From Planctomycetales bacterium (GTDB taxonomy: Bacteria > Omnitrophota > Gorgyraeia > Zapsychrales > Zapsychraceae), in contig SBBO01000030.1 in the NCBI GenBank assembly GCA_005239675.1, positions 1 to 36,405 on the forward strand: a stretch of 36,405 nucleotides of DNA, in the 5' to 3' direction. The translations under genes were made by a program, and so were the position numbers. Of the stretch, positions 1 through 36,405 are shown piece after piece. The notes beneath the pieces are model-generated. The model saw nothing but the letters and a program-made list of their open reading frames with translations. It was not told where the DNA came from and ran no database searches. The first letter of the stretch is position 1. Each line of letters opens with the position of its first letter.

Positions 1-72
1 AAGAAGCAGGGACGTCCCAACTTCCTCTGAAATGTTTAAAGCTAAGTTGGGGTTGGTCTTCCATAATTCCAT
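1..72 (-). CDS. possible N-terminus of a gene running off the left edge
   Basis: An open frame on the minus strand begins with ATG at 72 and stays open for 24 codons to the window edge. It lies 40 bases downstream of the atpB stop, where an ATP synthase operon would normally continue. The predicted start (MELWKTNPNLALN...) does not look like the hydrophobic c subunit, and I do not recognise it. No Shine-Dalgarno sequence precedes it. A second ATG in another frame at 64 is equally open. This may be chance. Confidence 0.2.
   Translation of the reverse strand, partial: MELWKTNPNLALNISEEVGTSLLL
16..51. repeat. 8-bp perfect inverted repeat downstream of atpB
   Basis: CCCAACTT (16-23) and AAGTTGGG (44-51) are perfect inverted copies separated by 20 bases. 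The left arm overlaps a second palindrome, GGGACGTCCC (10-19). On the minus strand the repeat follows atpB by about 60 bases, but no T-run comes after it, so it is not a standard intrinsic terminator. Function unknown. Confidence 0.4.
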
Positions 73-112
73 AAGTCAAGGAAAAGACCAATAAAAGTAA
101 ATAATGACTATT

Positions 113-877
113 CTAATGCGCAGGATGATACATCTGCCCAATGAAGATTGCAGTGAGCAAAGTAAAAATATATGCCTGCAAAAGGGCTATAAAGACTTCC
201 AAACAACCAACCCCGACCGCTAAAAAGACCGTTGGGAAGGCAACGAACCCTAATAAGGGGATTAAACCAAGCATCGCTAAAATCACCATATGCCCAGCCA
301 ACATGTTGGCAAAAAGTCGAATCATCAAGGCGCCTGTCTTAATAAATATGCCCAAAAATTCAATGGGAACCAAGATAAACAAAATTCCTTTGGGCACACC
401 CCCGGGGGCAAGGGCCTTTTGAAATCCCCGCCAACCACTTTTGCGCAGTGTGCCAAAAATCATTAAGCATAGTGTAAAAAATGCCAAGGCACCCGTCACA
501 TTGGGGTTAGCGGTGGCTGATGAAAAACCCGGGATAAGGCCCATCAGGTTTAAGACCAAGATAAAGAAAAATAAGGTACATAAAAATGGTGTCATGCCTC
601 GTCCCTCTTTTTCCCCAAGACCTTTGATGGCAATCTCATCGCGGATGAAGACAATCAAACATTCTAGTAAATTTGTAAAATTCCGGGGGACACGTTGTTT
701 TCTATCGTACAAAGAACAAAAAATAACGATGACAAAAAACGCCCCCATTAGCAACATTAGGCCATGCAGACTTAAAGGGAATGGTAACGGCAACGCCGGC
801 AAGAAAGGCAGGTCCCACTGATGAGAATTCTCTACATGATGCATGAGATATTGTTCAAGATTAAACGAGGGAATCAT
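113..877 (-). CDS. atpB: F-type ATP synthase subunit a
   Basis: This is the membrane-embedded subunit a of the F0 sector, which forms the ion half-channels next to the c-ring. The 254-residue protein is strongly hydrophobic with about five to six membrane segments. It carries the subunit a signature around residues 183-195 (IRLFANMLAGHM), whose arginine is the essential stator charge. The C-terminal part (LEVFIALLQAYIFTLLTAIFIG) is also typical, and the length is normal for the family. The ATG start overlaps the 3' end of the ferrochelatase gene by 17 bases, so it is probably translationally coupled to the haem genes. The other ATP synthase genes must lie outside the window if present. Confidence 0.95.
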   Translation of the reverse strand: MIPSFNLEQYLMHHVENSHQWDLPFLPALPLPFPLSLHGLMLLMGAFFVIVIFCSLYDRKQRVPRNFTNLLECLIVFIRDEIAIKGLGEKEGRGMTPFLCTLFFFILVLNLMGLIPGFSSATANPNVTGALAFFTLCLMIFGTLRKSGWRGFQKALAPGGVPKGILFILVPIEFLGIFIKTGALMIRLFANMLAGHMVILAMLGLIPLLGFVAFPTVFLAVGVGCLEVFIALLQAYIFTLLTAIFIGQMYHPAH

Positions 878-2183
878 GGGCTAAGGCCTTCCATTCCATT
901 GCATCTTCATTAAGCACCGCCTCTACGCTATCAGCCAGGGCCCGGATGAATCCCGGATGACACTCAATCGCCCGTGACATACGAAAATCCTCCACACCCC
1001 ATCCTTGGGCGAGATGCCGATACTCGATGTCGATTTCACAAGACGTCTCGATATGATCCGTCACAAAAGAGACAGGGATAACAAGCAATTTTTTAAAACC
1101 ATGCCTAATAAGCGCCTCAATGACATCCTCTGTGTATGGCCTAAACCACTGGAATGGTCCTACCGCGCTCTGATAACTAATGACCCAACGGTCACGACGC
1201 CCCAATGCACAAAGGATACCGGCCACCGTTTGATTGATCTGAAATGGATACGGATCCCCTTCTATCAAGAAATACATCGGGAGACCATGTGCTGAGAAAA
1301 TAAGGTAAAAATCGTCCAGCGATTCTCCAGCCTTGATTTGTTCCTGGATCCGGTCCACCAACGCCCGGATATAACCATCATGGAGATGGTACGCGGGTGC
1401 CTCCCAAAACTTAGCCTGCGGATAAATCTGGTCAGCGGCCTTCTTTAAATGATAAATACTCGAGCCGGTCGTTGCCTGAGAATAATGTGGATAGAGACTC
1501 AAAAGAAGGACATTAGTTTTGCCTGATTGCTGGATTATGCGCATAGTGTCCTCGGGAAAAGGTGCGCTGTAATTAAACGAAAAAATAACATCAACGGCGC
1601 GGCCCCTATGCCTCAATTCCTCTGTTAAGGCAGTCACCTGACGCTGCGTCGAGTCAAAGATGGGGCTCCCTCCACCGATCAACTGATAACGCCCCTTGGC
1701 TGCCTTTGTCCGCAACGTTACCAAAACCCACGCAAAAAACCGTTGAAATAAAAACGACAATGGAAAACGAATAAGGAGGGGATCGGAAAATAGTCGCCGC
1801 TGAAAATCAGCAACATCCTTATTGGTTCGTGGACCACCCATATTGAGCAGCACAACGGTTGTGGTCGCATCACTTATTTTTATTTTATTGGGTGTGGCCA
1901 TGGGGGGAATTCTTTTGAACCGTGCGAGCTCTCTGGGTGAGATAATCTTACGACGCCAACGGCTGCCTAGGACCTGACCCAAGACCGCCAACGCAATCGT
2001 AATGGGAATAAACCATGCCAAGATCCCCAAGGTAAGACGCAGGTAGATAATGAGGGGAATAGAGGCATGAATCCATAAAAGCCATTTTAGAGAAAATTTG
2101 GGATGATTTTCCCGAATATACCCCATAGGGATATTCACTAAAAAGGCAATTAATGATAAAACAAAATAGGGGTATGGCTCCAT
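861..2183 (-). CDS. hemH: ferrochelatase with an N-terminal membrane domain
   Basis: Ferrochelatase inserts Fe2+ into protoporphyrin (or coproporphyrin) at the end of haem synthesis. The catalytic part starts about 107 residues into the protein with LLNMGGP. It carries SAHGLP with the active-site histidine, YQSAVGP, and SFVTDHIETSCEID with the conserved glutamate. In front is an unusual stretch of about 90 residues with two to three hydrophobic segments, so the enzyme looks membrane anchored. The frame is open back to a GTG at 2219, overlapping hemA by 32 bases. I chose the ATG at 2183, five bases after the hemA stop, because the upstream starts lack a ribosome site. An internal ATG at 1901 would give a plain soluble ferrochelatase, but it too lacks a visible Shine-Dalgarno sequence. 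Confidence 0.9.
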   Translation of the reverse strand: MEPYPYFVLSLIAFLVNIPMGYIRENHPKFSLKWLLWIHASIPLIIYLRLTLGILAWFIPITIALAVLGQVLGSRWRRKIISPRELARFKRIPPMATPNKIKISDATTTVVLLNMGGPRTNKDVADFQRRLFSDPLLIRFPLSFLFQRFFAWVLVTLRTKAAKGRYQLIGGGSPIFDSTQRQVTALTEELRHRGRAVDVIFSFNYSAPFPEDTMRIIQQSGKTNVLLLSLYPHYSQATTGSSIYHLKKAADQIYPQAKFWEAPAYHLHDGYIRALVDRIQEQIKAGESLDDFYLIFSAHGLPMYFLIEGDPYPFQINQTVAGILCALGRRDRWVISYQSAVGPFQWFRPYTEDVIEALIRHGFKKLLVIPVSFVTDHIETSCEIDIEYRHLAQGWGVEDFRMSRAIECHPGFIRALADSVEAVLNEDAMEWKALAHDSLV

Positions 2184-2187
2184 GGCC

Positions 2188-3288
2188 TCAGGCATCCACC
2201 AAGAGCTTGGAATCTTCACCGAAATGATCGTGATCCGAGCCCGTTGCCTTGGTTATTTTATCTAGAAATTCAGTAACCTTGCCATGAATGATCTCTTCGA
2301 CCTGGCCGATGGCCTTGCGGCGAAGTTCCATGTTGGCATCCACCGCTTCCTGCAAATTGTCCAGACAGAACAACCGCACACCGCTCATCTGCGCGATGCG
2401 TGGCTCGATATTACGAGGGACAGAGATGTCGACCAGGACAAGGTCTTCTTTATGGCAACGTAGAGGCATAACTTTGGCCATCACCTCATGGTCTAAGATA
2501 TAATGCGGAGCGCCCACTGAACAAATACACACATCCACCTGAGCAAGGATTTCCTTGATGTCACAAAATGAGACCACTTTCCCATTATATTTCTCAGCCA
2601 AATTTTCTGCATTAACCAACGTGCGGTTCATGAGATAAAGTTCCTTAAAGCCTTTGTTATGGATATGACCCACCGCTAGATCACTCATCTCCCCCGCGCC
2701 AATAACCAAGATGGTCTTATCCTGCAGAGACCCCAATTCTTTCTCAGCCTTGGCAATAGCGGCCCAACTTACCGAGGAACCGCCTACACCTAGATCCGTT
2801 TCGTTACGGGCCTTTTTCCCAACACGAATCGCTGCGTCGGATAAAGAATAAAAAAGCTTAGCAAACATACCGCGCGCCTTGGCGCGCTCAAAAGCCGCCT
2901 TGACCTGACCCAAGATCTGTTTTTCACCCAAGACCATGGAATCTAAACCAGTAGAAACCCTAAAGAGATGTTCGATGGCCCCTTTGCCTTGATAGTGATA
3001 GAAATAATCGGCCATCTTTGCCGTATAATCTATTTTCTTAATCCCAAAGATCACTTTCAGGATAGCAAGGGATGTCGTGGCTGGCTCCAGAAGATGGGCA
3101 TAGATTTCCACCCGATTGCAGGTCGAAAGGACAAACGCCTCAAGGATAGCAGGATTGTTTCTCAACTCGCTTAAGAGCAGCTCCTGCTGGAGCTCGCTTA
3201 AACTGAATTGTTCTCGAATCTCAAGAGGAGCATTTTTATGATTTATCCCCAAGGCGATAATATTCATTGTGTCATTCATATCTGTCAT
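2188..3288 (-). CDS. hemA: glutamyl-tRNA reductase
   Basis: This enzyme reduces glutamyl-tRNA(Glu) to glutamate-1-semialdehyde with NADPH, the first committed step of C5 tetrapyrrole synthesis. Visible motifs are GINHKNAPLEIRE at the N-terminus, STCNRVEIY with the catalytic cysteine at residue 57, GLDSMVLGEKQILGQVK, and the NADPH-binding VIGAGEMS near residue 195. At 366 residues it is short for the family. It ends about 20 residues after the ELRRKA...EFLDKI helix, so most of the C-terminal dimerisation domain (roughly 80 residues in the E. coli enzyme) is missing. It is the first gene after the promoter at 3316-3344, and hemH follows directly. Confidence 0.95.
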   Translation of the reverse strand: MTDMNDTMNIIALGINHKNAPLEIREQFSLSELQQELLLSELRNNPAILEAFVLSTCNRVEIYAHLLEPATTSLAILKVIFGIKKIDYTAKMADYFYHYQGKGAIEHLFRVSTGLDSMVLGEKQILGQVKAAFERAKARGMFAKLFYSLSDAAIRVGKKARNETDLGVGGSSVSWAAIAKAEKELGSLQDKTILVIGAGEMSDLAVGHIHNKGFKELYLMNRTLVNAENLAEKYNGKVVSFCDIKEILAQVDVCICSVGAPHYILDHEVMAKVMPLRCHKEDLVLVDISVPRNIEPRIAQMSGVRLFCLDNLQEAVDANMELRRKAIGQVEEIIHGKVTEFLDKITKATGSDHDHFGEDSKLLVDA

Positions 3289-3315
3289 CAGCGGTGAAAT
3301 TACCTAAGAAAATTA

Positions 3316-3344
3316 AGTATAACAAAATATTCCTCTTGTATCAA
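3316..3344 (-). promoter_or_regulatory. sigma70-type promoter for hemA
   Basis: On the minus strand TTGATA (3344-3339) and TATACT (3321-3316) are separated by exactly 17 bases, five of six matches in each box. Transcription would start near 3309, about 20 bases before the hemA ATG. Confidence 0.7.
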
Positions 3345-3359
3345 CGACTTTGGGCTAGT

Positions 3360-3602
3360 TTATCCTCCTGAAACAGGCGGCAAAAAGACCACCCGATCCC
3401 CCGAATTTAAGGCTGTGGCCCAATCCGTAAGATTGCCATTAACAGCGACCCGCAGCGAATCAACAGGCAGCGAAAAGGCGTACTGTAGACGAAGTTGAGC
3501 ATAAAGATCTTCGACGGTTGCGGCCGCGGTTTGGACAGTCTCTTCATCTCGACCGCGCTGCTCGCGTAAAATAGCAAAATACTGGATATGAATTTCCTTC
3601 AT
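3360..3602 (-). CDS. moaD: MoaD/ThiS-family sulfur carrier (probable molybdopterin synthase small subunit)
   Basis: This 80-residue protein has the ubiquitin-like MoaD/ThiS pattern: a short beta-strand start (IHIQYFAILREQRG), a middle helix, a V-NG--- strand (VAVNGNLT), GDRVVFLPPVSGG and a terminal Gly-Gly. In this family the C-terminal glycine is adenylated and then converted to a thiocarboxylate that donates sulfur. LPPVSGG fits MoaD better than ThiS. The ATG lies three bases after the gpsA stop, so it is co-transcribed with gpsA. No MoaE, MoeB or other molybdenum cofactor gene is in the window, so its actual partner is unknown. Confidence 0.8.
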   Translation of the reverse strand: MKEIHIQYFAILREQRGRDEETVQTAAATVEDLYAQLRLQYAFSLPVDSLRVAVNGNLTDWATALNSGDRVVFLPPVSGG

Positions 3603-3605
3603 TTC

Positions 3606-4607
3606 TTATTCCGACTTAGGCATGCGATTCATGAGGGTCATGAGGGCATCAGTTGATTTTTTATTCTTATAAATCACCTGATAGACGGCCTCGGTAATCG
3701 GCATATTTACCTTATGCCTACAGCTCAATTGGTAGACCGCCTTAACCGTCTCTACACCTTCGGCGACCATGTCCATGGATGAAACAATCTGTCGGATGGA
3801 TTTTCCCTGCCCCAACTGCTCCCCAACGTAGCGGTTCCGGCTTTGGGGGCTAAAACAGGTCGTTGCCAAATCGCCTAAGCCTGTTAGCCCCATGAAGGTT
3901 TGCGCTCGCGCGCCCAAGGCCTTGCCTAGGCGCGCCATTTCCGCCAAGCCGCGCGTGATGATAGCTGCCTTAGTATTCGTCCCCAATTTCAAACCGTCAC
4001 ACACGCCACAGGCGATGGCGATAACATTTTTAATACTACCGCCCAATTCAACACCCAGCACATCGGTATTGGTATAAATCCGAAAATATTGTGAATTAAA
4101 GACCTTCTGTATTCTCTGGGCGATGTGGATATCTTGTGCGGCCACAACGGCTGTGGTGGGTATTCCCTCAGCCACCTCTCTGGAGATCGTTGGTCCTGAC
4201 AAAATAGCCAAAGGGATCTTGCCTAAATAACAACGGATGATCTGCGAAATACACAAGAGGCTCTTGGTATCGATACCCTTAGTCACACTCAAGAAAATCA
4301 ACTTCTTCCAATTAATCTTAATTCCCTTGAGCTTGGCGAGGATTTGCGTTGCGTACTGGGAAGGAATGGCAAAGACAACAAGATCGCTATCTTGAAGGGC
4401 AAGATCCAATTCTTCCACAAGTTCGAGCGCCTGGGGCAGGCGGATCCCGGGGAGAAATTTTTGATTATACCGACTCCGGCGCATCTCTTGGATGTATTGC
4501 GGAAATGGCCCCCAGAGTTTAACCCGATAGCTTTGTTGCGTCAGATATATGGCGAGTGTCGTCCCCCAACTGCCATCGCCTATCATGGTGATCGTTTTTA
4601 TTGCCAT
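3606..4607 (-). CDS. gpsA: glycerol-3-phosphate dehydrogenase [NAD(P)+]
   Basis: GpsA reduces dihydroxyacetone phosphate to sn-glycerol-3-phosphate for phospholipid synthesis. The 333-residue protein has the nucleotide-binding start MIGDGSWGTTLA and the family motifs FAIPSQY, SVTKGID, ILSGPTISREVAEGIPTT, ELGGSIKNVIAIACGVCDGL and GLTGLGDLATTC. Length is normal. It starts inside the last 10 bases of the GT2 gene, so the two are translationally coupled, and moaD follows after three bases. Confidence 0.95.
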   Translation of the reverse strand: MAIKTITMIGDGSWGTTLAIYLTQQSYRVKLWGPFPQYIQEMRRSRYNQKFLPGIRLPQALELVEELDLALQDSDLVVFAIPSQYATQILAKLKGIKINWKKLIFLSVTKGIDTKSLLCISQIIRCYLGKIPLAILSGPTISREVAEGIPTTAVVAAQDIHIAQRIQKVFNSQYFRIYTNTDVLGVELGGSIKNVIAIACGVCDGLKLGTNTKAAIITRGLAEMARLGKALGARAQTFMGLTGLGDLATTCFSPQSRNRYVGEQLGQGKSIRQIVSSMDMVAEGVETVKAVYQLSCRHKVNMPITEAVYQVIYKNKKSTDALMTLMNRMPKSE

Positions 4608-5302
4608 ACAAAAATTTCACGAAATATTTGAAACATGTATGCCGCGCCCCAGCGCAGGACCTGTAATTTGCGCACCCCCCCATCCCGGGCAGGCTCATCA
4701 CCGGGGATATCCGCGCATTTCAAACGGCGCTTGGCACAGCGTATGGATAAAAGCGGTTCCCAGCTTATGTTCGTGCCGAACAACCGCTCTTCAAACTCAT
4801 AACTAGAATCTTTGTCCAAATCCAGCTCATCGATTAAACTCCTCCGATAGGCTCGGTAAATAACCATGGCATCGGTGTAGTGTCCCCGATGAATTAAGTT
4901 AATCAGTGTTGTAAAAAGCCAGTTGCCAAAGGCCGTTATAGCATCGTCATCATAACTCTTTGCGCCAGCGGCATAACGCGAAACGATGACCATATCATAA
5001 CCTTCCTTTAACTTTGCAATGCAGGCAGGGATCAACTCTGGAATTGAATTGCCATCCGGGCTGAAGGTCAGGACAACATCTCCCCGCACATGGGGCAGGG
5101 CCTCCATATAGGCATAGCGCATGCCCTTTTTCTGCTGAATAACGACATCATAGCCCTGTTGGCGGGCATATTCAGCGGTCCCGTCCGTAGACTGACCATC
5201 CACCACCAAAATTTGATCACACCATTCACGCCTCACCTTAGGCATGATGGCCTTCATGCCATCGATCTCATTTAAGGTAGGGACCAGAAGTGTAACTTTC
5301 AT
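4598..5302 (-). CDS. GT2-family glycosyltransferase (dolichyl-phosphate mannosyltransferase-like)
   Basis: The 234-residue protein has a GT-A fold start (VTLLVPTLNEIDGM), the nucleotide-sugar motif VVDGQSTDGTAE, and a metal-site region reading FSPDGNSIPE. This resembles the DPM1-like branch that moves a sugar from a nucleotide to polyprenyl phosphate. Donor and acceptor cannot be read from the sequence. There is one weak hydrophobic segment near residues 150-162, and the C-terminus ends in an amphipathic helix. It is the first gene of a GT2-gpsA-moaD unit, overlapping gpsA by 10 bases. No good ribosome site precedes its ATG. A role in making lipid-linked sugars for cell-surface glycans is inferred. 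Confidence 0.8.
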   Translation of the reverse strand: MKVTLLVPTLNEIDGMKAIMPKVRREWCDQILVVDGQSTDGTAEYARQQGYDVVIQQKKGMRYAYMEALPHVRGDVVLTFSPDGNSIPELIPACIAKLKEGYDMVIVSRYAAGAKSYDDDAITAFGNWLFTTLINLIHRGHYTDAMVIYRAYRRSLIDELDLDKDSSYEFEERLFGTNISWEPLLSIRCAKRRLKCADIPGDEPARDGGVRKLQVLRWGAAYMFQIFREIFVWQ

Positions 5303-5332
5303 AAAATAATTTATTTTCTGTTAAGCGATACT

Positions 5333-5370
5333 GCCTTGTCCCGCCTCTCCATTTCGATTGAATGCGGGAT
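5333..5370. repeat. possible degenerate third copy of the tRNA-leader element
   Basis: This stretch repeats the hairpin end of the elements at 5467-5546 and 5840-5912: GTCCCGC (5338-5344), a CCTCT...ATTT...TTGA...AT interior and GCGGGA (5364-5369). It lies just downstream of tRNA-Gly on the transcribed strand and could form a stem at the 3' end of the tRNA transcript, but has no T-run. The interior is shorter and diverged, so homology is only suggested. Confidence 0.35.
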
Positions 5371-5396
5371 CCTGTTTACAATGATGAATCATACAA

Positions 5397-5466
5397 GCGG
5401 GCGATGAGAATCGAACTCACGTATCCAGCTTGGAAGGCTGGTGTTCTACCATTGAACTACGCCCGC
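5397..5466 (-). tRNA. tRNA-Gly (TCC anticodon)
   Basis: A 70-base cloverleaf folds on the minus strand. The acceptor stem is GCGGGCG/CGCCCGC, the D arm GTTC...GAAC, the anticodon stem CCAGC/GCTGG with loop CTTCCAA, and the T loop TTCGATT. The anticodon TCC reads glycine codons. CCA is not encoded. It is the last tRNA of a three-gene cluster reading leftwards. Confidence 0.95.
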
Positions 5467-5553
5467 AAATTACCATAATCTTTATCTAGATAATTTGCCA
5501 GTCCCGCATTCCTCATTCCTCTATTATTTTGTTGAGATTAGCGGGACGCCCGC
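5460..5553. repeat. 80-bp mini-element at the 5' end of tRNA-Gly, with 7-bp direct repeats
   Basis: An 80-bp element (5467-5546) is flanked by perfect copies of CGCCCGC (5460-5466 and 5547-5553). The inner copy is nucleotides 1-7 of tRNA-Gly. The element is nearly identical to the one at tRNA-Thr, differing by two substitutions and a 7-bp tandem duplication (ATTCCTC). It contains inverted repeats AAATTA...TAATTT at one end, a perfect palindrome TTATCTAGATAA, and GTCCCGC...GCGGGAC at the other end. The pattern resembles a small insertion with target-site duplication. Confidence 0.75.
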
Positions 5554-5585
5554 GGAAGACTAAACGTACCCATCAGCCAAAAAAT

Positions 5586-5667
5586 GGGCAGAGGCGGATT
5601 CGAACCACCGAAGCGCAAGCGCAACAGATTTACAGTCTGTCCCCGTTGACCGCTTGGGTATCTGCCC
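5586..5667 (-). tRNA. tRNA-Tyr (GTA anticodon)
   Basis: An 82-base class II tRNA folds on the minus strand, with acceptor GGGCAGA/TCTGCCC, anticodon stem ACAGA/TCTGT with loop CTGTAAA, a long variable arm and T loop TTCGAAT. The anticodon GTA and the long variable arm fit tyrosine. CCA is not encoded. Confidence 0.95.
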
Positions 5668-5760
5668 AGTCTATCTAAAAACTTAATGGTAACTGGTCAG
5701 GAATCAACGATCAAAAAAGTTCAATGAATGACGTTGATTGCTGCCCAGTCTATCTAAAAA
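5662..5760. repeat. 20-bp direct repeat enclosing a hairpin insert upstream of tRNA-Tyr
   Basis: A perfect 20-bp direct repeat starting CTGCCCAGTC occurs at 5662-5681 and 5741-5760. The first copy includes six bases of the tRNA-Tyr acceptor strand plus 14 bases of leader. The 59 bases between the copies contain a perfect 8-bp inverted repeat, AATCAACG (5702-5709) and CGTTGATT (5732-5739). The insert differs from the Gly/Thr element, but the architecture and spacing (79 bp) are alike. Confidence 0.7.
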
Positions 5761-5767
5761 TTCATAA

Positions 5768-5839
5768 GCTGGCGAGAGGAATTGAACCCCCGACCCGCGG
5801 TTTACAAAACCGCTGCTCTACCAACTGAGCTACGCCAGC
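5768..5839 (-). tRNA. tRNA-Thr (TGT anticodon)
   Basis: A 72-base cloverleaf folds on the minus strand, with acceptor GCTGGCG/CGCCAGC, D arm GCTC...GAGC, anticodon stem GCGGT/ACCGC with loop TTTGTAA, and T loop TTCAATT. The anticodon TGT is threonine. It is the first tRNA after the promoter at 5969-5997. CCA is not encoded. Confidence 0.95.
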
Positions 5840-5919
5840 AAATTACCATAATCTTTGTCTAGATAATTTGCCAGTCCCGCATTCCTCTATTATTTTGTTG
5901 AGATTAGCGGGGCGCCAGC
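5833..5919. repeat. 73-bp mini-element at the 5' end of tRNA-Thr, with 7-bp direct repeats
   Basis: A 73-bp element (5840-5912) is flanked by perfect copies of CGCCAGC (5833-5839 and 5913-5919). The inner copy is nucleotides 1-7 of tRNA-Thr. It matches the tRNA-Gly element at 71 of 73 aligned positions. Because the flanking 7-mers differ between the two sites and each equals its own tRNA's end, duplication of one tRNA region cannot explain both. It lies in the transcribed leader between promoter and tRNA. Confidence 0.75.
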
Positions 5920-5968
5920 ATTTTCAGCAAATTTTATCAAAAAATGCCATCCCCCCTCAAGCGGCACC

Positions 5969-5997
5969 AATATAACAAATATAATAGTGGCTGTAAA
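5969..5997 (-). promoter_or_regulatory. sigma70-type promoter for the tRNA cluster
   Basis: On the minus strand TTTACA (5997-5992) and TATATT (5974-5969) are separated by 17 bases, with five of six matches in each box. The start would fall near 5962, about 43 bases before the outer copy of the tRNA-Thr acceptor strand, so the mini-element would be part of the primary transcript. Confidence 0.6.
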
Positions 5998-6134
5998 GGC
6001 TGAATTCCATAAAAACTGCATTAGTTAATATTAGTGTTGACGGCCAGGCCCTGAATATAATACTTCCCTAAATTCAGACCACCGGTTAAGGTGGGAAATA
6101 GTGGTAAAATCAACCAAACCAGGATGTCGGGATC

Positions 6135-6206
6135 AAGAAGCAGAAACAGTATTCGAAGAAATTCAAAGCACGGGTGGCATTAGAAGCGATAAAGGACGAG
6201 AAGACC
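6135..6206 (+). pseudogene. remnant of an IS3-family OrfA transposase N-terminus
   Basis: The plus-strand frame encodes KKQKQYSKKFKARVALEAI followed by KDEKT, which matches the conserved start of IS3-family OrfA proteins (helix-turn-helix region, usual form ...F(S/T)-EFKAKVALEALKGEKT). Similarity stops after EKT and the frame closes at 6240-6242. An in-frame stop also lies just upstream, and there is no start codon. Only about 24 codons survive and I see no terminal repeats or OrfB. It is a dead fragment of an insertion sequence next to the tRNA cluster. Confidence 0.55.
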
Positions 6207-6448
6207 TGTTTCACTCTCCAAATCTCGTTATTCACCATCTAAGAAGCACGCCATGAACCCCTCACTAACAAGCCTGCCTGATCATTTTTAAAAGGTTAAA
6301 TCCCGTACGGGGCGAGGACAAGGTGGGGGTGGGGTGAAGATCGTTAAGCAGGCAAAAGATTATCCTTGGTCAAGTGCATAGGCGCATTTAAAATTTAACT
6401 AACAACCTAATTTTAGCTTTTGCCTTTTCTGAATTTTATTAGTTTTAA
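6207..6448. other. gene-poor stretch downstream of groEL
   Basis: No convincing gene or RNA lies here. The stretch contains one perfect 10-bp palindrome, CCCGTACGGG (6302-6311), then a purine-rich GGTGGGGGTGGGG run, then AT-rich DNA up to the groEL stop. I found no hairpin plus T-run that would make an obvious groEL terminator. It may be further decayed insertion-sequence DNA. Confidence 0.5.
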
Positions 6449-8083
<1,635 letters not shown>

Positions 8084-8119
8084 CTAACACCAATCCACTC
8101 GATTCCATAAACTGCATGC

Positions 8120-8413
8120 TCATTCTTTTAAGACCGCGCAAATCTCATCTTCCGATATAATCATCAAATCTTCCCCACCCTGCCCCTTCACCTCAGTCCC
8201 GCCAAATTTACCGTACAAGACGCGATCACCAATTTTTACACTAGGGGGCTTGATCTGACCGTTATCCATAACCTTTCCCCTACCGATAGCAATAACCTTA
8301 CCCTCCTGGGATTTTTCCTTGGCGGTGTCGGGCAAGATGATACCGCCTTTGGTTTTTTCCTCTGCCTCCAATGGTTTGATAATTACTTTATCCGACAATG
8401 GTTGCAATTTCAT
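8120..8413 (-). CDS. groES: 10-kDa co-chaperonin GroES
   Basis: GroES is the heptameric lid of the GroEL chamber. The 97-residue protein has the typical start LQPLSDKVIIKPLEAEEKTKGGIILPDTAKEKSQ-, with the mobile loop around residues 18-32, followed by GKVIAIGRGK and a VLYGKFGG--V segment. The ribosome site AAGGAGGGG lies nine bases before the ATG. It is transcribed ahead of groEL. The upstream spacer holds inverted repeats, but no recognisable HrcA/CIRCE operator. Confidence 0.97.
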   Translation of the reverse strand: MKLQPLSDKVIIKPLEAEEKTKGGIILPDTAKEKSQEGKVIAIGRGKVMDNGQIKPPSVKIGDRVLYGKFGGTEVKGQGGEDLMIISEDEICAVLKE

Positions 8414-8456
8414 ACAATTTCCCCTCCTTGATTTAAAAATATTTAAGAACTGGATT

Positions 8457-8508
8457 CTAACAATCTCTATAAAAGATGCTAACTAAAAATTAAAAAAAAA
8501 TTGTTAGC
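8457..8508. repeat. overlapping inverted repeats between htpX and groES
   Basis: Two alternative stems share one arm. CTAACAAT (8457-8464) is complementary to ATTGTTAG (8500-8507), and GCTAAC (8478-8483) to GTTAGC (8503-8508). On the minus strand the second stem encloses a T-rich loop directly after the htpX stop. They could act as a weak terminator for htpX or as an operator for groESL, and could form mutually exclusive structures. Function is unproven. Confidence 0.4.
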
Positions 8509-9471
8509 CTATATATGACTCAATTCCGAGAGATGCCGGATGCGCTTGAGCATGTTAGGATGAGTCTGCAGGCTTTCCATCAAACGATCACCAAAGCTTA
8601 AGTGTATCTTCTTACTACGTAGATTCGCTAACTCGTCGGGGTCGATAGTCCCGCTACGGTCAAGATCAAGCTGGCTTAATTCGCGGATTTCATCCATGGC
8701 CCTCGAGGGGTCATTGAGAAAAAAGGCCTTTAAGCCTTCAGTCTCTTTTATACTATCCTTATCCATCCGGGCGGAGCCATAAACTATTTTGTACAGGGCT
8801 GAGGCCAAGGCCTCTGGCCTACTACCCAGCTGAACCGCACCCCGGTCGGCAAAATATTCCCTGATCCGGGAGGCATACAAGACCAGTAAATTGGTGATAA
8901 AATAAAATAGAAATGCAGCTACTCCGATCAGGACGGTATTTTGGCCACGGCTGCGTCGTTGACCACCGTAATATAAGAAATGCCAAGCCAGGCGATACAT
9001 GATCATAGGGATAACCGACAGAAGCGTAATCGTCATAACATCGCGATTTTTGATATGGGTTAATTCATGGCCAAGGACGGCCTTGAGCTCTTCCTCGCTT
9101 AAAAGGCGCATAATCCCTTCAGTCACACACACCCTTCCATCGCGCACCCCGCGGCCAAAGGCAAAGGCGTTAGGGATAGCTATCGCTGAAATAGCGACCC
9201 GCGGCGTCGGGATGCGGGCCTTTTGGGCGAGGTCTTCGACCATGGCATAAAGACGCGAGGCCTCTTCGCGCTTAAGATAACGGATACGCATCGACCATTC
9301 TACTATCTTTGGCCCTATCAGGTATTGGATCAACATAAAAAAGAATGAAATGAACAAATACACATAAAAATTGCTAATGCCCATGGTGGTGCCGAGCATG
9401 ACAACGACCGCGTAAACGATCCCAAACAATATCGCCAACAAGGACCACATTCTCAACTGTAACGAAAACAT
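8509..9471 (-). CDS. htpX: HtpX-like membrane zinc metalloprotease with an EF-hand motif
   Basis: HtpX (peptidase family M48) is an inner-membrane protease that degrades damaged membrane proteins. The 320-residue protein has two N-terminal membrane segments (about 10-30 and 35-55), the zinc motif HELTH at 135-139, two more membrane segments (about 145-165 and 180-200), and the third zinc ligand in REYFADR (glutamate 205). Near the C-terminus, DLDRSGTIDPDE (269-280) is a textbook EF-hand calcium loop with D, D, S, T, D and E at positions 1, 3, 5, 7, 9 and 12. It precedes the usual ending THPNMLKRI. An AGGAG site lies upstream of the ATG. Confidence 0.93.
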   Translation of the reverse strand: MFSLQLRMWSLLAILFGIVYAVVVMLGTTMGISNFYVYLFISFFFMLIQYLIGPKIVEWSMRIRYLKREEASRLYAMVEDLAQKARIPTPRVAISAIAIPNAFAFGRGVRDGRVCVTEGIMRLLSEEELKAVLGHELTHIKNRDVMTITLLSVIPMIMYRLAWHFLYYGGQRRSRGQNTVLIGVAAFLFYFITNLLVLYASRIREYFADRGAVQLGSRPEALASALYKIVYGSARMDKDSIKETEGLKAFFLNDPSRAMDEIRELSQLDLDRSGTIDPDELANLRSKKIHLSFGDRLMESLQTHPNMLKRIRHLSELSHI

Positions 9472-9484
9472 ATCCGGACTCCTA

Positions 9485-9595
9485 TCATTTTCTCTGGCCG
9501 AACATCGATCCCCTACTAAACCGTGACATTAATCCATCTCTTGGCAGGTCCACCCACTGATTATCATCTATCATTTTTGTCAGCGTGTGCTGCAT
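9485..9595 (-). CDS. candidate 36-residue small protein in the htpX leader
   Basis: On the minus strand, ATG at 9595 opens a 36-codon frame ending at 9485, only 13 bases before the htpX ATG. The frame is open for nine further codons upstream. The predicted peptide ends DLPRDGLMSRFSRGSMFGQRK-like in a basic tail, with no membrane segment and no family I recognise. No clear Shine-Dalgarno precedes the ATG. It lies between a possible promoter (9625-9653) and htpX, so it could be a leader peptide. Chance is a serious alternative. Confidence 0.3.
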   Translation of the reverse strand: MQHTLTKMIDDNQWVDLPRDGLMSRFSRGSMFGQRK

Positions 9596-9624
9596 GTATA
9601 TCAAAAGAGGGATAAATCGCTGTC

Positions 9625-9653
9625 ATTTCAACATCTTCCCAAGAATTTGTCAA
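9625..9653 (-). promoter_or_regulatory. possible promoter for htpX
   Basis: On the minus strand a perfect TTGACA (9653-9648) is followed after 17 bases by TGAAAT (9630-9625), a four-of-six match to the -10 box. It would give a leader of about 150 bases before htpX. Confidence 0.4.
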
Positions 9654-9672
9654 TATATTTCTTAACCTCTGG

Positions 9673-9721
9673 TTGAAAAGAAATATTTTTATTTGCTATC
9701 CTTCCCCTAGAATTATATACT
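9673..9721 (+). promoter_or_regulatory. promoter region of the solitary prepilin gene
   Basis: Two overlapping arrangements fit sigma70 rules: TTGAAA (9673-9678) with TATCCT (9697-9702) at 18 bases, or TTGCTA (9693-9698) with TATACT (9716-9721) at 17 bases. The second would place transcription within a few bases of the ATG at 9735, giving an almost leaderless message, which would fit the absence of a ribosome site. Confidence 0.4.
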
Positions 9722-9734
9722 AAAAATAACCACT

Positions 9735-10178
9735 ATGCCTCCTACTACGCGAAAAACCCGGGCATTCACTCTCATGGAGTTACTCATCGCGACCGCCATC
9801 ATTGGCATTATCGCCGCCTTTGCCATTCCTAATTATACAAAGGCACTGGCCCGCCAACAGGTCAAACGGCAAATACTAACCGCTAATCTGATGGCGGGCG
9901 CACAAGAAATTTACAAGGCGCGCAAAGGACGCTATTGGTGTGACGATACTTCAGGGACCTGTTCGAACCTCGGTAGTATTAATTCAGGGCTGGGTATCAA
10001 TATTACGACTGAGACGGGGATCACCTATACCACCCATGCGATCGCCGGTTCCCCAGCAACCGCCTTTCGGGTCAAGATCAGCGATGGAAAATTGTTTACC
10101 ATTGAGGACGACACCGCCCCACCGCTGAACATCACCTGTACAAATTTAACTTCCGTCTCAGTATGTTCATCGCTTTAA
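9735..10178 (+). CDS. solitary type IV prepilin / pseudopilin
   Basis: The 147-residue protein has a short basic leader and a class III signal segment, RAFTLMELLIATAIIGIIAA, with glutamate at position +5 after the expected cut and a hydrophobic N-terminal helix. The residue before the cut is alanine, not the usual glycine. The globular part has the GspG/TFP shape (IYKARKGRYW...) and four cysteines (two near 68-75, two in the C-terminal tail), suggesting disulfides. It resembles the prepilin at 34581-35015 (shared GRYW, INS-L-INI and IIGIIAAF---PNY). It is alone on the plus strand, facing DUF475 tail to tail, with no Shine-Dalgarno sequence. Confidence 0.88.
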   Translation: MPPTTRKTRAFTLMELLIATAIIGIIAAFAIPNYTKALARQQVKRQILTANLMAGAQEIYKARKGRYWCDDTSGTCSNLGSINSGLGINITTETGITYTTHAIAGSPATAFRVKISDGKLFTIEDDTAPPLNITCTNLTSVSVCSSL

Positions 10179-10199
10179 CTGCCCCGCCCACTCTATAGT

Positions 10200-11120
10200 T
10201 TATGATAGCGATTTTCTGGCACGCAAAGATTTCCACCCAAAAAAACCAATCACGATAAACGTAATAAGGGGAGCGACATAAGGCGGGACATGGACCCCAA
10301 AGCTCTCCAGAACCATGATCATACCCAAAAAGAATATGGAATACATCGCACCATTCTTCAGATAGGGATAATTCTTGATTTTATCTACTCCTTTAATCGT
10401 TAGCTGTCGGACAACGATGGCGCCCAGACCATTGCCGAGAATAATGATCGGCACCGACATGGTAAAGGCAAAGGCCCCAATAACGCCATCAATAGAAAAC
10501 GTCGCATCGAGGATCTCCAGATACATGAGTTTACTTATGTCTGACAAGTGGTGTTGTTTTACTAACTTAACCTCCATCCGGGAGGCGTACTCTTTGAATC
10601 CGTGAGTAATAAAAAAAATACTTGACCCTATGGAGGCGGCAAAGGCCATGAGGGGATTTTTCTCAAGCGCAAACCAGATAATCCCGCTTAGGATGACTGA
10701 GGCGAACGCAAAGAACCATACGCCCTGCTGGTTAAAAAAACGCTCCACATGCAGACCAAACTCCTTAGGCTCAAGGAACAACCAGTGAAAAAATAAAAAG
10801 ATAAGAAAGACCCCACCGCCGATGAGAAGCTGCGGTGAAGATTGTGCCAAGGCCGCCTGAATCTGGGGGTCATGGCTAAAGGTCGCGGTCAATGCCCCCC
10901 AGAGACCGATCTCTGGACTAGACCACCAAATGATGAGCCATGGCAACAACCCGCGGACCAAGAAAACGCCCAGAAAAATTCCCCAGATAAGAAACCATCT
11001 ACGCCATCGGATACTCATGGTCGCAAGCACATCCGCGTTGACGACCGCGTTGTCTATGCTGGAGACGACTTCGAACACACACAGTCCTAAAATACTTAAC
11101 ACTATGCCTCCTATATCCAT
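10200..11120 (-). CDS. DUF475 / TerC-superfamily integral membrane protein
   Basis: The 306-residue protein has about seven to eight membrane segments and two acidic repeats characteristic of the TerC/DUF475 group: FEVVSSIDNAVVNADVL near residue 16 and LEILDATFSIDGVIGAFAFT near residue 200. Members of this superfamily are linked to metal (often manganese) handling or tellurite resistance, but the function of DUF475 itself is not established. The start is uncertain. The ATG at 11120 has no ribosome site, while AGGAGG lies just before an in-frame GTG at 11102, which may be the real start. It follows the SCO1-like gene by 18 bases and is probably co-transcribed with it. Confidence 0.85.
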   Translation of the reverse strand: MDIGGIVLSILGLCVFEVVSSIDNAVVNADVLATMSIRWRRWFLIWGIFLGVFLVRGLLPWLIIWWSSPEIGLWGALTATFSHDPQIQAALAQSSPQLLIGGGVFLIFLFFHWLFLEPKEFGLHVERFFNQQGVWFFAFASVILSGIIWFALEKNPLMAFAASIGSSIFFITHGFKEYASRMEVKLVKQHHLSDISKLMYLEILDATFSIDGVIGAFAFTMSVPIIILGNGLGAIVVRQLTIKGVDKIKNYPYLKNGAMYSIFFLGMIMVLESFGVHVPPYVAPLITFIVIGFFGWKSLRARKSLS

Positions 11121-11138
11121 AGACGTAATATCCTTATT

Positions 11139-11726
11139 CTACTCGGAATAAAGCTCGAGGATGTCTTTGGACAGGCGCTGGATATCCTGCGCCTGAGTAC
11201 CTTCGTAATACCCCCGCACCCTAAAACGTCGGTCAACTAAAATAAAGTGGGGGCTATGAAAAATTGGCTCCGTAACAGAGCCAACCTTAAAACCATGGAC
11301 TGCGATTCTTGTAATATCATCCCGCGGCCCGGTCAAAAAGTGCCAGCGGTCTGTATCGGCCTCGTATTGATCCGCATACGCGGAAAGTACCGATGGGGTA
11401 TCTTGTTCTGGATTAACCGAGATCGAGATAAATTCCAGGTCCCGGTGCGCTGCAAACATCTCCTGCAAGACCCTTAAATTCTTGATCATCAATGGACAAA
11501 TGTCGCTGCAGGTCGTAAAGAAAAAAGCTGCAATCCAGACTTTGTTGCGCAGCTGAAGGGAATCAAAATCCCGGCCATGGCTATCCACAAGACGAAAATT
11601 GCCAGTCTCGCCATAAACGGGAAGTGATGTCTTTGGTGATACCTGAAAAGACAAAACGCCGATACCCCCCGCAACCGATACAAACACAAGGATTATAAAA
11701 AGAACTAAAAATTTATTCTTTCCCAT
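11139..11726 (-). CDS. SCO1/SenC-family copper-binding thioredoxin-like protein
   Basis: SCO proteins help deliver copper to the CuA site of cytochrome oxidases or act in periplasmic redox homeostasis. The 195-residue protein has an N-terminal membrane anchor (about residues 5-27) and a thioredoxin-like domain. It carries the copper/redox motif CSDICP (CxxxC) in FFFTTCSDICPLM and a downstream histidine in HSPHFILVD, the third copper ligand of the family. The anchor places it facing the periplasm. No oxidase gene is in the window. DUF475 follows immediately. Confidence 0.9.
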   Translation of the reverse strand: MGKNKFLVLFIILVFVSVAGGIGVLSFQVSPKTSLPVYGETGNFRLVDSHGRDFDSLQLRNKVWIAAFFFTTCSDICPLMIKNLRVLQEMFAAHRDLEFISISVNPEQDTPSVLSAYADQYEADTDRWHFLTGPRDDITRIAVHGFKVGSVTEPIFHSPHFILVDRRFRVRGYYEGTQAQDIQRLSKDILELYSE

Positions 11727-11819
11727 GAGCCTTTCAGTAGCTTACCTCTACTATAATTGTGCTTTGCCACGAGAAATCCCAAAACCCATCTTTTACGAAT
11801 CTGTCATTGGACCATCCTC

Positions 11820-12767
11820 TTACTTCCTAAGTTGGACTGCCAACTTGATCGCCGCTGTCATCGAAGAAGCGTCCGCCTTATTCTTTCCCGCGATGTCGAA
11901 GGCAGTGCCGTGGGCCGGCGATGTACGGACAAACGGCAGCCCAATGGTGAGATTAACGAGCCTACGAAAATACAGGGCCTTCACTGGCGCGAGCCCTTGA
12001 TCGTGGTACATGGCGATAATTGCATCGAAATGCCGCGCTATCTGCGCATAGAAGAGTGTATCCGCAGCCAAAGGGCCTTTCACGGTAATCCTTTGTTGCC
12101 TGGCCTTTTCAATGGCAGGGATGATCGTCGCGATCTCCTCCGTACCCATCCTGCCTCTCTCACCAGCGTGCGGATTAAGGCCGCAGACGCCAATAGTAGG
12201 CTTGCGTAATCGAAAATAATTTTTAAGCGCCGCGTGGGTCTGAACAATGGCGTTGTAGACAAGATCTCTAGTAATCATTGAACTGACCTGCTGCAAGGGC
12301 ACATGGCGGGTCGCGAGCAATACACGTAAAGAATCGCTCACAAACATCATCCCCACCTTATTCCTGGAGCCAAAGGCATCGGCCAAGAATTCCGTATGCC
12401 CCTCAAATGACGCCAGGCCCTGACTGATCGCCTCCTTGCAGACTGGCGCGGTAACCAATCCCGATAACTTTTTATTTTTCAAAAGCGTAATGGCGCAGTT
12501 GAGATACGCCAGAGATGCGCTGCCTGTTGCCGCGTCCGGTCGACCCGGACGCCATGGTTCGGATACCGGATGTCCCGCGTCTATCCAGGCACAGTTGGAA
12601 TACCGTTTTGGGAAATATCTTTGGAAAAGATACGCGTCACCGATAACCCAAAAAGAAGCCAAACGGCGGATACGAGGTTGGGCAAGGGATTGGGCAACGA
12701 TCTCTGCCCCTATGCCAGCGGGGTCTCCCAGGGTAATGCCGATCGCCTTAGGGCTTGATTTCAACAT
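11820..12767 (-). CDS. pdxA: 4-hydroxythreonine-4-phosphate dehydrogenase
   Basis: PdxA oxidises 4-phosphohydroxy-L-threonine in the DXP-dependent route to pyridoxal phosphate. The 315-residue protein has IGITLGDPAGIGAE at the start, the metal-site segments GHTEFLAD, GLNPHAGERG and MYHDQGLAPVK, and RTSPAHGTAFDIAGK near the end. Length is normal for the family. The gene starts inside the last 20 bases of surA, an order (surA-pdxA) also known from Proteobacteria. No other vitamin B6 gene is here. Confidence 0.95.
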   Translation of the reverse strand: MLKSSPKAIGITLGDPAGIGAEIVAQSLAQPRIRRLASFWVIGDAYLFQRYFPKRYSNCAWIDAGHPVSEPWRPGRPDAATGSASLAYLNCAITLLKNKKLSGLVTAPVCKEAISQGLASFEGHTEFLADAFGSRNKVGMMFVSDSLRVLLATRHVPLQQVSSMITRDLVYNAIVQTHAALKNYFRLRKPTIGVCGLNPHAGERGRMGTEEIATIIPAIEKARQQRITVKGPLAADTLFYAQIARHFDAIIAMYHDQGLAPVKALYFRRLVNLTIGLPFVRTSPAHGTAFDIAGKNKADASSMTAAIKLAVQLRK

Positions 12768-13695
12768 AGGCCTTCGATTTCAACTTTTGAAGCCATCGCT
12801 CAAAACGTTGCTGAAATTTTTGGTGGTACAAAATATCGTAAATTTTCCCTCTCACCTCGTCAAGTTCGAGTGTGGCGGGAGGAATCTCCCCTTTCAGCTT
12901 GAAGATATAAATACCCTTATCCGTTTCGATAGGCTCCGAGACTTGATCGAGGCGCATGCGAAAGACCTCTTCTTCTATAGAGGGAACGAATTGCCCTTCT
13001 TCCACCATGCCAATGGATGGGGTGTCAGAATATTGACTGGCGACCTCCCTAAAATCCTGTTTCTCCTTAATCAGCGCTAAGGCCTCATCTGCCCGGCGTC
13101 GGGCATTTGCTGGATCATCGAGAAAGGCAATATAAATTGAATCTAAATTGATGCGCCGGCCTTGGCGGAATTGGTTGCTATTCTGCTCGTAAAAGTCGGT
13201 CACCTCCTGCGGATTGACAAAGACCTGGGAGCGTATCTCGTGATCAATCACAAACTTAATCTTTAGTTGTTCAAGAATCTTGTTGCGTAGATCCGTCATG
13301 GTTGCCCCATTGCTCACCAAGGCCGTTAAGAAGACCTGCTCAGAGGGATATTTAGCCTTAATACTTGCGATGCGATCATCCACTAATTTTTCACGCACCT
13401 TAATCTCAATTGTGTTGGCGTGGCTTAATATGAGTTTATCTTGAATCAATTGTTCAAGGCCATCGGCCTGTAACTCCTCCATCATGGCCTGAATTTTGTC
13501 TTGTGCAATCCCTTGAGCCACCATACTGGCATGCGTCTGGCGAATATAATCCTGTAGGTCTTTGTTGGTGATGACCTCGTCATTGACGATAGCAATGATC
13601 GCATCGACTGACCCTTGTGCGTCCGATGGAAAGGCATATGGTCCAGATGTCAACGCCATACACCCTATCACAACCAATCTAATTAAGCGTCTCAT
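12748..13695 (-). CDS. surA: SurA-like periplasmic peptidyl-prolyl isomerase/chaperone
   Basis: The 315-residue protein has a signal peptide (residues 1 to about 25), a SurA N-terminal chaperone domain (VDAIIAIVNDEVITNKDL onwards) and one parvulin-type PPIase domain at about 175-275 (FREVASQYSDTPS, VEEGQF, VSEPIETDKGIYIFKL). E. coli SurA has two parvulin domains, so this is the one-domain version. It is expected to assist folding of exported proteins in the periplasm. It lies 8 bases after mfd and overlaps pdxA. Confidence 0.88.
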   Translation of the reverse strand: MRRLIRLVVIGCMALTSGPYAFPSDAQGSVDAIIAIVNDEVITNKDLQDYIRQTHASMVAQGIAQDKIQAMMEELQADGLEQLIQDKLILSHANTIEIKVREKLVDDRIASIKAKYPSEQVFLTALVSNGATMTDLRNKILEQLKIKFVIDHEIRSQVFVNPQEVTDFYEQNSNQFRQGRRINLDSIYIAFLDDPANARRRADEALALIKEKQDFREVASQYSDTPSIGMVEEGQFVPSIEEEVFRMRLDQVSEPIETDKGIYIFKLKGEIPPATLELDEVRGKIYDILYHQKFQQRFERWLQKLKSKAYVEIKP

Positions 13696-13703
13696 GGGGT
13701 TAT

Positions 13704-15581
13704 CTATGTTATCTCGGCTTTAAGATGTTCCACGGATTCTTTTAAGAGGCGGCAATATAAATCAAAACCAACGGCGGCGATATAACCGTGCTGTTCTTGA
13801 CCCAGGAGATTGCCTGCCCCACGAATCTGCAAATCTTCAAAGGCAATCTGAAAACCGGCGCCTAGACCACTGTGCCTTTCGATCGCCTCGATCCTGGATT
13901 TCGCCAGCGTTGAAAGCTGTCCATGAAAAGGGACAATAAAATAGGCATAAGCCTTCTTCGCAAAGCGCCCCACCCGTCCGCGCAACTGATGCAAATCAGA
14001 GAGGCCGAACTGGTCTGCACGGTTAACAATCAAGGTATTGGCATTAGGGACATCAATTCCTGATTCAATGATCGTCGTGCATATAAGGACATCAATTCTC
14101 CCTTCCAGGAATTTAAGCATGACTTCTTCCAATTCATGGGAAGCCATCTGACCGTGGGCAATGGCGACCCGCGCCTCCTGGACCAGGCGTGTTATTATTT
14201 TAGCAATCTGTTCAATATCGGCAACGCGATTGTGCAGAAAAAATACCTGACCTTTTCGCTTTAGCTCCCGGACAATAGCCATCTGGATCAAGTCCTCATC
14301 AAAGGCAACGATCTCGGTTTGAACAGCAACGCGGTTCTCGGGCGGTGTCGCAATAATTGACATATCCTTGACACCGGTCAGGGCCATATACAGCGTGCGC
14401 GGGATCGGGGTTGCGGTCATCATCAAGACATCCGCTAAAAGACGGAAATGCTTAAGACGCTCCTTTGAACGGACACCAAAGCGCTGTTCCTCATCAATGA
14501 TAATAAGGCCAATATCCTTGAAGGCAATGTCCTTCGATAACAGTCGGTGTGTGCCGATAATGATATCCACTTTTCCATCACGCAGGTCTTTGATGATAGT
14601 CGCCTGTTCCTGGCGGGTACGAAAACGGCTCAGCATAGCGACCCGTACAGGAAAATTCTTTAGACGGTGGGTAAAATTGTAGCAATGCTGTTCAGCGAGG
14701 ATAGTCGTGGGAACCAGCAACACGACCTGCTTATGGTCCATGACTGCCTTAAAGGCGGCGCGCATCGCCACCTCCGTCTTGCCGTAGCCCACGTCCCCGC
14801 ACACCAGACGATCCATGGGTCGCTGTGATTCCATGTCCTTTTTAACCGCCATCATTGCCTTGACCTGGTCGGGTGTCTCTTCAAACGGAAATTTCTCTTC
14901 AAACTCTCTCTGCCAGTCCGTGTCGCTGGAAAAGGCAAACCCTTTGAGGCTGGCGCGTGCCGCCTGGGCGTGGAGCAGCTCTGCAGCCAGGCGGCGCAAG
15001 CGCTTCTCAATTAGAGTACGCATACGCCTCCATTCCTTACTGCCTAGAGAATAGAGCCTCGGCGGCTTTTGATTGAAACCAACATACTTCTGGACCAGAT
15101 GCATATCATGGACAGGGACAAATAATTTGTCCTGCCCTTGATAAGCGATCACCATATGCTCTTTGCTTGCGTTGGCTACCTCGACATGCTCAATCCCGAG
15201 GTACCGTCCGATACCGTGATGGTTGTGGACGACATAATCACCTTTTTGAATTTCGATAAAACTATTCAAGGGAAGGTCGCTACTAAAGATCTCACGGCCA
15301 GACGGTCGACAGGGAAGGATGATGACAATCTTATGCTGCCAGATGGACCTGCCGGTCTTGATATTGACGCTCTTAATCGAGCGGATTTGATCGTCATCAA
15401 AATCGATGCGTAACGGCATGTCAAACCCCGCGGGATACACCTCAATGGTGCCGCCACACTGACTGAATTCCCCTTCGATCATAGCCCGGTGGCTGCGTCG
15501 ATAGCGCAGATCCGTCAGTTGAGACAGCAAGTCCTGTGGAGCAATCGTCTTTGCGGTGAACAACTCAATGGATTGGAACAT
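13704..15581 (-). CDS. mfd: compact transcription-repair coupling factor (short Mfd)
   Basis: Mfd removes stalled RNA polymerase and recruits UvrA. This protein has only 625 residues against about 1100 in the family. Residues 22-80 match the UvrB-like interaction module D2 (GEF--CGGTIEVYPAGFDMPLRIDF). Residues 105-170 are the CarD-like RNAP-interacting domain (IQKGDYVVHNHHGIGRYLG). Residues 225-600 are the motor: Walker A GDVGYGKT (262-269), DEEQ (363-366), TATPIP (389-394), HQLRGRVGR and a TRG-like GAGNLLGQEQHG. D1, D3 and the C-terminal D7 are absent. The secDF stop lies 18 bases upstream and surA follows after 8, so it is not a sequencing truncation at a gap. RecG was considered, but the CarD-like domain excludes it. 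Confidence 0.9.
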   Translation of the reverse strand: MFQSIELFTAKTIAPQDLLSQLTDLRYRRSHRAMIEGEFSQCGGTIEVYPAGFDMPLRIDFDDDQIRSIKSVNIKTGRSIWQHKIVIILPCRPSGREIFSSDLPLNSFIEIQKGDYVVHNHHGIGRYLGIEHVEVANASKEHMVIAYQGQDKLFVPVHDMHLVQKYVGFNQKPPRLYSLGSKEWRRMRTLIEKRLRRLAAELLHAQAARASLKGFAFSSDTDWQREFEEKFPFEETPDQVKAMMAVKKDMESQRPMDRLVCGDVGYGKTEVAMRAAFKAVMDHKQVVLLVPTTILAEQHCYNFTHRLKNFPVRVAMLSRFRTRQEQATIIKDLRDGKVDIIIGTHRLLSKDIAFKDIGLIIIDEEQRFGVRSKERLKHFRLLADVLMMTATPIPRTLYMALTGVKDMSIIATPPENRVAVQTEIVAFDEDLIQMAIVRELKRKGQVFFLHNRVADIEQIAKIITRLVQEARVAIAHGQMASHELEEVMLKFLEGRIDVLICTTIIESGIDVPNANTLIVNRADQFGLSDLHQLRGRVGRFAKKAYAYFIVPFHGQLSTLAKSRIEAIERHSGLGAGFQIAFEDLQIRGAGNLLGQEQHGYIAAVGFDLYCRLLKESVEHLKAEIT

Positions 15582-15599
15582 GGAACTTTACGGTCTTAT

Positions 15600-17801
15600 T
15601 TATCTGTTCCCGCGCCAGGCAACGACAATCGGCGAGACAATAAAGACAGTAGAATACGTCCCGATAAAGAACCCGATCAACAGACACAAGGCGAATGTAT
15701 TCAAGACCTCTCCACCGTATAAATAAAGCGATATAACAACAAGCATGGTCACGAAGGTGGTCAGGATCGTGCGGCTGAAGGTCTGGTTAATACTCTCATT
15801 GATAATATCAACAAGGCTCTTACGTCCCGCCCGGGCGCTATTCTCACGAACGCGGTCATAAATAACGATGGTGTCATTAATGGAATAACCAGCGATCGTC
15901 AAGAGAGCAGTCACCACTAAAAGGTCTATCGGGCGACCCATAAGAACCAGGATCCCTAAGGCCATCAACACGTCGTGCAGGATCGCGATGACGCCAGCGA
16001 TTGCAAAGTCGAGGTGCCTGAATCGAAATCTCACGTAGACAAGGATCCCCCCTAAGGCAAAGACAATGGCCAGCATCGCGGCCTTACGCAAGGCCTTCCC
16101 CACGACCGGCCCAACATTCTCGATGCGCATTGTCTCAAAGGTATTATCCGGGAACATCTCTTTAAGCTGTGTGGAGACCTGTTTATAGGTATCCGTTGCC
16201 GTGCGGATGATGACCGTTTCCGGCGACTGTTCAAATTGTTGAATAACCGCCTCCACCCCTATCCGGCGCAGCCCCTGGCGCAACTGTTCGGGCTCAATGG
16301 ATTTCGCAAATTTATATTGCTGAATTTGTCCACCGACAAAATCAATGCCATAGGCCTGGTCTTTTTTCTGTACCAACGTTATCATGCCAATGGCGATCAA
16401 GGCAATGGAAAAAATAAAACAGAAATACCGTTTGGGCTTGGTTAGAAAATTGATTTTCGGTTTAGATAAAAACCGCAGCATAGGAAGCGTCTTCATCCAT
16501 CCCCATTGATACAAGAGATAGAATAGTGTCCGAGAGACAAAGAGTGCCGTAAATAAACTCGATAAAAGACCGATCGTAAGTGTCACCGCGAATCCTTTGA
16601 TAGGTCCAGAACCAAACTGAAAAAGCATAAACGCGGCAATGAGAGTCGTGACATTAGAGTCGATGATGGCATTAAATGCCCGGCTAAAGCCGCTATTGAT
16701 AGCCGCCTGCACTGGTCGACCGTTGTTTATTTCTTCACGGATACGTTCGTTGATAAGGACATTAGCGTCCACGGCCATACCTAAGGTAAGGACAATGCCC
16801 GCGATGCCCGGCAGGGTTAACGTCACCTGACTCTCCGGGAGCATCACCTTTAAGAATCCCATAATCCCTAAGATCAAAAGCAAGTTGACTAACAAGGCTA
16901 TGTCCGCGATGATGCCGGCTTTTAAATAATACAAGACCATAAAGATAAAAACTAACGCAACACCGACCTTGGTTGCATTAATACCGGCCTCGATTGAATC
17001 CTTGCCTAAAAGTGGCCCGATCGTTCTTTCTTCTTCCACATGCATGGGCGCTGGAAGCGCGCCAGAGCGCAGCGCCAGGGCCAATAAGGATGCCTCCTCT
17101 CTAGTAAATCCCCCCGTGATCTGGGCGTTCCCGCCCCAAATAGCTTCCTGAATGTTGGGGGCGGAAAGAACTTCACCATCAAGGATTATGGCAAGCCGAC
17201 GCCCAACATTGCCCTGCGTCAAGCTGCCAAATTCCGAGGAACCCTCGTTATTCAACGAGAGAGAGATGTAAGGCTGACCAAATGCGGTGGCATCAAAATC
17301 CATCCGGGCATCGGCAACGCGCTCTCCACTCAAGACAACGGTATCTTCCAGAAGTAATGGTTCATGGTCTTGGTCCTTAGTGTATTTCAAAATAAATCCG
17401 GCAGGGACATTGCCATCGAGAGCGGCCTTCAACCGGCTAGGGTCGTCATCGACTAAGCGAAATTCCAAATGGGCGACTTTACCGACCATAGCCAGCGCTG
17501 CGTCGCGGTCCGTAATGCCCGGGAGCTGCACCAAGATTTCATTCTGACCCTGGCGCTGAATGACCGTCTCCCCCACACCGATACTGTCAATACGGTTACG
17601 CAAGATTTCAATAGCCCTTAAGATGGCATCCTGTCGAGCGTTCTCATCGAGTTTCTCTGTGTCGACCTTCAGGACCAAGTGCATGCCGCCTTTAAGGTCC
17701 AGGCCCAGATTGATGTGTCTTTCCAGGGGAAACGTAAAATAACAGGCTGCGCCGATGACCGCCAAGATAATAAGAATCCTGTTGCGAAGATTTTTGTTCA
17801 T
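15600..17801 (-). CDS. secDF: fused protein-export membrane protein SecDF
   Basis: SecD and SecF pull exported proteins out of the SecYEG channel using the proton motive force. Here both are in one 733-residue chain. The SecD half (1 to about 430) has an N-terminal membrane segment, GLDLKGGMHLVLKVD, the periplasmic P1 domain and the segment GIAGIVLTLGMAVDANVLINERIREE. The SecF half (about 450-733) has GIDFVGGQIQQYKF and GYSINDTIVIYDRVREN. The SecD-SecF fusion is also known in Bacillus. It starts 6 bases after yajC. Confidence 0.97.
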   Translation of the reverse strand: MNKNLRNRILIILAVIGAACYFTFPLERHINLGLDLKGGMHLVLKVDTEKLDENARQDAILRAIEILRNRIDSIGVGETVIQRQGQNEILVQLPGITDRDAALAMVGKVAHLEFRLVDDDPSRLKAALDGNVPAGFILKYTKDQDHEPLLLEDTVVLSGERVADARMDFDATAFGQPYISLSLNNEGSSEFGSLTQGNVGRRLAIILDGEVLSAPNIQEAIWGGNAQITGGFTREEASLLALALRSGALPAPMHVEEERTIGPLLGKDSIEAGINATKVGVALVFIFMVLYYLKAGIIADIALLVNLLLILGIMGFLKVMLPESQVTLTLPGIAGIVLTLGMAVDANVLINERIREEINNGRPVQAAINSGFSRAFNAIIDSNVTTLIAAFMLFQFGSGPIKGFAVTLTIGLLSSLFTALFVSRTLFYLLYQWGWMKTLPMLRFLSKPKINFLTKPKRYFCFIFSIALIAIGMITLVQKKDQAYGIDFVGGQIQQYKFAKSIEPEQLRQGLRRIGVEAVIQQFEQSPETVIIRTATDTYKQVSTQLKEMFPDNTFETMRIENVGPVVGKALRKAAMLAIVFALGGILVYVRFRFRHLDFAIAGVIAILHDVLMALGILVLMGRPIDLLVVTALLTIAGYSINDTIVIYDRVRENSARAGRKSLVDIINESINQTFSRTILTTFVTMLVVISLYLYGGEVLNTFALCLLIGFFIGTYSTVFIVSPIVVAWRGNR

Positions 17802-17807
17802 TATATT

Positions 17808-18098
17808 CTAACCTTTCGCACTAACAATGTGGGTGATAGCTTCTTTGTCGAATTCAATCTTCACATTATCATCAACGCGCACCACAGCCGTTTTGTCCTT
17901 GACAAGGACAACGGTACCATGAATACCCGCGGAGGTGATGACCTCATCATTTTTCTGCAGACTCTTCAGCCGCTCTTGACGCTCCCTCTCTTTGTCTTTG
18001 CTGGGTTTGATAACGAGAAACCAAAAAATAAGACCGATAAGGGCATACGGGATGATCATGGATTGCAGCCAAGAACCCGCTACTTGATCTCCAGGCAT
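17808..18098 (-). CDS. yajC: preprotein translocase accessory subunit YajC
   Basis: YajC is a small single-pass membrane protein that associates with SecDF. The 96-residue protein has one membrane segment (about residues 13-30, ending LVIKPSKDKERE), followed by the conserved cytoplasmic segment LQKNDEVITSAGIHGTVV and DNVKIEFDKEAI. It stands directly before secDF, the usual order. Confidence 0.95.
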   Translation of the reverse strand: MPGDQVAGSWLQSMIIPYALIGLIFWFLVIKPSKDKERERQERLKSLQKNDEVITSAGIHGTVVLVKDKTAVVRVDDNVKIEFDKEAITHIVSAKG

Positions 18099-18143
18099 TG
18101 CTCTATCCTTTCTTTAAAAAAGACCCGATTGATTACGCAATCT

Positions 18144-18383
18144 TTATTTAACTTTTAAAAGCGATCTGACGGTGTCACTCATCTGGGCCCCACGCTTGAC
18201 CCACCGGTCAAGCTTCTCCCGGTTAATGGACACGACTGCCGGCCTCTTAGAGGGATCATAATGACCCAGTATCTCCAAATGCCTGCCCTGACGGGCCACG
18301 TTGCGTCCGATCGCGACTACCCGGTAATTATAATGCTTGTTCGCCGATTTGCCTACTTTTTGCAACCTGATACGTACTTCCAT
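18144..18383 (-). CDS. rpsP: 30S ribosomal protein S16
   Basis: S16 is a small-subunit assembly protein. The 79-residue protein has VRIRLQKVGKSANKHYNYRVVA and EILGHYDPSKR, both typical. A strong AAAGGAG site precedes the ATG. Its usual partners rimM, trmD and rplS are not next to it; yajC follows after 45 bases instead. The 100-base spacer after trpE contains a short GAGCC-A-GGCTC palindrome and no clear terminator. Confidence 0.96.
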   Translation of the reverse strand: MEVRIRLQKVGKSANKHYNYRVVAIGRNVARQGRHLEILGHYDPSKRPAVVSINREKLDRWVKRGAQMSDTVRSLLKVK

Positions 18384-18483
18384 GACGTCGCTCCTTTAAT
18401 AAGCCCCTTTGCTGGGCGAATTAAATCCCGAGCCTGGCTCGATCTTATCCTTTAGGCAAGGGATCTTTCTATTGTTATTTATT

Positions 18484-19989
18484 TTAATATTCCACGGCAA
18501 GCTCACAGGCCCGCAATTGTGCTGTTGCCTTATTGACCGTCTCCTGATATTCCTTCTTTGCAACCGAATCCGCCACGATACCGGCGCCTGCCTGGACGTA
18601 GGCCTTTTTACCCTTGACAACAATAGTGCGGATCGTAATACAAGAATCCAGATTACCGGAGAAGCTAAAATATCCGACGCAGCCCGCGTAAGGACCACGG
18701 CGCACCATCTCTAACTGCTCGATAATCTCCATGGCGCGAATCTTAGGGGCGCCAGAGACCGTACCTGCTGGAAACGCGGCCCTTAAGACATCCAACCCAT
18801 CACAATCTGGCCGTAATTTACCGCGGACATTAGAGACAATATGCATCACATGCGAATATTTCTCAATGTTCATCAATTCGGTGATCCGCACCGTCCCCTG
18901 CGCGCACACGCGTCCCAAGTCGTTACGGCCCAAATCAACCAGCATGATATGCTCGGCTTTTTCCTTGGGGTCATCAAGGAGATCCTTAGCCAATGCGGCA
19001 TCCTCTTCTTCGTTGCGGCCCCGGGGGCGCGTCCCTGCGATGGGACGGGTCTCCACAATACCGTCTTCACAACGAACCAGCATCTCAGGTGAAGAACCGA
19101 TAAGGCAAATATCATCGAATTGGATATAATACATATAGGGCGATGGATTAAGCGCCCGCAACACCCTATAGATATTAAAAGATTCTGCCTGCAAGTCCAC
19201 AACAAAACGCTGGGATAAAACAACCTGAATGATGTCGCCTGTTCCAATTTTCTTTTTGGCCTCTTGGACAATGGCCTCAAATTCAGATGAGGTAAAATTG
19301 GACCTTATCTTTGGCGCAGCCTTAACCTGGGATTTGCGCTTCTGGCCTTTGGCTGCAAGGGGCTTGCCCAACTGCCGGATGAACCGATCGATCCTCGCGA
19401 TGGATTGCTGATATGCCTTCATTTTCTTCTCTGGGGAGGCGTTGGCATCCACCTGGGCGCAACTGACGACTTTGATCCGGTGATTCACATGTTCAAAAAT
19501 AATAAGGTCTTTGGCCAGGACCAGCTGCATATCAGGGAGCTTCAAGTCATCGGTGGTATCCTGCGGTAACTTCTCGAAAAAACGCACCATGTCATAGCTT
19601 AGATACCCAACCAGTCCTCCGCAAAAACCAGGAAGCTCAGCGGATGCGACAAACTTATATCGATGAAGAATCTCCCGAACAAATGAGAGTGGCGTATCTT
19701 TAACAAGGTGTATTTCTTTACGTACCTTACCGGCGATCCGATGCAGGATATGCACCCGATCGCCTTTCGACTGCAGGACAAGTTCTGGGTCTTTCGCAAC
19801 AAACGAAAACCGGGCAACCTTCTCCTCGCCCGCAACTGATTCCAGAAGAAAGGAATATTGGGCCTGGGCCGCGATCTTGAAATAAGCCGAGACCGGCGTC
19901 TCCAGATCTCCCAAAATCTCCCGGTAAACCGGGATAAGGTTTCCTTCTTCGGTCAATTTCATAAATTCAGCTTGAGATGGAAAGTACAT
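18484..19989 (-). CDS. trpE: anthranilate synthase component I
   Basis: TrpE converts chorismate to anthranilate with ammonia supplied by a glutamine amidotransferase partner. The 501-residue protein has the LLES tryptophan-feedback motif in SFLLESVAGEE, which argues for TrpE over PabB, plus the catalytic segments GSSPEMLVR, ETRPIAGTRPRG, KYSHVMHIVSNV and GTVSGAPKIRAMEIIE. It starts 6 bases after hisI at the end of the his run. No trpG or other trp gene is nearby. HisH is a different amidotransferase and not an expected partner. Confidence 0.95.
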   Translation of the reverse strand: MYFPSQAEFMKLTEEGNLIPVYREILGDLETPVSAYFKIAAQAQYSFLLESVAGEEKVARFSFVAKDPELVLQSKGDRVHILHRIAGKVRKEIHLVKDTPLSFVREILHRYKFVASAELPGFCGGLVGYLSYDMVRFFEKLPQDTTDDLKLPDMQLVLAKDLIIFEHVNHRIKVVSCAQVDANASPEKKMKAYQQSIARIDRFIRQLGKPLAAKGQKRKSQVKAAPKIRSNFTSSEFEAIVQEAKKKIGTGDIIQVVLSQRFVVDLQAESFNIYRVLRALNPSPYMYYIQFDDICLIGSSPEMLVRCEDGIVETRPIAGTRPRGRNEEEDAALAKDLLDDPKEKAEHIMLVDLGRNDLGRVCAQGTVRITELMNIEKYSHVMHIVSNVRGKLRPDCDGLDVLRAAFPAGTVSGAPKIRAMEIIEQLEMVRRGPYAGCVGYFSFSGNLDSCITIRTIVVKGKKAYVQAGAGIVADSVAKKEYQETVNKATAQLRACELAVEY

Positions 19990-19995
19990 AATTTA

Positions 19996-20349
19996 CTAAT
20001 TTATCTTTCTATAAAAACAACTCTTCTTTAATGTATGACAAGCAGCCCCGATTTGCTGAACCTTAATAAGAAGCGTGTCGGCGTCGCAATCGTAATAAAC
20101 AGCCTTCACGTGCTGGAAATGGCCAGAGGTCATGCCCTTGACCCAATACTCTTTACGCGAACGCGACCAAAAACAGGTCTTACCGAGCTTGATGGTCTTA
20201 CCTAGCGACTCCAGATTCATGTACGCCATCATAAGGACCTCTTTTGTTTTGTAATCCTGAATGATGGCGGGGATAAGCCCATCGCCATTAAACTTGAGCT
20301 TATTCAATGTCCGGACCGTAAGCTGGATCGTTTCAACAGTCTTGATCAT
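19996..20349 (-). CDS. hisI: phosphoribosyl-AMP cyclohydrolase
   Basis: HisI opens the purine ring of phosphoribosyl-AMP, the third step of histidine synthesis. The 117-residue protein shows [19 protein letters not shown], the metal-binding [11 protein letters not shown] and the zinc-site [14 protein letters not shown]. It is the stand-alone cyclohydrolase without a fused HisE domain. It overlaps hisF by 4 bases (ATGA). Confidence 0.95.
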
Positions 20350-21101
20350 GGGCGAATCGCAACCTTTCTTTCTCTAAGAAAATTTTTGACCTGGGCGATC
20401 GTGAGTTCCCTGTAATGAAACACCGATGCAGCCAAGGCTGCGTCGGCCCCTGCCTGGTGAAACACATCATAGAAATCATTGAGGGTACCCGCACCACCAG
20501 AGGCAATGACCGGGATATTGACCAACCCGCATACTGCCTTAGTCAATGCAAGATCGTATCCGTTCTTGGTCCCGTCATAATCCATGCTGGTCAAAAGGAT
20601 TTCGCCTGCGCCCAATTGTTCAGCTTCCCGGACCCAAGGAATAGCGTCTTTATCTGTTGGTGTGCGTCCGCCGTGTGTAAAGACCTGCCAACCGTGGCCA
20701 TTCTTTCTGGCATCCACGGCAACCACGATACACTGGCTACCGAATCTCTGTGCTGCACGCCGGATTAAATCAGGGTCATTAACCGCCGCGGTATTAATAG
20801 AGACCTTGTCAGCACCGGCGTTCAATAGCTCGCGGATGTCCTCCAGACAATTAATGCCACCGCCAACCGTAAGTGGCATAAAGACCTGTTCAGCTGTCTG
20901 GCGCACGACATCCAGCATGATAGAGCGCCTCTCATGGCTCGCCGTAATATCAAGAAAAACAATTTCGTCAGCCTGCTCTTGGTCATAGATCTTGGCAATG
21001 GCAACCGGGTCACCCGCATCGCGTAGGTTCAAAAAATTCGTCCCCTTGACAACCCGACCGTCCTTGACATCCAGACAGGAGATTATCCTCTTTGTGAGCA
21101 T
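20346..21101 (-). CDS. hisF: imidazole glycerol phosphate synthase, cyclase subunit
   Basis: HisF condenses PRFAR with ammonia from HisH to give imidazole glycerol phosphate and AICAR. The 251-residue TIM barrel starts [17 protein letters not shown] with the catalytic aspartate and has the second aspartate in IVVAVDARK. Phosphate-site glycines are visible in LTVGGGI and [10 protein letters not shown]. It overlaps hisA by 19 bases. Confidence 0.97.
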
Positions 21102-21814
21102 AATTGGACAGCATCCTCAAGATTGATTTTCCCCTCATAAATCGCCTTGCCAATGATGGCCCCCATCAGTCCATCAGGCCCTAGAGACATCAGCTGGCGT
21201 ATGTTGTCCAAATTTGCAATGCCGCCTGAGGCAATGAGCGGGATTCTAGTGATGGACAAGAGTCCCCTTAATCCCAGGATATCAGGGCCGGTGAGCATGC
21301 CGTCACGGGTGATGTCGGTATAGATCAAACACGCGATATCCAATCCCTCTAAACTATTCACAAAATCTACGGCCTTAAGATTCGAACTTTCCGTCCAACC
21401 CCGCTGGGCTACCAACCCCTTGCTGCAATCGAGACTAACAGCAATCTTGCCCTTCCAAATCGCCAACATCTGCGTTAAGAAATTCCTATCCTCGATGACC
21501 TTGGTCCCCAAGATCACCCGCGCCACACCGCCATCGATCAATGAGTGGATGTCCTCACGGGTACGAATCCCTCCGCCCACCTGCAAAGGGATACTGATTG
21601 CCTGGGCGATTTTGACGATGATATCACGATGGCGCATTGTCCCTGTTTTAGCGCCATCGAGGTCGACTACATGAAGCCATTGAGCGCCCAATTCCTGCCA
21701 TTTTTCAGCAACCGAGACAGGGTCGCCAGAATATTCCGTTACTTCATCGAACTTCCCCTGGAATAAACGAACCACCTTGCCGTCTTTGATATCGATGGCG
21801 GGGAAAATAATCAT
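21083..21814 (-). CDS. hisA: phosphoribosyl-ProFAR isomerase
   Basis: HisA performs the Amadori isomerisation of ProFAR to PRFAR. The 243-residue TIM barrel begins [19 protein letters not shown] and carries [35 protein letters not shown] and [14 protein letters not shown]. It could in principle be a bifunctional PriA, but trpF activity cannot be judged from sequence alone. It overlaps hisH by 4 bases. Confidence 0.96.
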
Positions 21815-22410
21815 AAGACACTAAAATTCCTAAGGATTTTAAGGCCGATGGTCTGACTCTTTTCCGGGTGAAACTGCACACCGTAAATGTTGTTGATGGC
21901 AACGGCTGAGGCGAATTCAATGCCATAATGGGTGGTGGTCGCAATAATCTCGCGATCGGATGGTCTGACGAAATAAGAATGACAAAAATACACGTCGCTA
22001 TTCTCCGCAACCCCTTGGAGGAGACGGCAACGCGTATTCTGGATTCTCAACTGATTCCATCCCATGTGCGGGATTTTAAGCGCAGCAAACCGCTCCACGC
22101 TGCCCCCGAGGATGCCCAGCCCGCTGACACAACCTCCTTCATTACCTTGCTCAAATAATAGTTGAAACCCCAGACAAATTCCCAGAAATGGCTTTCCGGT
22201 GCGAATGGCTTCCTGCACAACAGAAACAAGATTTAAGGATTGCAATCTTTCCATGGCCGGCCCCATGGCCCCTACCCCGGGCAAGACAACCTTGGTGGCG
22301 GCGTGGATATCCTGCGCCTTTTGGGTAATGCGGGCATCGGCCCCCACCTGCTCAAGGGCCTTCTGGACGCTACGTAAATTTCCCATGCCGTAATCAATGA
22401 TGGCAATCAT
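21811..22410 (-). CDS. hisH: imidazole glycerol phosphate synthase, glutamine amidotransferase subunit
   Basis: HisH hydrolyses glutamine and channels ammonia to HisF. The 199-residue class I amidotransferase has IAIIDYGMGNLRSVQKALE, the nucleophile elbow LGICLGFQLLFE and the catalytic GVQFHPEKSQ. It starts 5 bases after hisB. Confidence 0.97.
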   Translation of the reverse strand: MIAIIDYGMGNLRSVQKALEQVGADARITQKAQDIHAATKVVLPGVGAMGPAMERLQSLNLVSVVQEAIRTGKPFLGICLGFQLLFEQGNEGGCVSGLGILGGSVERFAALKIPHMGWNQLRIQNTRCRLLQGVAENSDVYFCHSYFVRPSDREIIATTTHYGIEFASAVAINNIYGVQFHPEKSQTIGLKILRNFSVL

Positions 22411-22415
22411 TGCCT

Positions 22416-23051
22416 TTAATCAATAATACCTTTCGTCGATGGCACGGCCCCCTTACGCCGTGGATCAATTTGTGTTGCCTGATCGAGAGCCAGACCCAAA
22501 GATTTAAATACCGTTTCCAGATTAGTGTGTAGGTCAGCGTCTGGGTTCTCTATCTTAACATGAATCGTCGCCCCTAAGGCATGGGCAAATGATTCCATAA
22601 AATGCTCCAGATATTTCATGGAATAACCCTCTTGAGCCTTGGGTTCCGCTAAAGACACCCCTGGTGAGCCTATCTGAAACGTAAAATATCCTCGTCCGCT
22701 TATGTCGATGACCGTACGGCCAACTGTTTTTTCCATGGGCGCAAAGGCGGAACCAAAACGTTTAATGCCCGCCTTATTACCTAGGGCTTTCTTAAAAAGT
22801 TGACCTAAGACAATGCCGAGATCTTCGTTAGTATGGTGCCTATCGACCTTAAGGTCTGCCTTTTTAACTTCGATCTTCAAATCAAAATAGCCGTGAAAGG
22901 AAAACAATTCCAACATATGATCCAGCAAGCCGATGTTGGTCTTAATGCTCGACTTGCCTTGGCCGTTGACATTGAGCCCTGCCTTGATCTGGGTTTCCCT
23001 GCTTTTTCGTTCTAATTGTGCTTTGCGTTGTTTCATGGCACCTTTCTTCAA
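22416..23051 (-). CDS. hisB: imidazoleglycerol-phosphate dehydratase
   Basis: This enzyme dehydrates imidazole glycerol phosphate to imidazole acetol phosphate, using two manganese ions held by histidine clusters. The 211-residue protein shows GLLDHMLELFSFHGYFD, DRHHTNEDLGIVLGQ and the C-terminal DLHTNLETVFKSLG. The bifunctional phosphatase domain of enteric HisB is absent. The N-terminus is rich in Lys/Arg. Confidence 0.96.
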   Translation of the reverse strand: MKKGAMKQRKAQLERKSRETQIKAGLNVNGQGKSSIKTNIGLLDHMLELFSFHGYFDLKIEVKKADLKVDRHHTNEDLGIVLGQLFKKALGNKAGIKRFGSAFAPMEKTVGRTVIDISGRGYFTFQIGSPGVSLAEPKAQEGYSMKYLEHFMESFAHALGATIHVKIENPDADLHTNLETVFKSLGLALDQATQIDPRRKGAVPSTKGIID

Positions 23052-23072
23052 GGATTATAAAGATATGGTCAT

Positions 23073-24296
23073 CTAAAGAAAACGGGCATTAACCGATTCA
23101 TAATGTTTGGGCAACCCTTCCAGTTTGGCCACCTGCTCGATGGGGCCACGCATCCTTTCCAATGCCTTCTTGGAATAAGAAATGACATGGTGTTTCTTCA
23201 CAAAATCACTGATTCCCAGCCCGGAGAAAAACCGCGCGGTGCCCAAGGTGGGCAGCGCATGGCTTGGGCCCGCGGCATAATCACCCAAGGCCGTTGGGCT
23301 GTAAGGCCCCAGAAAGATCGCCGCTGCATTTCTAATATTCTTAGCAATACCCTCAGGATTATTCGTCAAGATCTGGAGATGTTCCGGGGCGATCGCGTTA
23401 ACAATCGTAACGACCTCCTCAATATTCTTAGCATAAATCGCATAACCTTTGGCAACCTTTTTGCGGACCTGACGTAATAATTGTCTGGAGGTCGTCACTA
23501 ATACGGCAAGCCCCATAACGTGCTCTAGCTGCGCCTCCAGATCGGCTATCACATAATCCGGATTGGTGTGACGATTAGCGATAACGACCAATTCCGTTGG
23601 ACCAGCGAGCATATCGATTGCCACATAGCCAAAGAGCTGGCGCTTGGCCTCGGTCACGAACATATTCCCTGGACCGATAATCTTATCCACCCGAGGGATG
23701 GTCTTGGTCCCGAAGGCCATGGCGGCGATGGCCTGCGCCCCGCCGATCTTATAAATTTCATTGACCTTCAGGAGGTTGGCGACGGCAAGGATATAAGGGT
23801 TGATGTTGCCATTTTTATCTGGTGGCGTTGTCAAGACGATCCTTTTGACGCCAGCGACCCGCGCCGGAACAGCCGTCATATAAACGGTTGAAATCAAAGG
23901 GGCGGTCCCTGCCGGCACATAAATCCCCACTGTATCGAGGGCCAAGACGTTTTCTTTTAAAAGAATGCCATCATCGTTACGCATCCGACATCCTTTAGGG
24001 ACTTGTCTTTTATAAAATTCCGTCACATTGTTGAGGATCACTTTCAAGTTGTTGATGAAATCACTCGTAATATTCTGAAAGGCGCTGCTAATTTCATTTT
24101 CAGCAACCCGAAACTGCCTAGGGGCGAGCCTGACCTTGTCGAACCGCCGCGTATATTTGACAAGGGCGTCGTCCCCATAGAGCCGGACATCTTCAATAAT
24201 CTGGCGAACCTTGTCTTCAACACGCTTCTTACGGTTGGAGAGATGACGGTTGTATAACTTGTGCAGCGCCTTGCCTCGTTGGGTTAATAGTTTCAT
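23073..24296 (-). CDS. hisD: histidinol dehydrogenase
   Basis: HisD carries out the last two oxidations from histidinol to histidine with NAD+ and zinc. The 407-residue protein has YVPAGTAPLISTVYMTAVPARVAG-type substrate loops, GAQAIAAMAFGT, DKIIGPGNMFVTEAKRQLFG and DMLAGPTELVVIA. Near the end it has the zinc/active-site block APEHLQ and ALGDYAAGPSHALPTLGTARF. It overlaps the end of alaS by 4 bases, making the his genes part of the recA-recX-alaS transcription unit. Confidence 0.97.
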   Translation of the reverse strand: MKLLTQRGKALHKLYNRHLSNRKKRVEDKVRQIIEDVRLYGDDALVKYTRRFDKVRLAPRQFRVAENEISSAFQNITSDFINNLKVILNNVTEFYKRQVPKGCRMRNDDGILLKENVLALDTVGIYVPAGTAPLISTVYMTAVPARVAGVKRIVLTTPPDKNGNINPYILAVANLLKVNEIYKIGGAQAIAAMAFGTKTIPRVDKIIGPGNMFVTEAKRQLFGYVAIDMLAGPTELVVIANRHTNPDYVIADLEAQLEHVMGLAVLVTTSRQLLRQVRKKVAKGYAIYAKNIEEVVTIVNAIAPEHLQILTNNPEGIAKNIRNAAAIFLGPYSPTALGDYAAGPSHALPTLGTARFFSGLGISDFVKKHHVISYSKKALERMRGPIEQVAKLEGLPKHYESVNARFL

Positions 24297-26905
24297 GTGC
24301 TCAGTTTCACCTGAATCAATTGGATGGCGTACGCCATGGCTCCATCGATCTTATCGCAGTGTCGGCTGCCGACCTGGGCCAGCTGAGGCTGGCCACCACC
24401 ATGACCATTCATCAAAGGTGCAATTTCTTTGACAACATCCCTGGCGTTAACGCCGCGTTTAACCAGATCATCGGTTAGGGCAACGACAACGGTCGCCGTC
24501 CCATCCGCCTGGGATCCCAAAATAACCGCTGATGATTTTGCCGCTTGCTTGACAAAATCCGCTACACCCTTGAGGGTGTCGATATTAACGGCGTTGATGA
24601 TCTTGTTAAATATCTTGGTTCCTCCGATATCCAAGCTGGATTGGATTTCTGGGCCAAGAGACGCAATGATGGCGTTGAGCTGCGCACGCTGCGCCTTGGC
24701 CTCGTTTTGTTTAGTCTTAGCAAGTTCTGCTTGTTCACGTTCCATGGCCTCTTTTTTTTGAATAAAAAACTCGGCCTCTCTGGCAGTCTTTGCCTCCAAA
24801 CGGCGGATACCTTGAGCGACCGCGCCTTCAGAGGTGATTTTAAAAATTCCAATTTCACTGGTATTCTGTAAGTGCGTCCCTGCGCATAATTCCTGGGAGA
24901 CATCGCCAATAGTAACGACACGGACTCGATCACCATACTTGTCTGCAAAAAAGGCAAGGGCCCCTTTCTTTTTAGCTTCAGCAAGACTTAAGACCTCGTT
25001 TTGGATCGGAATGCCGGAGGCGATTATAGCACTGACACGGTCTTCAATTCTTTTGATCTCTTCCTTGTGTAATGCCTTGGGATGCGAAAAATCGAACCGC
25101 AGCCGGTCTGCGGCAACAAGCGACCCTTGCTGTTGAACATGTCTTCCCAGCACCTCCCGCAATGCCGCCTGCAAAAGATGGGTCGCGGTGTGATTTTTCA
25201 TAATAGCAGTGCGGCATTCGCTGTCAATTTGGGCAACGATCTTTTCTCCAACACGAATTAAACCTTGTTCGACAATACCAAGGTGAATATAGACATCATT
25301 AAATTTTTGCGTATCGGTAACGCGGATCTTACCGTTATTGCCAATAAGATACCCGCTATCGCCGATTTGCCCACCGGCCTTCGCGTAAAACGGTGTTTGA
25401 TCCAGCGCGACCTTGACCCGATCGCCAACAGAGGCCTCGAGGACTTTCTGGTTGTTAATGAATAGGCATAAAATCTTACCGGTGCATTGCCATAGCGCCT
25501 CTTCATATCCCTTAAATTCCGTTTGAGGAATATCTAACTCTAACCCTTCATCGGCGAATACATCCCCAGGCATTTTGCTTGCTGAACGCGATTGCGCCTT
25601 TTGTCTCTCCATCCGCGCATCGTAAATTTTAAATATAGCATCCAACATGAATGGGGCGATACCTCTTACTTCCAAGGCATGGCGGATACGATCGAAGGGT
25701 AACCCATGAGTATCCCGAAAAAGAAACGCTAATTCACCATACCTTTGGATCTTGTCTTCATCGCTCAAGGCAGCGTCTTGGATTACTTTCATTCTCTTCT
25801 CTAGCTCGGGAATTTGTATATTCAATAACGCGACATAGGCCTTTTCTGTTTCTTTAACAATATTGGTAATCGCTTGTTTATTTGTCAAAAGCTCGGGATA
25901 TGGCTCATGCATGATATCGACCACACCATCGACTAACGTGTATACCGATTCCTTCCATGTCTTCCCATAGCGCAAGGCGATGTCTGTTGCCTCGTAAATC
26001 AATTTCTTGACCACAGCCCCACGTTCTTTGTTGGAAGGAATGACGCCATCATTAATAGCAAAGACAATGGCGCGGGCATGGTCGGCGATGACATGGCAAT
26101 ATTCTTTGGATAAATCTTTGTTTATGTTTTTATGAATACTTTCAATAAGGGGCACAAAAAGGTCTGTTTCATAATTACTCTGTTTGCCCTGCACCACGGC
26201 AACGAGGCGCTCAAGGCCCATACCAGTATCAATATTTTTGTTAGGTAATAGCTCCAAGAGACCCCCATCTCTACGGTCGAATTGTGTAAAGACCAAATTC
26301 CATATCTCCGAGAACCGTCCACACTCGCAAGAAGGGTCACACTCTTTATTTCTGCACTCTGGATTCAGGCCGTAATCAAAGAAAATCTCCGAACACGGGC
26401 CACAGGGTCCATTGGGACCTTTCTCCTTGGCCTCAGCCGGCCAGAAGTTACTGCGGTCGCCTAACCGAACAATTCTCGACGGATCAAGACAAGTTATGGC
26501 CTGCCAGATCTCCTTGGCCTCGTTATCATCCTGGTACACCGAGACCCATAGGTTCTCAGCTGGAATCTTCAAGACCTTAGTCAAGAATTCCCAGGCCCAG
26601 GCAATGGCCTCCTTCTTGAAATAATCACCGAAGGAGAAATTTCCCAGCATCTCAAAGAACGTGTGATGGACGTCGGTCTTCCCGATCTTGCTCAAATCGT
26701 CGGTACGCAGGCACTTCTGCGCCGAGGCCGCCCGGGCGTAATCACCAGCATACCCTAGGAACCGACGCTTGAACTGCTGCATCCCCGCTGTCGTAAAAAG
26801 AACGGTGGGGTCTTCTTTGGGGACCAACGTGTCACTGGCAACAATCGTGTGGCCCTTGGAAGCGAAAAATTCTAAAAACTTTTTTCTGACATCATGAGCA
26901 GTCAT
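24293..26905 (-). CDS. alaS: alanyl-tRNA synthetase
   Basis: AlaS charges tRNA-Ala and clears mischarged serine and glycine. The 870-residue protein has the class II catalytic core at the start (FTTAGMQQFK, QKCLRTDDLSKIGKT, HHTFFEMLGNFSFGDYF), the editing-domain zinc motifs HTATHLLQAALRE and CAGTHLQNT, and a C-terminal C-Ala domain ending MNGHGGGQPQLAQVG. Length is full for the family. It overlaps recX by 4 bases; the recA-recX-alaS order is known from other bacteria. Confidence 0.98.
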   Translation of the reverse strand: MTAHDVRKKFLEFFASKGHTIVASDTLVPKEDPTVLFTTAGMQQFKRRFLGYAGDYARAASAQKCLRTDDLSKIGKTDVHHTFFEMLGNFSFGDYFKKEAIAWAWEFLTKVLKIPAENLWVSVYQDDNEAKEIWQAITCLDPSRIVRLGDRSNFWPAEAKEKGPNGPCGPCSEIFFDYGLNPECRNKECDPSCECGRFSEIWNLVFTQFDRRDGGLLELLPNKNIDTGMGLERLVAVVQGKQSNYETDLFVPLIESIHKNINKDLSKEYCHVIADHARAIVFAINDGVIPSNKERGAVVKKLIYEATDIALRYGKTWKESVYTLVDGVVDIMHEPYPELLTNKQAITNIVKETEKAYVALLNIQIPELEKRMKVIQDAALSDEDKIQRYGELAFLFRDTHGLPFDRIRHALEVRGIAPFMLDAIFKIYDARMERQKAQSRSASKMPGDVFADEGLELDIPQTEFKGYEEALWQCTGKILCLFINNQKVLEASVGDRVKVALDQTPFYAKAGGQIGDSGYLIGNNGKIRVTDTQKFNDVYIHLGIVEQGLIRVGEKIVAQIDSECRTAIMKNHTATHLLQAALREVLGRHVQQQGSLVAADRLRFDFSHPKALHKEEIKRIEDRVSAIIASGIPIQNEVLSLAEAKKKGALAFFADKYGDRVRVVTIGDVSQELCAGTHLQNTSEIGIFKITSEGAVAQGIRRLEAKTAREAEFFIQKKEAMEREQAELAKTKQNEAKAQRAQLNAIIASLGPEIQSSLDIGGTKIFNKIINAVNIDTLKGVADFVKQAAKSSAVILGSQADGTATVVVALTDDLVKRGVNARDVVKEIAPLMNGHGGGQPQLAQVGSRHCDKIDGAMAYAIQLIQVKLST

Positions 26906-27381
26906 AGGTCTCTAATGATTTCTAAGATGACTTGCGGATTAAACCCACGACGCAGAAGGTATCCGTACACCCGCTGTCTTCTTTTAATAGGACTCATAGA
27001 CGAGCATTTGACCACCTGTCGTTGCGCCAATCGACCAACAACATCTCCTTCAGAATAATCGACAGTGGCCTGTGCCCACGCCTCATTGATTATTCCCAAG
27101 GCAATCCCTTTTTCCTTTAATTCAAATCGGATGCGGTGAACACCAAAGGGCTGCGGTAACAAGAGGCGTGAGGCAATCCACTTGCGCGCGAATTGATGGT
27201 CGTCAACAAGCTTGAGCTGCTTAAAATAGCTGATGGTCTGTGTGATCGTCTCCTGGCTGAAACCTCTATGCTGCAACTTGTCGTGCAGCTCTTTTTCACT
27301 ACGAAACCGAATTTTAAGGAGGCGAAAAACATAGTTTTTCGCCTCCTTAAACAGTGGTAGCTCAACAACCGCCTTAGGCAT
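26902..27381 (-). CDS. recX: RecA regulatory protein RecX
   Basis: RecX caps and destabilises RecA filaments. The 159-residue protein has the three-helix repeats of the family: FRLLKIRFRSEKELHDKLQHRGF, then the segment LKLVDDHQFARKWIASRL, then KRRQRVYGYLLRRGFNPQVI. It starts 3 bases after the recA stop and overlaps alaS. A hairpin within the 5' coding region (GGCGAAAAAC on one side, GTTTTTCGCC on the other, 27322-27345) could reduce read-through from recA. Confidence 0.93.
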   Translation of the reverse strand: MPKAVVELPLFKEAKNYVFRLLKIRFRSEKELHDKLQHRGFSQETITQTISYFKQLKLVDDHQFARKWIASRLLLPQPFGVHRIRFELKEKGIALGIINEAWAQATVDYSEGDVVGRLAQRQVVKCSSMSPIKRRQRVYGYLLRRGFNPQVILEIIRDL

Positions 27382-27384
27382 GAT

Positions 27385-28410
27385 CTAAGATTGCTTGACT
27401 TCCTGACGCATCTTAGCGCGTACGGCCTTTTCAATCTTGTCCAATAGCTTGGGGTTTTCCTTCAAGAACTTACGCGCGTTCTCCTTACCCTGCCCGATCT
27501 TTTCATTCTCAAAGGCCAGCCACGCGCCCGATTTCTCAACGACCCCGCATTGAACGCCTGAATCAAGTACATCCGAGCTACGAGAAATCCCTTCGTCAAA
27601 ATATATCTCAAACTCTGTTTCCTTAAAAGGCGCGGCGACTTTATTCTTGACGATCTTGGCCCTGACGCGGTTGCCGATATATTCTTCGCCTTGTTTGATG
27701 GAATCCAACCGGCGCAGGTCAATGCGTATCGAGGCGTAAAATTTCAACGCCCGCCCGCCGGTGGTTGTCTCCGGTGAACCAAACATGACACCGATCTTCA
27801 TACGGATTTGATTGATAAAAATAATGCAAGTCTTAGACTTGGCTATGGCGCCGGTTAGTTTGCGTAGCGCCTGGGACATGAGTCGAGCCTGCAGACCCAT
27901 ATGGGCATCCCCCATCTCTCCCTCAATCTCCGCCCGGGGGGTAAGGGCCGCAACAGAATCAATCACAACCAAGTCCACGGCATTCGAGCGCACCAACGTC
28001 TCGGCGATCTCGAGGGCTTGTTCACCGGTATCTGGCTGAGAAATCAAGAGCTGGTCCAGTTTGACTCCGACCTTACCTGCATAAGTGGAATCAAAGGCGT
28101 GTTCCGCATCGATAAAGGCCGCGGTCCCCCCCGCCTTCTGGATCTGCGCAATGACGCTTAAGGTAAGCGTTGTCTTTCCCGAGGATTCTGGACCGTAAAT
28201 CTCGATGACGCGCCCGCGGGGCATACCCCCCACCCCCAATGCCGCATCCAGCGCCAGAGACCCTGTTGGGATGGTTTCAACGTCTGTCTTGACTGTCCCA
28301 TCCAACTTCATGATAGAACCTTTACCAAATTGCTTCTCAATCTGCGATAACGCCAATTCCAGTGCTTTCTTGCGGCTCTCCAAATCAACGGCCTTCTTCT
28401 GCTCTACCAT
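27385..28410 (-). CDS. recA: recombinase RecA
   Basis: RecA forms ATP-dependent filaments on single-stranded DNA for strand exchange and SOS induction. The 341-residue protein shows Walker [19 protein letters not shown], the L1/L2 loop regions, and [22 protein letters not shown]. Length is normal. GGGAGG lies before the ATG, and a perfect-consensus promoter lies about 150 bases upstream. It heads a gapless ten-gene run down to trpE. Confidence 0.98.
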
Positions 28411-28557
28411 AAGACGCCTCCCTTACGTTGGAATGTCCTTAACTATCCAAAGAATCCAGATTATAATTATACAAGACGAAAACTATCCACCCATCCATTG
28501 ACCTGCATTGAAAAAATATTGCACCAAGATGCTTACGGGTTCACACTGAAGGGGCTC

Positions 28558-28586
28558 ATTATAACCTTTGTTACTGAATGTGTCAA
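28558..28586 (-). promoter_or_regulatory. perfect-consensus sigma70 promoter for the recA run
   Basis: On the minus strand TTGACA (28586-28581) and TATAAT (28563-28558) are separated by exactly 17 bases, a full match to the consensus. Transcription would begin near 28551, giving a recA leader of about 140 bases. The leader contains a second AT-rich TATAATTATAAT stretch. I could not find a recognisable LexA box of the E. coli or Gram-positive type. The rest of 28411-28679 holds no gene that I can support. Confidence 0.8.
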
Positions 28587-28679
28587 TGAATTATAAAGCA
28601 CACCCAAGGGTAATAACCCATTGAAACCAATAAGATTAGAAGATACAATGGATAGTGTCAATTGCTCTCTGCAGGCCCC

Positions 28680-30464
28680 TTAACGACTTTCTGAACTTGA
28701 CTGGGCACACTGACTCATCAAGGGTGTGATTTCTTTAGTCAGAGATGGTCTAATTTGAATCAATCGTCCAAAAAAAATGTTAGCCTCTGCGCAAAGGCCC
28801 AATCGCTGGGACACCTGTCCTAGCTGAAATAGGACATCAGGGGTATCGGGCTGCAGCTGCGCTACCCTCTTGAATGTAGCAAGACTCTGGAGATAATCCC
28901 CTGCCTGCATCTGAACAAATCCCAGGTTATACAAGGCATCGACCTGGTAGGGATTCCATGACAGTATCTTCTCATACAACCCTCGGGCGCTGTCTAAATC
29001 TAGCGAGTGTGTATACACATTAGCCAGATTGTAGATGGCATTGGTATCCTGGGGGCGCAGTTCGAGGGCTTTCTGGTAGCATTCTTTTGCCTTGACCCAA
29101 TCGCTCTTTTTCTCATAAACCGCCCCTGATTTAACAAACCGGTAAAAATCAATATACTCGTTAGGTAGGGCCTGCGGCGGCAATGCGACCATAAAGAGCG
29201 CAACAGCGATCAATACCATAACGGCATGGTGTATGTTTTTTCTGCGGACCTCCTTCATGAGCCAAAATACCGCATAAACCTCATAGATGAGTAAAAAAGG
29301 TAAAATAGTTGCGCGGTGACGGTGCGTCAGAAAAAAAATAAGGGTTAAAACTAGCTGGCTTAAAATCATGCCTAGCGGATAAATCGTCCCTGGGAACCGA
29401 CGGGCCGCAACAATCCCCACCATCGCCAAGGGACAGACCAACCAGAAACCATTAAGATCGAGGTATCGTTTCCAGTCCCGCTGGAAAAGCAAATCCAGGT
29501 CATAACTATTTTCTGTTTCAGTAACGAACAGTGCTAACTTTCGAAATATCAAATGCCCATACTCACGCGGATTATCAAGGATAAAAGCCAGCGCCTGATC
29601 GCGCCAGAAATAGGACACCTCTGGAGGGTTGAGCGATCGCCCAGCGAGCGCCTGGGCAATGATTGCCTGATCCGCATCCTGTCCCTGATGGCTGGGGCGG
29701 ATAAAGTCCATATTCTCAAAAACACCTGATGCCTGCGGATGGTTGCCCGCGTAAAAACTCAATCCGCTTTGGGGGCTAATCCATATCCAATGGCCTGAAA
29801 CAATTTTATGACGCAGGCCATTGGCCCCTAATACGAGGAAGAAACCCACCAGGAGGGGGACAAAGACCTTGACCATGACTTGAACACCTTGGCGCTGATA
29901 AAAAATAAAAAGATAAATCGATATTAAGGCAATGAATATTAATATTTTACCATCCCCCAGCGCTGTCAGGCCCAATAGGATCCCTAGGACAAACCGTTCC
30001 TGCAAGGCTAACTTGGTGTCATTGAGCAGTGCCAAGACAAGGACAAGGCTTAAGGCGGTGATGACGGGGACTGGCATCATGAGCCAGTCGTAGTGAATCG
30101 CGGTAAAACTGCAGGCTAACAGCAGGCCAGATAAAACGGCGATTGCCTTTTTCTCTGGAAATAGGGTACGGGCCACCGCATAAGTCAAGACGCAATTGAC
30201 CGAGCCAAGGAGGATATGAAAAAACCGTACCGCCAATATATTGGCCAGCGCGAGGCGCTCCCATATGGCCAGGACATAAGGATATAACGGAAGCCCCCAG
30301 AAATCTTTACCTCCCAGCCAGTCGCCACGGGCAATCGCAAGGGCCCACTGTTGATAATATAAAACATCCGCGCTGGGATGATCGTAGAAAAAGTAATTCT
30401 TTTCAAGGAAAACCCAGTACGCACAGCGCAAAGCTAGGGCAATAAAGAAAATGGCGAGCTTCAC
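28680..30464 (-). CDS. polytopic membrane glycosyltransferase-like protein with C-terminal TPRs
   Basis: The 594-residue protein has about ten to eleven membrane segments in residues 1 to 440, in the pattern of GT-C enzymes of the PMT/ArnT type. An acidic loop (FYDHPSADVLYYQQWA) follows the first segment where GT-C proteins hold catalytic acids. From about residue 440 to 580 there are three to four TPR units (DWVKAKECYQKALELRPQ, DSARGLYEKILSWNPY and similar). Such proteins use lipid-linked sugars, but donor and target here are unknown. It starts inside the last 4 bases of rsmE. Confidence 0.75.
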   Translation of the reverse strand: MKLAIFFIALALRCAYWVFLEKNYFFYDHPSADVLYYQQWALAIARGDWLGGKDFWGLPLYPYVLAIWERLALANILAVRFFHILLGSVNCVLTYAVARTLFPEKKAIAVLSGLLLACSFTAIHYDWLMMPVPVITALSLVLVLALLNDTKLALQERFVLGILLGLTALGDGKILIFIALISIYLFIFYQRQGVQVMVKVFVPLLVGFFLVLGANGLRHKIVSGHWIWISPQSGLSFYAGNHPQASGVFENMDFIRPSHQGQDADQAIIAQALAGRSLNPPEVSYFWRDQALAFILDNPREYGHLIFRKLALFVTETENSYDLDLLFQRDWKRYLDLNGFWLVCPLAMVGIVAARRFPGTIYPLGMILSQLVLTLIFFLTHRHRATILPFLLIYEVYAVFWLMKEVRRKNIHHAVMVLIAVALFMVALPPQALPNEYIDFYRFVKSGAVYEKKSDWVKAKECYQKALELRPQDTNAIYNLANVYTHSLDLDSARGLYEKILSWNPYQVDALYNLGFVQMQAGDYLQSLATFKRVAQLQPDTPDVLFQLGQVSQRLGLCAEANIFFGRLIQIRPSLTKEITPLMSQCAQSSSESR

Positions 30465-31219
30465 GAGAAAGACTTCCTTGCGTCGTCATAATGGAGCTGA
30501 GCACAGATAACGACCGTCAAGGCAGCCGTCTCCACTTTAAGCACATTGCCTCCTAACGAAACAGGGATGCAACCGTGACTTTGGGCTAGGGCATACTCGG
30601 GGGCGGTGAAATCACCCTCAGGGCCGATAAAAAATGCAATCTGTGATGGCAGAGAAATGGACCGCAAGGCCGCTAATATATTCTTACGTTCGCCAATGAG
30701 GCTCGGGATAAAAATGACGGTTGATGACCTTTGCTGCAGGAGCTGCAACGCATATTGAAAAGTTGCAACTGGATAGATAATCGGCACGCTCAGGCGCTGG
30801 GATTGTTTGGCCGCATTGACGGCAACCTTTTGATAACGGGCAATTTTTGACTCGCCTTGGTCGGCCTTAAGACGTACCTGAGTGCGCGCTGTCTTTAAGG
30901 GGATAATTTCGTCTACCCCCAATTCCGTTGCCTTCTCGACAATCGTCTCAAATTTACTTCTTTGCGGGATGGCGCAGGCTAAGATGATTCGTGGCGATGC
31001 CAAGCGATGCCTTCGCAGAGACTTAACGGCCAGTGTTACCTGTTGCGGGGCACTGGTTAAAATGGTGCCAGTCGCCTCTTCTCCCTTCTCATTAAAGACT
31101 TGGATCGTATCCCCTTGACGAAGCCGTAGGACATTGCGCAGATGGTGCAATTCTCTAGGATCGGTGATAGCAACGGGGAGGTCGCTAAAATTCAATTGGG
31201 GGCAAAAAAATCGATGCAT
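30461..31219 (-). CDS. rsmE: 16S rRNA (uracil1498-N3)-methyltransferase
   Basis: RsmE methylates U1498 of 16S rRNA with S-adenosylmethionine. The 252-residue protein has the PUA-like start (HRFFCPQ, HHLRNVLRLRQGD), the conserved ATELGVDEIIPLKTART and the C-terminal SPOUT knot IAFFIGPEGDFTAPE...LGGNVLKVETAAL. The knot has KVETA where most relatives have R-ETA. It lies 16 bases after tRNA-Ala and is probably read from the tRNA promoter. Confidence 0.95.
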   Translation of the reverse strand: MHRFFCPQLNFSDLPVAITDPRELHHLRNVLRLRQGDTIQVFNEKGEEATGTILTSAPQQVTLAVKSLRRHRLASPRIILACAIPQRSKFETIVEKATELGVDEIIPLKTARTQVRLKADQGESKIARYQKVAVNAAKQSQRLSVPIIYPVATFQYALQLLQQRSSTVIFIPSLIGERKNILAALRSISLPSQIAFFIGPEGDFTAPEYALAQSHGCIPVSLGGNVLKVETAALTVVICAQLHYDDARKSFS

Positions 31220-31235
31220 GATTAGATTAAGGAAT

Positions 31236-31307
31236 GGATCGGAGGGGAATTGAACCCCTAACCTCTTGATTGCGAACCAAGCGCTCTCCCAATTGAGCTA
31301 CCGACCC
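31236..31307 (-). tRNA. tRNA-Ala (CGC anticodon)
   Basis: A 72-base cloverleaf folds on the minus strand, with acceptor GGGTCGG/CCGATCC, D arm GCTC...GAGC, anticodon stem CTTGG/TCAAG with loop TTCGCAA, and T loop TTCAATT. The third acceptor pair is G-U, the alanine identity element, and the discriminator base is A, which supports alanine independently of the anticodon. CCA is not encoded. It has no duplicated acceptor strand upstream, unlike the 5397-5839 cluster. Confidence 0.95.
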
Positions 31308-31321
31308 AGCAAATAAAGATT

Positions 31322-31349
31322 ATTATAAGGATTCCACCGTGGCGTGCAA
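31322..31349 (-). promoter_or_regulatory. promoter for tRNA-Ala and rsmE
   Basis: On the minus strand TTGCAC (31349-31344) and a perfect TATAAT (31327-31322) are 16 bases apart. The start would fall near 31315, about 8 bases before the tRNA. Confidence 0.6.
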
Positions 31350-31372
31350 CAATTTTACCAAAAGACTCCCCT

Positions 31373-33394
31373 CTAATGAAATTCATTGGCCAAGGCCTGA
31401 GCCCTGCCCATGAGGTCTCTTACCTCTTGATTGTCCTTGTCCAATCGCAAGGCCTGCTCCCAGATCCTAATTGCCTGATCAAACTGACCCAGATTGCCTG
31501 CGAACTTTCCCATCTGAATATAAATCTCTACTCGGCCGGGGTCCCTTGCCAGGGCCCTGTGAAACGATCTTATGGCAAGCTCATAGTGTTGATTTTCCGC
31601 CATCAATTCGGCCAATCTTAAATACAACGTCGCAGAATACGATGCCCTTAAAATATGATCCATTTGTGTAATCAGGGTTTCCTGCGCACCGGTTAAAGAA
31701 AGAACCTTCCAGCGCCCCAGCAGGGTCTCCTCATGATGAGGATCGATTAAAAGATTCTCTTGGTAAAGCTTCAAGGCCTCGGGCCAGTTTTTCTCTTGAA
31801 TATAAATGAAGGCAAGATTTAAACGCGACTCCAGAGAATAAGGATTGTATCTGATCGCTTGACGAAAATAATGCCTTGCCTGATCTGGGTTATTCAACTC
31901 CCGGTGCACAACACCTAAATTATTGGCGATAACCGATGATCGGGGATAAAGTTCTAACGCCCGGCCCAACTCTTGCAATGCTAAGGGGATATTTTTCTCT
32001 TGTTGCGCGATAAGGCCAAGATTAACATGGATTTGCCAATCTAGCGGCGCACCTTCCAAGGCACGATGATAAGCCTCCTTTGCCTCTTGGAGTCGTCCCT
32101 CCTTCATTAAGGCAGAGGCCAAATAAAACGTAATCCCCTTGTGGGGTGCAGAATGCTTAAGCCAGTAGCGACAATACTGAACTTCATTACCCCATAAGCC
32201 GTTCAAATAGCGGCTCCAAGATATTAGTACGATCACAATAATGAAAATGGAAAAGGTATACCATGTTCTGTTGATGACCTTCTTTAGCTGTAGCATATAG
32301 TGCGCGAGGATAACAAACATGCCTAGCGATGGGAAAAAAAGCCAATGCGGCTCTAAGATAAATCCGTGATGCAATTCAAAAGAAGATCCCACCAGGACAG
32401 GCAAAAAACCCAATAATAATATCGAAAGCCCCCAGAGTTTAACTCGATCGCTCTTGTGTAGATAGTAAAACCAAAGGACGATGATGAGAGTAAACATAAA
32501 AAACCAAACCCAAAAATAGGTGGTCACAGGGGCGGTGGTCCATTTAATGACGATGCCATCAGGATAAAAAAACTTGGAGATATACCAAAAAAATAATTTT
32601 ATATTCGATGCCCATAAGGATAGTGGTTGAGAAAAAGAGATTAAAAGTTTATCCCAGACACTACTTTTTAAACTGGCGTGGTTGACGCGAAACAGCACAT
32701 AGCCTAAGGAAATAACGATATAAGGTGACAATAGGACCATAGTGCGTTGATAATATTTCTTTTCCAATAGCCATAGGGTAGCGAACATATACAACGGCAG
32801 GGCGAGCGTTGTCTCATGACACAGCAAACCTATCAAATACAAAACGCAGCTGGCCAATAACGCCAGTGCACCTCGTGACAATTCAAGGGCCCGCAGGAAA
32901 AGCAAAAGTGATCCGGCCATCGCCATCATTTGAATGGCAAAGACGCTGGCGGTAATATAATTAATAAATAATCCGTTGATTGGATGCACCGCGTAAAACA
33001 CAGCGACCAATGTCGCGCATTCTGGGTTATTAAGCAAACGTTGGACTAAGTGATAAAAAACGATCACGCACCCTAGGAATAAAATACAATTAACCCAATG
33101 ATACCCAACGACATCCTCACGAAAGAATATATAACAGATCATCGGCACGAGGTGGGCCAGCGGACGATAATAAACCTCGGGGCGGGCATCTTCAATGTTC
33201 AAATATTGTTGTTTATCAGGAATAAACTGATAACGCAGGTATTGGAGGTGATGAATCTTGGTATCTTGTAAGATCAAGCCGTCATCATCCATCATAAAAT
33301 TATTTCTTAGACTATTTGAAAAAGTCAAGAGGATAAGGATAAAGATGATGGCAGGTAACAATAAAAAATGGGGTCTTGCCCCGATGGAAGACAT
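31373..33394 (-). CDS. TMTC/PMT-like polytopic membrane protein with TPR tail
   Basis: The 673-residue protein has about ten membrane segments in residues 1-400 and about seven TPR units from 410 to 665 (EGRLQEAKEAYHRALEGAP, IPLALQELGRALELYP, NPDQARHYFRQAIRYNP and so on). The first loop reads NNFMMDDDGLILQDTKI with YYRPLAH following. This is the acidic-loop layout of eukaryotic TMTC O-mannosyltransferases and many bacterial relatives. It may transfer sugars to exported proteins; this is not shown. It sits between the prepilin operon and tRNA-Ala. The 115 bases upstream hold no strong promoter. Confidence 0.75.
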   Translation of the reverse strand: MSSIGARPHFLLLPAIIFILILLTFSNSLRNNFMMDDDGLILQDTKIHHLQYLRYQFIPDKQQYLNIEDARPEVYYRPLAHLVPMICYIFFREDVVGYHWVNCILFLGCVIVFYHLVQRLLNNPECATLVAVFYAVHPINGLFINYITASVFAIQMMAMAGSLLLFLRALELSRGALALLASCVLYLIGLLCHETTLALPLYMFATLWLLEKKYYQRTMVLLSPYIVISLGYVLFRVNHASLKSSVWDKLLISFSQPLSLWASNIKLFFWYISKFFYPDGIVIKWTTAPVTTYFWVWFFMFTLIIVLWFYYLHKSDRVKLWGLSILLLGFLPVLVGSSFELHHGFILEPHWLFFPSLGMFVILAHYMLQLKKVINRTWYTFSIFIIVIVLISWSRYLNGLWGNEVQYCRYWLKHSAPHKGITFYLASALMKEGRLQEAKEAYHRALEGAPLDWQIHVNLGLIAQQEKNIPLALQELGRALELYPRSSVIANNLGVVHRELNNPDQARHYFRQAIRYNPYSLESRLNLAFIYIQEKNWPEALKLYQENLLIDPHHEETLLGRWKVLSLTGAQETLITQMDHILRASYSATLYLRLAELMAENQHYELAIRSFHRALARDPGRVEIYIQMGKFAGNLGQFDQAIRIWEQALRLDKDNQEVRDLMGRAQALANEFH

Positions 33395-33509
33395 TTCTTA
33401 AAGGGACAGTAGGCTATAACATTAATTCTTCAGGGGGGCCCAAAGACAAGATCTGCTTATTCCCATCAACAATTTTTATCACCGTCTAATAGCCTCACCA
33501 GAATGCATA

Positions 33510-34133
33510 CTATCTTCCATGCAGCGGTGGACTAATGCGGGTAAACAATTGATATGTAGGATTTTTGATGACATCGGCTGGTCTTTGGTAATCTGCAATC
33601 GAATTGAGCGTAATATCAATGTACAGCAACCTGCCGCCACTATCATTAACTACTGTAAAATACTTCGGTGCCTTCGGGTTCATGCTAAAAAATCTGACAC
33701 CGTCGGCCGATGTCTTGCAATCGCCAAAGTTAGACGGTGGCACGACCATGACAGCGGTTCTATCGGCACATTTATATAAGGCACTCTCCGCACCCTCACT
33801 CGGACCGTAATACCAATAACATTTCCATAAGTCCTCGTTATAAGACGCTGGATTGTTCACATCGTGCCGAAAACAAATGGAAGTAGCGGAAGTAGAGCCG
33901 TTGTGCAGAATGCCCGGATTACCGCTATCACCCACCGCCCGCAGCGCGTCTTCCACAATATAATGCATGGCGGTTGCCGTCTGCACGGCGAGGATCGTCC
34001 CGGCGCTGGTTGAATACTGGGCCTGCTTTACAAAAACACTAAACGATGCTACCCCTGTCATGACGATCCCTATCAGGATGGTGGCCACAAGGAGTTCAGT
34101 TAAAGTTAGGGCATTTTGAGGACGGATATTCAT
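33510..34133 (-). CDS. PilW-like minor prepilin
   Basis: The frame is open up to 34313, but the prepilin begins at the ATG at 34133, 20 bases after the preceding stop; translation from further upstream would only extend into the previous gene. The 207-residue product starts MNIRPQNALTLTELLVATIL, with glutamate at +5 and a hydrophobic helix. Alanine precedes the expected cut instead of glycine. The globular part has four cysteines. Size and position after a PilV-like gene fit PilW-type minor pilins that form the tip complex. It is the last of five prepilin genes. Confidence 0.82.
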   Translation of the reverse strand: MNIRPQNALTLTELLVATILIGIVMTGVASFSVFVKQAQYSTSAGTILAVQTATAMHYIVEDALRAVGDSGNPGILHNGSTSATSICFRHDVNNPASYNEDLWKCYWYYGPSEGAESALYKCADRTAVMVVPPSNFGDCKTSADGVRFFSMNPKAPKYFTVVNDSGGRLLYIDITLNSIADYQRPADVIKNPTYQLFTRISPPLHGR

Positions 34134-34153
34134 TGATCCATCAAGGGCAAGCC

Positions 34154-34537
34154 TTAATCTGGGTAATAAACATTCATCTGTAATTTCCGTGGCCCGAGGC
34201 CTTGAGGGTAAGTTGTGGGGTCGACGGTGGTAAGATACCAATTGATCGTATAATTGCCGATGGTACGCGTGTGCCTTGTGCCGGTCGCCAACAGCCCCGT
34301 ATTGCTCTCCCAAGTGGCTGCGTTAATCTGATCGCGTAAATAATCCATCACATTCTTGGCATGATAAGCGGCCTGAACTTCCCGGTAGGACTCGCTACCA
34401 TGCGGCCGCAGCATGGCAATACTCGTCAGGATACCATAGGCGGCAATCACAAAGACAATTGAGGTGACGATAACCTCCAGCACAGAGGCAAATGCCTTTT
34501 GATTCTTGCCCTTACTCCTCCCAAGAATCCTTAACAT
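34154..34537 (-). CDS. PilV-like minor prepilin
   Basis: The 127-residue protein has a basic leader and the segment KAFASVLEVIVTSIVFVIAA. The glutamate is at +5 only if the cut is after phenylalanine, or at +6 if after alanine, so the processing site is atypical. No cysteines are present. A GGGGGAG ribosome site lies just upstream. By size, missing FTLxE motif and gene order it most resembles PilV/GspI-type minor subunits. Confidence 0.75.
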   Translation of the reverse strand: MLRILGRSKGKNQKAFASVLEVIVTSIVFVIAAYGILTSIAMLRPHGSESYREVQAAYHAKNVMDYLRDQINAATWESNTGLLATGTRHTRTIGNYTINWYLTTVDPTTYPQGLGPRKLQMNVYYPD

Positions 34538-34580
34538 AGATCATCTCCCCCCCACATACCGTCAAAGGCAAATATCTGAC

Positions 34581-35015
34581 TCAACAATTGGGAAGACCAG
34601 AGATACAATTTTTGCTTTGGCAGCAGGGATTACCCCACGCTATCGGTACCTGTGTTACACGCAAGATATTAGTTCGCCATGTCGCTGTTGCCGTAAACGT
34701 GCTGCCATCAGCGCTGTTATAATTGTACGTGGTCCCCGCATTGGGGATAATGTTAATCGCTAAAGTACTGTTAATCGATGCCAAGGCCTGATCAGCCCCG
34801 CTCGTATTCCAATACCTGCCGTTATAGGACTTGTACAACAAATTCGCCACGTGGAGCATCGTCAACTGAGCGACCATATCCCGCTCATGGGCCTTTTGAA
34901 CAGATTTTTGATAATTAGGCATGCCAAAGGCGGCGATGATCCCAATAATGATAACAACCACCATCAGCTCCATCAATGTAAAACCGCGCTTAACAGATTG
35001 TCTTATTGGGGACAT
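34581..35015 (-). CDS. GspG/PilE-like prepilin with cysteine-rich tail
   Basis: The start at 35015 is preferred because AAAGGTAAGG precedes it; an in-frame ATG at 35036 lacks a site. The product begins MSPIRQSVKRGFTLMELM with a canonical glycine before the cut and +5 glutamate. The C-terminal tail carries four cysteines (NPCCQSKNCISGLPNC), likely forming disulfides. It is a paralogue of the solitary prepilin at 9735-10178 (GRYW, INSTLAINI). Confidence 0.87.
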   Translation of the reverse strand: MSPIRQSVKRGFTLMELMVVVIIIGIIAAFGMPNYQKSVQKAHERDMVAQLTMLHVANLLYKSYNGRYWNTSGADQALASINSTLAINIIPNAGTTYNYNSADGSTFTATATWRTNILRVTQVPIAWGNPCCQSKNCISGLPNC

Positions 35016-35064
35016 TGCCCTTACCTTTGCCGCCATTGATGCTGAACCTGTGCCGGCCGAAACA

Positions 35065-35499
35065 TCAATTGCATTGATCGCCTCCCGAGCCGCCGCTGCA
35101 GCCTAATCTTGCGCAGATATTGGCGGGATTAGTGCCAGTACATTTTACAGCTCCACTATTATCAATCGTTAAGGTGTAGTTGTAGCCGGTAACGTTACGT
35201 TGGATCGAAGCAATCGGATTTGCCGTTGCCACTGTTGGCATAGCGAAATTCTGTGGTTGTGAAATGGTTAGATCCAAGTCGTCCAACACCTGGGTGTAAA
35301 CCCCTTTTTCTTGCTTGTAAATCTCCTGGGCGTTACGCAGTGCATCAAGGATATTGATTGCCTCGCCAATCCGAGATTTCTCGATCATACCAAAAAGTCG
35401 CGGGATGGCAAGAGACGCCAAAGTGCCGATAATCAGGATCACCGTAATCATCTCAATGAGCGTAACTGCCCTCATTGTTGAACTATGATCTTGCCGCAT
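35065..35499 (-). CDS. minor prepilin with cysteine/glycine-rich tail
   Basis: The 144-residue protein begins MRQDHSSTMRAVTLIEMIT, with +5 glutamate and alanine before the cut. The helix IGTLASLAIPRLFGMIEKS closely matches the helix of the major prepilin upstream. The tail (CTGTNPANICARLGC, then SGGSGGDQCN) has four cysteines. A GCGAGG site lies just after the T-run of the terminator at 35514-35583, so expression depends on read-through or on an unseen promoter. Confidence 0.86.
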   Translation of the reverse strand: MRQDHSSTMRAVTLIEMITVILIIGTLASLAIPRLFGMIEKSRIGEAINILDALRNAQEIYKQEKGVYTQVLDDLDLTISQPQNFAMPTVATANPIASIQRNVTGYNYTLTIDNSGAVKCTGTNPANICARLGCSGGSGGDQCN

Positions 35500-35513
35500 A
35501 AATCCTCGCCCCT

Positions 35514-35583
35514 AAAAAAACATCGTAGAGAAGGTGCTTGTCAGTCAAACAAGAATTCACATTCCCTACGATGCCGTTACCTC
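35514..35583 (-). terminator. intrinsic terminator after the first prepilin gene
   Basis: On the minus strand a 16-bp stem with two mismatches (outer CATCGTAG/CTACGATG perfect) encloses an inner CTTG/CAAG pair, and is followed at once by seven Ts (35520-35514). It begins 24 bases after the stop of the 35607-36026 prepilin and ends 15 bases before the next prepilin's start. Confidence 0.85.
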
Positions 35584-35606
35584 TATTTAAAAACATCACT
35601 GACTGC

Positions 35607-36026
35607 TTATTGAATGCTTCTAAATGCCCCAGTTCCCGTGCGGGTCACACCAGTAGGTGTCTGCTGGAAGGTAATAGTGCTCGATGTGTTGCCACCATCG
35701 ATAGTCTTGCGGGTCGCGGTAATCGTGTAACCCACAGCGCTCGTACCAGAGATCGTATAACCAAAACGAGCCCCCGGTGCAGCCCCTGCATCATCAATAT
35801 CAATGTTTGTCGTTGAAATACCAACATATGTACCACTCCTCGCCATATAAGCACGTTCTACTGAAAGGCGTATGGCTGATAACGCTTCAAGCGCCTCAGC
35901 GCTCTTAGAGAATTCGACCAGTGAGAATAATCGTGGCAAGGCCAAACTTGCCAGAATCCCTACGATAATAATGACAACGATAATTTCCAACAAGGTAAAC
36001 CCGCTTTTCTTATTTCTTAGTCTCAT
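35607..36026 (-). CDS. probable major type IV prepilin
   Basis: The 139-residue protein begins MRLRNKKSGFTLLEIIVV, a canonical prepilin peptidase site with glycine before the cut and +5 glutamate. A long hydrophobic helix (IIIVGILASLALPRLF) follows. The globular part is Thr/Ser/Gly rich (SSTITFQQTPTGVTRTGTG) and has no cysteine, unlike the minor pilins. It has its own strong promoter, a 224-base structured leader, an AAAGGAG ribosome site and a terminator, which suggests high expression as the main subunit. A pseudopilin of a secretion system is an alternative. Confidence 0.88.
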   Translation of the reverse strand: MRLRNKKSGFTLLEIIVVIIIVGILASLALPRLFSLVEFSKSAEALEALSAIRLSVERAYMARSGTYVGISTTNIDIDDAGAAPGARFGYTISGTSAVGYTITATRKTIDGGNTSSTITFQQTPTGVTRTGTGAFRSIQ

Positions 36027-36178
36027 ATCTTTAACTCCTTTAGGCTGTTAGCTCTAACGATTGTAACGTTTTTTTATTTTTCCATCCTCATTGCTGACTA
36101 TATCTAAGTAACAGTATATTGCTCCCATTACTCTAGTCCGTATATACCCGAACCAGTTTTCGATATTTCAAACAACAG

Positions 36179-36250
36179 GATGCCAAGAAATCCCTATTCC
36201 CTCTTCCGGGACAAGAAGGGAACTCTCTCCCACAAGCCCAGAGAGGCATC
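36179..36250 (-). ncRNA. structured 5' leader RNA of the major prepilin
   Basis: Starting at the predicted transcript start, GATGCC (36250-36245) pairs with GGCATC (36184-36179) and closes a three-way junction. Inside are a hairpin TCTCT/AGAGA (36244-36240 with 36228-36224) and a hairpin TTCCC+TTC/GAA+GGGAA (36222-36215 with 36206-36197, two-base bulge). I recognise no known riboswitch class. A further stem GTTAG/CTAAC lies at 36046-36057 near the ribosome site. Confidence 0.5.
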
Positions 36251-36256
36251 TATTTA

Positions 36257-36285
36257 TTATATAACACACAAAAAAAGAGTTGTCA
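36257..36285 (-). promoter_or_regulatory. strong promoter for the prepilin operon
   Basis: On the minus strand a perfect TTGACA (36285-36280) and TATATA (36262-36257) are 17 bases apart; a perfect TATAAT overlaps two bases further on at 19-base spacing. The start would fall near 36250, leaving a leader of about 224 bases. Confidence 0.75.
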
Positions 36286-36287
36286 AA

Positions 36288-36405
36288 TAGCTGATCTTAT
36301 AAAATTCGGGAATGGGATAATAGATCGTTACCCCCTAGAGAAGCTTTTAATCTTTACAAAAGAAACGTTTGAAAAATTAAAGAACGAACTGGCTATCTAT
36401 CAGCC
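36288..36405 (+). other. open frame of unknown nature at the right edge
   Basis: The plus-strand frame ending IDRYPLEKLLIFTKETFEKL is open to the window edge and reads like protein, but has no ATG, GTG or TTG start in frame. It overlaps the prepilin promoter at its left end. It may be a gene remnant or chance. I do not recognise it. Confidence 0.2.

Follow-up and report, generated by a model that had tools for sequence, protein, structure and literature searches.

Transfer RNA genes are a classic place for mobile DNA to integrate, nearly always at the 3' end and in the form of large elements carrying an integrase. Elements of the IS200/IS605 group carry hairpins and, within the element, a short sequence through which the target is recognised by base contacts. 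The elements described here are tiny hairpin structures that recur precisely at the mature 5' ends of many different tRNAs across the Omnitrophota, an uncultured phylum. They leave partial tRNAs behind and carry the complement of their target. A search limited to the open-access literature found no account of elements of this type, either in Omnitrophota or at the 5' ends of tRNAs. The window analysed, a stretch of 36,405 nucleotides, is the entire contig C4 of the source genome (G000, 1.32 Mb, 87% complete). Two features in this window probably represent recent copies of a mobile element of Ca. Omnitrophota that is small and non-coding, consists of two hairpins and inserts at mature tRNA 5' ends.

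The minus strand of the window encodes a tRNA cluster ordered Thr-Tyr-Gly (ARAGORN). Sequences are read on this strand, with X denoting the outer copy of the tRNA 5' nucleotides and X' the internal 5-nt complement. The cluster is preceded by a sigma-70-type promoter at 5969-5997 (TTTACA, 17-nt spacer, TATATT; sequence and alignment). Re-derived coordinates agree with the preliminary description in placing two cores directly 5' of tRNA-Gly and tRNA-Thr, at 5467-5546 (80 bp) and 5840-5912 (73 bp), with 71 of 73 aligned positions identical. The length difference is a 7-bp tandem duplication in the Gly copy (GAGGAAT on the minus strand), which leaves two aligned mismatches. Both copies follow the same plan of an X heptamer, hairpin 1 (YCCCGC...GCGGGA), X' (CTGGC), hairpin 2 (AAATTA...TAATTT) and an intact tRNA. 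At the Gly site, the outer copy GCGGGCG (5547-5553) is followed by hairpin 1 (5501-5547, GTCCCGC...GCGGGAC, with the additional 7-bp tandem repeat in its loop), X' (5497-5501), hairpin 2 (5467-5496, AAATTATCTAGATAAAGATTATGGTAATTT, its stem entering tRNA nt 1-2) and the intact tRNA-Gly(TCC) at 5396-5466 (ARAGORN; Rfam RF00005, 75 bits), whose nt 1-7 GCGGGCG lie at 5460-5466. X' here pairs at 4/5 positions with nt 1-5 of tRNA-Gly and at 5/5 with those of tRNA-Thr. At the Thr site, the outer copy GCTGGCG (5913-5919) precedes hairpin 1 (5875-5912, CCCCGC...GCGGGA), X' (5870-5874), hairpin 2 (5840-5869, AAATTATCTAGACAAAGATTATGGTAATTT) and the intact tRNA-Thr(TGT) at 5767-5839 (ARAGORN; Rfam), with nt 1-7 GCTGGCG at 5833-5839.

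Several details reported earlier needed adjustment. The flanking repeats do correspond to tRNA nt 1-7, read on the forward strand as CGCCCGC (5460-5466/5547-5553) and CGCCAGC (5833-5839/5913-5919), though the direct repeat is 8 bp rather than 7 bp in both copies (GCGGGCGT for Gly, TGCTGGCG for Thr). The inverted repeat AAATTA/TAATTT is perfect as described, with its boundary drawn too short, since it extends two bases into the tRNA (GCAAATTA/TAATTTGC). The inverted repeat GTCCCGC/GCGGGAC is perfect in the Gly copy only, and the Thr copy carries one C.A mismatch. Recognition ends or RNA stems had been offered as roles for these repeats. Both kinds of stem seem structural, and hairpin 2 takes in the first bases of the tRNA itself.

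A related element lies at 5682-5760 on the minus strand, next to tRNA-Tyr(GTA) (5584-5668, minus strand; ARAGORN). It is bounded by a 20-bp direct repeat, with the inner copy at 5662-5681 and the outer copy TTTTTAGATAGACTGGGCAG at 5741-5760. Inside are a hairpin AATCAACG/CGTTGATT, X' as TGACC, and hairpin 2 in inverted orientation, with TTACC first. The repeat takes in 13 leader bases. The inverted hairpin 2 was found again at tRNA-Tyr in two other genomes (G052 and G067).

Insertion itself is shown by two empty sites. In G000 and G001, the sigma-70-like promoter (TTTACA-17-TATATT) is followed by the outer heptamer in the alignment. In G002, of the same genus, and less closely in G004, the same promoter directly precedes tRNA-Thr without the element, and the tRNA start of G002 and G004 aligns with the outer copy in the window. 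The promoter is common to G001 and G002, with a weaker likeness in G004. The leader from promoter to outer heptamer in G001 equals in length the leader from promoter to tRNA in G002, and the outer heptamer thus lies where the tRNA originally began. The proposal that insertion at the tRNA 5' end duplicated the tRNA start is supported by the empty Thr site, and the view that the tRNA was left intact is likewise supported. At some tRNAs the age of the element allows for vertical inheritance, and the copies need not each represent a separate insertion. On contigs C48 and C42 of G065 (L006 and L036), the element, tRNA-Thr and downstream sequence are common with a few differences, and the point where the two contigs diverge is exactly the outer heptamer. 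A tRNA-Thr 3' fragment is present downstream.

The core occurs in four copies in G000, two of them away from tRNAs. On contig C7 (L005:5543-5695), two tandem core copies sit between convergent glycosyltransferase and methyltransferase genes with no tRNA. The units are bounded by GCTGGCG, GCGGGCG and GCGGGCG and share one heptamer. The orthologous junction in G005, at a GCTGGCG site, is empty of the element. If the C7 flanks of G000 were joined at one heptamer, the resulting frame would end in ...FESAGEGQ with two stops, near the ...FEAAAK of G005. The unequal flanks and the shared heptamer could also reflect site-specific recombination, in which a small circle carrying a heptamer enters matching heptamers at tRNA 5' ends and creates hybrid flanks and tandem units. 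Tandem units occur as well at tRNA-Arg in G032 and in L119 and L134, and tyrosine recombinases usually have overlaps of 6-8 bp. However, direct repeats reach 15-34 nt at other tRNAs, many different heptamers are in use, and neither a circular form nor an attached integrase was seen. We therefore regard recombination of this kind as unlikely.

The element belongs to a wider family with a strong link to tRNA genes. Scanning for the pattern of a GCTGGCG repeated ahead of tRNA-Thr gave 45 matching stretches, of which nine are from Omnitrophota. Several of these share GCTGGCG-YCCC...GGGACTGGC while having very different hairpin loops. Most matches in Hymenobacter and other organisms outside the Omnitrophota were set aside as chance or coding sequence, judged from the few that were read. 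Half-tRNA-Thr units were seen upstream of the full tRNA-Thr start in L159 (Ignavibacteria, in tandem), L156 (Melioribacter) and L118 (Bacteroidia), and a similar process may operate outside the Omnitrophota. A covariance model of the core, built from ten copies and searched against 384 Omnitrophota genomes, matched 18 of them at E<=0.01, a patchy distribution. The matches nearly all adjoin a tRNA or tRNA fragment, mostly Thr. The others lie at Gly-TCC (G050), Gly-GCC (G035) and Arg (G032, G043), with a Pro copy in G043. The outer heptamer differs with the adjacent tRNA and equals its own nt 1-7 for GCTGGCG, GCGGGCG, GCGCCCG and GCGGCGG. An unselected look at G050 found the two-hairpin leader also before His, Thr-GGT, Gln, Ala and Pro, each time with the heptamer of that tRNA. 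The family is thus found at Thr, Gly, Arg, His, Gln, Ala, Pro and Tyr, with a similar plan at Phe. Hairpin apices are common across families (TTTTCTnn...ATTnnnGGnA) and stems vary.

The link to tRNA 5' ends was also evident in unselected material. A survey of 219 Omnitrophota tRNAs, from complete or unselected tRNA sets, found 20 with a partial copy, anchored at the tRNA 5' end, in the 130 bp upstream. Mirror controls on the same 219 tRNAs yielded no downstream 5' copies, no upstream 3' copies and six downstream 3' copies, and the upstream test was negative for all 40 tRNAs of Escherichia coli K-12. Exact copies of nt 1-7 at -130 to -30 numbered nine against 0.74 expected by permutation (122 unselected tRNAs), hence the repeat of the tRNA start exceeds chance. 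All tRNAs were masked in this permutation because Thr-Tyr-Gly clusters alone are misleading, with neighboring tRNAs matching one another. Across the four sets of contigs and loci checked, the density of family hairpins within 600 bp of tRNAs exceeds that of the remaining sequence by a factor of 8-37. Per 10 kb, the near and far densities are 3.2 and 0.22 in G036 (280 kb, one contig), 14 and 0.9 in G032, 24 and 0.6 in G043, and 3.8 and 0.5 at the Thr loci of relatives. Near-random control loci were weak 15-30 nt BLAST matches in 92 relatives, mostly due to chance.

Upstream of intact tRNAs, dead tRNA copies are split by hairpin pairs at nt 7/8, in the D-loop or in the anticodon loop. Such copies were found for Arg in G032, Arg and Pro in G043, and Thr in G036 and G032. 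At L203:3160-3720 (G032), an intact tRNA-Arg with flanking hairpins lies inside a tRNA-Arg split into 5' and 3' parts that overlap by CAGC. At L205:260-790 (G043), two successive dead tRNA-Pro, each split by a hairpin pair in the anticodon loop, precede the intact tRNA-Pro. A D-loop-truncated copy occurs upstream of tRNA-Val(CAC) on contig C37 of G000 (L040), where a tRNA-like 5' fragment ending in CTCAG is followed by a hairpin. A distinct palindromic repeat (CCGACGTTCGC...CGTCGG type) occupies the D-loop position of partial tRNA-Thr copies in L007:1555-1690 and L103 (G001, G005). A family hairpin lies close upstream of tRNA-Ser at L204:4917-4948 (G043), which makes tRNAs with a long variable arm neighbors too. 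The tmRNA of G043 (L215) has its own first 20 nt copied about 100 bp upstream, together with an CTGCTTCGC-type hairpin. The same hairpin type is present at tRNA-Phe and tRNA-Glu of G065.

The copied stretch has a fixed start and a variable end. Among 36 catalogued copies, a set that includes loci chosen for carrying the element, the copy begins at tRNA nt 1 with 0-2 bases of extra match in 29. The end falls at nt 7-9 in 17, at nt 10-15 in 13, and later in the remainder, up to about nt 34. A fixed start at the RNase P site (the mature 5' end) combined with a variable end is unlike the fixed-length duplication made by an ordinary transposase. The preliminary description envisaged a simple non-autonomous transposon whose target duplication is fixed at 7 bp, and in that form the reading is not supported. 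The copied stretch can be as short as nt 1-7 or as long as about nt 1-34, and the C7 flanks are unequal (GCTGGCG left, GCGGGCG right). The core also holds a 5-nt complement of the target tRNA that ordinary target duplication does not predict, and the hairpins form arrays around many tRNAs and also within decayed tRNA copies.

A variable repeat length could instead be explained if tRNA genes underwent tandem duplication or template-switching during replication, with the hairpins made by fold-back synthesis and no mobile element involved. The succession X, hairpin, X', hairpin, X looks like forward-reverse-forward copying, and the repeats at Tyr and in L150 take in 12-13 leader bases. Such a process would not account for a near-identical core at Thr, at Gly and at the non-tRNA site on C7. 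Hairpin apices (TTTTCT...GGAA) are moreover conserved across families, and GGGACTGGC is conserved in unrelated genomes. Copying errors without a mobile element are for these reasons quite improbable. A template-switching copy of the mature tRNA was also considered. It would explain the fixed start but was rejected, as reverse transcriptase (PF00078) is absent from G000 (87% complete); the domain is present in 3 of 14 genomes.

Pairing between X' and the tRNA start is a further regular feature of the family. In 15 distinct element/tRNA pairs, 70 of the 75 positions of X' pair with nt 1-5 of the adjacent tRNA, whereas permutations gave 40 on average and 56 at most. The segment taken as X' was the one directly ahead of hairpin 2, a choice made by eye that introduces a mild bias. 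In G000 and G050, the Gly copies retain CTGGC, the Thr-type complement, with 4/5 pairing only. This fits an origin of the core at a Thr site. Stems of at least 8 bp cross the tRNA 5' boundary in 11 of 122 tRNAs, compared to 0.55 in shuffles. In thermodynamic folding of 17 pre-tRNAs, X' occupies the inner copy, and the outer copy thereby gains the 3' acceptor strand with a probability of at least 0.68 in 12 of them. The arrangement is bistable, which may be a cost or a switch.

A leader under selection to control tRNA maturation or folding would give such pairing a function. Two sense copies (outer X and tRNA nt 1-7) and two antisense copies (X' and the 3' acceptor strand) allow two exclusive pairings. 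X and X' each track the tRNA, the folding results favor the outer copy, and the core alignment holds pairs changed on both sides. A selected switch is, however, hard to reconcile with a presence in only 18 of 384 genomes and an absence from the orthologous site within the same genus. Hairpin 2 is inverted at Tyr, and copies exist outside tRNAs and within dead tRNA fragments. Where the two copies differ at Thr (G041, G032, G044), the outer copy decays and the inner copy pairs perfectly with the 3' strand in 3/3 cases, which indicates selection on the inner copy, the outer one being a relic. A selected switch consequently seems improbable to us. The same observation bears on an intron-like insert between tRNA nt 7 and 8, which would be spliced from the pre-tRNA and make the outer copy the true acceptor strand. 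The folding preference for the outer copy and the related inserts in D-loops and anticodon loops of tRNA copies are what such an insert might produce. We rejected this reading as the 3' strand is always matched by the inner copy where copies differ. Interrupted tRNA copies furthermore lack 3' halves, and no bacterial splicing route is known for the nt 7/8 site. Splicing of this kind is very improbable.

We suggest a small mobile element as the best explanation. Insertion, more than one copy in the genome, tight tRNA linkage, the start at nt 1 and the complement to nt 1-5 were all observed. The element would insert at the mature 5' end of a tRNA gene and leave the intact tRNA downstream. The first 7-9 tRNA nucleotides would remain on the far side as the outer copy, with other relics of up to about 34 nt. 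Mobilization would presumably occur in trans. The element, 73-80 bp and non-coding, has no transposase or integrase attached. No Y1 transposase was found in G000 (87% complete) or G043, and a scan of viral contigs for the core gave no match. The complementary segment CTGGC may help to find or hold the target heptamer. Such a role would account for insertion at Thr, at the near-matching Gly heptamer and at the GCTGGCG on C7 that belongs to no tRNA. Once inserted, the element would be transcribed within a long structured pre-tRNA leader for RNase P to remove. It is a tentative and rather doubtful proposition that the internal 5-nt segment acts as a nucleic-acid guide. It would pair with the opening bases of a gene for a tRNA (or a tmRNA-like RNA) to direct insertion beside the mature 5' end, and a change in the segment could redirect the element to a different tRNA. 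If the complement does guide insertion, the element would represent a very small retargetable insertion system. If not, the family is a natural experiment on how much structured leader a pre-tRNA can bear and still mature. The elements also explain tRNA fragments that are otherwise open to misreading in the annotation of Omnitrophota genomes.

Known mobile elements share some of these features. MITEs and small non-autonomous IS derivatives are likewise short and non-coding, with end direct repeats and several copies alongside empty sites, as found for the Omnitrophota element. MITEs, though, have a constant target duplication, whereas the copies here span nt 7-34 with unequal C7 flanks. MITEs also have terminal inverted repeats, whereas the core ends YCCCGC...TAATTT are not inverted repeats. 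A search for a parent element (PF01797, PF00078) found no related transposase, and unlike MITEs the element is strongly linked to tRNA starts. REP, REPIN and BIME sequences with their RAYT are similar in being short hairpins, often paired and clustered, with little sequence (PMC3116915, PMC3733652). The REP/RAYT tag is a GTAG or CGTC tetranucleotide at the hairpin foot (PMC3733652), which is absent from the Omnitrophota hairpins inspected. In the latter, stems are variable and apices conserved. RAYT is a Y1 transposase, a gene not found in the two genomes searched, and REP sequences lie between protein genes rather than at tRNAs. Mitochondrial double-hairpin or repetitive hairpin-forming elements, such as the sponge RHE (PMC2800124), have one or two hairpins, are mobile, are patchy among relatives and have no coding capacity. 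The Omnitrophota element likewise has two adjacent hairpins and is mobile and non-coding, but it is bacterial, duplicates the tRNA 5' end and carries the target complement. Integrative elements that target tRNAs (phages, islands, SSV-type) resemble it in the tRNA target and in an insert bounded by an intact tRNA and a partial copy. They usually use the 3' end, span kilobases and encode an integrase, whereas the Omnitrophota element uses the 5' end, spans 73-80 bp and has no genes. The likeness to IS200/IS605 lies in the hairpins and the short internal target-matching sequence, with the differences that no transposase was found in G000, no fixed left-hand tetranucleotide is present and direct repeats occur at both ends. 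Retroelements, which could make a target-primed or template-switching copy of the mature tRNA, are defined by a reverse transcriptase, and PF00078 is absent from G000. Rfam searches of the core returned only tRNA above the gathering score, and nothing but tRNA at permissive E-values. Although it departs in at least one defining feature from every named bacterial family tested, the Omnitrophota element acts like a small palindromic mobile element.
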